Assembly (NCBI RefSeq): GCF_900129775.1 | Contig: NZ_FQWV01000001.1 | Location: 393,780-457,779 of the forward strand | DNA length: 64,000 bases | Direction: 5' to 3' | Source: Halobaculum gomorrense | GTDB taxonomy: Archaea > Halobacteriota > Halobacteria > Halobacteriales > Haloferacaceae | Shown: in pieces, positions 1 through 64,000 of the stretch | Layout: each line of letters begins with the position of its first letter | Position numbering within the stretch: position 1 is the first letter of the stretch | Notes under the pieces: generated by a model | Databases searched by the model: none | Told to the model about the DNA's origin: nothing | What the model saw: only the letters and a program-made list of their open reading frames with translations | Translations under genes and position numbers: made by a program

Positions 1-342
1 GCTCCGGAGTACGCCCCCGACGGCGAGCAGTTGCTGTGCGCGACGTTCCTCGGCGACGACGCGCGCGTCCGGGACGCCGCCGACCTCGCGGCCGACACGC
101 GCGCGGCGATGGACGCGTGGTTCCCCGAGCGCAGCGTCGACGGGCTGGAGCCGATCCACACCGATCGGATCGAGTTCGCGCAGTTCGCCCAGCCGCCGGG
201 CGTTCACGAAGCGCTTCCAGACGCGACGGACCCGGAGGGGCCGGTGTACCTCGCCGGCGACTACACCGAGTGGTCGTCGATTCAGGGGGCGATGGAGAGC
301 GGACGGGTCGCCGCCGACGCCGTCTCCGACGACCTGTCGTAA
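1..342 (+). CDS. FAD-dependent oxidoreductase, C-terminal part (phytoene desaturase/amine oxidase family)
   Basis: Only the last 113 codons are in the window; the gene begins upstream and ends with TAA at 340. The motif VYLAGDYTEWSSIQGAMESG near the end is the typical C-terminal FAD-contacting segment of phytoene desaturase, protoporphyrinogen oxidase and amine oxidase flavoproteins, followed by the usual short helix (RVAADAV). In haloarchaea such proteins often act in carotenoid metabolism, but the substrate cannot be read from this fragment. The next gene is convergent, 22 nt away. Confidence 0.75.
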   Translation, partial: APEYAPDGEQLLCATFLGDDARVRDAADLAADTRAAMDAWFPERSVDGLEPIHTDRIEFAQFAQPPGVHEALPDATDPEGPVYLAGDYTEWSSIQGAMESGRVAADAVSDDLS

Positions 343-364
343 CCGAGACCGACGGTTGACGGGA

Positions 365-2062
365 CTACCCCGCGAGCGGCCTCGGCGACACGTCAAACGT
401 CGCGAGGAAGCGCTGCACCGCCTCGTCGGTTCCGACAATCACCAGTCGGTCCTCGGCTGCGATCGTCCGATCCGGATCGAGACTCGTGGTGAGTTCGCCC
501 CCGTGCTCGACTGCGATGACGCGACAGCCCGTCTTCTCGTAGATCCCGCTGTCCGCCAGTGTCTTCCCCGCGAACGGCTCGGCCGGAACCCGGTCGATCC
601 GGATCTGACTGCCGGCGCCGAGCACCTCCTCGCCGCGAAGCTCCCTAGCGACCATCCGCGCGCTGATGCGCGGGACCGAGAGCACGTAGTCGGCGCCGGC
701 GCGAAGCGCCTTGGTCGTCGCTCTCGCGTCGCTCATCCGCACGAGGATCTCGATGTCGGGGTTCAGCGACCGCGCCAGCACGGTCGTCAACAGCGCCGTC
801 GAGTCGTTCGGGACGCACACGAGGATAACCCCGGCGTCCTCGACGCCCACCTCCCGGAGCGTGTCGCGGGAACTCGCGTCGCCGACGACGTCCGTGTTCG
901 GGCCCTCGACGATGTCGACGGTAGTCGCCGACACGTCGCTCTCCCCTTCGACGACCGACAGCGCCGCCCGCCCGACCTCGCCGAGTCCCGCGATGACCAC
1001 GCCCTCGTCGCGGCCGCGCGAACGGACTGGGCGAGCGGTCTCCCCGAGCTCCTCTAAGGCGTCGTGGTCACCGGATACGAGCAGCACCGTGTTCGGTCCG
1101 ATGACCGCGTCGGGGTCCGGCGGGAGCTGGAGCTCGCCGTCGATCCACGCGCCGACGACGTTCGCGCCCGTCCGCTCGCGGATGCGCGAGTTCCGGATGC
1201 TCGTCCCGTCGAGGGGGCTGTCGCGACTGACGGAGATCTCCGTCACCTCCAGTCCCTCGGCGACGCCGACCGTGTCGTGGAGTTCCGAGGTGTACAGCGA
1301 CATTGCCTTGCGCGCGAGTCGTTGGCCGAGGACGGCACGCGGTGACAGCACGCTGTCGGCGCCGGTAGCGAGGAGTACGTCCCGCAGGGAGCCGTCGTCG
1401 GTCAGCGTGATGACCTCCACGTCGGGCCGGACCGACCGGACGGTGAGGATCGTGTCGACGGTGGCCTCGTCGGCGTCGGTGATGACCGCCCGGGCCCCGC
1501 CGATGCTCGCGCGTTCGAACGTCGCCGCGTCCTGCGGCGAGCCGTGGATCGCCGAGTAGCCCTCGTCCGAGAGATCGATCGCCTCCTCTTCGTCCGAGGA
1601 GATGAGCACGTAGTCGATGCCGAGCTGTTCGAGCTCGTCGAGCAACACCGCGGAGTCGCGGTCGTACTCGCAGATGATGACGTGGTCGTTCTTCGGCGAG
1701 AGCCGGCTGTCGAGGTCGACCTCTGCGCCGGTGAACAGCGGAATGACGATCACCCGGAGCGTGAAGAAGCCGACGCCGATGCCGCTGAGCTGCATGAACA
1801 CCATAAAGAGATTCATCCACGGCGACTCCCACGGGGAGTCGGCGCCGTAGCCGGTCGTCGTCATCGTCTCGGTGACTGTCTGGAACGACCGGAAGATCGA
1901 CTGCTCGCGGCCCTCCAGAACGCTCATTCCAGTGTTGTAGATAACCGTGTACGTCAACACGAGCGCGGTCAGTCCGAACAGGTAGTAGACGATGAGCCGG
2001 CTCCGGCGCGAGAGGTCGTCGAATCTCGACGACCACGAGATCCCGGGCATGAGACTGCTCAC
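365..2062 (-). CDS. Potassium channel with two RCK (TrkA-N/TrkA-C) units
   Basis: 565 residues from a GTG start; an ATG four codons later (2050) is an equally good start. The N-terminus has one membrane helix (about residues 25-47), a pore loop with the K+ selectivity filter TTTGYG near residue 70, and a second helix (about 82-105), so it is a two-helix K+ channel. Two cytoplasmic RCK halves follow. In the first, the nucleotide-loop glycines are lost (ICEYDRDS). The second keeps the GLGEVG loop near residue 355 and a following acidic residue expected to bind NAD(H) or another nucleotide. Each has a TrkA-C lobe. It probably forms a ligand-gated tetramer for K+ homeostasis, central to salt-in halophiles. 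The ligand is not predictable. Confidence 0.85.
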   Translation of the reverse strand: MSSLMPGISWSSRFDDLSRRSRLIVYYLFGLTALVLTYTVIYNTGMSVLEGREQSIFRSFQTVTETMTTTGYGADSPWESPWMNLFMVFMQLSGIGVGFFTLRVIVIPLFTGAEVDLDSRLSPKNDHVIICEYDRDSAVLLDELEQLGIDYVLISSDEEEAIDLSDEGYSAIHGSPQDAATFERASIGGARAVITDADEATVDTILTVRSVRPDVEVITLTDDGSLRDVLLATGADSVLSPRAVLGQRLARKAMSLYTSELHDTVGVAEGLEVTEISVSRDSPLDGTSIRNSRIRERTGANVVGAWIDGELQLPPDPDAVIGPNTVLLVSGDHDALEELGETARPVRSRGRDEGVVIAGLGEVGRAALSVVEGESDVSATTVDIVEGPNTDVVGDASSRDTLREVGVEDAGVILVCVPNDSTALLTTVLARSLNPDIEILVRMSDARATTKALRAGADYVLSVPRISARMVARELRGEEVLGAGSQIRIDRVPAEPFAGKTLADSGIYEKTGCRVIAVEHGGELTTSLDPDRTIAAEDRLVIVGTDEAVQRFLATFDVSPRPLAG

Positions 2063-2193
2063 GGCTTTCGGGGCCTCCTACGAATCAGTTTCCGTCGGTC
2101 CCCCCCGGGACACATCCAGCGGCTGCGACGTGTGAACGCGCTCGACGTGCCCGCGGTACGCCGGACGGATCCGACATCTATCTGGCAGCCACC

Positions 2194-3399
2194 TTACTCC
2201 TCGCGCAAGAATGCCTCGGCGCCGTGGCGATCGACCGCCGCGAGCAGTCCCTCGCGCTGACGCTCCAACTCCGGCGTCGTCTCGGCGTACACGTCCGCGA
2301 ACATGTCGGCGGGGTCGGCGTCGAAGCGTTCGGCGGCGTCGATGACCTCGGCGACCCGTTCGTCGGCCTCCTCGCGGACCGACTCGATCACGTCGTCGTC
2401 GGCGATGCCCTCGCGCCGGAGGAACGCCTCCATGCGGGGGATCGGGTCCCACGGACGCCAGGCGTCGCCCTCGTCGTCGTCGCGGTAGACGCTCGGGTCA
2501 TCGGCGGTCGTGTGGGCGCCGAAGCGGTACTCGACGGTCTCGATGAGCGTCGGCCGGTGGTCGTAGCCGCTGGCGTCGTCCGCGCCAGCGCCGTCGTCCG
2601 CCCGGGTGCCGTCCGCCCCGTCGCGGGTGTCGTCGCCCCTCGCTTTTCCGGCCGCTTCCGCGACGACGGCGTATACGGCGAGGGGGTCCATCCCGTCGAC
2701 GCGAACGCCCTCGAAGCCGTACGCCTCGGCTTTCGCCGCCAGCGTCGGGCTCGCCGTCTGATCCTCCCGCGGGATCGAGATGGCCCACTGGTTGTTGTGA
2801 CAGACGAACACGCCCGGCACGTCGAACACGCCAGCGAAGTTCATCGCCTCGTGGAAGTCGCCCTCCGAGGTCGCGCCGTCGCCGAAGTGGGCGCACGCGA
2901 CGCGGTCGTTCTCGCGGTAGTCGAACGCCATCGCCGCGCCGACGGCGTGCGGGAGGTGCGCGCCGATCCCGATGTTCAGCGGGAACACGTCGATATCGGC
3001 CAGCCCGGCGGTGCCGGACTCGTGGCCCATCCAGTACGCGAGGTACTCCGCGGGGAAGCCGCGGACGATCACGGCGCCGTGCTCGCGGTACTGGTAGAAG
3101 ACCGGATCGTCGTCGCGGAGCGCGTGGGTCGCGGCGACCGAACTCGCCTCCTGCCCCTCGATGGCCGCGTAGGTGCCGATCCGGCCCTGTCGCTGGAGGC
3201 TGATCGCGCGTTCGTCGAACCGTCGCGCGGTCACCATGTCGCGGTAGATGTCCACCAGGGTCTCATCCGCGAGGTCCGGCACCTGCCCGACGACCTCGCC
3301 GTCGGGACCCAGGACGCGGTACACGTCGCCCATCGGGTCGGGCGGACCGCCGGCGTCCGTCTCCCCATCCGCTCCGGGTTCCGCGTCGGCGTCGCTCAT
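2194..3399 (-). CDS. Thiamine pyrophosphate-dependent 2-oxoacid dehydrogenase E1 component, alpha subunit
   Basis: 401 residues. The TPP/Mg motif begins at GDGATSEGD (173-181) and ends with NN at 202-203, the classical GDG-X(26-30)-NN of E1-alpha. The protein matches pyruvate or branched-chain dehydrogenase E1-alpha (pdhA/bkdA type) over its length. Residues about 254-279 are a haloarchaeal low-complexity insertion rich in Gly, Asp and Ala. No E1-beta, E2 or E3 gene lies nearby: the neighbours are a K+ channel and an alcohol dehydrogenase. The subunit must therefore pair with a beta subunit encoded elsewhere, or be a stand-alone paralogue. Haloarchaea oxidise pyruvate mainly through ferredoxin oxidoreductases, so the substrate is probably a branched-chain or unusual 2-oxoacid (inference). 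Confidence 0.85.
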   Translation of the reverse strand: MSDADAEPGADGETDAGGPPDPMGDVYRVLGPDGEVVGQVPDLADETLVDIYRDMVTARRFDERAISLQRQGRIGTYAAIEGQEASSVAATHALRDDDPVFYQYREHGAVIVRGFPAEYLAYWMGHESGTAGLADIDVFPLNIGIGAHLPHAVGAAMAFDYRENDRVACAHFGDGATSEGDFHEAMNFAGVFDVPGVFVCHNNQWAISIPREDQTASPTLAAKAEAYGFEGVRVDGMDPLAVYAVVAEAAGKARGDDTRDGADGTRADDGAGADDASGYDHRPTLIETVEYRFGAHTTADDPSVYRDDDEGDAWRPWDPIPRMEAFLRREGIADDDVIESVREEADERVAEVIDAAERFDADPADMFADVYAETTPELERQREGLLAAVDRHGAEAFLREE

Positions 3400-3554
3400 A
3401 CCGGCGTGTCAGGATGCAACATGGTAGCCGTTTCGGCAGCGGCAGCGACATGGGGCGTTTCGGCACGGCGATGGCCCGGGGATCACGAGTGGTCCGGTGG
3501 CCGCACTGTGGTCCGGTGACCCCGCGGTACCGCTGCGGAGGCGACCCCGTCCGT

Positions 3555-4595
3555 TCAGGGAGTGATGACCGCCCGCCCCTCGATCTCGCCGTGTTCGAGT
3601 TGCTCGGCGACGGTGTTGATTTCCCCGAGCGGGTAGCGGCTGGTGCGCAACTCGACCTCCCCGCGGTCGACGAGCGCGACGAGCTCTTGGAGTTCGGTGT
3701 AGCGCCCGACGAGCGTCCCCTTGTAGCTGAACTCGCCGTCGACGAGCGACTGGGCCGGCTCGTGGATGTGACCTCCGTAGCCGATCACGTGGTGGTCGCC
3801 GCCGGCGGCGACGATGTCGGGCGCCAGCGCCGTGGTCTGGTCGGCGCCGACGAAATCGAGCACTTGGCGTGCGCCCACGTCGTCGGTGAGGTCGGCGATC
3901 ACGCTCGCCACGTCCTCCGTCGAGGGGTCAACCGTGTGGCGAGCGCCGAGATCTGCGGCCAGGTCGCGTGCCGACTCCTTCAGGTCGAGCGCGACGATGT
4001 CGGCCGCGCTCATCGCGTCGAGACACTGGAGGCCGATGTGTCCGAGCCCGCCGACGCCGATGACGACCGCGGTGTCGCCCGGATTCAGCTCGCGAACCGC
4101 CTTCTTCGTCGCGTGGTACGCCGTGATCCCGGCGTCCGCGTGGGGCGCGATATCCGTGGTGTCTACGTCCCCCGGAAGCGGGATCACCGCGCGCTCGTTC
4201 GTGTGGAGGAACTCCGCGAAGCCGCCGTCGTGGGTGAGCCCGGGGAAGCGGACGTTCTCGCAGTACATGTCCTCTCCCTGCCGACACGGCCGACAGGTGC
4301 CGCACGTCATCACCGGGTGGCAGATGACGCTGTCGCCCACGTCGACCGTGTTCACCTCCGCGCCGACCTCGACGACGGTCCCCGCGTTCTCGTGGCCCAG
4401 CGTCAGCGGAAGCTCCTGTGGCACGTACTCCTGCCACATCCCCTCGATCACGTGGTTGTCCGTCTGACACCAGCCGGCGCCCTCGATCTCGACGATCACG
4501 TCGTCGGACGCCTCGGCGGTCGGTCTGTCCACGTCGTCGATGCTGAGGGCGTTCGCCATGTCGTCGGTGTACTCGTGGAGTCTGGCTGCTTGCAT
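3555..4595 (-). CDS. Zinc-dependent NAD(P) alcohol dehydrogenase (MDR family)
   Basis: 346 residues from the ATG at 4595. The frame stays open upstream, but that part overlaps the divergent hydrolase and is non-coding. Catalytic zinc ligands are C43 (GWCQTD) and H68-E69 (LGHEN). The structural zinc lobe has Cys 98, 101, 104 and 112. The Rossmann fold begins at GVGGLG (180-185). The segment HADAGITAYHATKKAVREL resembles the ADHs encoded beside propane/acetone monooxygenases in actinobacteria. It is expected to oxidise a secondary or primary alcohol to a ketone or aldehyde with NAD(P)+. It is divergent from the hydrolase at 4764. A clear TATA box sits about 38 nt before the ATG. Confidence 0.87.
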   Translation of the reverse strand: MQAARLHEYTDDMANALSIDDVDRPTAEASDDVIVEIEGAGWCQTDNHVIEGMWQEYVPQELPLTLGHENAGTVVEVGAEVNTVDVGDSVICHPVMTCGTCRPCRQGEDMYCENVRFPGLTHDGGFAEFLHTNERAVIPLPGDVDTTDIAPHADAGITAYHATKKAVRELNPGDTAVVIGVGGLGHIGLQCLDAMSAADIVALDLKESARDLAADLGARHTVDPSTEDVASVIADLTDDVGARQVLDFVGADQTTALAPDIVAAGGDHHVIGYGGHIHEPAQSLVDGEFSYKGTLVGRYTELQELVALVDRGEVELRTSRYPLGEINTVAEQLEHGEIEGRAVITP

Positions 4596-4628
4596 TCTGT
4601 TAGCACCTGCCACTGATTCGATAGCTGA

Positions 4629-4638
4629 GAATAAAAAG
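4629..4638 (-). promoter_or_regulatory. TATA box for the alcohol dehydrogenase gene
   Basis: On the minus strand the sequence CTTTTTATTC is a strong AT-rich box in otherwise GC-rich DNA. It lies 34-43 nt upstream of the ADH start, implying a short leader of about 10 nt. The opposite-strand hydrolase has a weaker box (TGATACGG) near 4731. Confidence 0.55.
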
Positions 4639-4763
4639 CCACACGGTCGTACGAACGGCCTCCGGGTCGACCGTCGCGACCCTGGGGATGACGGCGAGTT
4701 GGCCGTCCGCGGCGCACAGGCCGAACAGACTGATACGGATGCTCGCCGACGTACTACGTTGCG

Positions 4764-5606
4764 ATGACGAGCTACGACGAGTGGACGGCGGCGCAGGACA
4801 GCACGACGGTACCCGTGGACGACCACGACCTCGAGATCGCCTACCGTGACGAGGGCGAGGGCGACCCGGTGGTGTTCCTCCACGGCATCCCGACGAACTC
4901 CTATCTGTTTAGACGCCAGTTCGAGGCCGTTGCGGCCGATCGACGGGCGATCGCGCCCGACATGGTGGGGTACGGCACCTCCGCGATGCACGACGGCTTC
5001 GATCGGTCGATCCGCGCCCAGGAGGCGGCGGTCCGCGGCCTGATCGACGACCTTGATCTGGGGACGGTCGATTTCGTCGGCCACGACCTCGGGGGCGGTG
5101 TCGGCCTCCGCCTCGCGGCGCGCACGCCCGACGCGGTTGACCGGTTGGTGCTGTCGAACTCGGTCGCATACGACTCGTGGCCGATCCAGATCATCACCGA
5201 CCTGGGACTGCCGGAGTCGGCCCGCGAGAACAGCGTCGAGGACGTCCAGGGGATGCTCGACGGCCTCTTCCGGGACACGCTGTACGGCGGCGTCGACGAC
5301 GCGTTCGTGGAGGCGATGAAGGCGCCGTGGGCCTCCGAGGAGGGCGTCACCTCGCTCGTGCGCAACGCGAGCGGGACGAACACCAGCCACACTACCGAGG
5401 TCGACCCCGGGGACGTGACGGCGGACACGCTGCTGCTGTGGGGGATCGAAGACGAGTTCCAGCCCGTTCGGTGGGCCGAGCGGCTGGAGCGTGACATCGA
5501 CTCGTGTGAACTCGTGCGTCTCGAAGAGGCGAATCACTGGGTGCCCGAGGACCGCGGCGGGACGTTCCGCAAGCACCTGACGGAGTTCCTGCTCGGGGGC
5601 GACTGA
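4764..5606 (+). CDS. Alpha/beta-hydrolase, haloalkane dehalogenase/epoxide hydrolase-like
   Basis: 280 residues. Oxyanion region HGIPTN begins at H40. The nucleophile elbow is GHDLGG with Asp108, not Ser, which places it with haloalkane dehalogenases and soluble epoxide hydrolases rather than esterases. The catalytic acid is probably D230 (GIEDEF) and the base H258 (ANHW). A cap domain occupies about residues 130-210. It may hydrolyse a carbon-halogen bond, an epoxide or an activated ester; the sequence does not decide. It lies head-to-head with the ADH and is followed 170 nt later by an amidohydrolase, suggesting a shared catabolic role. Confidence 0.82.
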   Translation: MTSYDEWTAAQDSTTVPVDDHDLEIAYRDEGEGDPVVFLHGIPTNSYLFRRQFEAVAADRRAIAPDMVGYGTSAMHDGFDRSIRAQEAAVRGLIDDLDLGTVDFVGHDLGGGVGLRLAARTPDAVDRLVLSNSVAYDSWPIQIITDLGLPESARENSVEDVQGMLDGLFRDTLYGGVDDAFVEAMKAPWASEEGVTSLVRNASGTNTSHTTEVDPGDVTADTLLLWGIEDEFQPVRWAERLERDIDSCELVRLEEANHWVPEDRGGTFRKHLTEFLLGGD

Positions 5607-5776
5607 CGCGGCAGCGGCCTCGTCGCAATCCGTCTCCGGGGCGGAGGGTCCTCGGAGTGGGCGATCCCGCTAGCCCGGACCGAGTGGGCCGGTCCGGGCT
5701 CGTTCGGAGACGGTTGTGCGAGGCCCGGCAGAACCATGCAAACAATCATGTGGGATGGCAACAATCGACACTACAC

Positions 5777-6853
5777 ATGTACGTCACTGACGACGGCGAG
5801 GAGATTTTTGTGATCGACTCGCACCTGCACCTGTGGGACGCGAGCGAGGAGAACATCACCCACGAGGGAGGCGAGCAGTTCATCCAGTGCTTCTACGACT
5901 ACCACACCGGATTCACGCCCGAGGAGAAACAGTGGAGCCTCGACGAGTACCGGCAGTACGGCGCCGACCGGATGGCTGACGACCTGTTCGGTAACGCGGC
6001 CGTCGACATGGGGATCTTCCAGCCGACGTACCTGAACGACTTCTACGCGGAGGGCTTCAACACCATCGGTGACAACGCCGAGTTGGCCGAGCGGTACCCC
6101 GAGCGGTTCGTGCTCAACGGCCGGTTCGACCCGCGCGACGGCGAGGCGGGGATGCGGGAGCTGGAGCGACAAAAAGAGGAGTACGACATTCAGGGCGTGA
6201 AGCTGTACACCGCGGAGTGGAACGGCGACTCGAAGGGGTGGCGGCTGGACAGCGAGGAGTCGTTCGAGTTCCTAGAGAAGTGCTCGGAGCTGGGTATCGA
6301 GAACATCCACCCGCACAAGGGGCCCACGATTCGGCCACTGAACCGCGACGCGTTCGACGTGGCCGACGTGGACGACGCGGCCACCTCCTTCCCGGAGCTG
6401 AACTTCGTCGTCGAGCACGTCGGGCTCCCCCGGCTCGACGACTTCTGTTGGATCGCCGCCCAGGAGCCGAACGTCTACGGCGGGCTCGCGGTCGCCGCGC
6501 CGCTGGCGGTCCACCGGCCGCGCAAGTTCGGCGAGATCATGGGCGAACTCCTGTTCTGGCTGGGCGAGGACCGCCTGCTGTTCGGCTCTGACTACGCCCT
6601 GTGGAACCCCGACTGGCTCGTCGAGACGTTCATGGAGGCGGAACTCACCGACGAGCAACAGGAGGAGTACGGCGTCGACTTCGGACTCGAAACGAAGCGG
6701 AAGATCCTCGGCGAGAACGCCGCCGAACTGTACGATATCGATATCGAGGCGAAGAAAGAACAGTTCAGGTCGGACGACGTGACGGAGGACTTCGGCCTGG
6801 CAGACCACTACGCGGACGCCGCCGGAACGGGCCCCGCGCCCGCGGACGACTGA
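5777..6853 (+). CDS. Amidohydrolase (amidohydrolase_2/ACMSD-like family) of the monooxygenase-accessory type
   Basis: 358 residues starting MYVTDDGEE; an upstream in-frame ATG (5657) gives a 40-residue extension of shadow character. Metal ligands are visible: HxH at H16 and H18, K142 in VKLYTAEW, the H178/H180 region (HPHKG), H214 in VEHVG, and D272 in GSDY. The sequence closely recalls the amidohydrolase encoded with mycobacterial/rhodococcal propane and acetone diiron monooxygenases (shared signatures VDSHxHxWDAS, GVKLYTAEW, NIHxHKGPTI, VEHVGLPR, EPNVYxGLAV). Its role in those operons is not well defined. The stop overlaps the next start (TGATG), so the two genes are translationally coupled. 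Confidence 0.85.
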   Translation: MYVTDDGEEIFVIDSHLHLWDASEENITHEGGEQFIQCFYDYHTGFTPEEKQWSLDEYRQYGADRMADDLFGNAAVDMGIFQPTYLNDFYAEGFNTIGDNAELAERYPERFVLNGRFDPRDGEAGMRELERQKEEYDIQGVKLYTAEWNGDSKGWRLDSEESFEFLEKCSELGIENIHPHKGPTIRPLNRDAFDVADVDDAATSFPELNFVVEHVGLPRLDDFCWIAAQEPNVYGGLAVAAPLAVHRPRKFGEIMGELLFWLGEDRLLFGSDYALWNPDWLVETFMEAELTDEQQEEYGVDFGLETKRKILGENAAELYDIDIEAKKEQFRSDDVTEDFGLADHYADAAGTGPAPADD

Positions 6854-7734
6854 TGTCCTCGGAGCCGACACCGGCCGACGCGGCGTCGACCGACGCCGTG
6901 ACGACGCCCGGCGCGGTCCGGGAGCGCCTCGACCGCGTCACCGATCCGGAGCTGGACACGTCGATCGTCGAACTGGACTACGTCGAGGAGATCGAGATCG
7001 AGGCCGCCGCCGCCGCCGACGCGGGCGACGACGCCGGCGACGAGGTGTTCGTCGCGTTCACGCTCCCGACCGCCTGGTGCTCGCCGGCGTTCGCGTGGAT
7101 GATGGCCGTCGACGCCCGTGAGGCCGTCGAGTCGCTGCCGACGGTCGCTCGCGCGGAGATCGAACTTCGCGACCACATGCACGAACGGGAGATCACCCGC
7201 GGCGTCAACGAGCGGCTTCCCTTCGAGGAGGCGTTCTCCGACGCCGACGGCGGGGTCGAATCGGTCAGGCTGGAACTCGACCGCAAGGCCCGCACCGCCC
7301 GCCAGCACGACGCCACCGGCGCCCTGCTGGACGCGGGGCTGACCCGCGAACAGGTCGCCGAGGTGTCCCGGTCCGATCTGGAGTTCGCGGACGCGCCCGA
7401 GGGCCGGGTCCGCGTGTGGGTCCGCGACGGCGCGGTCGCGGTCGAGGCGGACGCCGAGCCCGTCGAGCGCTACCTGGAGAAGGCCGACGCGACCGGCGTG
7501 CTCGACGACGAGCAGTCCGAGCTGTTCCGGACGCCCGAAGAAGAGCCGTTCGACGGCGACGAGGTGGAGCTCGTCCGCCGGCGGACCCGGCTCGCGGGGG
7601 TGAACATGGGCGGGCAGGGCACCGTCTGCGACGCGCTCAACGAGTCGCGCCACGCCGAGGACCGCCCGCCGCTGTCGACGCGCGAGGGCGCCCCGGTCGC
7701 CCCCGACAAGGAGGACCGCGCGGACGCCGACTGA
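6853..7734 (+). CDS. MIP18/DUF59-family iron-sulfur assembly-like protein
   Basis: 293 residues; ATG overlaps the amidohydrolase stop by one base. The DUF59 core contains DPELD (31-35) and a conserved Cys76 in LPTAWCSPAF. A long C-terminal extension follows, with a second conserved-looking Cys259 in GGQGTVCDAL. Simple SufT/MIP18 proteins are about 100 residues, so this is the long version found next to amidohydrolase genes in alkane/ketone monooxygenase operons. There it is thought to help mature a metal centre (inference). The gene ends directly against an IS200/IS605-type element, which begins on the base after the TGA, so the original downstream neighbour may have been displaced. Confidence 0.8.
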   Translation: MSSEPTPADAASTDAVTTPGAVRERLDRVTDPELDTSIVELDYVEEIEIEAAAAADAGDDAGDEVFVAFTLPTAWCSPAFAWMMAVDAREAVESLPTVARAEIELRDHMHEREITRGVNERLPFEEAFSDADGGVESVRLELDRKARTARQHDATGALLDAGLTREQVAEVSRSDLEFADAPEGRVRVWVRDGAVAVEADAEPVERYLEKADATGVLDDEQSELFRTPEEEPFDGDEVELVRRRTRLAGVNMGGQGTVCDALNESRHAEDRPPLSTREGAPVAPDKEDRADAD

Positions 7735-7850
7735 TTGACATCCTCCCACCCCTGAAGGAGTGGGATTCCTCCGGTGGGGATGTTGGCTATGCCGTACCCA
7801 CGGAGGCAAGTTTCCCGTCGCCGGTACTCTGGTTTGTGCGCTCCTCGTTG
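7735..7850 (-). ncRNA. Candidate omega (re)RNA scaffold at the element right end
   Basis: TnpB proteins use an RNA that overlaps the 3' end of tnpB, runs to the element right end and takes its guide from the flanking DNA. Here the corresponding region includes the tnpB stop at 7787 and the conserved hairpin at 7745-7764, ending GGATGTCAA at 7735. The guide would then come from the 3' end of the DUF59 gene (below 7735). This is inference from family biology; the 5' end is arbitrary and expression is unknown. Confidence 0.35.
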
Positions 7851-9103
7851 GGACTTGCCCTCTCGGGAGAGTGTGGTATCTCCGACCAGTTGTGGTTGTC
7901 CCACGTGAGGCGCACGGGCCGTGCCATCGACCCGGCTTCCAGATTCGTGCCAGCCTGTCGTTCGAGGAACACCCGCGACGCGTCGAGATCGGCGTGGCCC
8001 TCGTAGCCACACGAACACCGAAACACGTCGCCGTCCCGGTCTGTCTCGTCGCGCTCGCCACACACAGGGCACTCCGCCGTCGTGTACGCTTCCGACTCGA
8101 CTTCGACCGCGATGCCGTACTCCTCGGCGGTCGTCGCAAGCCGGTCGATGAACGAGCGATACGCCCAGAACTGGTGCGTCTTCTCGTTCACCTCTGCCGA
8201 CCAGTGTGCCGACAAGACATCGGTGAGGTTGCCCACATACACGGTGGAAACGCCCTCGTCGTACAGCCGTTCTATCAGGTCGCGCACGAGTGCGTCCTGT
8301 GCGTGGTCGCGTCGTCGCGTCCGCTTGCGGTACAGGCGTCGAATCCGGCGACTGCTGTACCGGCCCTCGCGGAGTTTGGACTGCAGGCGGGAAATCTCCT
8401 CGGTGGTTTCGCGGAAGCGGGCGAACAGGTCGCGGCCCTCGTAGAGGTACTGCTGGCCGGTCGTGGTGGTACAGGCGACGAGGTTGTTTGCGCCGACATC
8501 CAAGGCAGCCGATTCCTCGGCTAGTGGTGAATCCCGTCGAGAATCAAGCACGGTGACGGGTTGAATGGCCCTGAACGTGTCGCTCACCTCGTCGTAGTAC
8601 AGTTCCAACCGGCCCTGTTCGCCCTTCCATTTGGGGTCGCCAGCGACTTCGAGGCGCAGGCGGTCGTGGTAGCCAAGCCCGTACTCGTCTTTGAGGTCTT
8701 GGCCGACCGGGATTTCGAGACGACTCCGCTCGCCGGTTTCGAGGGTGTACTGGTCGTTGCGGATGTACGTCCGCAACTCCCGACCCTCGTCTTCGTTGCC
8801 CCAGTAGTCGGGCGGGGCGGTGTCCTCGCCATCCTCGCGGGCGGCGAAAAACGACCGCCACGCCTCGCTGTTCTTGCGGATGACTTGTTGGGCGGTGGCG
8901 GAGCCGAGGACGCCAACGTACTGCTTGCGGTAGTCGGCGGTATCCCACACGGATTCGCCGTCGAAGAAGTTCTGGCGACGTTCGTAGGTGAGTTCGTTTC
9001 AGAGGCTGGCGGAGGCGTCCAACAGGTCGCGGAGCAGTTGCTCGTCCTGCGTGGAGAGCGGGCGCACCGCGAACGCATTGGTTCGCATCACGACAACAGA
9101 CAT
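7787..9103 (-). pseudogene. tnpB: tnpB (RNA-guided nuclease family), interrupted by an in-frame TGA at codon 35
   Basis: Reading from the ATG at 9103, codons 1-34 give MSVVVMRTNAFAVRPLS... then TGA at 8999-9001, where related haloarchaeal TnpBs have Trp ([12 protein letters not shown]). The frame is intact from there to the TAG at 7787, 438 sense codons if repaired. RuvC-I Asp (AALDVGANN) is codon 202 and RuvC-III Asp (GHADLDAS) is codon 372. The zinc finger is CPVC...CSC. At the RuvC-II position ([10 protein letters not shown], codon 291) Gly replaces the usual Glu, which I recall as typical of this haloarchaeal subgroup. Restart at the ATG at 8950 would yield 387 residues lacking the N-terminal wedge region. 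Confidence 0.82.
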
Positions 9104-9141
9104 TTGTAGTCCTACGTCTAAATGTCTTTTGGACACAGGCG

Positions 9142-9285
9142 ATGAGACCGAACATCGACATCTCGCACACCCTGAACGGGCGCGTGAAGGACTACGCCGA
9201 ACAACAGGATGTGAGCCTCGAAGAAGCGTATCGGGAGATTATCGAAGCGGGGTTGGAGGCGGTGGAACATCCAGACGAGCCGTAG
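9142..9285 (+). CDS. Small ribbon-helix-helix-like protein of the IS element
   Basis: 47 residues, MRPNIDISHTLNGRVKDYAE..., ending EHPDEP. The short beta-strand followed by two amphipathic helices (about 11-21 and 25-42) fits a MetJ/Arc-type DNA-binding fold. It is transcribed away from tnpB with only 38 nt between the two starts, so both promoters overlap and it may repress tnpB (inference). I recall similar small genes next to haloarchaeal IS1341-type tnpB genes. It lies wholly inside the element. Confidence 0.6.
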   Translation: MRPNIDISHTLNGRVKDYAEQQDVSLEEAYREIIEAGLEAVEHPDEP

Positions 9286-9318
9286 CGCGTGGACTGCCGG
9301 GCTATGCTGTCGCTTACA

Positions 9319-9338
9319 CCCACCCCTGAAGGGGTGGG
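9319..9338. repeat. Left-end hairpin of the IS element
   Basis: Perfect 8-bp stem CCCACCCC/GGGGTGGG with loop TGAA. It is nearly identical to the right-end hairpin at 7745-7764, whose stem has one G:T pair. Such subterminal hairpins are recognised by Y1 transposases in the IS200/IS605 family. Confidence 0.75.
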
Positions 9339-9355
9339 CTTCCGCTCGCTACGTA

Positions 9356-9571
9356 TCAGAATCCGATCAGTCCCCTCGGCCCCGGCGGCGGGCCGCGCGA
9401 TCCGTCGCGGTCGCCCTCGCCCCCGTCGTCCGGCTCGCCGTGCCCCTCCTTCGCCAGCCCGTACCGACCGCGCTCGCTGAACTCAGCCGGGCCCCACCCG
9501 CACTCGGGGCACTCGCCGTCGCTGTGGTCGAAGTCGACACCGCACCCCAGACACTCGTTGATCGCGGCCAT
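9356..9571 (-). CDS. Small CxxCG zinc-ribbon protein
   Basis: 71 residues starting MAAINECLGCGVDF; an upstream ATG would add six residues. Two CxxC knuckles (CLGCG and CPECG) near residues 7-24 form a zinc ribbon; the remainder is a Gly/Asp/Pro-rich tail. Small CPxCG-type zinc finger proteins are numerous in haloarchaea and mostly of unknown function. The stop codon lies about 10 nt from the IS left end, so the element inserted just behind the gene and may have altered its last residues. Confidence 0.65.
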   Translation of the reverse strand: MAAINECLGCGVDFDHSDGECPECGWGPAEFSERGRYGLAKEGHGEPDDGGEGDRDGSRGPPPGPRGLIGF

Positions 9572-9632
9572 CAATAGCACGTGACGCACAGCGGGACAAA
9601 AAACGTTGCTCGACCGACGATGAGCCGCCGAT

Positions 9633-10358
9633 TCACAGCAGCCGCCGGAACGCTCCCAGCGGTGGGAACGCCATCGCGTCGGCGTCCTCGCGGGCGACGA
9701 TCGGGCGAAGCGCGTCGGCGTCGGTGACGAACGGCGACTGGAACTCCCGGGCGGTCATGCCGTTCACCGCGACGCCGGCGGCGAGCCGGGTGAACGCCGG
9801 TGTCATCAACACGTCGGCGTCGCGGAAGCCGCGCTCGGCGTACAGCCAACAGGGTCGACGCGCCCCCTCGATCTCGACGGTCGGGTGGTCGTGGCCGACG
9901 ACGTATAGCCCCGCGGACTCGTCAGCCGGTGGCGGCTCGTGGCCGTGGCGGACGACGACCGGGGCGCCACGCACCCGTGCGTCGAACTCGTAGGCGTCGC
10001 AGACAGGACCGTCCCACGCGTCCGACGCCGTCGCGTCGCCGAGGGCGGTGTCGTGGTTGCCTCGGACGAGCACGGGGCGCGCACCGGCGTCGCGGCAGGC
10101 GTCGGCGAGCGCCGTGAGCGACCGCTCGGCCGCGAGCGAGACGCGGTCGAACCGGTGGAGCGCGTCGCCGGCGATCACCGCCTCGGCGGGCTCGAAGCGA
10201 TCGAGCAGCGACCGGAGACGCTGGGAGAGGTCCGACGCCTCGCCCAGCGGGTACGACACGTCGGACGCTTCCGCCCGGCCGACGTGGAGGTCAGCGACGA
10301 CGAGCGCGTCCGCGTCCCGGAGATAGACGCCGCGATCTCGGAAGTCGGCGTTCAACAC
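9633..10358 (-). CDS. Calcineurin-like metallophosphoesterase
   Basis: 241 residues with all five metallophosphoesterase motifs: DLH (23-25), GD (64-65), GNH (100-102), HGH (138-140) and GHDH (155-158). This is the YkuE/PdeM-like single-domain group that often accompanies DNA repair helicases (Lhr) or ligases; no such partner is next to it here. It is likely a dimetal phosphodiesterase or nuclease. The preceding gene on the same strand is the PsiE-like protein. Confidence 0.85.
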   Translation of the reverse strand: MLNADFRDRGVYLRDADALVVADLHVGRAEASDVSYPLGEASDLSQRLRSLLDRFEPAEAVIAGDALHRFDRVSLAAERSLTALADACRDAGARPVLVRGNHDTALGDATASDAWDGPVCDAYEFDARVRGAPVVVRHGHEPPPADESAGLYVVGHDHPTVEIEGARRPCWLYAERGFRDADVLMTPAFTRLAAGVAVNGMTAREFQSPFVTDADALRPIVAREDADAMAFPPLGAFRRLL

Positions 10359-10425
10359 GGGGGACGATCCGGCGCGCTCGGAGGTAGCGTTGACGGCCCC
10401 CGGTTACGTCCGTCCTCGCGCCGGC

Positions 10426-10920
10426 TCATTCTCCGCGCGGTTGGTCGGTCTGGTCTTGCCCGCCGTCCTCACCGGCGAACGAGTCGGGCGTCACCGCGTC
10501 GGTGTCCACGCGTCGGACGACGAAGAACGCGGCGACGAGCACCCCAAGCAGGAGGGCGAACGCCGCGGCGGCGACGAACGCATCCTCGATCGTGGCGTAC
10601 TCGCCGGGCCGGAAGGAGACCACCTTCCGGGTGATCGCGATCAGCGCCGCGCTGATGACGATCCGGACGACCGGCTCGTTGCGCGAGAACGCCACCACCG
10701 TCTGGTGGATCTCGACGATGATCAGCAACACGAGCACGGTGTCGATGATGTCGATCACCTGGTTGGGATCGGTGAACTTGCCGCTCAACAGGAGACCGAC
10801 CAACACCAACAGGAGATCGAGGAACCCGATCGCGAACAGCACCAGCAGGAAGTACGCCGTCCCCACTTCGAGCAGCTTCATCCCGCGTTCGGACGGCTCG
10901 ACGGCGTCTTCGATTCGCAC
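10426..10920 (-). CDS. PsiE-like membrane protein
   Basis: 164 residues from a GTG at 10920 (VRIEDAVEPSERGMK); an ATG 24 codons upstream reads through Arg-rich, less plausible sequence. Four hydrophobic segments (about 22-45, 57-78, 88-106 and 113-136) and the motifs DIIDTVLVLLIIVEIHQT and PVVRIVISAALIAITRKVV match the phosphate-starvation-inducible PsiE family, whose function is unknown. The C-terminus is polar and acidic. It is divergent from the gene at 11005. Confidence 0.7.
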   Translation of the reverse strand: MRIEDAVEPSERGMKLLEVGTAYFLLVLFAIGFLDLLLVLVGLLLSGKFTDPNQVIDIIDTVLVLLIIVEIHQTVVAFSRNEPVVRIVISAALIAITRKVVSFRPGEYATIEDAFVAAAAFALLLGVLVAAFFVVRRVDTDAVTPDSFAGEDGGQDQTDQPRGE

Positions 10921-11004
10921 ATGCGTCCATCGAACGCCTCGTGAGTAAACCCTGCGGGCCCGCGAAGCGACACGCGCTTGCCGCTCGGGCAAGAGGGATC
11001 CACC

Positions 11005-11907
11005 ATGGACGAGCGCGACGATCCCGGCGCCGTCGACCCGTGGGCCGGTGACGGAGACGGAGACTGGGTCGAGTCGGCCGACGACGTGGTGACGGACGAC
11101 GATGAAACCGCGGGCGACTCCGACGGCCAGGACGTTGGGAACGCCGCCGACCGCGCGAACGCTGCCGCCGCCACGGCCGGCGGTCCCGCCGCTGACTCCG
11201 CCGCTTCGGCGGACTCCGGCGGCATCGGCCCGCGACGCTACCGCGTGCTCGACCGCGCCGAGGGGACGCTTGTGTTCGTCGACCTCGACGCGCCGGACCC
11301 GGGGCCCGGACCGGCCCCCGACGAGGGGTTCGAACCGGTCAGGGTCGCGGCCGATGTCGGCGGCGACGAGTCCGTCGCCGAGGCGCTCGCGGATCTGGAG
11401 CCGGGATACGTCGTCACTGCGACGCTGCGGTGGCCCGACTCGACGGCCGGCCCGGAGGCGGTCGACGACGCCGTGACCGGTGCTGCGGAGACCGACGCCG
11501 GGAGTAGTCCGCTCGCGCGCGTCGAGTCGCTCACCGTCGACCGTGAGAGCCGCTACCGGTTCGTCGACGACGCCGAGCCGATGTTCGAGGCCGCCCGCGA
11601 CGCCTGGCGCGACGCCAGCACCGCCGGCGACGGGATGGGGTCGCGCGTCACGCGCGACACCGACGGCGAGCCAAACGGCGCGCTGTACGTGTTCAGCGAG
11701 GTCGGCGCGCGCGACCTGCTCGGGGAGTTCCGCTCGGGGACGACGCCGCTGGAGCCGCTGGTCGACCGCGTGAACGAGGACCTCGCGGACGGCGAGCCCC
11801 GCGAGGTGTTCGTCCTCCGCCCGCCGGACGGGGCGTTCGTCGCCATCTACATCGCCTTCGAGAAGGACGGCCTGCTCGCGCGGACCGTCCGCGACACCTA
11901 TCTGTGA
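11005..11907 (+). CDS. Haloarchaeal hypothetical protein (DUF6663-like)
   Basis: 300 residues. The first 75 are a disordered acidic stretch rich in Asp and Ala (DGDGDWVESADDVVTDDDET). A folded region follows, beginning YRVLDRAEGTLVFVDL, with alternating beta strands and a C-terminal half (LYVFSEVGARDLLGEF, REVFVLRPPDGAFVAIYIAF). No catalytic motif is visible. I assign it tentatively to a haloarchaea-restricted DUF family (DUF6663) from its sequence style. The start was chosen at MDERDD because the nine preceding codons look non-coding. Confidence 0.6.
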   Translation: MDERDDPGAVDPWAGDGDGDWVESADDVVTDDDETAGDSDGQDVGNAADRANAAAATAGGPAADSAASADSGGIGPRRYRVLDRAEGTLVFVDLDAPDPGPGPAPDEGFEPVRVAADVGGDESVAEALADLEPGYVVTATLRWPDSTAGPEAVDDAVTGAAETDAGSSPLARVESLTVDRESRYRFVDDAEPMFEAARDAWRDASTAGDGMGSRVTRDTDGEPNGALYVFSEVGARDLLGEFRSGTTPLEPLVDRVNEDLADGEPREVFVLRPPDGAFVAIYIAFEKDGLLARTVRDTYL

Positions 11908-11961
11908 ACCGGCGGTCCGACGCCGGACCCAGCCCCTGCCCGGATCCGGGCCAGCCCGACG

Positions 11962-12933
11962 CTACAGCCAGTCGGCGTCGGGATCGACCAGACCGCGGGG
12001 CTCCTCGCCGCGAAACGCCCGCGCGAGATCGCCGGCGATCGCGTCGTTGAGGTCGCGCTCGGCGGCCGCCGAGTACCACCCGGCGTGGGGAGTCACCAGC
12101 ACGTCGTCGCGGCCGAACAGGGAATGGTCCGCCGCCGGCGGCTCCGCCGCGAGCACGTCCAGTCCGGCCGCCGCGACCGATCCATCCGCCAGCGCCGTCG
12201 CCAGCGCCTCCTCGTCGACGACGCCTCCGCGGCCGGTGTTGACGACGACCGCGTGCGGCGGGAGGGCGTCGAAGGCGTCCTCGTCCACCATCCCCCGCGT
12301 CTCCTCGGTCAACGGCGCGTGCACGGAGAGGTGATCCGCGCGCCGACACAGGGCGTCGAACCCGACGGGCTCGGCGTCGTGTTCCCGGATCACGGCGTCG
12401 TCGACGTACGGGTCGGCGACGAGCACGTCGTCGACCAGCGGCAAGACCCGGTCGGCGAACCGTCGTGCGATCGGACCGAAGGAGACGACGCCGACGGTGC
12501 AGTCCGCCAGCCGCCCGATCGGGTACGGCGGCTGCCAGTCCCAGTCGCCCGCCGCCGCCCGGTCCGCGTACGCCGGGATCCCCCGCGCGAGTGCGGTGAA
12601 CAGCCCCACCGCGTGGTCTGCGACCTCCTCCAGACAGTAGTCGGGGACGTGGATCACCTGCACGCCGTGCTCGGCGGCCGCGGACACGTTGATGCCGTCG
12701 AGTCCGACGGCGCCGCGCGCGACGACGGTGAGATCCAGCTCCTCGATCACGGATCTCGGCACCGTCGATCCGACGTTTACGACGACCGCGTCGGCGTCGG
12801 CGGCGTTCGTCCGGAGCGCCTCCGGTGTCGAGAGGTCGGCCGGCTCGACGCGGCACCCCAGCGACTCGCGCAGCCGCTCGGGGTCGTACCTGGGGTCGTC
12901 ACTGACGACGACGAGTCGGTCCGCGTCGCTCAC
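11962..12933 (-). CDS. D-2-hydroxyacid dehydrogenase (NAD-dependent)
   Basis: 323 residues from a GTG (VSDADRLVVVSDDPRY); 14 upstream codons are in frame but unlikely. Domain order is the split catalytic domain around a central Rossmann fold. The dinucleotide loop reads SFGPIARRF, where most relatives have GxGxxG. Catalytic Arg lies in NTGRGGVVDE, the Glu in LAAEPP and the His in TPHAGWYS. The sequence resembles phosphoglycerate/hydroxypyruvate-type reductases, but substrate specificity cannot be read. It stands alone, divergent from a tRNA-rich region. Confidence 0.83.
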   Translation of the reverse strand: MSDADRLVVVSDDPRYDPERLRESLGCRVEPADLSTPEALRTNAADADAVVVNVGSTVPRSVIEELDLTVVARGAVGLDGINVSAAAEHGVQVIHVPDYCLEEVADHAVGLFTALARGIPAYADRAAAGDWDWQPPYPIGRLADCTVGVVSFGPIARRFADRVLPLVDDVLVADPYVDDAVIREHDAEPVGFDALCRRADHLSVHAPLTEETRGMVDEDAFDALPPHAVVVNTGRGGVVDEEALATALADGSVAAAGLDVLAAEPPAADHSLFGRDDVLVTPHAGWYSAAAERDLNDAIAGDLARAFRGEEPRGLVDPDADWL

Positions 12934-13126
12934 GGGTATCCCTCCATGGGTCCGGCGTACGGCGGCTGGCCGCAAAAACGGGGCGCCCGCTGTCCAGCGA
13001 CAGGGAGCCGCTCCGGGGTACTTACTACTTCGAGTCGACCGTCGCGTCGACGCGCTTGGCGACGAGTCCGTCGGCGACGCACCGCCGACCGATCACTCCG
13101 TCCTGTGCCGCTGCGGCGCCGGAACC

Positions 13127-13147
13127 GGGCCCAGAGGGATCCGAACC
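13127..13147. repeat. Partial copy of the tRNA-CAT 3' end (att-like) in a gene-free stretch
   Basis: This 21-nt segment matches 13299-13319, the acceptor and T-arm end of the tRNA, at 20 of 21 positions and in the same orientation, 172 bp away. A 12-nt T-arm fragment (TTCGAATCCCTC) also occurs inverted at 13178-13189. The surrounding gap 12934-13297 holds no plausible gene. Duplicated tRNA 3' ends are the classic footprint of tyrosine-integrase insertion; no integrase is nearby. Confidence 0.6.
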
Positions 13148-13297
13148 ACGGTCGTTCCGCGTTGCTCCACTCCCCGCTTCGAATCCCTCCCATGCCACGA
13201 ACGCAGCACGGACTGGTCGCTTCGCTCACGGCCCGTTCCACTCACCGTTCGCATCGCGGCCTCGCGGCCGCGCGCTCCTCGTTGTCGTGCCGCAATA

Positions 13298-13401
13298 TGG
13301 GCCCAGAGGGATTCGAACCCTCGACCGCCCGGTGACCCATCCGGCGGCCGAAACCGGCCGGAGTATGAGCCGGGTGCTATACCAGACTAAGCTATGGGCC
13401 C
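13298..13401 (-). tRNA. tRNA with CAT anticodon (Ile2 or elongator Met), 30-nt intron
   Basis: 104-nt gene without encoded CCA. Acceptor GGGCCCA pairs with TGGGCCC; the T-arm is GAGGG-TTCGAAT-CCCTC; the anticodon stem is CCCGG/CCGGG with loop CTCATAA after splicing. The intron is 13334-13363, between positions 37 and 38, and folds into a GC-rich hairpin compatible with a bulge-helix-bulge cut. The G1-C72, G2-C71 acceptor and overall sequence look more like archaeal tRNA-Ile2 (lysine/agmatidine-modified C34) than the usual GCC-starting elongator Met. An intron in elongator tRNA-Met is, however, known in Haloferax. Isotype is left open. Confidence 0.85.
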
Positions 13402-13501
13402 TCGTCGCCGTCATTGTCGGGCCGCAGTCAAGTAGTTTCCTTTCCAACGATTTGAACGGGCGACCGAAGCGAAGCTCACGGGTCGAGCCGACCCCAAGAA
13501 G

Positions 13502-13604
13502 CGCCGAAGCCAGGACTCGAACCTGGGACCACCTCGTCTCTGCGGGAGACAGGGAACCTGAATCCCGTAACAGCGAGGCGCTCTACCAGCTGAGCTACTT
13601 CGGC
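13502..13604 (-). tRNA. tRNA-Asn (GTT) with a 30-nt intron
   Basis: 103-nt gene. Acceptor GCCGAAG/CTTCGGC with discriminator G; D-arm GCTCAGCTGGTAGAGC; anticodon stem CCTCG/CGAGG; T-arm CCAGG-TTCGAGT-CCTGG. The anticodon loop CTGTTAA is interrupted after A37 by an intron at 13538-13567, which can pair internally (CGGGA with TCCCG). A TATA-like stretch (TTTCAAATTC, minus strand) lies at 13628-13637, about 25-34 nt before the mature 5' end. It lies upstream of tRNA-CAT on the same strand with 100 nt between them. Confidence 0.88.
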
Positions 13605-13763
13605 TCGCAGTTGCATATACTGGGGTGAATTTGAAAGTGCTTTCGTTTCGCCCCGACGCGAGCGGGTGATTCGCACACCGACCCGCCACCCTGATTCTCC
13701 CGCCGCGGTGCCCCTCGTCCCGCGACCGACACGCTCGTTACCCGCCCGGCGGAACTGCGGCGT

Positions 13764-15224
13764 ATGACCGACCCGAACGCCGACAGCGACGGGGACGCGA
13801 ACGCCGACGAGCTCGGCGAGGCGACCGTCGCCGGCGACGACCTCGACGCGGTGCTCGCGGCGGTTCGCGAGCGGGTCACGCCCGACGCTGCCGAGCGTGA
13901 ACGGTTGGAGGCGGCCGCCGCCGATCTCGCCGAGCGCGTCCGCGCGGCCGTCACGGACCTTCCGTCGCCCGCCGACGATGCCGACGTGCTCACCGTCGGC
14001 TCGACCGCCCGCGGGACGTGGCTGGCGGGCGACCGCGACATCGACCTGTTCGTGCGATTTCCGACGGATCTGTCCCGCGAAGAGTTGGAGCAGCTCGGCC
14101 TCCGCGTCGGCCACGCCGTGCTCCCCGACGGCGAGGAGGAGTACGCCGAGCACCCGTACGTCGTCGGCACCGCCGACGGCTTCGACGTGGATCTGGTGCC
14201 CTGCTACGATGTCGACGCCGCGACCGAGATCCGCTCGGCCGTCGACCGGACGCCGTTCCACAACGAGTACCTCCTCGATCGGCTCACCGACGACCTCGCG
14301 GGAGATGTTCGGGTGCTCAAGTCGTTCCTGAAGGGGATCGGGGTCTACGGGAGCAACCTCCGCACGCGGGGGTTCTCGGGGTACCTCACCGAGCTGCTCG
14401 TGGCCGAACACGGCGGCGCCCGCGAGACGCTGGAGGCGGTCGCCGACTGGCATCCGCCGGTCCGGATCGACCCCGAGGACCACGGAACCGCAGAGTTCGA
14501 CGACCCGCTCGTTGTCGTCGACCCGACCGACCCCGAGCGCAACGTCGCGGCCGTGCTCTCGGGAGACAACCTCGCGCGCTTCCAGCACCACGCGCGCGAC
14601 CTGCTCGCGGATCCCCGGACGGACCCGTTCTTCCCGGCTGAACCGCGTCCGCTCGACGCCGCCGGCGTCCGCGAGCACGTCCGCCGCCGCGTCACCGCGC
14701 CGGTCGCGGTCGCGTTCGACGCGCCGGACCTCGTCGACGACCAACTGTACCCCCAACTGCGCCGGTCGCTCGCGGGCGTCGAGCGCGAACTCGACGGGAT
14801 GGGATTCGACGCGATCCGCGCGGCGACGTTCGCGGCCGAGCGCGGCGACGACGGAGGCGATCGGCGCGCGGTGCTGCTCGTCGAACTCGCCGCCCGGCGG
14901 CTCCCCGCCGTCGAGCGCCACGAGGGGCCGCCGGTCCACGTCCGCGACCACGCCGCCGGCTTCTACGACAAGTACGCGGACGACCCAAACGCCTACGGCC
15001 CGTTCGTCGCGGACGGCCGCTATGTCGTCGAACGCGAGCGCGACCCCGACGAGCGCGATGGGGTCGCCGTCCTCGAGTCCGAACGGATCTTCGACGCCGC
15101 CCTCGGCGCGCGCGTCGAGTCGGCGCTGGAGTGCGGGTACGACGTGCTCGCCGGCGAGGAGCTCGCGACACTGGCCGACGAGTTCGGTGTCGACCTCCGA
15201 GAGTACTTCGAACCCACCGTGTAA
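13764..15224 (+). CDS. cca: CCA-adding enzyme (class I tRNA nucleotidyltransferase)
   Basis: 486 residues. The polymerase-beta-like head has GS at 79-80 and the metal-binding DxD at D92/D94 (GDRDIDLFV), with a third acid in GFDVDLVPCYD. The archaeal body and tail follow (RVLKSFLKGIGVYGSNLRTRGFSGYLTELL). It adds CCA to tRNA 3' ends, needed here because the adjacent tRNA genes encode no CCA. The length fits archaeal class I enzymes (about 440-460) plus a short acidic N-terminal extension. It is divergent from the tRNA-Asn gene, 159 nt away. Confidence 0.93.
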   Translation: MTDPNADSDGDANADELGEATVAGDDLDAVLAAVRERVTPDAAERERLEAAAADLAERVRAAVTDLPSPADDADVLTVGSTARGTWLAGDRDIDLFVRFPTDLSREELEQLGLRVGHAVLPDGEEEYAEHPYVVGTADGFDVDLVPCYDVDAATEIRSAVDRTPFHNEYLLDRLTDDLAGDVRVLKSFLKGIGVYGSNLRTRGFSGYLTELLVAEHGGARETLEAVADWHPPVRIDPEDHGTAEFDDPLVVVDPTDPERNVAAVLSGDNLARFQHHARDLLADPRTDPFFPAEPRPLDAAGVREHVRRRVTAPVAVAFDAPDLVDDQLYPQLRRSLAGVERELDGMGFDAIRAATFAAERGDDGGDRRAVLLVELAARRLPAVERHEGPPVHVRDHAAGFYDKYADDPNAYGPFVADGRYVVERERDPDERDGVAVLESERIFDAALGARVESALECGYDVLAGEELATLADEFGVDLREYFEPTV

Positions 15225-15263
15225 CGCCGCCGGGTGCCGGGCGCTGCCGGCCGTCGGCCGTCG

Positions 15264-16277
15264 CTACTCCAGGTCGAACCGCTCGCGCAGTTCCTCGATC
15301 ACCGGAACGCTCTTCGACTCCGGCTTTTTGTCCGGTTCGATCGGCGGACGACCGTCGAACGTCTCGTGGACCATCGCGACGCCCTCTGAGAGCGTATCGA
15401 GCCCGTAGCCGCCCTCCAACACGAAGCCGAGTCCGGCGTCGACGGTCTCCGCGAGCGTGCGGACGCGGTCGGCCAACAGCGCGTACCCCTCCGAGGAGAC
15501 CCGCATCCGTGAGATCGGGTCGTGGCGGTGGGCGTCGAAGCCGGCCGAGACGAGCAAGAGGTCCGGATCGTAGCGATCGATCACCGGCGCAATCACGTCG
15601 TCGATGGCGAGCAGGAAGTCGGCGTCGCCGGCCCCAGCGGGTAGCGGGACGTTCACCGTCGTGCCCTCGCTGTCGCCCTCGCCGGTCTCTGTTTCCTCGC
15701 CCGTGCCGGGGTAGAGGCCGTCCTCGTGGATCGACGCGTACAGCACGTTGTCGCGGTCGTAGAAGATATCCTGCGTCCCGTTTCCGTGGTGGACGTCCCA
15801 GTCGAAGATCGCGACGCGGTCGGCGCCGTCGTCGTCGAGCGCCGACTGGGCCGCGACCGCGACGTTGTTGACGAAACAGAAGCCCATCGCGTCGTCGTAG
15901 ACGGCGTGGTGGCCCGGCGGGCGGCCGAGCGCGAACGGGGTGTCTCGACCGGCGTCCTCAGCGTTCGCGAGCGCCTCCGCGGCGGCCCACTGCGCCTGGC
16001 CGGCTGCCGCGCGCGCGGCCGTCCAGGTCTCGGCGGAGGCGACGGTGTCGGGGTCCCAGTTGCCGCCGCCCGACTCACAGAACTCGACCACCTCGTCGAC
16101 GTACCCGGACTCGTGGACCGCGTCGATGGCACCGCGGGAGGCGGGGTCGGCCTCGACGTACTCGACGCCGTGCTTGCGCTTGAGTCCCTCCTTGATCGCC
16201 CGCAAGCGGTCGGGATTTTCGGGGTGGCGGTCGCCGGTGTCGTGGTCGAGGCAGGCCTCGCTGTAGCCGAACCGCAT
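15264..16277 (-). CDS. hdaI: Histone deacetylase family protein (HdaI-like)
   Basis: 337 residues with the arginase/deacetylase-fold signatures RPPGHHA, FDWDVHHGNGTQ (zinc Asp and His), SAGFDAH (second zinc Asp) and LEGGYGL. It removes acetyl groups from lysines of proteins or from small substrates (AcuC/HDAC class). The start lies 2 nt after the histone stop, so the histone and deacetylase are almost certainly co-transcribed. The Haloferax homologue is, from memory, the essential HdaI near the histone gene. The C-terminus (KKPESKSVPVIEELRERFDLE) is family-typical. Confidence 0.88.
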   Translation of the reverse strand: MRFGYSEACLDHDTGDRHPENPDRLRAIKEGLKRKHGVEYVEADPASRGAIDAVHESGYVDEVVEFCESGGGNWDPDTVASAETWTAARAAAGQAQWAAAEALANAEDAGRDTPFALGRPPGHHAVYDDAMGFCFVNNVAVAAQSALDDDGADRVAIFDWDVHHGNGTQDIFYDRDNVLYASIHEDGLYPGTGEETETGEGDSEGTTVNVPLPAGAGDADFLLAIDDVIAPVIDRYDPDLLLVSAGFDAHRHDPISRMRVSSEGYALLADRVRTLAETVDAGLGFVLEGGYGLDTLSEGVAMVHETFDGRPPIEPDKKPESKSVPVIEELRERFDLE

Positions 16278-16279
16278 CG

Positions 16280-16714
16280 CTACCCCTCGAAGAGCGCGAA
16301 GTACGTCTCGATGTCGTCGGCCTGGACGGTTCGGCGGTCGGCGTGACGCGCAAGCAGCGCGGACGCGCGGGCGACGTTGTCAGCGTAGTCCTCGAGGATG
16401 TCCGCGAGCGCGACGCGGGCGTCCATCGAGACGCGGTAGGAATCGTCGATATCGAGGCGCGCGATCCGGTCGACAGGTGCGATCGGGAGCGTCAGCGTCG
16501 AGCGCTCGACCACCTGTTCGACGCCGAAGTCGGCCGGCATCAGCGTCTTTCGCCCGTCGGCGGCAGCTCGTTCTGCGGCGTCGGCCGCGAGCGACGCCCC
16601 GTGCCGTTGCACGCGCCCGGCCAACTCCTCGGCCGCGCCGGCGCTGACCCGGAGGTCACCCGCGTTGCGTCGGATGACATCGTCCACGGGCGCGAACGGC
16701 AACTCGACAGTCAT
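16280..16714 (-). CDS. hstA: Archaeal histone, fused doublet
   Basis: 144 residues starting MTVELPFAPVDDVIRRN, two codons inside the open frame. Two histone folds lie in tandem (about 1-65 and 72-144): the first starts LPFAPVDDVIRR, the second LPIAPVDRIARL, and each has a terminal helix (LMPADFGV; TVQADDIETYF). Fused dimers are the haloarchaeal form, acidic and more regulator-like than packaging histones. The gene directly precedes hdaI and follows the RPA gene on the same strand. A short promoter region of about 110 nt separates it from rpa. Confidence 0.92.
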   Translation of the reverse strand: MTVELPFAPVDDVIRRNAGDLRVSAGAAEELAGRVQRHGASLAADAAERAAADGRKTLMPADFGVEQVVERSTLTLPIAPVDRIARLDIDDSYRVSMDARVALADILEDYADNVARASALLARHADRRTVQADDIETYFALFEG

Positions 16715-16825
16715 ACACATACGCCGGTGTGTGGCGTGTATAACGCTTTCCGTTGCCGTGGGTATCGACCACGTCCGCCGCGTGCGCCGCGGGCGACACG
16801 CTCGCTCGACGCGACGGTCGATCTC

Positions 16826-18280
16826 TCAGAACACGTCGTCGGCGTCGATGGTGCCGTCCCGCTCGACGCCGCGGACGGTGACCTCCTCCCCGAGCCGGAG
16901 CTTCGCGGCGGTCTCCACCGATCGGGTCTGCGTGCCGTCGTCGAGGACGATCGGATCGCCGGCCTGGACGACCGTCCCCGTGAACTCCACGACGCCGCCG
17001 TCGTCGGCGTCGGCGTCTGCGCCGGTAGTGTCCGCGCCTCCGTCGTCGGCGACCGCAGTGCCCGAGCCGTCGGCGTCGCTCGGTGTTCCGCTCTCACTCG
17101 ACCCGAACGAGTCGAGTCCCCCTTGGCCGGCGTCGCGACTCTCCGATCCCCCGGATCCGCCGCCGGACCCGTTGTCGGCGTGGTCGAGCACGGAGACGGA
17201 GGAGCGCCAGCCGGCGGAGGCTTCGAGGTCGTCCTGCCAGCCGTCTTGGATCTCCACGTCGGTGAAGGCGACGCGGTCGGCGAGGTCGATGTCGCGGTCG
17301 GCCTTGTCGCCCCACAACGCGACGCGGATCTCTCCGGTCTCGTCTTTGATGCGGACGTTGCGAACCTGCCCCTGCGAGCCGTCGTCGCGGTCGAACGTAC
17401 GCTTCTCGCTCGTCTCGATGACGCCGCCGGCGATGTCGGCCACGTCGTCCAGTTCCAGGTCCGCGATGTCGGTGGTGTCGGGCACGTACTCCACGTCGTC
17501 GTCGACCGTCTCGATGGCGCCCCGTGAACCGACGTGCAGTTCGAGGGTGCCGTCGCGCTCGCGGACGTATCCGTCGACGACCTCGACGGTCTCCCCCGGG
17601 TTCAGTTCCTCGACGCGCTCGGCCATGTCGTCCCACATGGTGACGCGGGTCCGGCCGGTCTCGTCGCCGACGGTCATGTTCGACACCTTCCCTTCCGAGC
17701 CGTCGTCGCGATCGAAGGTGCGGACCGTGTCAGTGTCGAGGATCACGCCGAGCAGGTCCACGTCGGAGGCGCCCATCGTGAGGTCCTCGACCCGGTACTG
17801 TTCGACCGCGTCGACATCGACCTCGGCGTCCGGGTCGGGTTCGACCTTGTCGACGGCGACCTCCAGACCGCTGTACCCCTCCTTCGGGCGACCCATGATG
17901 CGGAGCACGTCGCCCGTCTGGAGGTTCTCCTTCGCGTCGACGGCGACCTGGTCCCACAGCGAGATCGTGACACGTCCGGACTCGTCGGCGACCTCGACGT
18001 TGAGGACGTGGCCGTCCTCGTCCTCGCCGTCGCGCTCGAAGGTGCGCACCTCGCCGACGGTCATCACCTTCGCGAGGAACTTCACGTCGTCCATCCCCGG
18101 CTCGATGTCGGCGACGCTGTTGACCTCCTCGTCGCGCAGTTCGTGGGCGATGAGCATCGCCGCGGTCTCCTCGTCGGCCAGCCCGCCCATGTCTTCGACC
18201 TTCTGCTCGACGGCGGCCTCGAACTCCTCGAAGGGGACGTCGGCGTCCAAGTCGTCGTAGACGTCCTCGATAGCGCCCAT
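16826..18280 (-). CDS. rpa2: Single-stranded DNA-binding protein, RPA2-type with three OB folds
   Basis: 484 residues from MGAIEDVYDDL; 40 upstream codons are open but lack homology-like character. After an N-terminal helical region come three OB folds at roughly 75-170, 180-285 and 290-380. All share the signature VRTFxRDDGSEGKVxNMxVxDETGxxRVxxWDD (VRTFERDGEDEDGHV, VRTFDRDDGSEGKV, KRTFDRDDGSQGQV). A Gly/Ser/Asp-rich linker (about 400-450) leads to a small C-terminal beta domain (FTGTVVQAGDPIVL). It binds ssDNA in replication and repair. The Haloferax equivalent, from memory, is the essential Rpa2, located near the histone and hdaI genes. Confidence 0.9.
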   Translation of the reverse strand: MGAIEDVYDDLDADVPFEEFEAAVEQKVEDMGGLADEETAAMLIAHELRDEEVNSVADIEPGMDDVKFLAKVMTVGEVRTFERDGEDEDGHVLNVEVADESGRVTISLWDQVAVDAKENLQTGDVLRIMGRPKEGYSGLEVAVDKVEPDPDAEVDVDAVEQYRVEDLTMGASDVDLLGVILDTDTVRTFDRDDGSEGKVSNMTVGDETGRTRVTMWDDMAERVEELNPGETVEVVDGYVRERDGTLELHVGSRGAIETVDDDVEYVPDTTDIADLELDDVADIAGGVIETSEKRTFDRDDGSQGQVRNVRIKDETGEIRVALWGDKADRDIDLADRVAFTDVEIQDGWQDDLEASAGWRSSVSVLDHADNGSGGGSGGSESRDAGQGGLDSFGSSESGTPSDADGSGTAVADDGGADTTGADADADDGGVVEFTGTVVQAGDPIVLDDGTQTRSVETAAKLRLGEEVTVRGVERDGTIDADDVF

Positions 18281-18467
18281 AGTCGTATTCTGTCCCAGGA
18301 AAGTCTCGCGCATAAGGGTTCCCGTTCGTCCGGTGTCGCCGCGCCCGGTGCCGGTTTCGGTCACGGTGTCTTCGGTCGCGGCCCGCGGCTCGTCGGTCAT
18401 GGGGCGGCTGGGGCGGGATCGTATTTGAGGGTTCGCCGCGCGGCCCGTCGGGTCGCCGGTCGTCCGA

Positions 18468-18965
18468 TCAGCGAGTCACAGCCGTGACGGTCCGAACGTC
18501 TCCCATCGACTCGTATTCGACGACGACCGCGGTCGGGAGGCCGCCCGCGAACTCGGCGACCGCTTCGTACCCCCGATAGACGATCTGCTGGGTGCACACG
18601 CCTCCCCCCTCGCGGATCGTCTCGACGCGGACGCGGAGTTCGTCGGTGTCGGGGGCGTACTCGATCGCCCCCAACGACGCCTGCATGCAGCTGTTCCTCC
18701 CCGAGATGATGCCCCAGACGGTCACCGCCTCGTCGTCGAACGCAACGCTCGCGGCTTCGCCAGGCTCGCCCGCGTCACCGGTGCGGGTGAACGAGCGGGC
18801 CGTGATCCGCGGCCGGTCGCCCCCCTCGTCCGGAGCCGGCGTCGAGCTCTCGGTGGGCACTTCGTCGGTTCCCGACTCTCCGGCAGTCCCTCGGTCACCC
18901 GTGCAACCCGCGAGCAGGGTGACACCGGCGGGGACCATACCCTCCAGGACGCGTCGCCTGTGCAT
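18468..18965 (-). CDS. Tat-type lipoprotein, unknown function
   Basis: 165 residues. The N-terminus MHRRRVLEGMVPAGVTLLAGC combines a twin-arginine-like motif (RRRVLEG) with a lipobox (LLAGC), so Cys21 would be lipidated after Tat export. A Ser/Thr/Glu/Pro-rich linker (about 22-55) is followed by a compact beta-rich domain of about 100 residues with two Cys (SCMQ, VCTQQ) that may form a disulfide. No enzymatic motif seen. Monocistronic, reading toward the rpa promoter. Confidence 0.75.
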   Translation of the reverse strand: MHRRRVLEGMVPAGVTLLAGCTGDRGTAGESGTDEVPTESSTPAPDEGGDRPRITARSFTRTGDAGEPGEAASVAFDDEAVTVWGIISGRNSCMQASLGAIEYAPDTDELRVRVETIREGGGVCTQQIVYRGYEAVAEFAGGLPTAVVVEYESMGDVRTVTAVTR

Positions 18966-19095
18966 AGGTCACACGATGCGGGGAGCAAGCTAAAGTGCGA
19001 CGTAGGCGCAAGCCGGCGTTTGTGTCACGGTGGTCGCTCGCACGGGCCGACCGGATCGGAATCCATTTACGTGGTCCCGGCGTCAGTTGAAATGA

Positions 19096-19168
19096 GTCCG
19101 GGTAGGGTAGTGGACTATCCTCTTGGCTTGCGGAGCCAGGGACCGGAGTTCAAATCTCCGTCCGGACG
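19096..19168 (+). tRNA. tRNA-Arg (GCG), intronless
   Basis: 73 nt. Acceptor GTCCGGG/TCCGGAC (one G:T pair) with discriminator G; anticodon stem TTGGC/GCCAG with loop TTGCGGA giving anticodon GCG (Arg, CGC codons); T-arm CGGAG-TTCAAAT-CTCCG. No CCA is encoded. Its 3' end is duplicated downstream. Confidence 0.87.
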
Positions 19169-19478
19169 TTCTTACCGCGCCACCACACTGCGAGCGACTC
19201 CTGTCGCTCGCACGACGCGGCGCGGGTCTCGCTTCATATGCGAATATTTGAGCAGCGAACGAGCGAGCGCACGCGAGCGAAGTGAGTGAGTTCAAATCTC
19301 CGTCCGGACGTTCCTTCACTCACTTCGTTCGTTCAGTCACGACCGGCGGGTTCACGTTAGCTTGTTCACGGGTCGCTCCGCTCCCCGTTCACCGTCGCGG
19401 GCTCACTGCGTTTGCCCACGCACCGCTCATGTGAACTCCGTCTGGACGTTTCTCCCGCGCCGCCACACCGCGATCGAC
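19146..19478 (+). repeat. tRNA-Arg 3'-end duplications (att-like), gene-free stretch
   Basis: The 26 nt 19146-19171 (T-arm to just past the tRNA) recur perfectly at 19288-19313. A third, degenerate copy is at 19436-19478, which aligns with 19156-19198 over 43 nt with about 8 differences, extending well beyond the tRNA. These direct repeats fill the 352-bp gap 19169-19520 and I see no gene there. The arrangement fits successive integration and loss of elements that use the tRNA-Arg 3' end as att site. No integrase is visible. Confidence 0.72.
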
Positions 19479-19520
19479 CGTCACGGACAGACTGAAACGC
19501 GTCCCCGCCCGAGTTCCGGT

Positions 19521-20198
19521 GTGACCACGAGCGACGCCCCGGACGAAGCCGCGCGCGTCGCGGCGCTGCGCGCCGGTCTCGCGCTGTACACGGCCGGCGA
19601 GTTCCACGCTGCCCACGACCCGTGGGAAGGGGTGTGGCTCGGACTGACGGAGGCGACCGCCGCCGGCGACGCTCCCGACTCCGCCGTCCGCGACGAGGCG
19701 CTGTTCCACGGGCTGATCCAGTTCGCCGCCGCCCAGCACCACGCCCGCACCCGCAACTGGCCGGGCGCGGTCGGCCTCGCCGAGAGCGGCCGCGGGTACC
19801 TCGCGGACGTGCCGGACGACTACCGCGGCATCGACGTGGCCGGCGCGCGCGAGGCGCTCGCTCGGCTGCAGGCGGACCCCGAGCGCGTCGAGCGAGAGCC
19901 CGCACCCTCGCTTCGCCACGGTGGCGAGCGCGTCGCGCCCGAGTCGCTGTCGCTGGACGCTGCGGGCCAAGCTGCCGAGGCACTCGCCGAGGAACACGAC
20001 CTCGACGCCGACGCGGTCGCGGACGCGGCGCGGTTCGCCCGTGAGGAGGAGGCGGTGGGACGCTCGCGGTTTGCGGCGCTGCTGTTCGACTTCGTGCGCG
20101 CGGAGGACGCGGGACCCCGCGGGATCGTCTACGATCGACTCACGGGACTGGTCGAGCGGGAGCGACGCAAAGAGCGGGACGTAGAGGGGCTATTTTAA
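19521..20198 (+). CDS. DUF309 domain protein
   Basis: 225 residues from the GTG at 19521 (VTTSDAPDEAARV); the frame is open further upstream only across the att repeats. The N-terminal 100 residues carry the DUF309 signature: an all-helical fold with ALYTAGEFHAAHDPWEGVW and LFHGLIQFAAAQHHARTRNW, where conserved H, E and W face a pocket. The function of DUF309 is unknown; phosphorelay-like or nuclease roles have been guessed. The C-terminal part is helical and charged (EEHDLDADAVADAARFA). Confidence 0.75.
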   Translation: MTTSDAPDEAARVAALRAGLALYTAGEFHAAHDPWEGVWLGLTEATAAGDAPDSAVRDEALFHGLIQFAAAQHHARTRNWPGAVGLAESGRGYLADVPDDYRGIDVAGAREALARLQADPERVEREPAPSLRHGGERVAPESLSLDAAGQAAEALAEEHDLDADAVADAARFAREEEAVGRSRFAALLFDFVRAEDAGPRGIVYDRLTGLVERERRKERDVEGLF

Positions 20199-20232
20199 CC
20201 GCCGTCGCGGTCGTACTGGGCACCGGAGCCGG

Positions 20233-21036
20233 CTACGCGGAGTCGGGTTCGAGTTCTTCCTTCGGCTCCCCGGCGAAGGTGTACTCCGCGGAGTTGTCCT
20301 GCGGGTCGTAGCCGAGCACCTCGCGGGCGCGCTCGATGGAGTAGTACTTACGGTCGTTGTCGGAGATGCCGTAGACGATCTCGTAGTCGTAGTCGGCGCG
20401 GAGGCACCGGTCGAACAGGTGCGCGCAGTCGCGGTGCGAGAGCCACATCGCCTGGCCGCGCTCGTACTCCTTGGGCGGGTGGCCCTTCGTGAGGTTCCCG
20501 ATGCGGACGCACGCGACCGTCAGGTCGTGGTGGTCGTGGTAGAAGCGTCCGAGCGTCTCGCCGGTCGCCTTCGAGACGCCGTAGAGGTTTGACGGACGCG
20601 GGAGCTCCGAGCCGTCCAGCCGGAACTCGTCGTCCGTGCGGTACATGTCGGGCGTGCGCTCGTCGGTCTCGTAGGCGCCGGCCGCGTGGTTCGAGGAGGC
20701 GAAGACGAACCGGTCGACGCCGGCGTCGACCGCGGCCGACAGCACCGTTTGAGTGCCGTCGATGTTGTTCGCGAGCACCGAGTCCCACGGCGCGTTCGGG
20801 CGGGGGTCGCCCGCCAGGTGAACGACGGCGCCGGCACCGTCGACTGCCTCGCGGACGCTCGCCTCGTCGGTCACGTCGGCGACGATCACGTCGTCGTCCG
20901 TGACCCTGTCGGGGAGGAATTCGGCGGCGACGGGCTCGCGGTCGAGGAGCCGCCAGTCGTACGCTTCCCCGATGCCAGTGAGGATCGCGCGCCCGACGCG
21001 CCCGCCGGCGCCGGTGAGTAAGACCGGTTCGTCCAT
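20233..21036 (-). CDS. azf: NAD-dependent glucose-6-phosphate dehydrogenase, archaeal zwischenferment (Azf)
   Basis: 267 residues, extended short-chain dehydrogenase fold. The NAD loop is TGAGGRVG near residues 8-15; the catalytic Tyr and Lys are in NLYGVSKATGETLG; a Ser/Asn pair lies in FASSNHAAGAYET. The whole sequence follows, in my memory, Haloferax volcanii Azf: VLLTGAGGRVG, WRLLDREP, VVHLAGDPRP, RPSNLYGVSKA, KEYERGQAMWLS, YGISDNDRKYYSI. Azf catalyses the first step of the haloarchaeal oxidative pentose phosphate pathway and is unrelated to bacterial Zwf. It is monocistronic; the plus-strand mptD is divergent. Confidence 0.85.
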   Translation of the reverse strand: MDEPVLLTGAGGRVGRAILTGIGEAYDWRLLDREPVAAEFLPDRVTDDDVIVADVTDEASVREAVDGAGAVVHLAGDPRPNAPWDSVLANNIDGTQTVLSAAVDAGVDRFVFASSNHAAGAYETDERTPDMYRTDDEFRLDGSELPRPSNLYGVSKATGETLGRFYHDHHDLTVACVRIGNLTKGHPPKEYERGQAMWLSHRDCAHLFDRCLRADYDYEIVYGISDNDRKYYSIERAREVLGYDPQDNSAEYTFAGEPKEELEPDSA

Positions 21037-21181
21037 TCGGGCCGATATCTGACGAGCGCGGGTAAGTAAGGTGCGGTTCGCGAGGCCGAGTACGGGGCGC
21101 TGACAGGTCGCACGGTGTCGGACGGGGCGGCTCCGATCGCCACTCGGTACGCCTTTGGCCGTTCCCCGCCCACCGTCGGCC

Positions 21182-21532
21182 ATGGCCACCGACGCCCAGC
21201 AGGCGTGTTTCGAGGCCGGCATCAAGTTCGGCTCGCTGTACCACCAGTTCGCGGGGACGCCGGTGTCGCCCCGCAGCACGCGCTCGCTGGAGACCGCGAT
21301 CGCCGAGTCGATCGAGAACCAGCCCTTCTGTGAGTCGGTGACGGTCGCGATCGACGACGATGCCGTCGCGGCTGACATCGACCATGAGAACGGCTACACC
21401 GAGCTGTCCGGCCACCTGCTGGAGGTCGACATGCGGATCGCGTACGACGGCGTCACCGTCAGCACGCGCATGGAGATGGAGGACGGCTACCCGCTCATGA
21501 AGCTCGTCGAAGTCGTCGAGACCGACGACTGA
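21182..21532 (+). CDS. mptD: Dihydroneopterin aldolase, archaeal MptD family
   Basis: 116 residues from MATDAQQACFEAGIKFGSLYHQF. The motif FEAGIKxGxLYHQF...TP and a C-terminal LVEVVE stretch are characteristic of the archaeal MptD family, about 115-120 residues and unrelated to bacterial FolB. It cleaves 7,8-dihydroneopterin to 6-hydroxymethyl-dihydropterin and glycolaldehyde in folate/pterin biosynthesis. Nine upstream in-frame codons were left out because family members begin at this Met. Confidence 0.82.
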   Translation: MATDAQQACFEAGIKFGSLYHQFAGTPVSPRSTRSLETAIAESIENQPFCESVTVAIDDDAVAADIDHENGYTELSGHLLEVDMRIAYDGVTVSTRMEMEDGYPLMKLVEVVETDD

Positions 21533-21724
21533 GCCGACACTCGCCACGACAGTCGCCCGGCGGCTGATCGGACAACCGTTCCGACGACGGGATCGGACCG
21601 CCCCTTCTCGATCCCGACTCGCCGGCACGGACGGCCGAATTCCGCCCGCTCGGCCCGCGCCGATGCCGATTTCACTTTCACTTTTGGGCGACCGCTTAAG
21701 AAGGATGGCGGCGAATTGTGAGCC

Positions 21725-22141
21725 ATGTCCCAGTCCACTTTCGACGACGACGACCTGTTCGGCGAGGCAGCCGACGAGATGCGCGCGGACGTGGAGGAAC
21801 ACCTCAGTGCGGCGAAAGCGACGCTGCCGACCGCGGACGCGATCTGGGGGACGGACGCGGACAACGTGCTCGGCGCCCTCAACGGGCTTCGATCGGCGCT
21901 CGACACCGGCGACGCCGTCGAGGAGCTGCGACAGGCGAAAAAGCAGTACGTGATGGGTGAGCGCGCCGGCGCTTTCGAGGACGACGAAGAGCTCGCCGCG
22001 GAGATCGAGGAGCTTCAAGCGCTCGTCGAGACGTTGGCGGAGGCACACGATCAGGTCGGCGATCTCACGGGCGTCGTCCCGCAGATCAAAAGCGACCTCG
22101 AGGACGCTCACGCCGACGACGTGGAGGAGGCAGAGGCGTAG
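21725..22141 (+). CDS. Small acidic helical protein (DUF5790-like)
   Basis: 138 residues, strongly acidic and almost entirely alpha-helical: MSQSTFDDDDLFGEAADEMRADVEEHL, then a coiled-coil-like tail (ELAAEIEELQALVETLAEAHDQV). It is a haloarchaea-specific family (I recall DUF5790) with no known function. A short AT-rich element (CGCTTAAGAAGG) lies about 20-30 nt before the ATG and suggests a near-leaderless transcript. Confidence 0.65.
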   Translation: MSQSTFDDDDLFGEAADEMRADVEEHLSAAKATLPTADAIWGTDADNVLGALNGLRSALDTGDAVEELRQAKKQYVMGERAGAFEDDEELAAEIEELQALVETLAEAHDQVGDLTGVVPQIKSDLEDAHADDVEEAEA

Positions 22142-22182
22142 ACACCGACCCCGACGGGTTTCGACCCAGCCCTCCGCCTACG

Positions 22183-23016
22183 CTATCGCCCTCCCCGATG
22201 TCGCTCGAAGCCCCGCTCGGCGACCGCGCCGGCGACATCGCACAGCGCCTCACTCGCGCGCTCCAGCAGCTCCGCCCCAAGCGCGGCGGTCCCCTCGTTC
22301 GGGTCGCCGACGACGCCGTTCTCGGTGAACTCGTCGCTGTCGTGTGCGAGGTTCACCCCGCGGACCCACTCCCCCCAGCGGTCTGTTCCGCCGTCGCGGG
22401 CCTCCGCGACTCGGTCCGCTCGAACGAGCTCAGGCGCGACGTGGCGCAGCATCGCCGTCTCCAGCGGGCCGCCGTGACCCATCCGACTCGCGTGCTCGCC
22501 GACCGCCTCGAACCACGTGAACGAGACGGCGTAGGCGTTGGTCGATCCGTCTCGCGAGACGCGCCGCGCGACCTCCGCGAGCGCCTCGACGTTCCCGCCG
22601 TGGCCGTTGACGAGGACGACGCGGTCGAGGCCGTGGTGCGCGAGGCTCTCGACGGTCTCGCGGACATACGCGCGGAAGGTGTCCGGCGACACCCACAGCG
22701 TGCCGTCGAACGCGCGGTGCTCCTCGGCGACGCCGACGTGGACCGGCGGGGCGACGAGCAGATCGCCGCCGTCGGGATCGGTCGCGGCGTCGCCCCCGCG
22801 GTCGGTCTCTCTGCCCGCCCACCGCTCGGCGGCGGCGTCAGCGACTGCCTCGGCGGTCAGCGCATCCGTTCCCAGCGGCGCGTGCGGACCGTGCTGTTCG
22901 GTGCTCCCGACGGGGAGCAGCGCGGCGTCGACCTCGGCGTCACGGATCTCCGTCCACGTCGCCTCCGAGAGCTTCATGCGGACTGATCCGTCCCCGATGG
23001 ACTTGTAGTCGGCCAT
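22183..23016 (-). CDS. Creatininase-family amidohydrolase (possible FAPy deformylase ArfB-like)
   Basis: 277 residues. Metal-site motifs of the creatininase fold are present: LPVGSTEQHGPHAPLGTD (first His/Glu/Asp set), LVNGHGGN and a downstream acidic H-rich segment (SRMGHGGPLETAMLRH). In archaea this family includes ArfB, which removes formate from an early riboflavin/F420 precursor, and also unrelated amidases; I cannot choose. A TATA-like CTTATC about 21-26 nt before the ATG at 23016 supports that start with a leaderless mRNA. The ATG at 22977 (MKLSEATW) is the alternative that better matches family N-termini. Confidence 0.75.
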   Translation of the reverse strand: MADYKSIGDGSVRMKLSEATWTEIRDAEVDAALLPVGSTEQHGPHAPLGTDALTAEAVADAAAERWAGRETDRGGDAATDPDGGDLLVAPPVHVGVAEEHRAFDGTLWVSPDTFRAYVRETVESLAHHGLDRVVLVNGHGGNVEALAEVARRVSRDGSTNAYAVSFTWFEAVGEHASRMGHGGPLETAMLRHVAPELVRADRVAEARDGGTDRWGEWVRGVNLAHDSDEFTENGVVGDPNEGTAALGAELLERASEALCDVAGAVAERGFERHRGGR

Positions 23017-23115
23017 GCCGACGCCCCCCGACCGCCTGATAAGCCCCGGAGCTGTGTGGGTAGTGAGCCCCGGGTTCCGTGGGGGTTATGACCGCCCCGA
23101 CCCAACGCGAGCGCA

Positions 23116-23805
23116 ATGGGAATCCTCGAGGACAAGGCGAACGCGCGGCTGTTCTATCGGTACTTCTCGCGCGTGTACGACACGATCAATCCGTACATCT
23201 GGGACGATCGGATGCGCAACCAGGCGCTTGAGTGGTTCGACGCAGACCGCGACGACCGCGTGCTCGACGTCGGCGCAGGCACGGGGTTCGCCACCGAGGG
23301 GCTGCTCAACCACGTCGACGAGGTGTACGCCCTCGACCAGTCGCGCGGCCAGTTCGAGCAGGCGTTCACGAAGTTCGGGAAGCGCGGCAAGGTCCGCTTC
23401 CACATGGGCGACGCCGAGCGCCTCCCGTTCAAAGACGACAGCTTCGACAAGCTCTGGTCGTCGGGCTCGATCGAGTACTGGCCAAACCCCGTCGCCGCCC
23501 TCCGGGAGTTCCGCCGCGTCGTCAAACCCGGCGGCACCGTCCTCGTCGTCGGCCCCGACTACCCGAAACTGCGTGTCTTCCAGACGCTCGCTGACGCGAT
23601 CATGCTCTTCTACGACGCCGAGGAGGCCGAGGAGATGTTCACCGAGGCCGGCTTCGAGGAGACCCGCCACTTCATCCAGCAGCGCCACCGCGGCGCCCCG
23701 CGGGCCATCACGACGGTCGCGACCGTTCCCGAGGAGGCTGAGAGCTCCGACACTGACGCGGGATCGGCCGTCGAGAGCGGGAGCGCCGAGCCGGTCGACC
23801 GCTGA
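23116..23805 (+). CDS. SAM-dependent methyltransferase resembling MPBQ/MSBQ (quinone ring) methyltransferase
   Basis: 229 residues, class I Rossmann methyltransferase. An N-terminal FYRYFSRVYDTINPYIW segment (about 12-30) is followed by motif I LDVGAGTGFATEG (about 51-63), an acidic loop ALDQS, motif II MGDAERLPF, SSGSIEYWPNPVAALRE, and a GGTVLVVGP strand. This combination strongly recalls plant 2-methyl-6-phytylbenzoquinol methyltransferase (VTE3/APG1), for which archaeal relatives are known. A role in methylating a menaquinone-type ring is plausible but inferred. The last 20 residues are a disordered acidic tail. Confidence 0.75.
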   Translation: MGILEDKANARLFYRYFSRVYDTINPYIWDDRMRNQALEWFDADRDDRVLDVGAGTGFATEGLLNHVDEVYALDQSRGQFEQAFTKFGKRGKVRFHMGDAERLPFKDDSFDKLWSSGSIEYWPNPVAALREFRRVVKPGGTVLVVGPDYPKLRVFQTLADAIMLFYDAEEAEEMFTEAGFEETRHFIQQRHRGAPRAITTVATVPEEAESSDTDAGSAVESGSAEPVDR

Positions 23806-23860
23806 CCGGATCACGGCGTAGTTCCGCCCGTCCTGCCGTGTTGCCGGTCCGCCGGACCGG

Positions 23861-23896
23861 CCAGATCGGCCGGATCGGCCGGATCGGCCGGATCGG
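23861..23896. repeat. 9-bp tandem repeat (4 units)
   Basis: Four back-to-back copies of CCGGATCGG (the first with one change, CCAGATCGG), in the convergent gap between the methyltransferase and the pilin-like gene. Low-complexity expansion; no regulatory role is evident. Confidence 0.8.
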
Positions 23897-23909
23897 ACCG
23901 TTCCGGCTC

Positions 23910-24485
23910 TCACGCCGTGACCGCGGTCAGCGCCACCAGCCGGTGTGAGCCGACGAACAGCGTGACCTCGACGACCGCGCCGGAACCGATCTGCGGCCGA
24001 TTCGTCCCGGCGGGCGTCAGCGTCGCCGCCTCGCCCGCCGACCACGCGTGGTCGCTCGCGACGTTGAACGGCCCGGTCGGTCCGCTCTCGAACCCCCGCG
24101 CGGCGAAGAACGGCACCGGCGGCTGGTGCCGAAGGCGGGCGCCGTCGACACGGATCACGACGTGCAGGCGCCGAACGTCGATCGCGTCGCCGCCGCGGTG
24201 CCGCAGAGTGATCGCCCCGTCCGTGACCGCGAGGTCGATCACGGCGGTGGTCGGGGTCGACCGCGCCGCGCCGGCGCCCCACTGGAACGCACCGGGTGCC
24301 GACTGCGACGCTCCGGCGCTCGACGGAGCCGCTCCGGTCGCGGACAACGTCGCCGCGCCGACGGTCGCCGACAGCGCGACCGCCGCGAGCACCAACAGCG
24401 CGACGCCGACGGCCGGGGCTGCTGCTCTCTCCCGTGCCGGCGTCTCACGCAGCGGTTCGGCCCCCGGTGGCGGCTCTCGGCCCAT
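23910..24485 (-). CDS. Type IV pilin-like protein
   Basis: 191 residues. After a charged leader of about 20 residues comes ARERAAAPAVGVALLVLAA, the archaeal prepilin pattern (R-A-x-x-P-x-V-G-V-x-L-L) in which a PibD-type peptidase cuts before the hydrophobic helix. The mature part after residue 70 is a beta-rich domain (AVTDGAITLRHRGGDAIDVRRLHVVIRVDG) like the C-terminal DUF1628/pilin domain of haloarchaeal pilins. It would be a pilus subunit or secreted minor pilin. It reads co-directionally with, and 65 nt from, the secreted protein upstream at 24551-25879. Confidence 0.72.
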   Translation of the reverse strand: MGREPPPGAEPLRETPARERAAAPAVGVALLVLAAVALSATVGAATLSATGAAPSSAGASQSAPGAFQWGAGAARSTPTTAVIDLAVTDGAITLRHRGGDAIDVRRLHVVIRVDGARLRHQPPVPFFAARGFESGPTGPFNVASDHAWSAGEAATLTPAGTNRPQIGSGAVVEVTLFVGSHRLVALTAVTA

Positions 24486-24550
24486 CGACGGGGAACAGTG
24501 CCCTCGTCTTCGGTGATAAGCTCTCGCCGCTCGTCATTCGCCGGCGCTCG

Positions 24551-25879
24551 TCATTCGCCGGATTCCGTCGAGTTCGACCCCGAGGAGTCGAGCGCCTCCG
24601 CGACCGTGACGGGGTCGCTCGACGTGGTGGTCACCGTGGACACGTCAGTCGCGCCGACCTCCACGACCGTGACCACGAACTCCCCGCGCGGCGAGACCGT
24701 CCACAGGACGCCGTCGTCACCGGTCGTCCCGATATCCGCGCTCTCCCCCCCTTCGCGACCGATCTTCACGACTGCATCGACCGGTTCCCCCGTTCGGGGC
24801 TCGGTGACGGCGATGCGCAGCGGGCCGCCCGGGAACGTCCTGTTCACCGTCAGCGTGAGATCCAGCGTTCGCGTGACTGCCTCGCGCGACCGGATTCCGG
24901 ACAGGTCGATACGCTGGTGTTCCATGAACACACGTTCGGTCCCGCCGCCGACGAAGGCCGTCAGCGTTCCGTTGGGATACGTGAGGTCGAACACGAACGT
25001 CCCTCCCGATCCCTGCCCGGACACCGACCCGCCGGTCGCGGCCCACACCTCCGGATAGCTCCGGGCGGTGACGTTTTGGGCGGTCTCCTCGTCGATCCCG
25101 GTGTTGTCGCGGTCACGGAGGTCGCCGCGGAACGCTTCGCGAACGTACCGCCCGTCGGCGATCGTCGAGAGGACGATGCTCTCGTCGGTCGTCGCGACGT
25201 ACACGCGGGTCGTGCCCGCGGGCTCGCCGGCGATCGCGGCCGCGGCACGCGCTCGAACCGGGCCGTCGAACGTTCGGAGGTCGTACACGATCGAGAACAC
25301 GCGGCTGTCGTCGAGGGCGAAGTTCTCCGTCTCCTCGGCGAGCCTGTTGAGCATGAGGGTCCGCTCTTCCAGCGCCGCGGCCTCAGCGCGGATCCGCGCC
25401 AGCTCGATCAGGAACGCCTTCGCCGAGAGATCGCCGGCGTGGTAGGACGCGATGGCCTCGCGGTACCGACTGTGGAGCGTGATGACGTCCTTGTCGACCT
25501 CGTTGAGTCCGTCGAGGATCCGGATCTGACGCTGGTCGCTGGTGTTCGCGTTCGTGATCCGTTCGCGAAGCGCGATCGTCTCGATCCGCTCGGCGGAGGC
25601 GTTCGCGCTGAACGCTGTCGCGGTTCCTGCATCGAGCGTGACCACGTCGACGTTCGACGCGACGCTCCCGTTCTCTTCCAGCGAGAGAACGCGGATGGGC
25701 GCGGTGCCGTTGATCGTCGCTGTGGTCTCTGCGGCGGCCGAGCCGTTCGCCACAGACGGGGCGGTCGGGGGGCTCGTATCGGTGTCGACGATCGCCGGCG
25801 GCTGGCTGCCGGAGACCGCGAGCGCGCCGCCGCCGGCGGCCACGAGGAGGAGCGCGAGGAAGACGGGGATGGCTCGCAT
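24551..25879 (-). CDS. Secreted haloarchaeal protein of unknown function (DUF7096-like)
   Basis: 442 residues from MRAIPVFLALLLVAAGGG, a clear Sec signal peptide. The mature part has a variable Ser/Thr/Ala-rich start, a helical region with charged heptads (about 125-225: RERITNANTSDQRQIRILDGL...ARIRAEAAALEERTLMLNRL), then a beta-rich second half with Ig/FN-like strands (FVFDLTYPNGTLTAFVGGG; ...GEPVDAVVKIGREG). The C-terminus lacks an anchor and ends in an acidic Ser/Asn tail. N-glycosylation sequons (NGS, NGT, NRT) are frequent. It is divergent from the membrane winged-helix gene at 26082, with a shared 202-bp promoter region. Confidence 0.7.
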   Translation of the reverse strand: MRAIPVFLALLLVAAGGGALAVSGSQPPAIVDTDTSPPTAPSVANGSAAAETTATINGTAPIRVLSLEENGSVASNVDVVTLDAGTATAFSANASAERIETIALRERITNANTSDQRQIRILDGLNEVDKDVITLHSRYREAIASYHAGDLSAKAFLIELARIRAEAAALEERTLMLNRLAEETENFALDDSRVFSIVYDLRTFDGPVRARAAAAIAGEPAGTTRVYVATTDESIVLSTIADGRYVREAFRGDLRDRDNTGIDEETAQNVTARSYPEVWAATGGSVSGQGSGGTFVFDLTYPNGTLTAFVGGGTERVFMEHQRIDLSGIRSREAVTRTLDLTLTVNRTFPGGPLRIAVTEPRTGEPVDAVVKIGREGGESADIGTTGDDGVLWTVSPRGEFVVTVVEVGATDVSTVTTTSSDPVTVAEALDSSGSNSTESGE

Positions 25880-25902
25880 GGGAGGTGGATACCCCGTCAT
25901 CG

Positions 25903-25911
25903 GATAAAAAA
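25903..25911 (-). promoter_or_regulatory. TATA box for the secreted-protein gene
   Basis: Minus-strand TTTTTTATCC, centred about 28 nt before the ATG at 25879. This predicts a leaderless transcript and supports that start over the two ATGs further upstream. Confidence 0.6.
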
Positions 25912-26081
25912 CCGGGCCACACGGGGGGACCGTTGCCACGACTCGGCCCCCGACAGATGACTCCCGACAGACGACTAGCATCGTGCACACACGGTCCGTC
26001 GGGCGAACTGGATGCTGGCCTCGGGATCGCGATCACCGATGGAAAGGGTTTTGCCAAAACGCCAATACCCGAATACACAGC

Positions 26082-27449
26082 ATGCGGCACGTCGCCCTCC
26101 TCGCCGCGTTCGTCGTTCTCGTCTCGGTCGCCGCAGGCGCGACCGTCGCGGCGGCCGACCAGCAGGCGGAACCTGACTCACCCGAAGCCCTCGCTTCGCC
26201 CGCGCACCCCGGCGCACCCTCGGCGTTCGGGTTCTCCTCCGACTCGATCGCGCGCACGCAACTCGCGTCGGCCGTCGGCGCGCCTCGAACTAACTTCACC
26301 GTCTCGCTTCACGAGGACGGCTCAGCCCGGTGGACCGTCGCGACGACGATCCCGCTGGACACCGAGGCGGAACGGGCCGCGTTCCACGAGTACGCGGCGG
26401 CGTACGAATCCGGCGACGCCGTCGGTGGACCGACCGTGGAACCTTTCCGCAACGCCGCTGCGGCAGCGAGCGAGGCCACCGGCCGGGAGATGTCGATCGA
26501 TCGAGTGAATCGGACGACGACGCTGCGGAACGAGACCGGCGTCCTCCGGCTTCGGTTCACTTGGATCGGGTTCCTCCAACCCAGTCCCGACGGCGTGCTC
26601 GCGCTCGGCGACGCGTTCGAAACCCCGAACAACGGCACGTGGTTCGGCTCGCTGTCGGCGTCTCAGCGGCTCGTCATCGAACCGCCCCCGGGCTACGAGG
26701 TGAGCGACGTGTCGCAGGGGTTCAGCTACTCGATCAGCGATCGCCGGATCGTCGTCGAGGGACCGCAGACGTTCGAGGCGGGCGACATCACGGTCCAGTA
26801 CGAACCCGGCAAAACGTCGCCTCCGCCGCCGTATCGACTGATCGCCGGTGTGACCGTCGCACTGCTGTTCGTCGTCGCCTTGTTCGCGTATCGCCGCGGT
26901 GGCGTCTCGGCCGGTGCCGGCGGTGACAGCGCGACAGCGGATACGGCGGACGGTGCCCACGCGGCGGCCGATGCCGACCGCGAGGGGGCGGTGTCGGATC
27001 GCGATCCCGACTCGACCGGATCGGCGGCGGATTCGGAGCCAGAGCCGACGGTCGGATCGCCGCACGGATCGACGGTTGACGGGGCCAGTGACGGGTCGAC
27101 GGCCCCGGCTGCCGACGCAACCGGCGCAGAGGTGAACGGGGGCGAGCCGGAGACGGAGGAGGATCTGGAGCTCCTCTCGGACGAGGAGCGCGTCGAGCGG
27201 ATCCTCGAAACGCATGGCGGTCGGATGCGTCAGGGCAACATCGTCAGCCAGACCGGGTGGTCCGATGCGAAGGTGTCACAGTTGCTGTCGGCGATGGCCG
27301 ACGAGGGCCGCGTCGAGAAGCTCCGACTCGGCCGCGAGAACCTCATCTCGCTGGCCGACGATGCAGACGACGAGCCGAACGGTGCCGACAGCGCCGACGA
27401 CGCTGACAGCGCCGCTGACGCCGACAGCGACGACGACGCCGAGTTGTAA
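26082..27449 (+). CDS. Membrane-anchored protein with extracellular domain and cytoplasmic winged-helix (DUF7345/DUF7343-like)
   Basis: 455 residues. Signal peptide 1-24 (MRHVALLAAFVVLVSVAAGA). The extracellular beta-rich domain (about 60-245) contains FTVSLHEDGSARWTV, RLRFTWIGFLQP and repeated NxT sequons. A single membrane helix (about 251-268, LIAGVTVALLFVVALFAY) is followed by a long disordered acidic linker (270-385). The C-terminal winged helix (about 388-435) reads LLSDEERVERILETHGGRMRQGNIVSQTGWSDAKVSQLLSAM. That layout is a one-component sensor: an outside domain coupled to an inside DNA-binding domain. The target is unknown; the divergent secreted protein and pilin are natural candidates. 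Confidence 0.78.
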   Translation: MRHVALLAAFVVLVSVAAGATVAAADQQAEPDSPEALASPAHPGAPSAFGFSSDSIARTQLASAVGAPRTNFTVSLHEDGSARWTVATTIPLDTEAERAAFHEYAAAYESGDAVGGPTVEPFRNAAAAASEATGREMSIDRVNRTTTLRNETGVLRLRFTWIGFLQPSPDGVLALGDAFETPNNGTWFGSLSASQRLVIEPPPGYEVSDVSQGFSYSISDRRIVVEGPQTFEAGDITVQYEPGKTSPPPPYRLIAGVTVALLFVVALFAYRRGGVSAGAGGDSATADTADGAHAAADADREGAVSDRDPDSTGSAADSEPEPTVGSPHGSTVDGASDGSTAPAADATGAEVNGGEPETEEDLELLSDEERVERILETHGGRMRQGNIVSQTGWSDAKVSQLLSAMADEGRVEKLRLGRENLISLADDADDEPNGADSADDADSAADADSDDDAEL

Positions 27450-27535
27450 GCGCCGGGGCCGAACGTGGACCCGCGCGCCGCCCGTTGCCGGCGGTTCCGA
27501 AACTGTTTACCCCCGACCACGGCAACGCTTGCGCG

Positions 27536-28327
27536 ATGAAGATCCTCGTCACGGTCAAGGAGGTCGCAGAGGCGGCCGACGACTTCGAGATCGAGGGGAC
27601 GGACATCGGGGAGCAGTACCTCGAGTACGACCTCAACGAGTGGGACGACTACGCCATCGAGGCGGCCGTCCAGCTCTCGGAGACGTACGGCGACATAGAG
27701 GTCGTCTCGGCCACAATCGGCCCGGAGCGCTCCGAGGAGACGATCCGAATGGCGCTCGCGAAGGGCGTCGACCGCGCGATCCGCGTGTGGGACGACGATA
27801 TCGCGGCGGCGGATCTGGACGTGGCGGCGAAGACGCGGCTGTTCGCGGCCGTCGTCGACGAGGAGGAGCCCGACCTCGTGCTCTCGGGCGTGCAGGCGGC
27901 CGACGACGGGTTCGGTGCCACCGGCGTCTCGGTGGCCGACGAGATCGGCTTCGACTGGGCGGCCGTCGTCAACCACCTCGACACCGAGGACGACCTGTCG
28001 ACGGCGCACGTCCACCGCGAACTGGAGGGCGGCATCGAGGAACTCACTGACGTGGATCTCCCGGCGGTGCTCACGATCCAGACCGGCCTGAACGAGCCGC
28101 GGTACGCCAGCCTGCGCGGCATCCGCCAGGCACAGAGCAAGGAGATCGCGGCGTTCGGGCTGGCCGACCTCGGTCTCGACGCCGACGCGGTTGACTCGCC
28201 CATCTCGCGCACCGGGATGTACGAACCCGAGACGGAGTCGGACGCGACGTACTTCGACGGAGCGGCCGACGAGCAGGCGGCGCAGTTGGCCGACGTGCTT
28301 CGCGAGAAGGGGGTGGTTTCGGAATGA
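27536..28327 (+). CDS. etfB: Electron transfer flavoprotein, beta subunit
   Basis: 263 residues from MKILVTVKEVAEAADDFEI; 17 upstream codons are excluded. Typical EtfB features: YDLNEWDDYAIEAAVQL, ATIGPERSEETIRMALAKGVDRAIRVWDD, LVLSGVQAADDGFGATGV and the NEPRYASLRGIRQAQSKE segment. It forms a heterodimer with EtfA and carries electrons from acyl-CoA dehydrogenases or amino-acid oxidation to the quinone pool. A TATA-like GTTTACC lies about 28 nt upstream. The stop overlaps the etfA start by 4 nt. Confidence 0.93.
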   Translation: MKILVTVKEVAEAADDFEIEGTDIGEQYLEYDLNEWDDYAIEAAVQLSETYGDIEVVSATIGPERSEETIRMALAKGVDRAIRVWDDDIAAADLDVAAKTRLFAAVVDEEEPDLVLSGVQAADDGFGATGVSVADEIGFDWAAVVNHLDTEDDLSTAHVHRELEGGIEELTDVDLPAVLTIQTGLNEPRYASLRGIRQAQSKEIAAFGLADLGLDADAVDSPISRTGMYEPETESDATYFDGAADEQAAQLADVLREKGVVSE

Positions 28328-29277
28328 GTGACGTGCTCGCGGTCGTCGACCACCGGCGCGGCGAGCTCCGGGACGTGAGCTTCGAGCTCGTTCGCGCCGG
28401 CCGCGACCTCGCGGACGACCTCGGCGGCGACCTCCACCTCGCGGTGATCGCCGGCGACGTGGACGCCTTCGCCGTCGACCTGTCGCTTGCGGGCGTCGAT
28501 GCGATCCACACCGTGGAGGACGGCGAGGAGTTTAACCACGACCTGTACGCCGGCGCGACCGCCGCGCTGTTCGAGTCGCTCGCGCCGACGGCCGTCCTCA
28601 TGCCGAACTCGGTGAACGGGCTCGACTACGCGCCGGCGGTGGCGAACCGCCTCGATGTGCCGCTGGTCGCAGACGCGGTCGAGTTCGCGTACGACGGCGG
28701 GCTAGAGGCGACCCGCGAGATGTACGGCTCGAAGGTCGAGACGACCATCGAGGTGAGCGAGGAGCCGTTCGCCGTCACCGTCCGCGGCGGCGAGTGGCCC
28801 GCCGTCGAGGAGACCGCCGAGGTGCCAATCGAGGCGTTCGACTACGAGTTCGACGAGTCGGCCTCCGGCGCGCGCGTGCAGGGCTTCGAGGAGGTCGGCG
28901 CCGGCGACGTGGACATCGCGGACGCGGAGTTCCTCGTCTCGATCGGCCGCGGCATCGAGGAGGAGGAGAACCTCGAGCTCATCGAGGACCTCGTCGAGGT
29001 CACCGGCGCGACGCTGTCGTCGTCGCGTCCGATCGTCGACAACGGCTGGCTCCCGAAGAACCGGCAGGTCGGTCAGTCCGGCAAGCAGGTGACCCCGGAC
29101 GTGTACCTCGCGATCGGCATCTCCGGGGCGGTCCAGCACGTCGCCGGAATGAAGAGTGCCGAGACGATCATTGCGATCAACACCGACCCGAACGCGCCGA
29201 TCTTCGACATCGCCGACTACGGGATCGTCGGCGACCTGTTCGACGTGGTTCCCGCGCTGATCGAACAGTTCGAGTAG
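28324..29277 (+). CDS. etfA: Electron transfer flavoprotein, alpha subunit
   Basis: 317 residues, ATGA overlap with etfB. The C-terminal FAD domain is clear: SSRPIVDNGWLPKNRQVGQSG, VTPDVYLAIGISGAVQHVAGM and IIAINTDPNAPIFDIADYGIVGDLFDVVPAL. It binds the FAD that relays electrons to an ETF:quinone oxidoreductase, whose gene is not in the window. Confidence 0.94.
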   Translation: MSDVLAVVDHRRGELRDVSFELVRAGRDLADDLGGDLHLAVIAGDVDAFAVDLSLAGVDAIHTVEDGEEFNHDLYAGATAALFESLAPTAVLMPNSVNGLDYAPAVANRLDVPLVADAVEFAYDGGLEATREMYGSKVETTIEVSEEPFAVTVRGGEWPAVEETAEVPIEAFDYEFDESASGARVQGFEEVGAGDVDIADAEFLVSIGRGIEEEENLELIEDLVEVTGATLSSSRPIVDNGWLPKNRQVGQSGKQVTPDVYLAIGISGAVQHVAGMKSAETIIAINTDPNAPIFDIADYGIVGDLFDVVPALIEQFE

Positions 29278-29407
29278 CTCACCGAGCCCCTTTCTCGTTC
29301 CGCTCGCGGCGGTCCAGTTGCTCGCACTCGCCGTGCGCGCTATCGCCGACCCCTCCCGTTCGGGGCGCGAAATCCCTCTCGTTCGCGGTCTTCCGCTCGC
29401 ACTACGA

Positions 29408-29782
29408 TCACGAGAGAAAGGCGGTGACGTCGGTCGAGGAGACCATCCCGACGTAGTCGTCGTCGACGACGGGGAGGTGTTTGATGCCGTACGTCGTCAT
29501 CATCTCGGCGACTTCCTCCATGTAGAGGTCCGGGGTGACGGTCTCGACATCGGTCGTCATCACGTCCATCACCCGCAGCTCGGAAACGCTCCGGCCGTCA
29601 GCGACGGCCTCGATCACGTCGGTGCTGCTGATGATTGCCCGCGGGGAGGTCAGAACGACCAGCGCGCTGATCTCCTTCTCCCGCATCTTCCGGGCGGCCT
29701 CCTGTACCGTCGCGTCGCTCTCGATCGTCTCCAGCGGCGACGACATGACGTCCCTGACGGTCTTCCTCTGGTTGGAACTCAT
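29408..29782 (-). CDS. CBS-domain pair protein
   Basis: 124 residues from MSSNQRKTVRDVMSSPL. Two CBS motifs (about 8-60 and 70-124): VRDVMSSPLETIESDATVQEAARKM and VMDVMTTDVETVTPDLYMEEVAEMM, each ending in a VVxxxGxxxxTD-like strand (ISALVVLTSPRAIISSTDVIEAV, HLPVVDDDYVGMVSSTDVTAFL). Stand-alone CBS pairs bind adenosine nucleotides and modulate partners; the partner is not evident. Convergent with etfA and divergent from idsA. Confidence 0.85.
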   Translation of the reverse strand: MSSNQRKTVRDVMSSPLETIESDATVQEAARKMREKEISALVVLTSPRAIISSTDVIEAVADGRSVSELRVMDVMTTDVETVTPDLYMEEVAEMMTTYGIKHLPVVDDDYVGMVSSTDVTAFLS

Positions 29783-29932
29783 GGCGACACAAACGGAAAC
29801 GGGGAGTATGGATGTTTCCCTCCCTCGACGGCCGGGGACCCACCGGCACGGCCGGACGGAACGGGCAGCGGGTTCCGGTCGCGGCTCCCGCATCCGGTAC
29901 CCTCTTTTCCGCCCGGACCCGAACACGCACCA

Positions 29933-30775
29933 ATGGAGTATCTGGAGCGTCGGGTCGCGATGGCGAACGAGCGCCTCGCCGAGGTGACCGAGGCGGTCGA
30001 CCCGCCGCAGCTCTCCGAGGAGATCGAACACGTCGTGCTGGCGGGCGGCAAGCGGGTCCGCCCCACCGTGACGCTCCTCGCGTGCGAGGCCGCCGGCGGC
30101 GACCCAGAGGACGCCGTCGACTTCGCGGTCGGCGTCGAGCTGGTCCACAATGCCTCGCTGGTCGTCGACGACATCATCGACCGCTCGGACGTGCGCCGCG
30201 GGACGCCGAGCGCGTGGGCGCAGTTCGGCTACGGGCCGGCGATCGTCGGCTCCGACGGGATGCTCGGCGAGGCGTTCGCGCTGTTCTCAGCCGACGAGCA
30301 GGCGATGCAGGTCGTCGCCGAGGCGATGGTCGAGTTGGGCGAAGGAGAGGCCACGGAGCTGGTCGCGAAGCCGACAAACGAGGAGGAGTACATGACGCTC
30401 GCGCGCCGCAAGACTGGGGCGCTGTTCCGCGCGGCCGCCGAACTCGGCGCCGTCGCCGCCGGCGCCGACGGCTTCACGATCGAGGCGTTCGGCGAGTACG
30501 CCGAGCGTGTCGGCGTCGCCTTCCAGATCCGCGACGACGTGCTCGATGCGACCGCCGACGCCGACGATCTGGGCAAGCCAACGGGGGTCGACGAGGCCGT
30601 CGACCGCCCCTCACTGCTACAGGTCACGGATCTCACCCCCGAGGAGGCGGACCAGCGCGCCCGCGATCAGTCGGAGCAGGCGCTGGAAGCGCTGGAGACC
30701 GCCGGAATCGGCGAGTCAGACGCGAGGGGATATCTGCGGGATCTGGCGGAGTTCGTGGTCGTCCGCGAGCGGTAG
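29933..30775 (+). CDS. idsA: Short-chain polyprenyl diphosphate synthase (geranylgeranyl type)
   Basis: 280 residues. First Asp-rich motif DDIIDRSD following VELVHNASLV (about 64-80); second DDVLD in FQIRDDVLDAT; LAGGKRVRP binds the diphosphate. Haloarchaeal IdsA proteins make geranylgeranyl diphosphate for archaeol lipids; chain length would need the residues just before the first motif to be compared. The second motif region reads LGKPTGVDEAVDRPSLLQ, a family variant of GKxxGxDxxxGKxT. The start ATG at 29933 lies in a 150-nt divergent promoter region with the CBS gene. Confidence 0.85.
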   Translation: MEYLERRVAMANERLAEVTEAVDPPQLSEEIEHVVLAGGKRVRPTVTLLACEAAGGDPEDAVDFAVGVELVHNASLVVDDIIDRSDVRRGTPSAWAQFGYGPAIVGSDGMLGEAFALFSADEQAMQVVAEAMVELGEGEATELVAKPTNEEEYMTLARRKTGALFRAAAELGAVAAGADGFTIEAFGEYAERVGVAFQIRDDVLDATADADDLGKPTGVDEAVDRPSLLQVTDLTPEEADQRARDQSEQALEALETAGIGESDARGYLRDLAEFVVVRER

Positions 30776-30878
30776 GCCCGCCTGCACCGCCTCGGCAGGC
30801 TCCGGCCGCCGCGTTCCTGTCGTCTACGGGCTGAGCAGGCCGAGTGCCTCGGGGCTTGACCCCGAGGCGGTTCACGAG

Positions 30879-31262
30879 TCAGAACTGTTCGGCGGTGTCC
30901 ACGCGGATAACCACGCCCTCGTCGTCGCCGAAGCGCTCGTCGCCCTCGACGCTGTGCTCGAACGCCAGCCGCGCCCGTTCGGTGTGTGTCGCGCGGACGG
31001 CGTCCGCGAGGCCCTCCTCCACGTCGAACGCCGCGAGCGTGTCGTCCCACCACGACGCGTCGACGCGGTACGCGCGCCGTTCGTCGACGGTGACGTACTC
31101 CCCCTCTCGCTCCAGTTCCGAGTGCCGTCCGATCAGCGAGGCGTTCAGTTCCGTCAGCGCCGCCCCGAGGTCGTCTGTGGATACTCCCGTTCGCTCGGCG
31201 ATCCGCTCGATCACGTCCGCCGAGAACGGCGCCTCCGTCTCTGGGCCGTCGTTGTCTGTCAT
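30879..31262 (-). CDS. Haloarchaeal hypothetical protein (DUF5800-like)
   Basis: 127 residues from MTDNDGPETEAPFSADVIERIAERTG. Acidic; an N-terminal helix-turn-helix-like stretch (VIERIAERTGVSTDDLGAAL) is followed by a mixed domain ending FGDDEGVVIRVDTAEQF. It is a haloarchaea-restricted family (I recall DUF5800) with no known function. A TATA-like AAATACC about 25-30 nt before the ATG supports this start with a leaderless mRNA. It follows korB on the same strand beyond a group of hairpins. Confidence 0.65.
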   Translation of the reverse strand: MTDNDGPETEAPFSADVIERIAERTGVSTDDLGAALTELNASLIGRHSELEREGEYVTVDERRAYRVDASWWDDTLAAFDVEEGLADAVRATHTERARLAFEHSVEGDERFGDDEGVVIRVDTAEQF

Positions 31263-31416
31263 CGTGCGGACGGGTTCGGCGTCGCGAGGTATTTGATTTG
31301 GGGCTGCGTCACCTCGGGGGGTCCCCGTCGATGGCCGCGAGCGTGCCCCCGGCTCCCACGCGCCGTTCCGCGATCGAGCCGGCCTTCGGCTGGCGAGCGA
31401 GCGGCCTTTTGGCATC

Positions 31417-31465
31417 ATCAGACGCCTTCGGCGTCTGATTAGCAGTCGGATTCTTCGAATCCGAC
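31417..31465. repeat. Two adjacent perfect hairpins with TTC loops
   Basis: ATCAGACGCC-ttc-GGCGTCTGAT (31417-31439, 10-bp stem) and GTCGGATTC-ttc-GAATCCGAC (31445-31465, 9-bp stem). Both share the three-base loop TTC and lie 5 nt apart between korB and the DUF5800-like gene. A similar pair of TTC-loop hairpins sits inside the IS remnant at 51833-51864. They may terminate korAB or be a dispersed palindromic element. Confidence 0.75.
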
Positions 31466-31477
31466 AGCATGAACGGG

Positions 31478-31539
31478 TTTTCGCCTCGGGTTCCCGCAGT
31501 GCTCGCCTCCGGCGAGCGCGAGGAAACCCAAGGCGAAAA
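31478..31539 (-). terminator. Long bulged hairpin downstream of korB
   Basis: Outer stem TTTTCGCCT/AGGCGAAAA (9 bp), an intermediate stem GGGTTCC with GGAAACCC (one bulge) and an inner GCTCGCC-tcc-GGCGAGC. It starts 11 nt after the korB stop on the minus strand. The T/A-rich ends make it a plausible transcription stop or mRNA end for korAB. Confidence 0.5.
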
Positions 31540-31549
31540 GAGGTTCGTT

Positions 31550-32416
31550 CTAGTAGAACTCGCGGACCAGATCCATCGCGTCCTCGGGAGCGCCGTCGTG
31601 GTCGATCTGGCTCATGTTGGCGTCGAGGCCGTGGGTCTGCTCGTACGACACCGAGTCCTCCTCCTGGTAGAGCACGCCCATGTACTCCTTGTCGGCGTCG
31701 AGGACCTTCTCCTTGGCCGCGTCGCGGTCGCTCGGGTCGTAGTCGGTCTCCTTCAGGTCAACCAGCGAGTCGCGGAAGTAGTCGTACGTGTCCACGTCGT
31801 TGAACGTGACGCACGGCGAGAACACGTTCACGAAGCCGAAGCCGTCGTGCTCGATGGCCTGCTGGACGATCTCCTGGTGACGCAGGGCGTCCGAGGAGAA
31901 TGACTGCGCGATGAACGTCGCGCCGGAGGCGAGCGCGAGCGCGAGGGGGTTGACGGGCGGCTGCTGGGGCCCCTCCGGCGTCGTCGAGGTCTCGAAGTCC
32001 TCGCGCGAGGTGGGCGAGGCCTGGCCCTTCGTCAGCCCGTAGATGCGGTTGTCCATCACAACGTAGCTCATGTCGACGTTACGGCGGACGGCGTGGACGA
32101 AGTGGCCCGCGCCGATGGAGTACCCGTCGCCGTCGCCGCCCGCGACCATCACTTCCAGATCGGGATTGGCCATCTTCACGCCCGCGCCGACCGGGAGCGC
32201 GCGACCGTGGACGCCGTGGATCGCGTAGCTGTGCATGTACGTGCCGATCTTACCTGAACAGCCGATGCCGGCGACCACGAAGGTGTTGTCGGGATCGTTG
32301 CCCGTCTCCGCGAGCGCCTTCATCATGCCGTTCATCGTCCCGAAGTCGCCGCATCCGGGACACCACGTGGGCTGCTTGTCGGATTTGAAATCGGTGAACC
32401 TGACCTGGGAACTCAT
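31550..32416 (-). CDS. korB: 2-oxoacid:ferredoxin oxidoreductase, beta subunit
   Basis: 288 residues. CPGCGDFG (Cys19, Cys22) and a later GCSGKIG supply Fe-S ligands. The TPP site is GGDGDGYSIGAGHFVHAVRRN...MDNRIYGLTKGQ. It catalyses CoA-dependent oxidative decarboxylation of a 2-oxoacid (2-oxoglutarate or pyruvate) with ferredoxin as acceptor. The sequence looks like the haloarchaeal KorB type, but the por/kor choice is not certain. The start overlaps the korA stop by 4 nt. Confidence 0.88.
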   Translation of the reverse strand: MSSQVRFTDFKSDKQPTWCPGCGDFGTMNGMMKALAETGNDPDNTFVVAGIGCSGKIGTYMHSYAIHGVHGRALPVGAGVKMANPDLEVMVAGGDGDGYSIGAGHFVHAVRRNVDMSYVVMDNRIYGLTKGQASPTSREDFETSTTPEGPQQPPVNPLALALASGATFIAQSFSSDALRHQEIVQQAIEHDGFGFVNVFSPCVTFNDVDTYDYFRDSLVDLKETDYDPSDRDAAKEKVLDADKEYMGVLYQEEDSVSYEQTHGLDANMSQIDHDGAPEDAMDLVREFY

Positions 32417-34185
32417 GCTTCCACCTCCTGGCCCTCGTCGGTGGCCAGGGTCTCCTTGATGTCGTCGGCGAGCTCGTCCGCCTTGAACTGCACGCCGTTG
32501 TACTTGTTGACCCGCTTCACGCGCTGTAGCGTGTCGTGTTCGACCACGTCGGCGAACTGCCCCGTCGCGTTACACTCGACGACGACGACCTCGTCGGCCG
32601 CCTCGAACTCCTCCGTGAGGTCGGGCCGCGGGAAGAGGTACGGCACCGAGAGGATCCGCACGTCGATGTCCTCGTCCTCGAGGAACTCCAGCGCCTCGAC
32701 GAGTGTCCCCTCGTTGGACCCCCACGTGACGACGAGATTGTCCGAGTCGGGGTCGCCGAACTCCCGCGGCGAGAAGTCCTCGCGCTCGCGGGCGGTCTCG
32801 ACCTTCCGGGTGCGCTTGTCGACCTGCTTGACGCGCATCTCCGTGTCCTCGGTCCGGCGGCCCTGCTCGTCGTGCTCTAAGCCGGTGGACATGTGCGCGC
32901 CGCCGGCGGTGCCGGGGAACGCGCGCGGGCTGACGCCGTCGTCGGTGATCTCGTGGGGCTTGAACCCGCCCGTGTCGGTCTGGTGGTCCTCGATGGTGTC
33001 CTCGTCGACGACCTTGCCGCGGTCGATCTCGACGGCGTCCATGTCGAACGCCTCCGGCTCGAACGTCTGCTCGGTGACCGCCATCGCGAGGTCGGCCGCG
33101 AGATACACCGGGGTCTGGTACTTTTCGGCGAGGTTGAACGCCTCGACGGTCTTCCAGAAGCACTCGTCGACGGTGGTGGGCGCGAGGACGAACCGCGGGA
33201 TCTCGCCGTGCCCGCCGTACAGCATCATGTTGAGGTCGCCCTGCTCCTGCTTGGTCGGCATCCCCGTCGAGGGACCCGAGCGCATCACGTCGACGATGAC
33301 AAGCGGCGTCTCGGAGGTCGCCACGAGGCCGAACGTCTCGGTCATCAGGTCGATGCCGGGACCGGAGGTCGCGGTCATCGAGCGGGCGCCGGCGCGGGCG
33401 GCGCCGAGCGCGAGGTTGATCGCGGCGAGTTCGTCCTCCGCCTGAACGACGTGGCCGCCGAAGTGCTCGATGCGGCCCTTCAGGTACGTCATCACGTCCG
33501 TCGCGGGCGTGATCGGGTAGCCGGCGTAGTACTTGCAGCCGGCCGCAATGGCGCCCATGCCGATCGCCTCGTCACCGTTGAGCAGGACGTAGTCGTTGTC
33601 GGTCGTTTCGAGATCGTAGTCGAGGTCGGAGTCGGGGTAGTTCTCCTGAACGTACTCCTGACCGAGTCGAGCCGCCTGCTTGTTGTTGTCGACGAGCGCC
33701 TGCCCCTTGTCGCCGAAGCGCTTCTTCAGCGAGGAGTCGAGGTGCTCGATGTCGAAGTTCGTCGCCTCGCAGGCGGCGCCCAGCGCGACGACGTTGCGCA
33801 TGATGGCCCCGCCGGCGTCCTCCGCGAGGCTCTTGAGCGGCACGTCGAGCCCGATCATTCCGTCGGGGATCTCGACGTCGGCCATCGTCGTCCGCTCGCC
33901 GTCGTAGATGATGACCGAGCCCTCGTGGAGCTCGTCGAGGTTCTCATCGATCGTTCGGGGCGTGAGCGCGACGAGGACGTCCAGCCGGTCGACGACGGAC
34001 CGGACCTTCTCCGTGGACGTGCGCACCTTGTACGCGGTGTAGCCGCCCCGGATCCGGGAGGCGAAGTCCTTCGACGTGAAGACGTGTCGACCCGCCCGGG
34101 AGAGCGCCTGCGCGAAGATTTTCCCGGTGGAGTCGATGCCATCGCCGGCCTCCCCGCCGATGGCCCAGTTGAAGTCCGCTGGCAT
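32413..34185 (-). CDS. korA: 2-oxoacid:ferredoxin oxidoreductase, fused gamma-alpha subunit
   Basis: 590 residues from MPADFNWAIGGEAGDGIDSTG. The gamma domain (about 1-190: GGEAGDGIDSTGKIFAQALSRAGRHVF, RIRGGYTAYKVR) is followed by the alpha pyrimidine-binding domain (GDEAIGMGAIAAGCKYYAGYPITPATDVMTYL; AEDELAAINLALGAARAGARSMTATSGPG) and a C-terminal transketolase-like domain. With KorB it forms the alpha2beta2-type haloarchaeal enzyme feeding the TCA cycle. The operon is korA-korB with an ATGA overlap. Confidence 0.9.
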   Translation of the reverse strand: MPADFNWAIGGEAGDGIDSTGKIFAQALSRAGRHVFTSKDFASRIRGGYTAYKVRTSTEKVRSVVDRLDVLVALTPRTIDENLDELHEGSVIIYDGERTTMADVEIPDGMIGLDVPLKSLAEDAGGAIMRNVVALGAACEATNFDIEHLDSSLKKRFGDKGQALVDNNKQAARLGQEYVQENYPDSDLDYDLETTDNDYVLLNGDEAIGMGAIAAGCKYYAGYPITPATDVMTYLKGRIEHFGGHVVQAEDELAAINLALGAARAGARSMTATSGPGIDLMTETFGLVATSETPLVIVDVMRSGPSTGMPTKQEQGDLNMMLYGGHGEIPRFVLAPTTVDECFWKTVEAFNLAEKYQTPVYLAADLAMAVTEQTFEPEAFDMDAVEIDRGKVVDEDTIEDHQTDTGGFKPHEITDDGVSPRAFPGTAGGAHMSTGLEHDEQGRRTEDTEMRVKQVDKRTRKVETAREREDFSPREFGDPDSDNLVVTWGSNEGTLVEALEFLEDEDIDVRILSVPYLFPRPDLTEEFEAADEVVVVECNATGQFADVVEHDTLQRVKRVNKYNGVQFKADELADDIKETLATDEGQEVEA

Positions 34186-34428
34186 ACTGGTCACACCTTC
34201 CCACGGTCGGTGGAAAAGCCTTCTGAATAGGTGGACGGCCGGTTTCCGACGGATCGTCGGACATCCTCCCGAACGAAACGACAATTGTGGGCTCGAACGT
34301 CCGAATGGCCGCAATGCGACCGACGATCGATCGGTTCTCGCCGTTTCACGGCAGGAATTGTATCGGTTGCCGAACGGACCGGATCTCGGGTACGACAGGC
34401 GTACTAGCCGGGTTCGACGGCCGACGAC

Positions 34429-34506
34429 GATCGGGACGCGGTCACGGTCGAAGTGATCGGGACGCGGTCACGGTCGAAGTGATCGGGACGCGGTCACGGT
34501 CGAAGT
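34429..34506. repeat. 26-bp tandem repeat (3 perfect units plus a decayed fourth) in a gene-free stretch
   Basis: Three contiguous identical 26-bp units at 34429-34454, 34455-34480 and 34481-34506, core GGGACGCGGTCACGGTCGAA, and a diverged partial unit to about 34530. They lie in the 426-bp gap 34186-34611 between divergent korA and the flavin reductase, where I see no gene. Contiguity without spacers rules out CRISPR. The GGTCA/GGTCG words could be protein sites, or the array may be replication slippage. Confidence 0.85.
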
Positions 34507-34611
34507 GGTCGGGACGCGATCGAGGCGGTCGGGGGTCGACCGCCGCCCGGGGAGCCGCGGCGGGGCGTCGAAAGCGACAGCTTCGGGTACCCCGACGCGC
34601 AATCGGCGCGC

Positions 34612-35238
34612 ATGGACGCAACAGTCGCGGTGCGGTCAGTCGCGGAGGTCGGTCCCGACACGGTCGCGGTGACGCTGGACTCGCCTGCGGAGTTCGAGGG
34701 TAAGCCGGGACAGTTCGTGAAGCTCACCGCCGCCGTCGATGGGGAGGAGGTGTCGCGCTTCTACACGATCTCCTCGCCGGATACGGACGGCGACTTCGAG
34801 ACGACCGTCGGCCTCGACGGTGGCGACTTCTCGCGGTACCTCGCCGACCTCGCCGCGTGCGACGAGATCGACGTGAGCGGTCCGTTCGGCGACGACTACT
34901 ACGAGGGCGAGTCGCGCGCGGTCGTGCTGGCGGGCGGGCCGGGCGTCGGTCCCGCCGTCGCTATCGCGGAAGCCGCGCTCGGCGCGGGCAACGAGGCGGC
35001 GGTCGTCTATCGAGACGACGCGCCGGCGCACGGGGCGCGGCTCGACGACCTGCGCGAGCGCGGCGCGAGCGTCGTCGTCACCGACGGCGACTTCACCGAC
35101 GCGGTCGCGGCGGCGGTGACGGGCGCCGATGGCGAACAGGCGTTCATCTACGGCTTCGCAGACTTCGTCGACAAGGCGACCGCCGCGCTGGAGGCGGCGG
35201 GGTACGCGGGCGACGCGAAAGTCGAGAACTTCGGGTAA
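34612..35238 (+). CDS. Ferredoxin/flavodoxin reductase-like FAD oxidoreductase
   Basis: 208 residues, small FNR-fold protein. The FAD motif is RFYTISSP (about 50-57). The NAD(P) domain begins VVLAGGPGVGPAVAIAEAAL, with a C-terminal FIYGFADFVDKATAALEAAGY (the usual CGP replaced by YGF). No Fe-S or other domain is attached. It probably passes electrons between NAD(P)H and a ferredoxin or other carrier; korAB upstream makes reduced ferredoxin, but they are divergent. Many haloarchaea carry this compact family. Confidence 0.8.
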   Translation: MDATVAVRSVAEVGPDTVAVTLDSPAEFEGKPGQFVKLTAAVDGEEVSRFYTISSPDTDGDFETTVGLDGGDFSRYLADLAACDEIDVSGPFGDDYYEGESRAVVLAGGPGVGPAVAIAEAALGAGNEAAVVYRDDAPAHGARLDDLRERGASVVVTDGDFTDAVAAAVTGADGEQAFIYGFADFVDKATAALEAAGYAGDAKVENFG

Positions 35239-35257
35239 CGCGGTCGATCGGGGTAGT

Positions 35258-36604
35258 TCACACCAGGCTGGCGCCGTCGAAGTCGGCGCGGGCGTGCTCC
35301 ACGTCCATCAGGTCGAGGATTGTCGGCGCGATGTCGAGCAGGTCCGCGTCGACGATGGTCGCGTCGGGGTCGTCGACGAACAGCGTCGCATTCTCGAAGC
35401 TGTGCATCCCGTTTCGCGGCCCGGTGGAAAAGACCCCGTCGTCGTGCGGCTTGAACTTCGCCTTCAGGTCGAAGCCGTGGTTCGGGATGATCGTCAGGTC
35501 AGGCGCGATGTCGTCGTGCTCGCCCCGGAACGCGTCCTCCTTCTCGACGACGCGCTTGGCGACGGGCGTCCCGTCGGGGCCCTCGAGCGCCTCGATGTCG
35601 GCTTTCAGCTCGTCGCGGACGGCCTCGTAGTCCGACTGGGACACCGATCCGCGGGGCTCGCGGCCATCGAGGTTGATGTAGAGCCGACCGGGAATAAGCG
35701 AGTACGCGCGCGCATCGTCGGCGATGTCGCCCAGTTCCTCGTGGTCGTCGTCCTCGAACGAGAGCCACCCCTCGTCCTGGAGCCACTGGTTGATCTCGAC
35801 CTCGTAGTCCTGCACGGTGAAGCCGTGGTCGGAGGCGACGACGAGCGTCACGTCCTCGGGGAGCATGTCGCGAATCTGGCCGACGTAGTCGTCGACCTTC
35901 TCGTAGAACTCCATGAACTCCTCGTAGTACTCGCCGTCGCGGGCGTAGTCCTCGAACAGGAAGTGGTTCACCCGGTCGGTCGTCATGAAGACGCCGAAGA
36001 ACAGGTCCCAGTCGTCCTGCTCGATGTAGTGGGTGAACGCCTCGAAGCGCTTGTCGATGGTCTCGTGGGAGACCTCGATGAACTCCGATTTGTCGTCCTG
36101 GTGGCCGAGCTTCGCGTTCGTGTCGATGCGGTAGTCGATCGACTCGAGGTACTCGCGCAGGTCGTCGGGGTAGGCGGCCTTGTCGACGCCCGGCGAGAGG
36201 AACCCCGAGACCATCCGCTGGACGTTCCGCTGGGGCGGGAACGTCACCGGGACGTTCAGTACGCTCGCGTCGCGCCCGGTGTCCGCGATGCGGTCCCAGA
36301 TGCGCGTCGCCTGCACGTCCCGGCCCATCGGAACGTACGTGTCGTAGCTCCCGATCTCGCGGTCCTGGAAGCCGTACACGCCCGTCTCACCGGGGTTGAC
36401 GCCGGTCGTGAGCGCGGGCCAGCACGCCGACGACTCCGGCGGCACGATGGAGTCGATGGCCGCGGCCGACCCCTCGTCGGCGAGCGCGGCGAAGTTCGGA
36501 AACCGGTCGGGGTGGTCCTCCAACAGCGAGTGCGGCACCCCGTCGATACCGACGAACGCGACCCGGGGATCGTCGTCCCCGCGGAGCCGGTCGAATAGTC
36601 CCAT
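35258..36604 (-). CDS. Alkaline-phosphatase-superfamily phosphodiesterase/nucleotide pyrophosphatase-like protein
   Basis: 448 residues. The metal-site signature FVGIDGVPHSLL at the N-terminus supplies the first Asp; the putative nucleophile lies in IVPPESSACWPALTTGVNP (Ser/Thr); MTTDRVNHFLF gives Asp and His, SDHGF gives the second Asp-His pair, and the last His is in GMHSFENATL. This is the type I phosphodiesterase/NPP family (two-metal hydrolysis of phosphodiesters or phosphomonoesters). It is cytoplasmic, with no signal peptide seen. Haloarchaea carry several paralogues, some linked to glycan pathways; no such genes are adjacent here. Confidence 0.82.
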   Translation of the reverse strand: MGLFDRLRGDDDPRVAFVGIDGVPHSLLEDHPDRFPNFAALADEGSAAAIDSIVPPESSACWPALTTGVNPGETGVYGFQDREIGSYDTYVPMGRDVQATRIWDRIADTGRDASVLNVPVTFPPQRNVQRMVSGFLSPGVDKAAYPDDLREYLESIDYRIDTNAKLGHQDDKSEFIEVSHETIDKRFEAFTHYIEQDDWDLFFGVFMTTDRVNHFLFEDYARDGEYYEEFMEFYEKVDDYVGQIRDMLPEDVTLVVASDHGFTVQDYEVEINQWLQDEGWLSFEDDDHEELGDIADDARAYSLIPGRLYINLDGREPRGSVSQSDYEAVRDELKADIEALEGPDGTPVAKRVVEKEDAFRGEHDDIAPDLTIIPNHGFDLKAKFKPHDDGVFSTGPRNGMHSFENATLFVDDPDATIVDADLLDIAPTILDLMDVEHARADFDGASLV

Positions 36605-36758
36605 AGGGGAGTCATCTGCAGGGGCGCGTAAAGTAATTCAGGTTCTGTCGGTCGGTGCCGACGGTCATCGACACCGGCGATCCTCGCCGGGTCGGGACTG
36701 TCGAGACGGCTCGCCGCCCCCGGTACGGTTTTGGGTTCCCCGTTCGCAGCGTACGCCG

Positions 36759-38096
36759 ATGGTAGACCGCTCCGATCCGGGCGGCGGCGCGACGACCGAT
36801 GCGGAGCCGGAGCCCGATCCCTTCGATTCCTTCCGGCAGTTCACCGCGCTCCCGGGCGACGTGCTCGTGGTCTCACTGGCGATGTTCGCGTTCAGCCTCG
36901 GCTTCCAGGCGACCGGGCGGTACCTGCCCCAGTACCTCGCGGTGCTTGGCGCCTCCAGCCTCGCGCTCGGCGCGTACGGCTCGGTCGGGAACCTCATCTC
37001 CGCGGTGTTCCCGTACCCCGGCGGCGCGCTGTCGGACCGCCTCGGCTCGCGCACGTCGCTCACGCTGTTCGGCTTCGCCTCGACGCTCGGCTTCCTCGTG
37101 TGGTGGGCGGCGGACCCGTTTCGGGACGTGACCGTCGGGCCGACGAACCTCGCGGTCGTCATGGTCTTCCTCGGGCTGTTTCTCTCGCAGGCGTGGAAGT
37201 CGTTCGGGCTCGGAGCGACGTTCGCCGTCGTGAAGCAGTCGGTGCCGCCGGACCGGCTCGCCTCCGGGTTCGCCGCGACGGAGACGTTCCGCCGGACCGC
37301 GTTCCTGCTGGGGCCGCTGCTGGTCGCCGCCGTGCTCTCGGCGTACGCGTTCACCGACGGGTTCCGGCTCGTACTGCTGGGGGCGGCCGCCGTCGGGGCG
37401 GTCGCGACCGTCGCGCAGTACGTCCTGTACGACGCCTCCAACGACTCCATCGGCAAGTCGTTCGCGGGCGTCGCGACGGTGCTCGACGACCTGCGGTCGC
37501 TCCCGGACCCGCTCCGTCCGTTGCTCGTGGGCGACTCGCTCGTTCGCTTCGCCAATGGCATGGTGTACGTGTTCTTCGTGCGCGTCGTCGTCGACGTGCT
37601 CGCCGTGGGCGCGACCCTCCCCGTCGTCGGCGCGCTCTCTCCGGAGGCGTACTTCGGCGTCCTGCTGGGCGTCGAGATGGCCGTCGCGCTGCTCACGATG
37701 GTGCCCGTCGCGCGCCTCGCGCGGTCGGTCGGCCTCAAGCCGGTGGTCGCGATCGGGTTCGCGGTTTACGCCGTGTTCCCCGCGATGTTGATCTTCGCGC
37801 CGCCGGACGCGACGGTGTTGGCCGCGCTGTTCGCGTTTTCAGGGGTCCGGTTCGCGGGGCTACCCGCGCACAAGGCGCTCATCGTCGGGCCGGCCGAGGC
37901 GGACGCCGGCGGGCGCGTGACCGGGACCTACTACCTCGTCCGCAATATGATCACGATCCCGAGCGCCCTCGTGGGCGGGTGGATCTACGGCCGCTCACCC
38001 GAGGTCGCGTTCGGTCTCGCGACGGTTGTGGGACTCGTCGGCGTCGCGTTCTTTCTCCTGCGGGGGCGGGAGTTCGAGGCGTACGCGACCGTGTGA
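36759..38096 (+). CDS. Major facilitator superfamily transporter
   Basis: 445 residues, about 12 membrane helices starting VLVVSLAMFAFSLGFQATG. The loop 2-3 signature GALSDRLGSRTSLTLFGF is the MFS motif A. A cytoplasmic loop (about 235-260) separates the two halves, and a central motif WKSFGLGATFAVVKQSVPPDRLASGFAATETFRR is typical of a prokaryotic drug/sugar-phosphate efflux group. Substrate not predictable. Divergent from the phosphodiesterase gene. Confidence 0.85.
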   Translation: MVDRSDPGGGATTDAEPEPDPFDSFRQFTALPGDVLVVSLAMFAFSLGFQATGRYLPQYLAVLGASSLALGAYGSVGNLISAVFPYPGGALSDRLGSRTSLTLFGFASTLGFLVWWAADPFRDVTVGPTNLAVVMVFLGLFLSQAWKSFGLGATFAVVKQSVPPDRLASGFAATETFRRTAFLLGPLLVAAVLSAYAFTDGFRLVLLGAAAVGAVATVAQYVLYDASNDSIGKSFAGVATVLDDLRSLPDPLRPLLVGDSLVRFANGMVYVFFVRVVVDVLAVGATLPVVGALSPEAYFGVLLGVEMAVALLTMVPVARLARSVGLKPVVAIGFAVYAVFPAMLIFAPPDATVLAALFAFSGVRFAGLPAHKALIVGPAEADAGGRVTGTYYLVRNMITIPSALVGGWIYGRSPEVAFGLATVVGLVGVAFFLLRGREFEAYATV

Positions 38097-38177
38097 GGCC
38101 CGCCGCACCCGGCGCGCGATTGCGGCGTCGAATGGCGAAGGCGATGGGAATTTGAGGTGGAGGCCCCAAACCGAACC

Positions 38178-38513
38178 GTGAGCGAGGAGTCACGCGACGC
38201 CGGCGACCGGTCGGCCCCCACAGAGTCGCGCCCGGATCGCCCGCCGATCGCCGGGCTGCTGGCGACGCTGTCGGTGAAGCGCAACGTGACGGTCGGGGCG
38301 GCCGTCGGCGTCGCGCTTGCGGTCGCCGTCTACGCGGTCCGCGCGCTCGAACTGTTCGGGCCGGTCGGCGGCACTCGGACGTACCCCGTGTTGGGTCCGG
38401 ACGGTTACTTCCTGCTGCTCGCGTTCGTGCTCGCGTCGGCGACGACGCTGTTCGTCGCTTCCGGACTGACCGTCGTCGCCGCGGTTCGCGTGCTCCGGAC
38501 GCCGGCGGAGTGA
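38178..38513 (+). CDS. Small two-helix membrane protein (DUF7536-like)
   Basis: 111 residues from the GTG at 38178 (VSEESRDAGDRSAP). A TATA-like AATTTGA about 23-29 nt upstream favours this start over a GTG 21 nt earlier. The polar N-terminus is followed by two hydrophobic segments (about 40-60 and 77-104) with LSVKRNVTVGAAVGVALAVAVY and GYFLLLAFVLASATTLFVA. It looks like a haloarchaea-specific family of unknown role. Confidence 0.62.
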   Translation: MSEESRDAGDRSAPTESRPDRPPIAGLLATLSVKRNVTVGAAVGVALAVAVYAVRALELFGPVGGTRTYPVLGPDGYFLLLAFVLASATTLFVASGLTVVAAVRVLRTPAE

Positions 38514-38637
38514 CCCCCCGAGCGGTCGACAGACCGCACCCCTGTCGTCGGTCGGTCGGTCGTCGGCCGACCGCCGACCGGCGGCTCCCGAGGGATCGCC
38601 GGAACCGCAAAGTCGGTGTGGTGCGTGATCCGTTCTC

Positions 38638-39024
38638 ATGGCCGCGATCGAGTCCGAACCGGTCGTTCGCCTCGTCCTCACGGCGATACTGTCTCTCGTC
38701 CCGACGGTCGCGTTCCTCGGACTGCTCCGGCTTCTCGACCGACTCCGGAACGACGTACTCATCGAGCACACGGTTCGGATGGCCGCCGAGGAGAGCGGGA
38801 CGGGCCGTCTCGCGGGAACGAGGCTCGATCCCGCAGTCGTGCTCGGGTCGGAGCGGTCGGACGACTCGACCCGGTCGGCGGCGTCGGACGACCTGCGACG
38901 GGACCGGACGCTCGTGCTGTGTGCGGCCTGCGCGATGCTGCGACCGTCGCGGTCCGGCGCGTGTCCGACGTGCGGCGAACCGCTCTCGGCGGAGGACTCG
39001 GAGGGAACCGCCGGACAGCGCTGA
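38638..39024 (+). CDS. Membrane-anchored zinc-ribbon protein, unknown function
   Basis: 128 residues. One N-terminal membrane helix (about 11-32, LVLTAILSLVPTVAFLGLL), a charged linker (about 45-88), and a C-terminal zinc ribbon with CAACAMLRPSRSGACPTCGE (two CxxC pairs about 15 residues apart). The ribbon would face the cytoplasm if the helix is oriented N-out. No homologue recognised beyond generic haloarchaeal hypotheticals. Confidence 0.6.
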   Translation: MAAIESEPVVRLVLTAILSLVPTVAFLGLLRLLDRLRNDVLIEHTVRMAAEESGTGRLAGTRLDPAVVLGSERSDDSTRSAASDDLRRDRTLVLCAACAMLRPSRSGACPTCGEPLSAEDSEGTAGQR

Positions 39025-39097
39025 CGGGGGCGCAGCGCCGACGGGACGCACCGCAGCCGACGCGTCAGTCTAGGGGTCGGTACGCGTCGACCACGCG

Positions 39098-40417
39098 TCA
39101 GTCCACGTCGAACTCCTCGGGCGCACCAGCGAGCGCGGTGAGGCGCTCTGCGCCCGCGCGCGTCCCCTTCGCGATGAGCACGTCGCCGGCGCGAAGCCGG
39201 GTCCGCGCGCTGGGCGAGACCACCCACTCCCCGCTCCCGTCGTCGTCGCTTCCGTCCTTGCCTTTGTCGGTCTCGGCGTCGTCCCCGCCTTCGTCGGTCT
39301 CGGCGTCGTCGCCGTCCGCGTCGGTTCCTCCTCGCCGGACCGCGATCACGCGCATCCCCGTCTCGGTCTTCACCTCGCGGTCGCCAAGCGTCGCGCCGGT
39401 CAACTCCGAGTCCTCGCCGACGACGATCCGGACGATGATCTCGTCGGACTCTTCGACGGCCTCTGCGACGACCGGGTGCGCCTCCAACCCGCGGAGCACG
39501 CCCTCGCTGATCTCGAGGGCGGCGTCGCTGATCTCCTCGGTCGCGGCCGCCAGGTGAACGAGCCCGCGGAGACTGACCGGGTCGTCGACCCGCGCGGCCG
39601 CCCGCAGCGTCCACGCCTCGAAGCGCGACTTGAGCGCGTCGACCTCCGCCTCCAGCTCGGCCACCTCCTTGGCGACGCCCCGGCTGTCGAACAGCACGGC
39701 GCCGTAGGCGAGGTCGACGGCAAGCTCGCTCATGTTCTTCATCAGGACGATGGAGTCGACGGCCCGCTCCAGGTCCTCGACGGCGGGGTCGGGCGGTGTG
39801 GGAACCTCGTACGGCTCGCCGGCGGCCGCCTCGTACACCTCGCGCAGCCCCTCCTCGAACCCGCGGAGGATCAGCGTGTCGCCCGCGCGAAACTCCGTGT
39901 CGCGCCCCGGATTCGTGATCCAGCGGGCCTTCCCCGTCGCCTGATCGCGGCGGACGGCGATGACGCGTACGCCCGTCTCGGTCTCCATGTTGATCCCCGC
40001 GAGCGTTCGGCCGACGTACGCCGAGTCGTCGGCGACCGGGGCGCGCACGAGCGACTCCACGGCCTCGGGCAGGGCCGCCCGCATCGCCTCGGGAAGCCCG
40101 ACCTCCTCCAGCACGACCTTCGCGATGTCGCCGGCGGCGTCGCTCACCTTCTCGGCGGCGCCGACGACGCCCAGCACCGGCGCCAGGTCTTCCACATCCT
40201 CGGGCGATCGCGCGGCCATCATCACGCTCATCCGCGCCTGCAACTGGAGTACGTCCATTCGCGATTCCAGCGCGAGCACCTCTTTCGCGAGGTCGGGGCT
40301 ACCGTGCAGCACCGCCGAGTACGACAGGTCGATGAGCAGTTCGGCGGTGTCTTTCATTTCGGCCAGCACGGCCTTCACGCTCACCGGCTCGTACTCGACG
40401 GGATCGTCTCGGTGCAT
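39098..40417 (-). CDS. Duplicated PhoU/TrkA-C regulatory protein of a K+ or related transport system
   Basis: 439 residues from MHRDDPVEYEPVSVKAVL; a TATA-like ATCCTTTTG about 30 nt upstream supports this start over the ATG 33 nt before it. It has two tandem copies of the same unit: a PhoU-like helical bundle (EMKDTAELLIDLSYSAVLHGSPDLAKEVLALE; KNMSELAVDLAYGAVLFDSRGVAKEVAELE) followed by a TrkA-C lobe (TLAGINMETETGVRVIAVRR; TLGDREVKTETGMRVIAVRR). An acidic Asp/Gly-rich insert interrupts the second lobe. TrkA-C lobes bind ligands such as c-di-AMP in other systems, so a K+ transport role is likely. No channel gene is adjacent. Confidence 0.82.
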   Translation of the reverse strand: MHRDDPVEYEPVSVKAVLAEMKDTAELLIDLSYSAVLHGSPDLAKEVLALESRMDVLQLQARMSVMMAARSPEDVEDLAPVLGVVGAAEKVSDAAGDIAKVVLEEVGLPEAMRAALPEAVESLVRAPVADDSAYVGRTLAGINMETETGVRVIAVRRDQATGKARWITNPGRDTEFRAGDTLILRGFEEGLREVYEAAAGEPYEVPTPPDPAVEDLERAVDSIVLMKNMSELAVDLAYGAVLFDSRGVAKEVAELEAEVDALKSRFEAWTLRAAARVDDPVSLRGLVHLAAATEEISDAALEISEGVLRGLEAHPVVAEAVEESDEIIVRIVVGEDSELTGATLGDREVKTETGMRVIAVRRGGTDADGDDAETDEGGDDAETDKGKDGSDDDGSGEWVVSPSARTRLRAGDVLIAKGTRAGAERLTALAGAPEEFDVD

Positions 40418-40568
40418 CCGGTTGTCGAACGGTTCGGCGGGCTGGTGCAAAAGGATTGCTCGGGCACTCGTGCCCGCCGGGATGTCGGATCGTCAGTCCG
40501 GCGTTCCGGCCCTCCGACCGTCCGTTTTTCGGTCGTTCCGTCGCTCCGTCGGGTGTCGCACCCGGCGG

Positions 40569-41036
40569 CTACTCCCGGTCGGCGTCGCGAAAGAGGCGGT
40601 AGGACGTGCGTCCCACGGCCACGTCCTTCTGCTCGCCGTCGGGGGCGACGCTGGAGACGAGCGTGTCGGTGAACCCCATCGAGCCGCCCGCGCGCAGCAC
40701 CTCGGCCTCGACCCGAAGGTCGTTGGTCGCCGGCCGCAGGTAGGTGACGTTGAGGTCCGTCGTCGCCAGCGACCCGGTCGTCGGGTCGTCGAACGTCGAC
40801 CGGAGGGCGAACCCGGACGCGGTGTCGACCAGGGTCGCCGCGATGCCGCCGTGGATTGAGCCCACGGGCGAGCCGGGATTGACGAGCTTCTCGTGGTACG
40901 GGACGGACATAACGATCCGGCCGCTATCGAGCTCCTCGACGGTGAGATCGAGCCACGAGAGGAAGCCGTGGCTCTCGATGAACGCCTGCAGCAGGTCGAC
41001 GTGGTCGGCGTCGATTCGGGAGGGGTCGTCGCGCAT
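40569..41036 (-). CDS. PaaI-type hotdog thioesterase
   Basis: 155 residues from MRDDPSRIDADHVD. The PaaI signature GSPVGSIHGGIAATLVDTASGFAL includes the HGG loop and the catalytic Asp; VSVPYHEKLVNP precedes it. Expected to hydrolyse an acyl- or phenylacyl-CoA thioester. Ten further in-frame codons upstream were excluded. Confidence 0.85.
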   Translation of the reverse strand: MRDDPSRIDADHVDLLQAFIESHGFLSWLDLTVEELDSGRIVMSVPYHEKLVNPGSPVGSIHGGIAATLVDTASGFALRSTFDDPTTGSLATTDLNVTYLRPATNDLRVEAEVLRAGGSMGFTDTLVSSVAPDGEQKDVAVGRTSYRLFRDADRE

Positions 41037-41105
41037 GTCCCGAGTGGCGCCGCCCCGACACTTCACCGTTCGGTTCGGTCGCTGACGGGGAGGGTTCCGC
41101 TCGCC

Positions 41106-41750
41106 TTACTCGTTCGAGCCGGAGTCGAGGACGTCGCTCAGGTCCGTCTCGTCCGGCGCCGAACCCCCGCCGCCCTCGCCGAAGCCGGCCGAGAGGATCC
41201 GCGTGAGCGCCTCCTCGACCTTCTCGTCCGACTCGGTCAGGTCGTCGGGGTCGATCTCGATGACGAACCCGGTTGTGATGTTCGGCGCCGTCGGCATGAA
41301 CACGACCTCGCGGCCGTCGTCGGTCGTCTTCCCGGTCTTGAACGCGGTCATGCGCATCCCGTTCCACGGTTCGATCTTCACCGGCGTCTGGAGGTCCTCG
41401 GTGCCCGTGAGCGCCGTCTCGACGGCCAGCTTCGAGGCGTTGTAGATGACGCGTAGCCCCGGCACACGGTTGATCGCGTCGTCGAGGAACCCCTCCGCGA
41501 GCCGCCCCGCAGTCGTCCGCATGAGGTAGCCCGCCGAAAAGACGATCAGGACGAACACCACGAGCGCCATGAGCACCTCCGCGAACTCGTAGAGCGCGAG
41601 GAGGTCGGGGTCCGGGTTCTCCGGGGTGATCGTGGGGACGAACGGGAGCGTCGACAGGAGGTTGTACAGCCAGTTGGCGACAAAGAGGATGACGAGGATC
41701 GGGGTGACCACGACCAGCCCGCTCGCGAAGTCGCGCTTCCACGTAGACAT
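41106..41750 (-). CDS. DUF502 membrane protein
   Basis: 214 residues from MSTWKRDFASGLVVVTPI. Two membrane helices (about 11-34 and 52-75) precede the DUF502 core, with the typical IPGLRxxYxASK-like motif NRVPGLRVIYNASKLAVE, a turn VFMPTAPNITTGFVIEI and an acidic C-terminal tail. The family is widespread and of unknown function; some members are linked to membrane protein homeostasis. Forty upstream in-frame codons are not part of the gene. Confidence 0.85.
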   Translation of the reverse strand: MSTWKRDFASGLVVVTPILVILFVANWLYNLLSTLPFVPTITPENPDPDLLALYEFAEVLMALVVFVLIVFSAGYLMRTTAGRLAEGFLDDAINRVPGLRVIYNASKLAVETALTGTEDLQTPVKIEPWNGMRMTAFKTGKTTDDGREVVFMPTAPNITTGFVIEIDPDDLTESDEKVEEALTRILSAGFGEGGGGSAPDETDLSDVLDSGSNE

Positions 41751-41907
41751 TCGAAGTTCACTCGCTCGTCCGGGTTGGGGCCATATCAGCCCTTCTACAC
41801 GGTCGTCGACCGCACCGGGGGTCCACCGTCGGCTCGCCGTTTGACCACCACCGGGCCGCCGTTTGGCCACCGCCAGGCCACCACCGGGCCGCCGATCTCC
41901 ATCGCGG

Positions 41908-42747
41908 TCAGACGCCGACGACCGCGCGGAGGGCGAACAGCGCGTTCTCCTTGCGCTCGCGCACCCGGCGGTAGAAGTACGAGAGCCACTTGTCGCCGTA
42001 GGGGGCGTACTGCCACACCTCGACCCCGTCGGCCGCGAGGCGGCGCTGTTCGTCCTCGCGGACGCCCATCAGCATCTGCACCTCGTAGTCGGCGCCGTAC
42101 TCGGCGGCGAGTTCCTCGGCGTAGGCGATCATCGCCGGGTCGTGGCTGCCGACCGCGATCCCGCCGTCGCGCTCGCCGAACAGGAACTCCAGGTCCTCGC
42201 GGTACGCCTCGTTCACGTCGGCCTTCTCGGTGTAGGCGATCGACTCGGGCTCGTCGTAGGCGCCCTTCACGAGCCGGAGCTTCCCGGGTACGTCGGCGAG
42301 CCGATCCAGATCCTCGCGGGTGCGGCGGAGGTTCGCCTGGACGCACTGCCCGACGCCGCCGTCGAACTCGCGGGCGAGCTCCTCGAAGGCGTCGAGCGTC
42401 ACGTCGGTCGTGTCGGCGTCCTCCATGTCGCACCAGACGAACACACCGTGCTCGTCGGCGGCCTCGACGATCCGGCGGAAGTTCTCGCGGAACACGTCGT
42501 CGCCGATGTCGATGCCGAGTTGCGAGGGCTTCACTGAGAGGCACGCGTCGAGGTCCGTGTCGGCCACATCGCGAACAAGCGAGACGTACGCCTCGGCGTC
42601 GGTGTCGGCGTCGGCGCGCTCGTGGTAGTGCTCGCCGAGGAGGTTGAAGATAACCTTCACGCCGTCCTCGTTGGCGCGGCGGACGTGGTCGAACGCCGTG
42701 GCCGGCGTCTCGCCCGCGACGAACCGGCTGGCGATGGGCGGGATCAT
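41908..42747 (-). CDS. Proline dehydrogenase
   Basis: 279 residues, TIM-barrel flavoenzyme. Family signatures: [55 protein letters not shown] and, at the end, [22 protein letters not shown] (conserved Y and RR that bind proline's carboxylate). It oxidises proline to pyrroline-5-carboxylate and passes electrons to the quinone pool or to ETF. No P5C dehydrogenase is adjacent. Haloarchaea use monofunctional enzymes of this length. Confidence 0.88.
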
Positions 42748-42863
42748 GTGGGTGGCAACGCTTGCCGGTCAGGTGTCTTGAGTCTCGTGGATCTGCGCCG
42801 ACAACGAGGGGGACGCCGGTGTCGTCGCCGGAGCGCGGGCGCCGTCGCCCGGAACCCCGCCAA

Positions 42864-42870
42864 CTTAACA
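42864..42870 (+). promoter_or_regulatory. TATA box for carS
   Basis: CTTAACA, about 25-31 nt before the carS ATG at 42895; predicts a leaderless transcript and fixes the start among several upstream in-frame ATGs. Confidence 0.5.
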
Positions 42871-42894
42871 CCAAACGCGAGCCAGCATCGGCCG

Positions 42895-43443
42895 ATGGCC
42901 GGACTCGTCGAACTCGTCGCGGGCGCGCTGTGGGTGATGCTGCCGGCGTACGTGCCGAACAACGCCGCCGTGCTCGCTGGCGGGGGCGCGCCGATCGACG
43001 GCGGTCGAACGTGGGATGGCCGCCGGATTCTCGGTGACGGCAAGACGTGGCGGGGAACCGCCGTCGGCACGATCGCGGGCGTCGCGCTCGCCGTCGCGCT
43101 CAACGCGGTCGCCGGCCCCGTCGGCGCCGGTGCGGGCGTCGACCTCCCGTCGTTCCCCCCGCTGGCGGCACTGGGGCTCGCGCTCGGCGCGATGCTCGGC
43201 GACATCGGGGCCTCGTTCATCAAGCGCCGGTCGGGGCGCGAGCGGGGCGCCGCCTTCCCGGGGCTCGACCAACTCGACTTCGTCGTCGGCGCCCTGCTGC
43301 TCGCGCTGGCGCTGGCGCCCGCGTGGACGGTCGAAACCTTCTCGCTCGAACGGCTCGCCGTCGTGGTCGTCGCGACGCCGCTGTTGCACGTGCTCACGAA
43401 CGGCATCGCCTACCTGATCGGCGTGAAGAACGAGCCGTGGTGA
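42895..43443 (+). CDS. carS: CDP-archaeol synthase (CDP-2,3-di-O-geranylgeranyl-sn-glycerol synthase)
   Basis: 182 residues, polytopic. CarS signatures: [45 protein letters not shown], and [35 protein letters not shown]. The latter is shared with CDP-diglyceride synthetases (CdsA). It condenses CTP with unsaturated archaetidic acid, the key intermediate for archaeal phospholipids. Together with idsA in this window it covers two steps of ether-lipid synthesis. Confidence 0.9.
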
Positions 43444-43535
43444 CGACACCGTAAGCGGTAGGTTCGGCGGGTGCGGCGGATTCGGCAGTAGACGAGGCGG
43501 ACGCGGCGGGTGCGGTGGATGCGACGGGCGACCAC

Positions 43536-43556
43536 ATTTAGATACTCACGCGTGAG
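43536..43556 (+). promoter_or_regulatory. TATA-like box with an adjoining 12-bp palindrome (candidate operator)
   Basis: An AT-rich box (ATTTAGA, 43537-43543) is immediately followed by the perfect palindrome CTCACGCGTGAG (43545-43556). The palindrome covers the predicted start-site side of the promoter of the gene at 43602. The geometry fits repression by a dimeric regulator; none is identified. Confidence 0.45.
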
Positions 43557-43601
43557 AATTGGGACGGTGCGGTTTTCAGGTCGCCCCGCGGTGGTCCGGA
43601 C

Positions 43602-44114
43602 GTGAGCGAACCGGACGCCGCCGCATCGAACGAGCCTCCGGAAGGCGTCGAGGAGGAGGACGAGCTATCGCCGCGCCAGCACGTGCGGGTCATGTTCCCG
43701 ACGCTCGCGCTGGCGTTTATGCTCCTCGCTGCCGCCAGCGTCGCGGGCATCGGCGGCGTCGTCGCGACGGGGCTCGGCGGCGAGCCGATCGACCGTCCCG
43801 AGGGCTTCTCGTTCACGGTCGACGCCGACGGCGACGACACGGCGATCGTGATCACCCACCCGGACGGGGTCGTCCCCTCCTCGAAGCGGGTCGTCGTCGT
43901 CGACGAGACGGGCACGAAAGTACCGTGGACGGACCTACAAACCGATGTCGGCGAGGCGCGCATCACCGGCCGCAGCGCGCTCGCGTGTCCCACGCAGGGG
44001 GCGACGTACCGCGTCGTGTTCGAGGGCCGCGCGGCCGACCACACGGTCGGCGCCTACGAGGTCGACGCGCCGGTCCCCGCGAGCGTCGTCCAGCGGTGTC
44101 AGGCGGCGAACTGA
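43602..44114 (+). CDS. Membrane-anchored secreted-domain protein, unknown function
   Basis: 170 residues from a GTG ([15 protein letters not shown]). An acidic N-terminal segment of about 28 residues precedes one membrane helix (about 31-58, [27 protein letters not shown]), followed by a compact beta domain with [22 protein letters not shown] and two Cys (ALACPTQ, VVQRCQ) that may form a disulfide outside the cell. No clear prepilin site (the charged residue and helix pattern differ). A palindrome-containing promoter lies upstream. Confidence 0.62.
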
Positions 44115-44208
44115 GCCGCGGCGCTCGACGCCGTGTTCCCGGCCGTGCCGGTCGTCGCCGCCGATGCGGACCGATAGCCTTTCGCGGCGGCGCGCACCTC
44201 CCTCGCGT

Positions 44209-44760
44209 ATGAGCGACACCACCGACGGCGCCGGCGAGGACGCCGACGCGGAGCTGATCGCCGCGCTGCGCGACGCGGAGGCCGTCCTGTTCGGCGAGTT
44301 CGAGCTCTCTCACGGCGGGACGAGCGACTACTACGTCGACAAGTACCGCTTCGAGACGGACCCCACGTGCCTGCGGCTCATCGCCGAGGCGTACGCCGAG
44401 CGCGTCGGCGACGCGACGCTCGCGGGCGTCGCTCTCGGGGCCGTCCCGCTCGTCGCCGCGACGGCCGTCGAGACGGGATCGCCGTACGTCATCGTCCGGA
44501 AGGCCGCAAAGGAGTACGGCACGGGGAACCGTATCGAGGGCGAACTGGATGCCGGCGAGGAGGTCGTCGTGCTGGAGGACATCGCCACCACGGGACAGTC
44601 CGCGCTCGACGCCGCCGAGGCGCTGCGCGAGGCCGGCGCGACCGTGAACCGGGTGCTCGTGGTCGTCGACCGGGAGGAGGGCGCGGCGGACCTGCTGGCC
44701 GACCACGGTCTCGAGTTGGAGTCGCTGCTGACGGCGACGCGCCTGCTGGACTCGGAGTAG
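44209..44760 (+). CDS. pyrE: Orotate phosphoribosyltransferase
   Basis: 183 residues from [20 protein letters not shown]. The PRPP-binding loop is [21 protein letters not shown] (about 120-140). Orotate-site features: [21 protein letters not shown] near the N-terminus and [22 protein letters not shown], the flexible catalytic loop. It converts orotate and PRPP to OMP in pyrimidine synthesis. The regulator-like homologue gfcR follows 197 nt downstream on the same strand. Confidence 0.9.
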
Positions 44761-44957
44761 TCGGCCGGTCGACGACTCGCGACGGGCCCTCCACCCGCGC
44801 TCCACTCGCGCTGCTTCTGTCGGCGGTCTCCGGCAGCCCCGCGTTTCACTGCGCTCTCGCGGCGCGGGCCGTGGTGTAGTCACACATGCGCAGGTCTGTC
44901 GACTCGACACGGTTCGAAATCCGAAGTGTTCATACTTGCACGAACGAGCATAGATCC

Positions 44958-45671
44958 ATGAACAGGGCCGAGAAGGCCGCCCTGCAGTTGCAGGCGGTCG
45001 CCGTGTTGCGGACGCTGAAGGAGACGCGAACGTACGACGAACTCGCCGAGGTGACCGGCCTGCCGGCGGGCGATCTGAACCGCTACGTCAACGGGCACGT
45101 CCTCCCGGGTGCCGAGCGCGCGCAGGAGGTCGTCGGCGGCATCGGCCGCGAGACGCTCGCCGCGGAGCTGGAGGCGCGCATCGGCTTCGACGACGAGGGG
45201 TACGTCGACAACTCCGGCGTCGTGTTCGACCAGCCGTTCCTCGACCTGGTCGCCCCCGTCGCCGCCGAGTCGTTCGACTTCGAGACGCCGGACGTGGTCC
45301 TCACGGCCGCGACCGACGGGATCACCCTCGGCGCAGCGATGGCGAGCCACTTCGACGCCCGCGTCGCCTACGCGAAGAAGTCGAAGGAGACGGCCGTCGA
45401 GGAGTTCATCGAGTCGCGCCAGCGCCTCGCGAGCGGGATCGAACTGACGTACTACCTCCCCGCGGGTGCAATCGACCCCGGCGAGTCCGTCCTCGTCGTG
45501 GACGACCTCATCCGCTCGGGCGAGACCCAGGAGCTCCTGCTCGACATCGCCTTGCAGGCCGACGCCGACGTGGCGGGCGTGTTCGCGCTCATCGCCGTCG
45601 GCGACGAGGGCACCGAGCGGGCCGCCGAGATCACCGGCGCACCGGTCGGCGCCCTGACCCAGTTCGAGTAG
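44958..45671 (+). CDS. gfcR: PyrE-like transcriptional regulator GfcR
   Basis: 237 residues from MNRAEKAALQLQAV. The N-terminus is a helix-turn-helix (about 14-50: AVLRTLKETRTYDELAEVTGLPAGDLNRYVNGHVLPG). The rest is a type I phosphoribosyltransferase domain with VLTAATDGITLGAAMA and the PRPP loop VLVVDDLIRSGETQELLL. In Haloferax, GfcR regulates the semiphosphorylative Entner-Doudoroff and gluconeogenic genes. The protein is often annotated pyrE2 because of the second domain. A TATA-like TTCATACTT lies about 21-29 nt before the ATG. Confidence 0.85.
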   Translation: MNRAEKAALQLQAVAVLRTLKETRTYDELAEVTGLPAGDLNRYVNGHVLPGAERAQEVVGGIGRETLAAELEARIGFDDEGYVDNSGVVFDQPFLDLVAPVAAESFDFETPDVVLTAATDGITLGAAMASHFDARVAYAKKSKETAVEEFIESRQRLASGIELTYYLPAGAIDPGESVLVVDDLIRSGETQELLLDIALQADADVAGVFALIAVGDEGTERAAEITGAPVGALTQFE

Positions 45672-45793
45672 GGCGTCGTCAAGCGAGCGAGACGACCCTC
45701 GGGAACTGCACGTCGCCGCCGACGCGAGCCGGACGAACAGTCCGGGCGGTTCGGTTCGGTTCGGCGGCCTCGTCGTGAGAGGTTCTGCACCGT

Positions 45794-45872
45794 TCAGTTA
45801 ACTGACTGCTCCGCGACAACGAATATACAATATCTTGTACATCTAGTCGGCAAAAAGCCGAATAGTTAAGTA
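45794..45872 (+). promoter_or_regulatory. Promoter region of the purine permease with two inverted repeats
   Basis: A 12-bp perfect palindrome TCAGTTAACTGA (45794-45805), a second inverted repeat TACAA-n4-TTGTA (45826-45839), and a TATA-like ATAGTTAAGTAA (45861-45872) about 23-34 nt before the start at 45895. The region is much more AT-rich than its surroundings. The two inverted repeats upstream of the TATA are candidate activator or regulator sites. Confidence 0.45.
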
Positions 45873-45894
45873 AGGTATGCACAAGTGTGCCGCC

Positions 45895-47301
45895 ATGGGG
45901 CTGCAACAGCAGTTGGCGGAGTACTTCGACTTCGAGGAACTCGGTACGGACCTTCGGACGGAGGTCGTCGCCGGGTTGTCAACGTTCTTGACGATGAGCT
46001 ACATCGTATTCGTGAATCCGAGTATCCTCGTCGGCATCGAGGGCGAGAAGCCGGGCATCATCATCGACGGCGTGCCGTACGCCCAGACCATTCAGATGGT
46101 CGCGGTCGTGACGCTCATCGCCGCCGCGGTGGCGACGCTGATCATGGCGCTGTACGCCAAGCGGCCCTTCGGCCAGGCGCCCGGCCTCGGACTGAACGCG
46201 TTCTTCGCGTTCACCGTGGTCGGCGCGCTCGGCGTTCCGTGGCAGACGGCGCTCGCCGCCGTCGTCGTCGAGGGGCTCATCTTCATCCTCCTCACGGCAG
46301 TCGGCGCGCGCGAGTACGTCATCAACGTCTTCCCGACGCCGGTGAAGCTCGCCGTCGGGACCGGTATCGGGCTGTTCCTCACCATCATCGGACTCGACGC
46401 GATGCGCATCGTCGTCGACGACCCGGCGACGCTCGTCACGCTCGGCCCCGTCGCGTCGGACCCCGTCGCGATCGTCTCGATCGTCGGCCTGTTCGTCACG
46501 TTCGGGCTCTACGCGCGTGGCGTTACGGGCTCGGTCGTGATCGGCATCCTGTTCACGGCGCTGCTGGGCGGCGTGGTGAAGGTCGCCGGGCTCGCGCCCG
46601 AGGCCGCCCTGCTCGGGAACCTCTCCGCGCAGGCGACGTACGACATCTCGCCGCTCGCGGGCGCGTTCGTCACTGGTCTGCAGGACGTGGACGCGCTCGC
46701 CTTTTCGCTGGTCGTCTTCACATTCTTTTTCGTCGACTTCTTCGACACCGCCGGCACGCTGGTCGGCGTCTCGCAGGTCGCTGGCTTCCTCGACGAGGAG
46801 GGCGATCTGCCCGACATCGACAAGCCGCTGATGGCCGACGCCGTCGGCACCACCGTCGGCGGGATGCTCGGGACCTCCACGGTGACCACCTACATCGAGT
46901 CTGCGGCCGGCGTTGAGGAAGGCGGTCGCTCGGGTATGACCGCGCTCGTCGTCGGGATCCTGTTCCTTGTCTCGCTGGCGTTCGTCCCGCTCGCGGCCGC
47001 CGTCCCGCTGTACGCCAGCCACCTCGCGCTGGTCGTCATCGGGATCGTGATGTTGCGCAACGTCGTCGAGATCGCGTGGGACGACCTGACGGTCGCCATC
47101 CCCGCCGGGATGACCATCCTGATCATGCCGTTCACCTACTCCATCGCGTACGGCATCGCCGCCGGCATCGTCACCTACCCGCTCGTGAAGGTCGCCGCGG
47201 GTCGCCGCGACGAGACCCGCCCCGGCCATTGGGCGCTCGCCGCGGCGTTCGTCGTCTACTTCGTCGTCCGTACCAGCGGTATCCTCACGAGCGCCGTCTG
47301 A
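45895..47301 (+). CDS. Purine (adenine/guanine/hypoxanthine-type) NCS2 permease
   Basis: 468 residues from MGLQQQLAEYFDFEELGTDLRTE; an ATG six codons earlier is possible. The AzgA-like motifs are present: GLSTFLTMSYIVFVNP, PFGQAPGLGLNAFFAFTVV, FTFFFVDFFDTAGTLVGVSQVAGFLDEEG, and DAVGTTVGGMLGTSTVTTYIESAAGVEEGGRSG, with about 13 membrane helices. It imports purine bases with protons or sodium. It stands behind the PyrE/GfcR phosphoribosyltransferase genes, consistent with nucleobase salvage, but has its own AT-rich promoter. Confidence 0.87.
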   Translation: MGLQQQLAEYFDFEELGTDLRTEVVAGLSTFLTMSYIVFVNPSILVGIEGEKPGIIIDGVPYAQTIQMVAVVTLIAAAVATLIMALYAKRPFGQAPGLGLNAFFAFTVVGALGVPWQTALAAVVVEGLIFILLTAVGAREYVINVFPTPVKLAVGTGIGLFLTIIGLDAMRIVVDDPATLVTLGPVASDPVAIVSIVGLFVTFGLYARGVTGSVVIGILFTALLGGVVKVAGLAPEAALLGNLSAQATYDISPLAGAFVTGLQDVDALAFSLVVFTFFFVDFFDTAGTLVGVSQVAGFLDEEGDLPDIDKPLMADAVGTTVGGMLGTSTVTTYIESAAGVEEGGRSGMTALVVGILFLVSLAFVPLAAAVPLYASHLALVVIGIVMLRNVVEIAWDDLTVAIPAGMTILIMPFTYSIAYGIAAGIVTYPLVKVAAGRRDETRPGHWALAAAFVVYFVVRTSGILTSAV

Positions 47302-47418
47302 GCGCGGTCGTCCCGGATGCGGAGTCTTTCGCATCCGGTTCCGTCTGGAATCTCGCACCGACGCAGTCTTGCGGTGCGGAGCACAAGAGTTTCCACCACA
47401 CATCCCGCGACTGGCAGT

Positions 47419-48837
47419 ATGGCTATTTTCCTCCCCGTCTCGCGAACGACGGTAGCGCGCGTGCTCGCCGCGCTCGCCGTCGTGGGGCTCTTCGCGCCCG
47501 CCGCCGCGCAGGCGTTCCTGCCGACCAGCACCGGAACGCCCGGGACCGTCGGCCTGGAGGCGGGCACCATCGAGTCGCCCGCGAACGACTCGACGGTCGT
47601 CGCCATCCAGGGGTTTCATTTCCAGGGGCAAGGCTCCAAAAAGAAGCCCGCGCGACTCGTGAGCGTCGCGGGCAACGGCTCGACGGAGTGGGTGTACGAC
47701 GGGTCGAACCAGAACGCGCGGTGGTTCTACGACGTGGACCCGCTCGCGAACGGGAACCTGCTCGTGGTCGGCACGAACCCCGACGGGACGGTCGTCACCG
47801 AGCTGGACCCGGCCACCAGAGAGCCGGTGTGGACGGAGCGCTTCGACTTCCACGACACCCACGACGTGGACATGCTCCCCAACGGGAACCTCCTCCTCGC
47901 GAACATGCGACAGTGGAACGAGTCGGCCCAGCGCTCGGACGACCGCGTGCTCGTGTACAACCGCAGCACCGAGGAGGTCGTCTGGGAGTGGACGTTCCGG
48001 AAGCACTACCCCAACTCGACCGACGGCGGATTCAGCAAGGACTGGACCCACATCAACGACGTGGACCGCATCGCCGAGGGCCAGTATCTCGTCTCCCCGC
48101 GTAATTTCGACCAGGCGATCGTAATCAACCGCTCCACGAAGGCGATCGACTACCGACTCGGCAGCGACGGGAATCACGACGTGCTCGACGAGCAGCACAA
48201 CCCGGACTGGCTCCTCAGCGAAGACGGCAACCCGACGATCCTCGTCGCGGACTCCGAGAACGACCGCGTCGTCGAGTACGAGCGCCGCGACGGCGAGTGG
48301 GTGCAGACGTGGACGGTCGGCACCGGCCAACTCGACTGGCCGCGCGACGCGGACCGACTGTCGAACGGGAACACGCTCATCACCGACTCTCTGAACCACC
48401 GGGTCATCGAGGTGACGCCGCGCGGGGAGATCGTCTGGGAGTACTACGCCACGTGGGGGCCGTACGAGGCCGAGCGGATCGGAACCGGCGACGAGTCGAC
48501 CGGCCCGACGATGGCCGATCTGGGTGTGACCGGGAGCTACCAGATCTACGGCTCCGCGGGACTCATCGAGGGGACCGGCGACTCGCTGACGTTCGCGACC
48601 GCCGTGCACAACACCTTCGCCGGCACGGTGTTCGCCGGTCCCGCCATCGCGTTCGCGGACGCCTGGTCGGGCGTGACGCCGTGGGTCCGCCCGGTCTGGA
48701 TGGGATCGTGGGCGTTCGCGGCCGCCGTCGCCGGCCTGATCGTCGCCCTCGGGTGGGCACTCGTCGAGTTCGTCGCCGCGCGCGAGACGATCCGACGCGG
48801 CGTGCGGAAGGCGGCGAGCCAGGTTCGCGCGCGCTGA
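47419..48837 (+). CDS. Arylsulfotransferase (ASST)-like membrane protein
   Basis: 472 residues. A signal-anchor region at the N-terminus (about 8-32, TTVARVLAALAVVGLFAPAAA), then a beta-propeller domain of repeated blades (DVDPLANGNLLVVGTNPDG; DVDMLPNGNLLLANMRQWN; DADRLSNGNTLITDSLNHRVIE; EIVWEYYATWGPYEAERI), and a C-terminal membrane helix (about 430-452) with a basic tail. It matches the haloarchaeal arylsulfotransferase (ASST) family, but the catalytic His pair of bacterial ASST should be checked before assigning sulfotransferase activity. It may instead be a structural surface protein. Confidence 0.7.
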   Translation: MAIFLPVSRTTVARVLAALAVVGLFAPAAAQAFLPTSTGTPGTVGLEAGTIESPANDSTVVAIQGFHFQGQGSKKKPARLVSVAGNGSTEWVYDGSNQNARWFYDVDPLANGNLLVVGTNPDGTVVTELDPATREPVWTERFDFHDTHDVDMLPNGNLLLANMRQWNESAQRSDDRVLVYNRSTEEVVWEWTFRKHYPNSTDGGFSKDWTHINDVDRIAEGQYLVSPRNFDQAIVINRSTKAIDYRLGSDGNHDVLDEQHNPDWLLSEDGNPTILVADSENDRVVEYERRDGEWVQTWTVGTGQLDWPRDADRLSNGNTLITDSLNHRVIEVTPRGEIVWEYYATWGPYEAERIGTGDESTGPTMADLGVTGSYQIYGSAGLIEGTGDSLTFATAVHNTFAGTVFAGPAIAFADAWSGVTPWVRPVWMGSWAFAAAVAGLIVALGWALVEFVAARETIRRGVRKAASQVRAR

Positions 48838-48864
48838 TCGGACGGCAGGTGCGGCGGAAGCTGG

Positions 48865-48986
48865 CGCCTCGGTCGTTCGCTTCGCTCACTCTCTCGGCGA
48901 CGCCGTTGAGGGGCGGTTCGCCCACAAGCTCACCGCCGCGTAATCGTCGCCTCGGTCGTTCGCTTCGCTCACTCTCTCGGCGACGC
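48865..48986 (+). repeat. Two 39-bp perfect direct repeats upstream of the ATPase operon
   Basis: Identical 39-bp sequences at 48865-48903 and 48948-48986 (core GGTCGTTCGCTTCGCTCACT), 44 bp apart. The downstream copy ends 24 nt before the ATPase operon TATA box. The core resembles the CGTTCGCTTCGCTCACT motif seen elsewhere in this window near tRNA genes (about 13218, 19315). It is probably dispersed repeat DNA rather than a regulator site. Confidence 0.75.
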
Positions 48987-49010
48987 ACGTGACGCGTGCG
49001 TTCCGCAAAC

Positions 49011-49020
49011 ACCTTATATC
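49011..49020 (+). promoter_or_regulatory. Promoter (TATA box) of the A-type ATPase operon
   Basis: ACCTTATATC is the best TATA match in the window, 33-42 nt upstream of the ahaH ATG at 49053, implying a short leader of about 5-10 nt. Confidence 0.6.
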
Positions 49021-49052
49021 GACGTGGGCAAACCCACAGACGACGAGTATCC

Positions 49053-49385
49053 ATGCCGAGACCCGAAGTTCTCGAACGCGTGAAGGAGGCCGAAGCCGAT
49101 GCCGAGGAGATCGTCGCCGAGGCCGAGGCCGACCGCGAGGCGCGGATCTCGGAGGCCAGGTCCGAGGCCGACGAGATCGTCGCCGAGGCTGAAGCCGAGG
49201 CCGATCGCATCGAGCAGGAGCGCCTCGACGAAGCGCGCGACCAGATCGAGGAGAAACGCGAAGAGACTATCGCGGCGGGCCGCCGCGAGCGGAACGAACT
49301 CGTCGACGAGGCGAGCGACCGGATCGACGAGGTCGTCGAGTTCGCGGTCGAACGGTTCGAGGAGGCGGTACATGCTCAGGCCTGA
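49053..49385 (+). CDS. atpH: A-type ATP synthase subunit H (peripheral stalk)
   Basis: 110 residues from MPRPEVLERVKEAEADAEEIV. A continuous amphipathic coiled coil with repeated EAEADAEEIVAEAEADREARI heptads, the hallmark of subunit H (AhaH), which pairs with E in the peripheral stalk. First gene of the ATPase operon; it overlaps the next gene by 14 nt. Confidence 0.88.
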   Translation: MPRPEVLERVKEAEADAEEIVAEAEADREARISEARSEADEIVAEAEAEADRIEQERLDEARDQIEEKREETIAAGRRERNELVDEASDRIDEVVEFAVERFEEAVHAQA

Positions 49386-51636
49386 GCGGATGAGCAAGGT
49401 CTCAGTGACCGGGTCGAAGGCGTATCTGGACCCGGTCGTCGAGGCCGTCCACGAGCTGAATCTCCTACACGTCACCGACTACGGCGGCGGCTGGGAGGGG
49501 TTCGTTCAGGGGAACCCGCAGTCGGAGGCCGAAGACGCCGCCGAGAAGCTGGTCACCGTCCGCTCGCTGAAGTCCATGCTCGACGTGGACGAGGACGACG
49601 CGGGGCCGACCCGCGTGTTCGACGACGACGAGCTGGCGGCCGAGCTCGAAGATCTCCGCGAGGAGGTCAACGCGCTGGACGACCGCCGCGACGAGCTTCG
49701 GTCGCAGCTCCGAACGATCGAGGAGCGCGTCGAGGCGGTCGAGCCGTTCGCCGAGCTCGGCATCGACCTCGACCTGCTGCAGGGGTACGACTCCCTGCAG
49801 GTCGCGGTCGGCGAGGGCGCCCGCGAGACGGTCGAACGAGCCATCGTCGACGCGGCCGCGCTCACCGAGTACCAGATCTTCGGCGACGACGTGCTCGCCG
49901 TCTTCGCCCACCCCGAGGGCGACGCCGACGAGAGCGCGCTCGCCGACGCGCTGGTGAGCGCCGAGTTCGCCGCGCTCGACGTTCCGGAGGTCGACGACGA
50001 CAACGTCTCTCCGGAGGCGTACGTCGACGAACTCGAGCGCGAGCGGCAGTCGATCGAGTCCGACCTCGAGACTGTCGAGTCGGAACTCGACGCGGTGCGC
50101 GCCGACGCCGCCGACTTCCTGCTGGCGGCCGAGGAGAAGCTCGCAATCGAGGTCCAGAAGACGGAAGCGCCGCTGTCGTACGCGACGACGGCGAACGCCT
50201 TCGTCGCCGAGGGATGGATCCCCACCGATAGCTACACCCAATTCAAGTCTGCGGTGCAGGACGCGGTCGGAAGCCACGTCGAAATCGAAGAGGTCGAGCG
50301 CGCGGCGTTCGGCGCCGACGGTGAAGTGCAGGTCCGCGAGGACGTGCCCCCGGCGGTCGAGGACGCCGGTCCCGACGAGGGCGTCGAGGCGACCGACGAA
50401 GACGAGGCCGAGCAGCGACGCGCCGTCGCCGACGGTTCGGGCGGCTCGGTCGTCATGCGCAACGACGACCCGCCGGTCGTGCAGGACAACCCCGGGCTCG
50501 TCTCGCCGTTCGAGGTGCTCGTGCAGGCGGTCGGGCGCCCGAACTACCGCGAGTTCGACCCGTCTGTCGTCCTGTTCCTCACGTTCCCGGCGTTCTTCGG
50601 GTTCATGATCGGGGACCTCGGCTACGGGATCCTCTACGGGCTCATCGGGTACTACCTCTACTCGAACTTCGACTCGCAGGCGTTCAAGTCCATGGGCGGC
50701 GTCACGATGGCCGCTGGACTGTTCACCGCCGGCTTCGGCGTGTTGTACGGTGAGATATTCGGGCTCCACCTGATCTCGACGTACCTCTGGGAGGGCGCAC
50801 TCGGTCTGCACGGTCCGCCGATCCACAAGGGACTGCAGCCGGCCGACATTTACTGGGCACAGGCGTGGCTGGTCGTCTCGACCGTCGTCGCGCTGATCCA
50901 CCTGGACATCGGCTACGTCTTCGGCTTCCTCGAGGAACTGGAGTTCCACGGGGCGAAGGCGGCCATCACCGAGAAGGGCTCGTGGCTCCTCGGCATGAAC
51001 GGCCTCTGGCTGTTCGTGTTCAGCCGGCTGTACGCCGGTAAGAAGCCGTCGTTCATCTTCTCGGTGTTCGACGGCACGGGCGTCGCGCCCGAAGCCCAAG
51101 GCGAGTTCGCCTCGACGGCGTTCGCCCTCGGCTTCAACGGCTTCCCGCCGGTCGTCGGCTACCTCGGGCTCGGGATGTTCGTCCTGGGCGCGCTGCTTCT
51201 GGCCGTCGGCGCGCCCGCGGAGATCCTCGAGATCTTCGATGTGCTCGTGAACGTGCTGAGCTACACCCGGATCGCGGCGGTGCTGCTCGCCAAGGCGGGG
51301 ATGGCGTTCGTCGTCAATCTTCTGTTCTTCGGCGCCTACCAGCACGACGGCGAGTTCCACTTCATGCTCTCTCACGGGCCCGAGCACTACGCCGCAGAGT
51401 ACGGTCGTGAGGCGATCATGTTCGGCGGGCTCGTCCACGGCGGGATCGCTGCGCTCGTCGGCGGCATCGTGATCCTCGTGCTGGGGCACCTGCTCGTGCT
51501 CGCGCTCGGAGTCACGTCCGCCGGCCTGCAGGCGGTCCGTCTCGAGTACTACGAGTTCTTCTCGAAGTTCTTCGAGGGCGGGGGGACGGAGTACACGCCG
51601 TTCGGCCACGAACGTCGCTTCACGAGCGACGAGTAG
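49372..51636 (+). CDS. atpI: A-type ATP synthase subunit I (a)
   Basis: 754 residues from MLRPERMSKVSVTGSK; a second ATG (49390, MSKVSV) is possible. The N-terminal cytoplasmic half (about 1-390) has a long coiled coil (DLETVESELDAVRADAADFLLAAEEKLAIE). The C-terminal half has about 7-8 membrane helices, with LGYGILYGLIGYYLY and LVNVLSYTRIAAVLLAKAGMAFVVNLL, which carries the essential Arg near the proton path. It conducts H+ to the c ring. Translation is coupled to H. Downstream, the usual immediate start of subunit K is displaced by an inserted element. Confidence 0.92.
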   Translation: MLRPERMSKVSVTGSKAYLDPVVEAVHELNLLHVTDYGGGWEGFVQGNPQSEAEDAAEKLVTVRSLKSMLDVDEDDAGPTRVFDDDELAAELEDLREEVNALDDRRDELRSQLRTIEERVEAVEPFAELGIDLDLLQGYDSLQVAVGEGARETVERAIVDAAALTEYQIFGDDVLAVFAHPEGDADESALADALVSAEFAALDVPEVDDDNVSPEAYVDELERERQSIESDLETVESELDAVRADAADFLLAAEEKLAIEVQKTEAPLSYATTANAFVAEGWIPTDSYTQFKSAVQDAVGSHVEIEEVERAAFGADGEVQVREDVPPAVEDAGPDEGVEATDEDEAEQRRAVADGSGGSVVMRNDDPPVVQDNPGLVSPFEVLVQAVGRPNYREFDPSVVLFLTFPAFFGFMIGDLGYGILYGLIGYYLYSNFDSQAFKSMGGVTMAAGLFTAGFGVLYGEIFGLHLISTYLWEGALGLHGPPIHKGLQPADIYWAQAWLVVSTVVALIHLDIGYVFGFLEELEFHGAKAAITEKGSWLLGMNGLWLFVFSRLYAGKKPSFIFSVFDGTGVAPEAQGEFASTAFALGFNGFPPVVGYLGLGMFVLGALLLAVGAPAEILEIFDVLVNVLSYTRIAAVLLAKAGMAFVVNLLFFGAYQHDGEFHFMLSHGPEHYAAEYGREAIMFGGLVHGGIAALVGGIVILVLGHLLVLALGVTSAGLQAVRLEYYEFFSKFFEGGGTEYTPFGHERRFTSDE

Positions 51637-51693
51637 CCGCTCCCGACCGCCCCGCCCGGGGCGGCCGAACCGCTGTTACGGAAGTGCAAGGAG

Positions 51694-52171
51694 AAAGCCC
51701 CGCCTTCAGGGCGGGAATGAATCCGACAATTGCTGACGCAATACACCGCCGATAGCCGTTCGAGTTTGATTCTTAACACTCATGTGGGGTTCGACCGTGC
51801 TACGTGATGATGGTCTTTCCCACCCACGGGACGACGGCTTCGCCGTCTACTGGTCTTCGACCAGTGACCGAGGTGGGTAACAAAACCAGCACCAGTCCGC
51901 CACGTCCTCGTAATGGAGACGCGAATGGCGGTACCCAAGAGGCTGGATACCCTCCCGTAGAGGGAATCGGTATTCCCGTTGAAGCGTCCAGCGCGTCTGG
52001 ATGGGAAGGTCCCGTTGACAGGGCTGTATCCGTTGCAATGCACGTCCTCGGTCACAATTGGACGGCTACCGCTGACGAGGCACGCGAAAGCGTCTTTGAC
52101 CCCCGAGGATACACGGAACTTCAAACTCCACTTCGTGGAATCCTCGCCCTTTAGGGCGGAGAGGATGTCAA
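51694..52171 (+). mobile_element. Decayed IS200/IS605-type element remnant inside the ATPase operon
   Basis: About 478 bp between atpI and atpK. The left end (AAAGCCCCGCCTTCAGGGCGGG, stem 51699-51715) and the right end (hairpin CGCCC-ttta-GGGCG at 52145-52158, terminating GAGGATGTCAA) mirror those of the element at 7735-9345. The interior lacks recognisable tnpB motifs (no RuvC Asp, no CxxC finger). A 116-codon open frame (51804-52154) runs into the right-end hairpin and may be a scrambled tnpB 3' tail or noise. The interior is less GC-rich than the operon and includes two TTC-loop hairpins (51833-51864). The whole interval 51637-52342 holds no other gene. Confidence 0.75.
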
Positions 52172-52278
52172 CTATCACGACAGGTCCGTGTCGAGTACGG
52201 CCCGAAGTGTGGACTGTTGACACGCCAGCGGCGCGTGAGGCCGCCGTAGACGGGCTTCTCGCCGGTCGTTTTGGGAAG

Positions 52279-52287
52279 CTTTATGCA
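52279..52287 (+). promoter_or_regulatory. TATA-like box before atpK, downstream of the remnant
   Basis: CTTTATGCA (52279-52287), 56-64 nt upstream of the atpK ATG, implying a leader of about 30-35 nt. It lies just past the IS remnant and could maintain expression of atpK-E-C-F-A-B if read-through from atpH/I is reduced by the inserted hairpins. Confidence 0.45.
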
Positions 52288-52342
52288 CTCCACAGGTGCA
52301 ACCACGCCTTGTCCGGAGTTAGGCATCCGCCTACCGAATACC

Positions 52343-52600
52343 ATGCTCGAAATCGCACCCGAACTCGCTAACGTTGTACTGCAGGAAGGTAGTAACGCAC
52401 CGGCCATCCCGTCCGCGTCCGCCGCGGCGCTGGCGGTCGGTCTGGCAGCCTTCGGCGCCGGCTATGCCGAGCGCGGCATCGGCTCGGCCGCCGTCGGCGC
52501 CGTCGCCGAGGACGAGGACCTGTTCGTCACGGGCCTGATCTTCACGGTCCTGCCCGAGACCCTCGTCATTCTCGCACTGGTCACCATCTTCCTGGTCTAA
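52343..52600 (+). CDS. atpK: A-type ATP synthase subunit K (c-ring proteolipid)
   Basis: 85 residues, two membrane helices (about 22-48 and 61-84) forming one hairpin. The ion-carrying carboxylate is Glu72 in FTVLPETLVILALVTIF. One hairpin per subunit is the normal haloarchaeal form. The start was chosen at MLEIAPELANVV; 24 upstream codons are open but unlikely. Confidence 0.93.
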   Translation: MLEIAPELANVVLQEGSNAPAIPSASAAALAVGLAAFGAGYAERGIGSAAVGAVAEDEDLFVTGLIFTVLPETLVILALVTIFLV

Positions 52601-52621
52601 ACCGCCCCCTCCCTTTCCACC

Positions 52622-53206
52622 ATGAGTCTGGAGACAGTCGTCGAAGACATCCGAGACGAGGCCCACGCGCGTGCGGAGGACATCCGTGAAGAGGCCGAAG
52701 AGCGCGCCGAGGAGATCGTCGCGGAGGCCGAGGAGGAGGCCGAGAGTATCGTCGAAGAACGAGAACAAGCGGTCGAGCGGCAGATCGATCAGGAGCGCGA
52801 GCAGACGCTCTCCGCGGCGAAGCTGGAGGCGAAACAGCAGCGACTCGAGGCGCGCCGAGACGTGCTCGCTGACGTGCGCGAGCAGACCGAAGCGGCCATC
52901 ACCACCCTCGAAGGCGAGGAGCGCAAGGAACTGACCAAAGCGCTGCTCGACGCGGCCGCCCCCGAGTTCGAGGACGACGAATCGGTCGCGGTCCGCGGTC
53001 GCGCCGACGATGAGAAGCTCCTGACCGAGATCCTCGAGGACTACGACGGGTGGTCGTACGTCGGCGAGCGCGAGTGTCTCGGCGGCGTGGTCGTCGAGAG
53101 CGAGGAGTCGCGCGTCCGTGTGAACAACACGTTCGACTCGGTCCTCGAGGAGGTCTGGGAAGACAACCTCAAGGAGCTGAGCGACCGACTGTTCGACGAT
53201 GAGTAG
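52622..53206 (+). CDS. atpE: A-type ATP synthase subunit E (peripheral stalk)
   Basis: 194 residues. A long N-terminal helix (about 10-85: RDEAHARAEDIREEAEERAEEIVAEAEEEAESI) is followed by the compact C-terminal domain (LDAAAPEFEDDESVAVRGRADDEKLL; CLGGVVVESEESRVRVNNTFDSVLEEV) that clamps the A/B head. Partners subunit H. The stop overlaps the next start. Confidence 0.93.
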   Translation: MSLETVVEDIRDEAHARAEDIREEAEERAEEIVAEAEEEAESIVEEREQAVERQIDQEREQTLSAAKLEAKQQRLEARRDVLADVREQTEAAITTLEGEERKELTKALLDAAAPEFEDDESVAVRGRADDEKLLTEILEDYDGWSYVGERECLGGVVVESEESRVRVNNTFDSVLEEVWEDNLKELSDRLFDDE

Positions 53207-54251
53207 CCACGGCGGAACGTCGAACCCCGAGTACGTGAACGCCCGCGTTCGATCGCGGCGCGCTGCGCTGTTCGAGGAGGACGACTACCGGAAGCTGGCC
53301 AGGATGAGTCCGGCGGAGATCGCCCGGTTCATGGAGGAGTCACCGGCCTACGAGGAGCAGATCAACGCGCTCGGGTCGCGGTTCTCGGGCGTCGACCTCA
53401 TCGAGTACGCGCTGAACGCGAGCCTCGCCGAGGACTTCGAGGACATCCTCAGCTGGTGTGAGGGGGCGCTGTACGGACACGTCGCCCGCTATCTCCGTAA
53501 GTTCGACGCGTGGAACGTCAAGACCGTGCTGCGCGGCGTCTACGCGGACACCGACCGGGAAGCCGTCTCCGACGACCTCATCCGCGCCGGCGAGTTCGAC
53601 GACCGCCTGCTGGAGCGGCTGCTCGACGCCGATTCCATCGAAGAGATCGTCGAGCTCCTGTCGGGCACCGTGTTCGGTCGCGCGCTCGGCGATGCGCTCG
53701 ACGATTACGAGTCGACGGGCGTGCTGGTGCCGCTGGAGAACGCCGTCGATCGTGCGTACTACAAACTGCTCCGCACGGACGACCTCACCGGCGAGGCGCT
53801 CTCGGAGTACCGCGAGTTCCTGGAGGCGGAGATTGACTTCAGGAACGCGATCAACACCCTGCGGCTGGCCCGTTCAGGTGCCGATATCGACCCCTCGGAG
53901 TACTTTATCGAGGGTGGCGTGCTGTTCTCGGCAGCCGGACTGCGCCAGCTCGCGTCTAACACCGACGAACTGATTCAGCGGATCCGCGAGTCCCGCTACG
54001 GCGAAGAGCTGTCAGAGGCGCTGACCGAACTGGAGGCGGCCGAGAGCCTCATCGGATTCGAGCGCGCCCTCGAAGTGGCCCTGCTGGAGTACGCGGACTC
54101 GCTGGGGCTGGTTCACCCGCTGTCAGTGACGCCGGTCGTGTCGTACGTGCTCACGAAGGAGCGCGAGGTGGACAACATCCGCGCGATCGCGCGCGGGAAG
54201 GAAGCCGGCCTCGGCCCCGAAGAGATCGAATCCGAGCTGGTGGTCTTATGA
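53199..54251 (+). CDS. atpC: A-type ATP synthase subunit C (central stalk base, V-type d)
   Basis: 350 residues, the size of the family. All-helical funnel made of three pseudo-repeats; typical stretches are YEQINALGSRFSGVDLIEYALNASLAED, RYLRKFDAWNVKTVLRGVYAD and HPLSVTPVVSYVLTKEREVDNIRAIARGKE. It joins the D/F shaft to the c ring. Overlaps atpE by 8 nt and atpF by 4 nt (ATGA). Confidence 0.93.
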   Translation: MSSHGGTSNPEYVNARVRSRRAALFEEDDYRKLARMSPAEIARFMEESPAYEEQINALGSRFSGVDLIEYALNASLAEDFEDILSWCEGALYGHVARYLRKFDAWNVKTVLRGVYADTDREAVSDDLIRAGEFDDRLLERLLDADSIEEIVELLSGTVFGRALGDALDDYESTGVLVPLENAVDRAYYKLLRTDDLTGEALSEYREFLEAEIDFRNAINTLRLARSGADIDPSEYFIEGGVLFSAAGLRQLASNTDELIQRIRESRYGEELSEALTELEAAESLIGFERALEVALLEYADSLGLVHPLSVTPVVSYVLTKEREVDNIRAIARGKEAGLGPEEIESELVVL

Positions 54252-54571
54252 GTCAGGAGATCGCAGTCATCGGCAGTCCCGAATTCACCACCGGGTTCCG
54301 GCTCGCCGGCGTCCGCAAGTGCGAGAACGTCCCCGAAGACGAAAAGGACGACCGCCTCGACGAGGCGGTCGAGGAGACGCTCGCGGACGACGGCATCGGC
54401 ATCGTCGTGATGCGCGACGAGGACCTCGATCACCTCTCGCGGACCGTCCGCAGAGACGTGGAGGGGAGCGTGGAACCGGTGTTGGTCACCCTCGGCGGCG
54501 GCGCCGGGAGCGGCCTACGCGAACAGATCAAGCGAGCCATCGGGATCGACCTGATGGACGAGGATGAGTGA
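54248..54571 (+). CDS. atpF: A-type ATP synthase subunit F (central shaft)
   Basis: 107 residues. CheY-like alpha/beta fold: [21 protein letters not shown] at the start, [16 protein letters not shown] in the centre, and the C-terminal helix [16 protein letters not shown] that packs on the A/B hexamer. Length and motifs match the family exactly. Confidence 0.93.
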
Positions 54572-54575
54572 ACAC

Positions 54576-56339
54576 ATGAGTCAGGCAAGCGAAACCGAGA
54601 CGACCGAAGGAACCGGACGCATCAAGAGCGTGAGCGGCCCGGTCGTGAAAGCTGTCGACCTCGACGCCCGGATGAACGACGTCGTCTACGTCGGCGACGA
54701 AGGGCTGATGGGCGAGGTAATCGAGATCGAGGGCGATGTCACGACCATTCAGGTGTACGAGGAGACTTCCGGGGTCGCCCCCGGAGAGCCCGTCGAGAAC
54801 ACGGGCGAGCCCCTCTCCGTCGACCTGGGCCCGGGGATGCTGGACGCCATCTACGACGGGGTCCAGCGCCCGCTCGACGTACTGGAGGAGAAGATGGACA
54901 GCGCGTTCCTCGACCGCGGGGTCGACGCACCCGGCATCGACCTGGAGAAGGAGTGGGAGTTCACTCCCGAGGTCGAGGCCGGCGACACCGTGGAGGCCGG
55001 CGACATCGTCGGCGTCGTCCCCGAGACGGTCACCATCGACCACAAGGTCATGGTGCCGCCGGAGTACGAGGGTGGCGTCGTCGAGAGCGTCGAGGAGGGC
55101 AAGTTCACCGTGGACGACCCCGTCGTCACGCTCGAGAACGGCGAGGAGATCGCGATGCGTCAAGAGTGGCCGGTGCGCGAGCAGCGGCCGACCGTCGAGA
55201 AGCGCACCCCGCGCACGCCGCTGGTGTCGGGACAGCGCATCCTCGACGGCCTCTTCCCCATCGCCAAGGGCGGAACCGCGGCGATTCCGGGGCCGTTCGG
55301 CTCCGGGAAGACCGTCACCCAGCACAGCCTCGCCAAGTTCGCCGACGCCGACATCGTCGTGTACGTCGGCTGCGGCGAGCGCGGCAACGAGATGACCGAG
55401 GTGATCGAGGACTTCCCCGAGCTGGAGGACCCGAAGACGGGCAACTCGCTGATGGCCCGCACCTCGCTCATCGCGAACACCTCGAACATGCCCGTCGCCG
55501 CCCGCGAGTCGTGCGTGTACACCGGCATCACCATCGCCGAGTACTACCGCGACATGGGCTACGACGTGGCGCTGATGGCCGACTCTACCTCGCGGTGGGC
55601 GGAGGCCATGCGCGAGATCTCCTCCCGACTGGAGGAGATGCCCGGTGAGGAGGGGTACCCCGCGTACCTCGCCGCCCGGCTGGCAGAGTTCTACGAGCGC
55701 GCCGGCTACTTCGAGAACCTCAACGGCACCGAGGGATCGGTGTCGGCCATCGGTGCGGTCTCCCCGCCCGGCGGCGACTTCTCGGAGCCGGTCACCCAGA
55801 ACACGCTGCGTATCGTGAAGACGTTCTGGGCGCTGGACGCCGACCTGGCGGAGCGCCGCCACTTCCCGGCGATCAACTGGAACGAGTCGTACTCGCTGTA
55901 CCAGGACCAGCTCGACCCGTGGTTCGAGGAGAACGTCGCCGAGGACTGGCCCGACAAGCGGCAGTGGGCGGTCGACGTGCTCGACGAGGAGGGCGAACTC
56001 CAAGAGATCGTCCAGCTCGTCGGGAAGGACGCGCTGCCGGAGGACCAGCAGCTCACCCTCGAGGTGGCGCGGTACCTGCGTGAGGGGTACCTCCAGCAGA
56101 ACGCCTTCATCGACGTGGACATGTACTGTCCGCCCGAGAAGACGTACGCGATCCTCTCGACGATCCAGACGTACAACGACGAGGCGTTCGACGCGCTCGA
56201 CGCCGGAGTCCCCATCGAGGACATCACGTCCATCGACGCGGCGCCGAAGCTCAACCGGATCGCCACCCAGGAGGACTGGGAAACGTTCGTCGACGAACTG
56301 AAATCGGATATCACCGAGCAGATCCGCTCGCTCTACTGA
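54576..56339 (+). CDS. atpA: A-type ATP synthase catalytic subunit A
   Basis: 587 residues from [12 protein letters not shown]; the ATG at 54564 overlapping the atpF stop would add four residues. The non-homologous bulge region follows the beta-barrel domain. Walker A is [11 protein letters not shown], with the catalytic Glu in CGERGNEM and the Walker B strand in [20 protein letters not shown]-terminal helical domain intact. No intein interrupts the P-loop, unlike some archaeal A subunits. This is the ATP-hydrolysing/synthesising subunit. Confidence 0.95.
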
Positions 56340-56342
56340 ATC

Positions 56343-57773
56343 ATGAAAGAGTACCAGACAATCACGGAAGTCAGCGGCCCGCTGGTGTTCGCCGAGGTCG
56401 ACGAGCCCATCGGCTGCGACGAGATGGTCGAGATCGAGACGCCGAGCGGCGAGACGAAGCGCGGCCAGGTCCTCGAGAGCGAGGACGGCATCGTCGCCAT
56501 CCAGGTGTTCGAGGGAACGACCGGCATCGACCGCAACGCGTCCGTCCGCTTCCTGGGCGAGACGCTGAAGATGCCAGTCACCGAGGACCTCCTCGGTCGG
56601 GTGATGGACGGCTCCGGCAACCCGATCGACGGCGGTCCGGAGATCGTCCCGGACGAGCGCCGCGACATCGTCGGCGCCGCGATCAACCCGTACAGTCGGG
56701 AGTACCCCGAGGACTTCATCCAGACGGGCGTATCCGCCATCGACGGGATGAACACGCTCGTGCGCGGTCAGAAGCTCCCGATCTTCTCGGGCTCGGGCCT
56801 GCCGCACAACGACCTCGCGCTCCAGATCGCCCGCCAGGCGACCGTCCCGGAGGAGGAGGGCGAGGGCGACGACGACGAGTCGGAGTTCGCGGTGATCTTC
56901 GGCGCGATGGGTATCACGCAGGAGGAAGCCAACGAGTTCATGGACGACTTCGAGCGCACGGGCGCGCTGGAGCGCTCGGTCGTCTTCATGAACCTCGCGG
57001 ACGACCCCGCGGTCGAGCGGACGGTCACGCCGCGACTCGCGCTGACGACGGCGGAGTACCTCGCCTTCGACAAGGGATACCACGTGCTCGTCGTCCTGAC
57101 GGACATGACGAACTACTGTGAGGCGCTCCGTGAGATCGGTGCCGCCCGCGAGGAGGTGCCCGGCCGGCGTGGCTACCCCGGGTACATGTACACCGACCTG
57201 GCGCAGCTGTACGAGCGCGCGGGTCGCCTCAAGGACCGAGAGGGCTCGGTCACGCAGATCCCGATCCTCACGATGCCGGGTGACGACGACACCCACCCGA
57301 TCCCCGACCTGACGGGGTACATCACCGAGGGGCAGATCATGATGGACCGCCCGCTGCACAGCCAGGGCATCAAGCCGCCGGTGAACGTGCTGCCCAGCCT
57401 CTCGCGGCTGATGGACGACGGTATCGGCGAGGGCCTCACCCGCGCCGATCACGCCGACGTGTCCGACCAGATGTACGCGGCGTACGCGGAAGGTGAGGAC
57501 CTCCGTGACCTCGTGAACATCGTCGGGCGGGAGGCGCTGTCCGAGCGCGACAATAAGTACCTTGACTTCGCGGACGCCTTCGAGGAGGAGTTCGTCCAGC
57601 AGGGATTCGACACTAACCGGACGATCGACGAGACGATCGAGCTCGGCTGGGACCTGCTGTCGACGCTGCCGAAGACGGAACTCAACCGTGTCGACGAGGA
57701 GCTCATCGAGGAGCACTACCGCGAGGACGCCTCGGCGGTCGACGCCGAGGCTGAGGAAGTCTCCGCGGACTGA
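56343..57773 (+). CDS. atpB: A-type ATP synthase non-catalytic subunit B
   Basis: 476 residues, 3 nt after atpA. The Walker A is degenerate, as in all B subunits ([21 protein letters not shown]). Family motifs: [57 protein letters not shown] and [33 protein letters not shown] short acidic insert ([12 protein letters not shown]) is a halophilic adaptation. The C-terminus is acidic. Confidence 0.95.
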
Positions 57774-57887
57774 GCGCGAAATCGGTCTCGCGCACGCCGG
57801 TCACGGATCCACCTCTTTCGACCGCTCGAACCGCGAGCCTCGGCCACGTCGTCGGCCGACCGCCGCACACGCGCACGCCGACTAACA

Positions 57888-57897
57888 AGGATTAACA
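57888..57897 (+). promoter_or_regulatory. TATA box for atpD
   Basis: AGGATTAACA, 30-39 nt before the atpD ATG, in a 153-bp gap after atpB. It suggests that D can be transcribed separately from the H-B operon. Confidence 0.5.
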
Positions 57898-57926
57898 CCC
57901 TCGCCGCGCAACCGCCGGACAAGACC

Positions 57927-58640
57927 ATGGCGAACGATGTCAAACCGACCCGGAAGAACCTCATGGAGATCGAAGACCGGATCGATCTGTCCGAGCGGGG
58001 CCACGACACGCTCGAACAGAAGCGCGACGGCCTCATCATGGAGTTCATGGACATCCTCGACCAGGCACAGGACGTCCGCGAGCAGCTGGAGGCCGACTAC
58101 GACACGGCCCAAGACAAGATCAACAAGGCCCGCGCGATGGAGGGCGACGTGGCCGTCCGCGGCGCCGCCGCGGCGCTGAAAGAGCACCCCGAGATCACGA
58201 CCCAGTCGAAGAACATCATGGGCGTGGTTGTCCCGCAGATCGAGTCTTCGAAAGTGAAGAAGAACCTCGACGAGCGGGGCTACGGCGTGCTCGGCTCCTC
58301 CGCTCGCATCGACGAGGCGGCCGACGCATACGAGGAGCTGCTGGAGTCGATCATCCTCGCCGCGGAAGTCGAGACGGCGATGAAGAAGATGCTCGAGGAG
58401 ATCGAGACGACGAAGCGCCGCGTCAACGCCCTGGAGTTCAAGCTGCTCCCCGAGCTCAACGAGAACAAAGAGTACATCGAGCAGAAGCTCGAGGAGCAGG
58501 AGCGCGAGGAGATCTTCCGGCTCAAGAAGATCAAGGCCAAAAAAGAAGAGGAAGAAAAAGAGGAGGAAGAAGAGCGCGAGGCCGCCGCGAAGGCCGAGGC
58601 CGAGGCGATCGAGACCGGCGTCGCCGAGAGCGACGACTGA
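57927..58640 (+). CDS. atpD: A-type ATP synthase subunit D (central shaft)
   Basis: 237 residues. Two long antiparallel helices: [35 protein letters not shown] at the N-terminus and [40 protein letters not shown] at the C-terminus, the gamma-like rotor. An extended C-terminal charged tail ([16 protein letters not shown]) goes beyond the usual 210 residues. Separated from atpB by 153 nt with its own TATA box. Confidence 0.93.
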
Positions 58641-58812
58641 CGCCGTGGTCGGCGGACGGTCCTCACTGCGTTCGATCCTCTGACCGGAGCTCCGGGCCGT
58701 TCGAGGGATCGCCGCGATCGCGGCAGTCCGCGTTCGGCGTCGCGCAGGCCCCCCATCGGGGCGCCGTCGCCGCTGTCCCGAAGTTTATGTACGCTCGCTT
58801 GCGACGCCGGGT

Positions 58813-59238
58813 ATGACCTGCCCCCAGTGTGACACCGAGGTCGTCGCCTTCGCGGTCTCGGACGCCCTCCGTACGCACGCGCCCGAGCGAACCGCGGTCG
58901 CGAGCCTCTGTCCGAACTGTCTCGCCGTCGAGGCCGTCGACGCCGACGGGCCCAAGGCGATAGCCGGCGACGGTGGCCCGGACTTCTCCCGCGTCCACGA
59001 GTCGTTTCCCGACGGCGACGGCGGGGTCGCGTTCGCGCTGCTGATCGGCACGCTGCCGTCCATCGCCTTGAACAAGGAGTCCGCGCAGGCGCTGCGTGAG
59101 CGCGCCGAGCGCGAGGGCGTCGACGTGGCGCTGGCGTTCGACCGCCTGATCGACGCGGTCGACGGTGCGGAGATCGTCCCCGAGTTCGATCTTCGGCGAC
59201 GCGTCAGGCAGTTGGACTCGTTGTTGGACGGGTCGTAA
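58813..59238 (+). CDS. Haloarchaeal zinc-ribbon protein (DUF6276-like)
   Basis: 141 residues from MTCPQCDTEVVAFAV. Two CxxC knuckles (CPQC near residue 3 and CPNC near residue 34) about 30 residues apart, then a helical region (GGVAFALLIGTLPSIALNKESAQALRERAEREGVDVALAFDRLIDAV). I recall this as a haloarchaea-specific family (DUF6276), function unknown. Co-directional with atpD, 172 nt away, but with no sign of linkage. Confidence 0.65.
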   Translation: MTCPQCDTEVVAFAVSDALRTHAPERTAVASLCPNCLAVEAVDADGPKAIAGDGGPDFSRVHESFPDGDGGVAFALLIGTLPSIALNKESAQALRERAEREGVDVALAFDRLIDAVDGAEIVPEFDLRRRVRQLDSLLDGS

Positions 59239-59315
59239 CTCCCGCATGGCGGCGTGGCGGCGCGGCACGAAGCGAAGACGTATGCCGGCTCGTTCCGTCA
59301 CCCGAGCACGAACCG

Positions 59316-60203
59316 ATGGACGGCGACACGACCGGGAGCCTGCTCGTGCTCGCCTCGGCGGCCGCGTTCGGCACGCTCGGCGTGCTCGGCGAGGTCGCGT
59401 TCGGCGCGGGCGTGTCCATCCCCTCGACGCTGGCCCTCCGATTCGCCGTCGGAAGCCTCGTCGTCTGGACGGGGATTCTGGCCCACCGCGCGCTGACCGA
59501 CGGGCCGCACCCGGCGTTGGGTCTGCCGCCCCGCGAGGCGCTCACCGCGGTGGCGCTGGGGGCGGTGGGGTACGCGGGCGTCAGCTACGGCTTCTTCGTC
59601 GGCGTCGAACGGATGACCGCCGGATTGGCCGCCGTCGTTCTCTACACGTACCCGCTGTTCGTCGTCGCGCTCGCGGCGGTGTTCCTCGACGAGCGCGTCG
59701 GCGCGCGGACCGTCGTCGCCGCGGGGCTCACGCTCGCCGGGGTGGTGGTGATCTCGCGGACCGGGCCGGGCGCGTTCGACCCCGTCGGGGCGGCGGCGAC
59801 GGTCGGTGCTGCGGTGCTGTATGCCGCCTACATCGTCGTCTCGCGCGTGACGTTGGAGTCGACGGACGAGCGCGTGCTGACCGCCTACGTCGCGCCGGCG
59901 GCCGCGGCGTCACTCGCACTCGTCGCGGCGGCGACGAACGCGGTCACGGTGCCGTCGACGCCGACCGGCTGGGGCGCGGTCGTCGCGCTCGGCGTCGTCG
60001 CCACCGCGTTCGCGATCTTCGCGTTCTTCGCCGGTCTAGCGCGCGTCGACGCGGGACGGGCCGGCGTGCTCTCGACGGCGGAGCCGACCGTCGCGGTCGG
60101 GCTCGGCGCCGTGTTCCTCGGCGAGCCGGTGACGCCCGCGATGCTCGCGGGCGGGGCGCTGGTGGTCGCCGGCGTCGTGCTGGTACAAACTGCGGCCGAG
60201 TGA
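59316..60203 (+). CDS. EamA/DMT-family exporter
   Basis: 295 residues with ten membrane helices in two EamA repeats. The first runs from LLVLASAAAFGTLGVLGEVAFGAG to ALAAVFLDERVGARTVVAAGLTLAGVVVI; the second from VGAAVLYAAYIVVSR to VGLGAVFLGEPVTPAMLAGGALVVAGVVLV. Both end in the conserved LGE/LDE...A-GA-L-GV motif. Such proteins export metabolites or amino acids, or import nucleotide sugars; the substrate is unknown. Confidence 0.85.
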   Translation: MDGDTTGSLLVLASAAAFGTLGVLGEVAFGAGVSIPSTLALRFAVGSLVVWTGILAHRALTDGPHPALGLPPREALTAVALGAVGYAGVSYGFFVGVERMTAGLAAVVLYTYPLFVVALAAVFLDERVGARTVVAAGLTLAGVVVISRTGPGAFDPVGAAATVGAAVLYAAYIVVSRVTLESTDERVLTAYVAPAAAASLALVAAATNAVTVPSTPTGWGAVVALGVVATAFAIFAFFAGLARVDAGRAGVLSTAEPTVAVGLGAVFLGEPVTPAMLAGGALVVAGVVLVQTAAE

Positions 60204-60253
60204 ACCGCCGCGGACCAGCCGATCGTTAAAAGGGGCGGGTCGGCCGTCGGCGC

Positions 60254-61519
60254 TCACACGCCCGTGGAGTAGCGGAGGATGCCGGCGACGCCGCCGAAGG
60301 CGTCCATGAGCTGTTCGCCCTTCTCGAAGTCGGTGGAGATGAACTTCGTCTCAGTGCCGCGCTGCTCGGCGATCTCGATGAGGTGTTCGACGACGTCCTC
60401 GCGCTCGCCGGCGTCGCTCGCGTCGACGACCTCGTCGCACTCCTCACACTCGTGGTCGGGCGTGGAGTGGCGGCGTTCGACGATCTCGCGCTCCTCGTGG
60501 CCGTTCGGACACTCGTAGGTGATCACGTCGTCCTGGAGGTCCTCAGAGAGGAGCAGGCGCTCGACCGAACCCATGATGAGGTTGCGGCGGGTCTGCTCGA
60601 AGCCGTAGGTCGCCTTGTCGCCGGTGTGGAGGTTCTCGAAGAACTCCTCCATCTCCCGTTTGTCCTTCATCACCTCCTGGTCGGCGAGCACCTCGCTCGC
60701 GGCGTCGACCAGGTCGTACAGCCCCGACTCGTCGGTGTAGGCCACGTCGAACTTCCCGATGACGTGGTCCTGCAGCTCGTGGTGGAGGTAGTCGCCGTCG
60801 AGGAACTCGTCTTTCGTCGGCGAGGGGCCGCCCACGAGGATCCCCTCGATGTCGTGGCGCTTGTCGACCATCAGGTCGTTCGCCATCCCCGCGACCTCCT
60901 GATAGAAGTTGTCGATGGCCTCCAGGCGCAGGCGGGCGAACCGCTGCGCCGACTGGCCGCCCTTCCGCTGCTTGCCGGGCACCAGCGAGGAGGCGGACTT
61001 GACGGGTTCGACGCGCTTGCCCTTGAGCCAGCCGACGTTCGCCTCCCGCCGGTCGAGGACGATGAGCCCGAACAGGCCCTTGTCGGTCATCATGTCCTCC
61101 AGCGGCTGGGTGAGGAAGTCCGAGTCGCAGTGGTAGCGGAACGACTGGATCGGCTCGGGCGGCGACTCCAGCACCTTCGTCACCATCTCGGTCTGGCCGC
61201 CGCCGGAGTCGACCGCGCCCGAGAAGATGACGATCCCGTTGTCGGGCGGGTAGGTGTCGTAGTAGCGGAGGCGGTCCTTGATGCTCGTCAGCGCGTCCTG
61301 CACGGCCGTCCGCGTCTGCTTGGACTTGATGTTGGACGCCTCGCTGTGCTCTTGGGTGACGTGCGCGACCACGTCGGAGATCTGCTTGTCGTCGGGGATG
61401 TAGATCGTGACGAGTTGGGTCCCCGAGCCCTCGAAGTCGTCGAGCTCGTCGAGGACCTTCCGGAACTCGTACTTCCGTCGGTCCTCGCTCGGTTGGCCCT
61501 CCTCGGCGTCGCTGCTCAT
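60254..61519 (-). CDS. prf1: Peptide chain release factor aRF1
   Basis: 421 residues. The NIKS motif (63-66) decodes all three stop codons; the GGQ motif (187-189, KGGQSAQRF) triggers peptidyl-tRNA hydrolysis; domain 3 carries a zinc-ribbon-like insert (TYECPNGHEE...CEECDEVVD). Standard length for archaeal aRF1. Divergent from the MinD-like gene with a 95-nt shared promoter region. Confidence 0.95.
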   Translation of the reverse strand: MSSDAEEGQPSEDRRKYEFRKVLDELDDFEGSGTQLVTIYIPDDKQISDVVAHVTQEHSEASNIKSKQTRTAVQDALTSIKDRLRYYDTYPPDNGIVIFSGAVDSGGGQTEMVTKVLESPPEPIQSFRYHCDSDFLTQPLEDMMTDKGLFGLIVLDRREANVGWLKGKRVEPVKSASSLVPGKQRKGGQSAQRFARLRLEAIDNFYQEVAGMANDLMVDKRHDIEGILVGGPSPTKDEFLDGDYLHHELQDHVIGKFDVAYTDESGLYDLVDAASEVLADQEVMKDKREMEEFFENLHTGDKATYGFEQTRRNLIMGSVERLLLSEDLQDDVITYECPNGHEEREIVERRHSTPDHECEECDEVVDASDAGEREDVVEHLIEIAEQRGTETKFISTDFEKGEQLMDAFGGVAGILRYSTGV

Positions 61520-61576
61520 TACGGGCTAGTAGGCCGTCCGCGGGGTAAGTACCTGTTGAATACCCGAGTGTGGGGA

Positions 61577-61595
61577 CCCACATTTATCACGTGGG
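61577..61595 (+). promoter_or_regulatory. TATA box enclosed in an inverted repeat, MinD-like gene promoter
   Basis: CCCAC-n9-GTGGG, with the 9-nt spacer ATTTATCAC holding a TATA-like TTTATC about 27-32 nt before the ATG at 61615. Enclosure of the TATA by an inverted repeat is a good geometry for a repressor competing with TBP/TFB. It also lies within the 95-nt divergent region shared with prf1. Confidence 0.45.
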
Positions 61596-61614
61596 ACCGC
61601 CGTACCCACGGTAA

Positions 61615-62973
61615 ATGCCGACAATCTACGCCGTCGCGAGCGTCAAAGGGGGGGTGGGAAAGACCACGACAACCGCCAACCTCGCGGCCACGCTCGCGGC
61701 CGCCGGCTACGACACGATCGCTGTCGACGCGGATCTCGGGTCGGCCAGCCTCGGCCCGTCGCTCGGCGTCGTCCCGGGGGAGATGACGCTGCACGACGTG
61801 CTCGCGGGCGAGGCCGACCCCGCCGAGGCGACCCGCGAGGGCCCCCACGGGCTCGCGGTGCTCCCGGGCGGCGACAGCCTCGACCACTTCCGGAAGGCCG
61901 AGCCGGGGGAGATCGTCGACGTGCTGGAGGCGATCACGGGCGCCGACTACGTGATCGTCGACACGGGCGCCGGCTTGACCCACCAGACGGCCCTCCCGCT
62001 GTCGGTCGCCGACGGCGTCCTCCTCGTATCGACGCCGACGCGCGACGGGCTCGCAAACACCCGCAAGACCCAGGAGCTCACCGAGAAGCTCGGCGGCGAC
62101 GTGGTCGGCCTCGCGCTCAACGAAGCCGAGGGGGACGAGGACACCGGCGCCGTCGACGTGCCGGTGCTCGGTGCGATCCCGGACGACCCGCTGGTCGCTG
62201 AGGCGCAGGCGGCGGGCAGCCCGCTGTCGGCGCACGCGCCCGACAGCGACCCCGCGGCGGCGTACCGATCGCTGGCGTCGTCGCTCACCGGCGAGCCGAT
62301 CCGCCCGGCGGTCACCCCCGACAACGCGGGGGCGACACCCGACGACCCCGAGTACGACGCGGCAGCCGCGACCGACGACCAGCCCGAGGCCGCGCTGGAC
62401 CTCCCCGATCCCGACGCTGACCCCGACCCGACGAGCGGTTCGACGGGCGACGCCACCGCCGAGGCCGCCGAAGCCACCGAGGCGGCTTCGACAGCGGAGG
62501 CGACCGCCGATCCGGAGGCGGACACGGCGGTCGAATCGGGTACCGAGACGGAGCCAGAGCAGGACGCCGAGACCCAATCGGACGCCGACGCGGGTACCGC
62601 GGACGATGCCGGATCTGACTCTGAGTCCGCGGCTGACCCGGATCTGGAAGTCGACGACGCGGTCATCCTCGACGACGACCCCGCCGGCGCCGGCGACGAC
62701 GCGGAGGACGACGCCGCGGTGGCGGCTCGGACCACGGTACTGGAAGGCGACGAGTACGCGGGCTACCGGGAGGAGCCCGATGATCCTCCGACCGTCGAGG
62801 ACGCCGAGTCTGGCGAGTCCGCGGAGATCGGCGAGGACGTGATCCCCTTCGCCCAGCAGAGCAAGGAGCGCACCGAGCAGGCGAAACAGGAGAGCGACGA
62901 CGGCGACGAGGACGACGAGGAAGACGGCCGCGACAACGGCGGCTTCCTCGGTCGGCTGTTCCGGTCGTCGTAA
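61615..62973 (+). CDS. MinD/ParA-like ATPase with long acidic tail
   Basis: 452 residues. Deviant Walker A SVKGGVGKTTTTANLA (signature Lys11, P-loop Lys16), switch region AVDADLGSASLGPSLGV, and Walker B YVIVDTGAGLTHQTALPLSVADGVLLVSTP. The ATPase domain ends near residue 225 (LTGEPIRPAV). A further 220 residues are a disordered tail of Asp, Ala, Glu and Thr. The last residues, GGFLGRLFRSS, form a short amphipathic/basic end reminiscent of a MinD membrane-targeting helix. Haloarchaea have several MinD paralogues positioning motility structures; which one this is cannot be said. Confidence 0.82.
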   Translation: MPTIYAVASVKGGVGKTTTTANLAATLAAAGYDTIAVDADLGSASLGPSLGVVPGEMTLHDVLAGEADPAEATREGPHGLAVLPGGDSLDHFRKAEPGEIVDVLEAITGADYVIVDTGAGLTHQTALPLSVADGVLLVSTPTRDGLANTRKTQELTEKLGGDVVGLALNEAEGDEDTGAVDVPVLGAIPDDPLVAEAQAAGSPLSAHAPDSDPAAAYRSLASSLTGEPIRPAVTPDNAGATPDDPEYDAAAATDDQPEAALDLPDPDADPDPTSGSTGDATAEAAEATEAASTAEATADPEADTAVESGTETEPEQDAETQSDADAGTADDAGSDSESAADPDLEVDDAVILDDDPAGAGDDAEDDAAVAARTTVLEGDEYAGYREEPDDPPTVEDAESGESAEIGEDVIPFAQQSKERTEQAKQESDDGDEDDEEDGRDNGGFLGRLFRSS

Positions 62974-63029
62974 CCGGCCGCGGGAATCGAATCGGGAGTT
63001 TCTTTTCGTCGCCGCCGCCTCTCGGGAGT

Positions 63030-63179
63030 ATGAGCGAAGCAGGCAACGACTCCGTGCCGGTCTGGTGGATCCTCGTCTTCATCGTCCTCGCGCTCGGGCT
63101 GGGCGCTATCGTGGTGCTCTCGGTCGGCGGGAGCCTGATCACGCCGGCGGGCGCGCTGTGGCCGGCGCTGGCGGTGTAG
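63030..63179 (+). CDS. Small single-pass membrane protein
   Basis: 49 residues: a short polar N-terminus (MSEAGNDSVP), then a hydrophobic helix (about 11-35, VWWILVFIVLALGLGAIVVLS) and a short tail ending ALWPALAV. A TATA-like TTTCTTTT about 24-31 nt upstream indicates its own promoter and supports the start. It follows the MinD-like gene by 56 nt. Function unknown; no homologue recognised. Confidence 0.6.
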   Translation: MSEAGNDSVPVWWILVFIVLALGLGAIVVLSVGGSLITPAGALWPALAV

Positions 63180-63212
63180 AGCCGAGACACTCCCGACCAC
63201 GTTCCTTCTCCC

Positions 63213-64000
63213 TTACATGGACTCGGGCGCCTCGACCCCGAGCACGTCGAGTGCGTTCGCGACGGTGTGTCGCGCGGCGGCGACGAGCGCGAGGCGAGCC
63301 TCGCGGGTCGCCTCGTCGTCGGCGGTGAGCACGGGGCACTCCCGGTAGAAGGCGTTGAACGTCTCCGCGAACTCGCGGGTGTAGGTGGCGACGCGGTGCG
63401 GCTCCAGGTCCTCGGCCGCCTGCTCGACGACGGCGGGGAACCGCGCGACGACCTTCAGCAAGTCGCGTTCCTCGGGCGTCGACAGCGCCTCCGGATCGAC
63501 AGCGGCGTCGGGCGCGATCTCCTCGTCGCCCGCCTCGTCAACGATCCCACAGCAGCGCGCGTGGACGTACTGGACGTATGGCGCCGACTGCGCCTCGAAG
63601 TCGAGCGCGCGGTCCCACTCGAAGGTGATCGACTTCGTCGGCTGCTTGCTGACGATGTCGTAACGGACCGCGCCGATGCCGACCTGGCGGGCGATGCGGT
63701 CGACATCCTCTTCGCGCAGGTCGTCGTCGCGGATGCGGTCGTCCATCCGGGACTCCACCTCCTCGCGGGCGCGGTTGATCGCCTCGTCGAGCAGGTCGTC
63801 GAGGTTCACGGCGGTTCCCGCGCGCGTGGACATCTTCCCCTCGGGGAGGTTCACGTACGAGTAGAACGTGGACTGCAGGCGGTCGGTGTCGTTGCCCAGC
63901 AGGTCGAGCGCGGCCTGCAGCTGCCCGGCCTGGAGCTTGTGGTCCTCGCCGAGCACCGTCACCGCGCGGTCGTAGTTCTCGAACTTCCACTCGTGGTGGG
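63213..64000 (-). CDS. argS: Arginyl-tRNA synthetase, C-terminal part
   Basis: The 5' portion lies beyond the window; the last 262 codons are present. The visible start of the fragment reads [27 protein letters not shown] (part of the catalytic domain), followed by the KMSKS-equivalent [19 protein letters not shown] and the C-terminal anticodon-binding helical domain ([20 protein letters not shown]...[20 protein letters not shown]). It charges tRNA-Arg; a tRNA-Arg gene sits at 19096 in this window. Confidence 0.92.

Follow-up and report, generated by a model that had tools for sequence, protein, structure and literature searches.

An alcohol dehydrogenase, amidohydrolase and DUF59 gene set of Halobaculum gomorrense and other haloarchaea with no apparent diiron monooxygenase partner

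The analysed stretch of Halobaculum gomorrense DNA (64 kb, hereafter the window) carries the four genes that a first-pass annotation had claimed, and the Pfam matches agree with the sequences: a zinc-dependent alcohol dehydrogenase (ADH), an alpha/beta hydrolase, an amidohydrolase (AMI) and a long DUF59 protein (Table 1). ADH is divergent to the AMI–DUF59 pair. The AMI stop codon overlaps the DUF59 start codon as TGATG at positions 6851-6855, as had been read before. In the nearest relatives (loci L149 and L151), the ADH side and the AMI side of the divergent promoter region are ~70-80 bp apart, and recurring motifs are present in 61 divergent intergenic regions from other haloarchaea.

Table 1 Features of the locus (window positions).
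Feature	Position	Strand	Basis or remark
2-Oxoacid dehydrogenase E1-alpha, directly downstream of ADH, outside the module	2194-3399	-	Pfam E1_dh
ADH, core gene 1: zinc-dependent medium-chain alcohol dehydrogenase	3555-4595	-	Pfam ADH_N + ADH_zinc_N
Promoter region of the divergent genes, ADH-side part	4596-4669	.	Aligns with L149/L151, the nearest relatives
Optional accessory gene: alpha/beta hydrolase of the haloalkane dehalogenase / epoxide hydrolase type	4764-5606	+	Pfam Abhydrolase_1
AMI-side counterpart of the divergent promoter region	about 5740-5776
AMI, core gene 2: Amidohydrolase_2 family enzyme	5777-6853	+	Pfam Amidohydro_2, E 4e-49
DUF59, core gene 3: long MIP18/CIAO2-type protein, extended at its C-terminus	6853-7734	+	PF01883, E 3e-11, 43.7 bits
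IS200/IS605-type element, outside the module	7736-9354	-	Pfam OrfB_IS605, NCBIfam guided_TnpB
TnpB gene inside the IS200/IS605-type element	7787-8950

The alpha/beta hydrolase has the GHDLGG nucleophile motif typical of haloalkane dehalogenases and epoxide hydrolases. It had been counted as part of the set, and was rejected as a core member on the grounds that it lies in a local insert (~4670-5740) without counterpart at this site in the six nearest relatives. Five of its eight closest haloarchaeal homologues (at least 70%, its own locus included) have an AMI module no more than 3 kb away. The gene is a recurrent optional neighbour of the module.

ADH has the catalytic Cys/His residues (C43 and H68) and the four-Cys structural zinc lobe (C98/C101/C104/C112) of zinc medium-chain alcohol dehydrogenases, and these are kept in the haloarchaeal members, which form one clade of their own. 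Its identity is 45–50% to the ADHs of most bacterial AMI clusters and 26–34% to the remaining ADHs of its own genome. The nearest solved relative is the Aeropyrum pernix ADH (1h2b), which matches over the full length with 335 bits vs 195 for the next structure. The Aeropyrum enzyme oxidises 2-pentanol, a secondary alcohol (PMC6257473), and its substrate range may differ from that of the module ADH.

The fold of AMI was examined with an AlphaFold model (pLDDT 89.7). In a Foldseek search the nearest structures were the ACMSD, 5-carboxyvanillate and dihydroxybenzoate decarboxylases and LigJ, while phmmer with the AMI sequence gave no match among solved structures. Known ACMSD-type Amidohydro_2 enzymes bind their metal by an HxH, H, H, D pattern. 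AMI combines the barrel fold with the same ligands (H16, H18, H180, H214, and D272), which are conserved together with K142, and nearly all members of its subfamily keep the full ligand set in every group, monooxygenase-linked or monooxygenase-free. The fold and ligand pattern are common to the ACMSD, gamma-resorcylate and 5-carboxyvanillate decarboxylases and the LigJ hydratase, but the identity of these enzymes to AMI is only ~12–18%. Since the fold family covers decarboxylation, hydration and lactone hydrolysis, the fold does not fix the AMI reaction. The haloarchaeal AMIs also form one clade of their own.

The DUF59 protein belongs to the DUF59 / MIP18 / PaaD-SufT family by its fold, DPE motif (D31-P32-E33) and conserved cysteine (C76), and a second cysteine, C259, is also conserved. 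This signature is kept in both the monooxygenase-linked and the monooxygenase-free groups. In a fold search, the N-terminal domain resembled the CIAO2A, CIAO2B, and TM0487 structures (best E 1.7e-3) and the C-terminal half had no convincing match; phmmer against solved structures returned a match at E 0.19 only. The protein does not qualify as an orthologue of SufT, PaaD or another named member, with scores of 22.8 bits on TIGR03406 (cut-off 202.6) and 21.5 on NF041868 (cut-off 180). Fe–S and diiron enzymes are the clients of DUF59 proteins in the SufT/PaaD/CIAO2 group.

A survey of 391 haloarchaeal genomes found an AMI orthologue in 123, and neighbourhoods were counted at 76 haloarchaeal AMI loci. 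DUF59 directly follows AMI in all 76. ADH lies within 4 kb of the pair in 69 loci and is divergent in 67 of these; in L020 and L073 it is found on the opposite side of the pair, still adjacent. ADH may be dispensable, as it is missing near seven pairs, two of which start at a contig end. The AMI–DUF59 pairing is thus tighter than its link to ADH. The layout is common to tens of haloarchaeal genera, and the haloarchaeal part of the neighbourhood survey that the first-pass annotation had proposed shows a module conserved in 76 loci without a monooxygenase. Between haloarchaeal families the flanks change while the trio stays, and within a family flanking genes are often shared. No neighbour beyond the trio was shared across families in the 10 kb flanks, and no common client gene was seen there.

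The prmABCD/mimABCD propane–acetone monooxygenase clusters of Gordonia, Rhodococcus, Mycobacterium and their proteobacterial counterparts encode an ADH, an amidohydrolase and a long DUF59 protein of the same subfamilies, with the gene order AMI–DUF59 in common. The likeness to these accessory proteins, on which the first reading was built, is real and reflects homology of the trio: identities in most clusters are 55–59% for AMI, 26–34% for DUF59 and 45–49% for ADH, and those to Caballeronia are 59%, 32–33% and 48%, respectively. The cluster DUF59 protein has been described as a ‘metal-sulfur cluster biosynthetic enzyme’ (PMC4428276, PMC6849523). In contrast to these clusters, the haloarchaeal AMI and ADH fall into clades of their own, and only the accessory AMI, DUF59 and ADH are found at the locus, while the hydroxylase, the reductase and coupling protein, and the chaperonin are missing. 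As first stated, the 64 kb window contains none of the Prm partner genes (hydroxylase, reductase, coupling protein) and no GroEL-like gene, and PrmB, PrmD and GroEL-like matches were absent from both the window and the haloarchaeal loci.

The search for PF02332, the family of diiron hydroxylase alpha and beta subunits, covered the H. gomorrense genome, those of 40 relatives and the 391 genomes of the class, with known clusters detected as the positive control. The whole-genome search for a PrmA/MimA-type hydroxylase that had been suggested detected no PF02332 member in this genome, which is 99.9% complete, and the family was found in 0 of the 123 AMI-bearing haloarchaeal genomes. A genome-wide search with PF02406, for the MmoB/DmpM coupling protein, run without a positive control, also gave no match in the own genome. 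Four haloarchaea do have a PF02332 hydroxylase. These hydroxylases were rejected as partners: the four genomes lack an AMI orthologue, their hydroxylase loci contain no AMI or DUF59 match, and the enzyme is only 24–25% like PrmA. Judged from these searches, the module very probably has no diiron monooxygenase partner.

The same three subfamilies also occur close together in bacteria and on plasmids, and some bacterial loci contain AMI–DUF59 without a monooxygenase. The megaplasmid of Thermomicrobium roseum DSM 5159 has a compact trio (TRD_RS11610-11625; IclR, DUF59, AMI, and ADH) without Prm genes, which differs from the haloarchaeal set in its co-directional genes, DUF59 preceding AMI, the IclR regulator and 57% identity of AMI. 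Neighbours at the monooxygenase-free bacterial loci include acetoacetate-CoA ligase, lactoylglutathione lyase, PfpI and a GlcD-like oxidase; they hint at small oxo compounds, each seen once and varying by locus. Distant haloarchaeal AMI paralogues (e.g. Natrinema sp. SYSU A 869 K6I40_RS03470/03475) are likewise followed immediately by a DUF59-family protein of their own. They differ from AMI in identity (27–35%) and in the loss of H16 and D272, and their DUF59 partners are short, with DPC in place of DPE. In two annotated records, such pairs are beside acyl-CoA synthetase genes, and thiolase, acyl-CoA dehydrogenase and aldehyde dehydrogenase genes are also among the annotated neighbours. With the bacterial loci lacking a monooxygenase and these paralogues with their short DUF59, AMI–DUF59 looks like an older enzyme-plus-partner pair. 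AMI and DUF59 therefore do not hold as markers of monooxygenase clusters, and should not be used to predict alkane or acetone monooxygenation in archaea.

Conservation, intactness, pairing and the absence of a diiron monooxygenase are established at the level of sequence. An intact and highly conserved unit without a monooxygenase suggests that the three genes have a job of their own, in line with the independent archaeal role that was the first of three options considered at the outset. On balance, we favour a free-standing catabolic module over a monooxygenase accessory set. ADH would oxidise a small secondary alcohol or hydroxyketone, and AMI, as a metal-dependent enzyme of the amidohydrolase fold (hydrolase, hydratase or (de)carboxylase), would act on the oxidised product. 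DUF59 would be a dedicated partner that loads or repairs the metal or Fe–S cofactor of AMI, a role suggested by its family. We infer this order of steps, a catalytic AMI and its service by DUF59; that AMI is catalytic with DUF59 as its partner seems quite probable. In a study of Actinomycetospora growing on 2-hydroxyisobutyrate and acetone, the cluster amidohydrolase amounted to 3.2% of the proteome (PMC7176365), and this level fits an enzyme. A role apart from the monooxygenase also agrees with Mycobacterium sp. AT1, where the three genes are not located beside it (PMC6849523). More speculatively, the substrate could be a small C3–C4 oxo compound such as acetone, acetol, methylglyoxal or acetoacetate, although we hold this only tentatively.

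A bolder and rather unlikely extension is that ADH–AMI–DUF59 forms a so far undescribed pathway, independent of oxygen, for a small ketone or hydroxyketone. In it AMI, with metal supplied by DUF59, might catalyse a new carboxylation, hydration or C–C cleavage, and monooxygenase clusters would have taken over the pathway as their downstream part. If so, propane and acetone degradation would include a step that is missing in present schemes. Published maps of propane/acetone monooxygenase operons show the amidohydrolase and DUF59 genes without assigned function, and no paper came up in a literature search that combined propane monooxygenase, amidohydrolase and DUF59. The class-wide haloarchaeal set separates the AMI/DUF59 role from hydroxylase assembly, and haloarchaea with the module are hosts in which this role can be tested by deletion.

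The strongest competitor, to which we give a minor share of the probability, is that AMI and DUF59 are general metalloenzyme assembly factors that mature the diiron hydroxylase in Prm/Mim systems and another metalloenzyme encoded elsewhere in haloarchaea, with AMI as a scaffold or carrier instead of a catabolic enzyme. The clients of the SufT/PaaD/CIAO2 group, to which the fold match points, the tight AMI–DUF59 pairing, and the distant paralogues that retain a DUF59 partner after losing canonical ligands are all consistent with such a function. It is opposed by the ligand set kept throughout the subfamily of the window AMI, the co-travelling ADH, the lack of a common client gene in the flanks, and the abundance of the amidohydrolase in the acetone-metabolising actinobacterium, which is about that of the hydroxylase subunits (PMC7176365).

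Cooperation of the trio with a distant monooxygenase (a diiron hydroxylase or another alkane/ketone monooxygenase) that makes the alcohol or ketone, also raised initially, is very unlikely. Homology to the Prm/Mim trio speaks for it, as does Mycobacterium sp. AT1, where a single genome holds both the monooxygenase and a trio apart from it (PMC6849523). A diiron hydroxylase also lies ~370 kb from the trio of Thermomicrobium roseum on the same replicon, but this enzyme belongs to a toluene-4-monooxygenase-type cluster. As far as haloarchaeal diiron enzymes of the PF02332 type are concerned, the proposal is rejected by the absence of the family from the own genome and from all 123 AMI-bearing haloarchaeal genomes sampled and by the four hydroxylase-bearing haloarchaea described above. 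Inherited synteny of functionally unlinked genes is more improbable still; flanking genes are indeed often shared within a family, but the trio outlasts its flanks between families, ADH stays adjacent after changing sides, and the same subfamilies are neighbours in bacteria and on plasmids.

The IS200/IS605-type element lies directly behind the DUF59 gene, as the first-pass annotation reported, beginning one base after the stop codon. That position had suggested that the element once disrupted a larger monooxygenase cluster and that the genes are what is left of it in decay. This reading is refuted by the class-wide conservation, the three intact genes (ADH 91–95% and AMI 85–94% identical to congeners) and the empty site in L149/L151, where window position 7735 is joined to 9355 and the sequence runs straight on from the DUF59 stop with no element and no extra genes. 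The element interrupts nothing: it inserted cleanly behind the module and left it whole. On the other side, E1-alpha adjoins ADH in Halobaculum relatives and in several Halorubrum and Halogranum loci and is missing from most others; it was rejected as a module member and is a lineage-limited neighbour.

The haloarchaeal trio of a zinc alcohol dehydrogenase (ADH), an Amidohydro_2-family amidohydrolase (AMI) and a long DUF59 (PF01883) protein represents a gene trio that is already known, here in an archaeal form that spans the class and is monooxygenase-free; the literature searched yielded no description of this form. The first-pass annotation had correctly placed these genes and an alpha/beta hydrolase at 3555–7734, with AMI and DUF59 overlapping as TGATG; the overlap is at 6851–6855. 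The AMI start was chosen because homologues start there. The contig that holds the window is 703 kb long and belongs to a haloarchaeal genome of 3.2 Mb (99.9% complete). A 2-oxoacid dehydrogenase E1-alpha gene (2194–3399), with no evident adjoining E1-beta, is located directly downstream of the ADH, as in several Haloferacaceae loci.

Coordinates of the module features in the window and of the haloarchaeal diiron hydroxylase (PF02332) loci
Feature	Position	Strand or placement
Zinc ADH	within 3555-7734	minus
Alpha/beta hydrolase	within 3555-7734	plus
AMI (Amidohydro_2)	start 5777	plus
Long DUF59 protein	within 3555-7734	plus
IS200/IS605-type element with TnpB gene	7736-9354	behind DUF59
ADH-AMI intergenic region	4596-4669 and 5740-5776
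PF02332 locus L124	G092:C1:2875172-2878718
PF02332 locus L125	G235:C1:1022129-1023867
PF02332 locus L126	G121:C7:8458-10198
PF02332 locus L127	G361:C23:221411-223149

The resemblance to the accessory genes of bacterial propane/acetone monooxygenase (Prm/Mim) clusters proved real. A search of annotated plasmid records with the AMI retrieved monooxygenase clusters in Caballeronia, Aminobacter, Ponticoccus, Paracoccus, Gemmobacter and Bradyrhizobium, comprising hydroxylase alpha, reductase, hydroxylase beta, MmoB/DmpM, amidohydrolase, DUF59, GroEL and ADH. The same type was recognised from sequence in Rhodococcus and Rhizobium, and published maps for Gordonia, Rhodococcus and Mycobacterium show a matching layout (PMC4428276, PMC6849523). 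Identities to the window proteins at most loci are 55–59% (AMI), 45–49% (ADH) and 26–34% (DUF59); the AMI of an Eremiobacterota locus (L090) is more remote (45%). These clusters share the trio but contain a monooxygenase, whereas the haloarchaeal form is free of it.

Among the explanations proposed earlier, a cluster remnant disrupted by the IS element is ruled out by the contiguous empty site in the nearest relatives, where DNA equivalent to 7735 and 9355 is uninterrupted, so that the element went in immediately after the DUF59 stop codon and no sequence was lost. A distant diiron monooxygenase partner is not supported either. The suggested whole-genome search for a PrmA/MimA-type hydroxylase, performed with PF02332, gave no match in the host, though it detects known clusters; PF02406 (coupling protein) likewise gave no match in the host, in a search without a ringing control. 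Of 391 genomes sampled across the haloarchaeal class, 123 carry an AMI orthologue (E ≤ 1e-130) and four a PF02332 match, and no genome has both. With only four such genomes this exclusion does not reach significance (Fisher p 0.31); the point is that all 123 AMI carriers manage without a PF02332 diiron hydroxylase. The four hydroxylases are 24–25% like PrmA, and neither AMI nor DUF59 was found beside them. Each of their genomes has two PF02332 matches and no AMI orthologue, and three belong to a single genus.

An independent archaeal role is supported by the lack of a PF02332 hydroxylase in all AMI carriers and by class-wide retention of the module. In the proposed neighbourhood survey, DUF59 adjoined AMI in 76/76 haloarchaeal loci and ADH lay within 4 kb in 69, being divergent from AMI in 67; two of the other seven loci begin at a contig end. 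ADH is instead behind DUF59 in L020 and L073. Clustering of all open frames (10 kb flanks) revealed no other neighbours common to several families. The divergent ADH–AMI intergenic region is probably a two-way promoter; recurring motifs, some TATA-like, occur in such regions. AAACGTTC is present in 25 of 61. The alpha/beta hydrolase region (about 4670–5740) is missing from six nearest relatives, and the hydrolase is a recurrent, optional neighbour, since, among the eight haloarchaeal homologues closest to it (at least 70%, the window's own counted), five have an AMI module no more than 3 kb away. In 19 loci (L065:7319-9091 and 18 others), the ADH gene is followed closely, on its own strand, by a coding region for an Old Yellow Enzyme-type flavin oxidoreductase domain. 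A diverged haloarchaeal trio, L139 (G322:C2, 6722–11089; AMI 59%, ADH 54%, DUF59 43%), has all three genes in one orientation, and downstream of them lies a catechol 2,3-dioxygenase-like gene.

In the AMI phylogeny, also suggested earlier, haloarchaeal sequences form a single clade (100/100), and monooxygenase-linked and monooxygenase-free bacterial AMIs are intermingled, each requiring three changes on the tree. Haloarchaeal ADHs form a single clade (96/96) adjoining those of bacterial clusters; the host's remaining ADHs are mostly 26–34% identical to the module ADH. Long branches (L139, L090, outgroups) make the deep order unsure, and the trees are used for two points only: the haloarchaeal sequences group together, and lack of a monooxygenase also occurs outside them.

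The AMI structure was predicted confidently (pLDDT 89.7) and matches ACMSD-type decarboxylases/hydratases, best the uncharacterised 3irs, followed by 5-carboxyvanillate and dihydroxybenzoate decarboxylases and LigJ. His16, His18 (least strictly), Lys142, His180, His214 and Asp272 are kept in haloarchaeal, monooxygenase-linked and monooxygenase-free groups. The N-terminal domain of DUF59 is CIAO2/TM0487-like (best E 1.7e-3) and carries DPE and Cys76; its C-terminal half has no recognised fold and contains the second conserved cysteine, Cys259. The closest relative of the ADH among solved structures is the Aeropyrum pernix enzyme, whose substrates include 2-pentanol (PMC6257473). Data listed for Actinomycetospora give the cluster amidohydrolase a share of 3.2% of the proteome, much like that of the hydroxylase subunits (PMC7176365). 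Together, the AMI fold and ligands, DUF59 domain, ADH relative and proteome level favour AMI as an enzyme that would act downstream of ADH, with DUF59 as its putative cofactor partner. Small oxo compounds are only a guess for the substrate, because the genes that suggest them, next to the pair in monooxygenase-free bacterial loci (acetoacetate-CoA ligase, lactoylglutathione lyase, PfpI and GlcD-like oxidase), were each found once.

AMI and DUF59 look like an older pair. Thermomicrobium roseum has IclR, DUF59, AMI and ADH without Prm genes, and the sole diiron hydroxylase of that replicon is about 370 kb away in a toluene-4-monooxygenase-type cluster. Prm genes are also absent from loci of Peribacillus (AMI, DUF59, PfpI), Rhizobium N324 (AMI, DUF59, lactoylglutathione lyase), a Bauldia MAG (acetoacetate-CoA ligase, SDR, AMI, DUF59) and further bacteria; for plasmid records and MAGs, hydroxylase absence applies to the searched sequence. 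In Mycobacterium sp. AT1, the amidohydrolase, a gene of unknown function and ADH are placed apart from the monooxygenase (PMC6849523). Haloarchaeal AMI paralogues (27–35% identity) likewise have a DUF59-like protein directly behind them, recognised in unannotated loci from its motif alone. The paralogues (L133–L138, L146, L147) lack the metal-site ligands His16 and Asp272, and therefore their chemistry probably differs from that of the module AMI. Their DUF59-like partner is short and has DPC where the long protein has DPE; in two annotated records, genes for acyl-CoA synthetase, thiolase, acyl-CoA dehydrogenase and aldehyde dehydrogenase are among those nearby.
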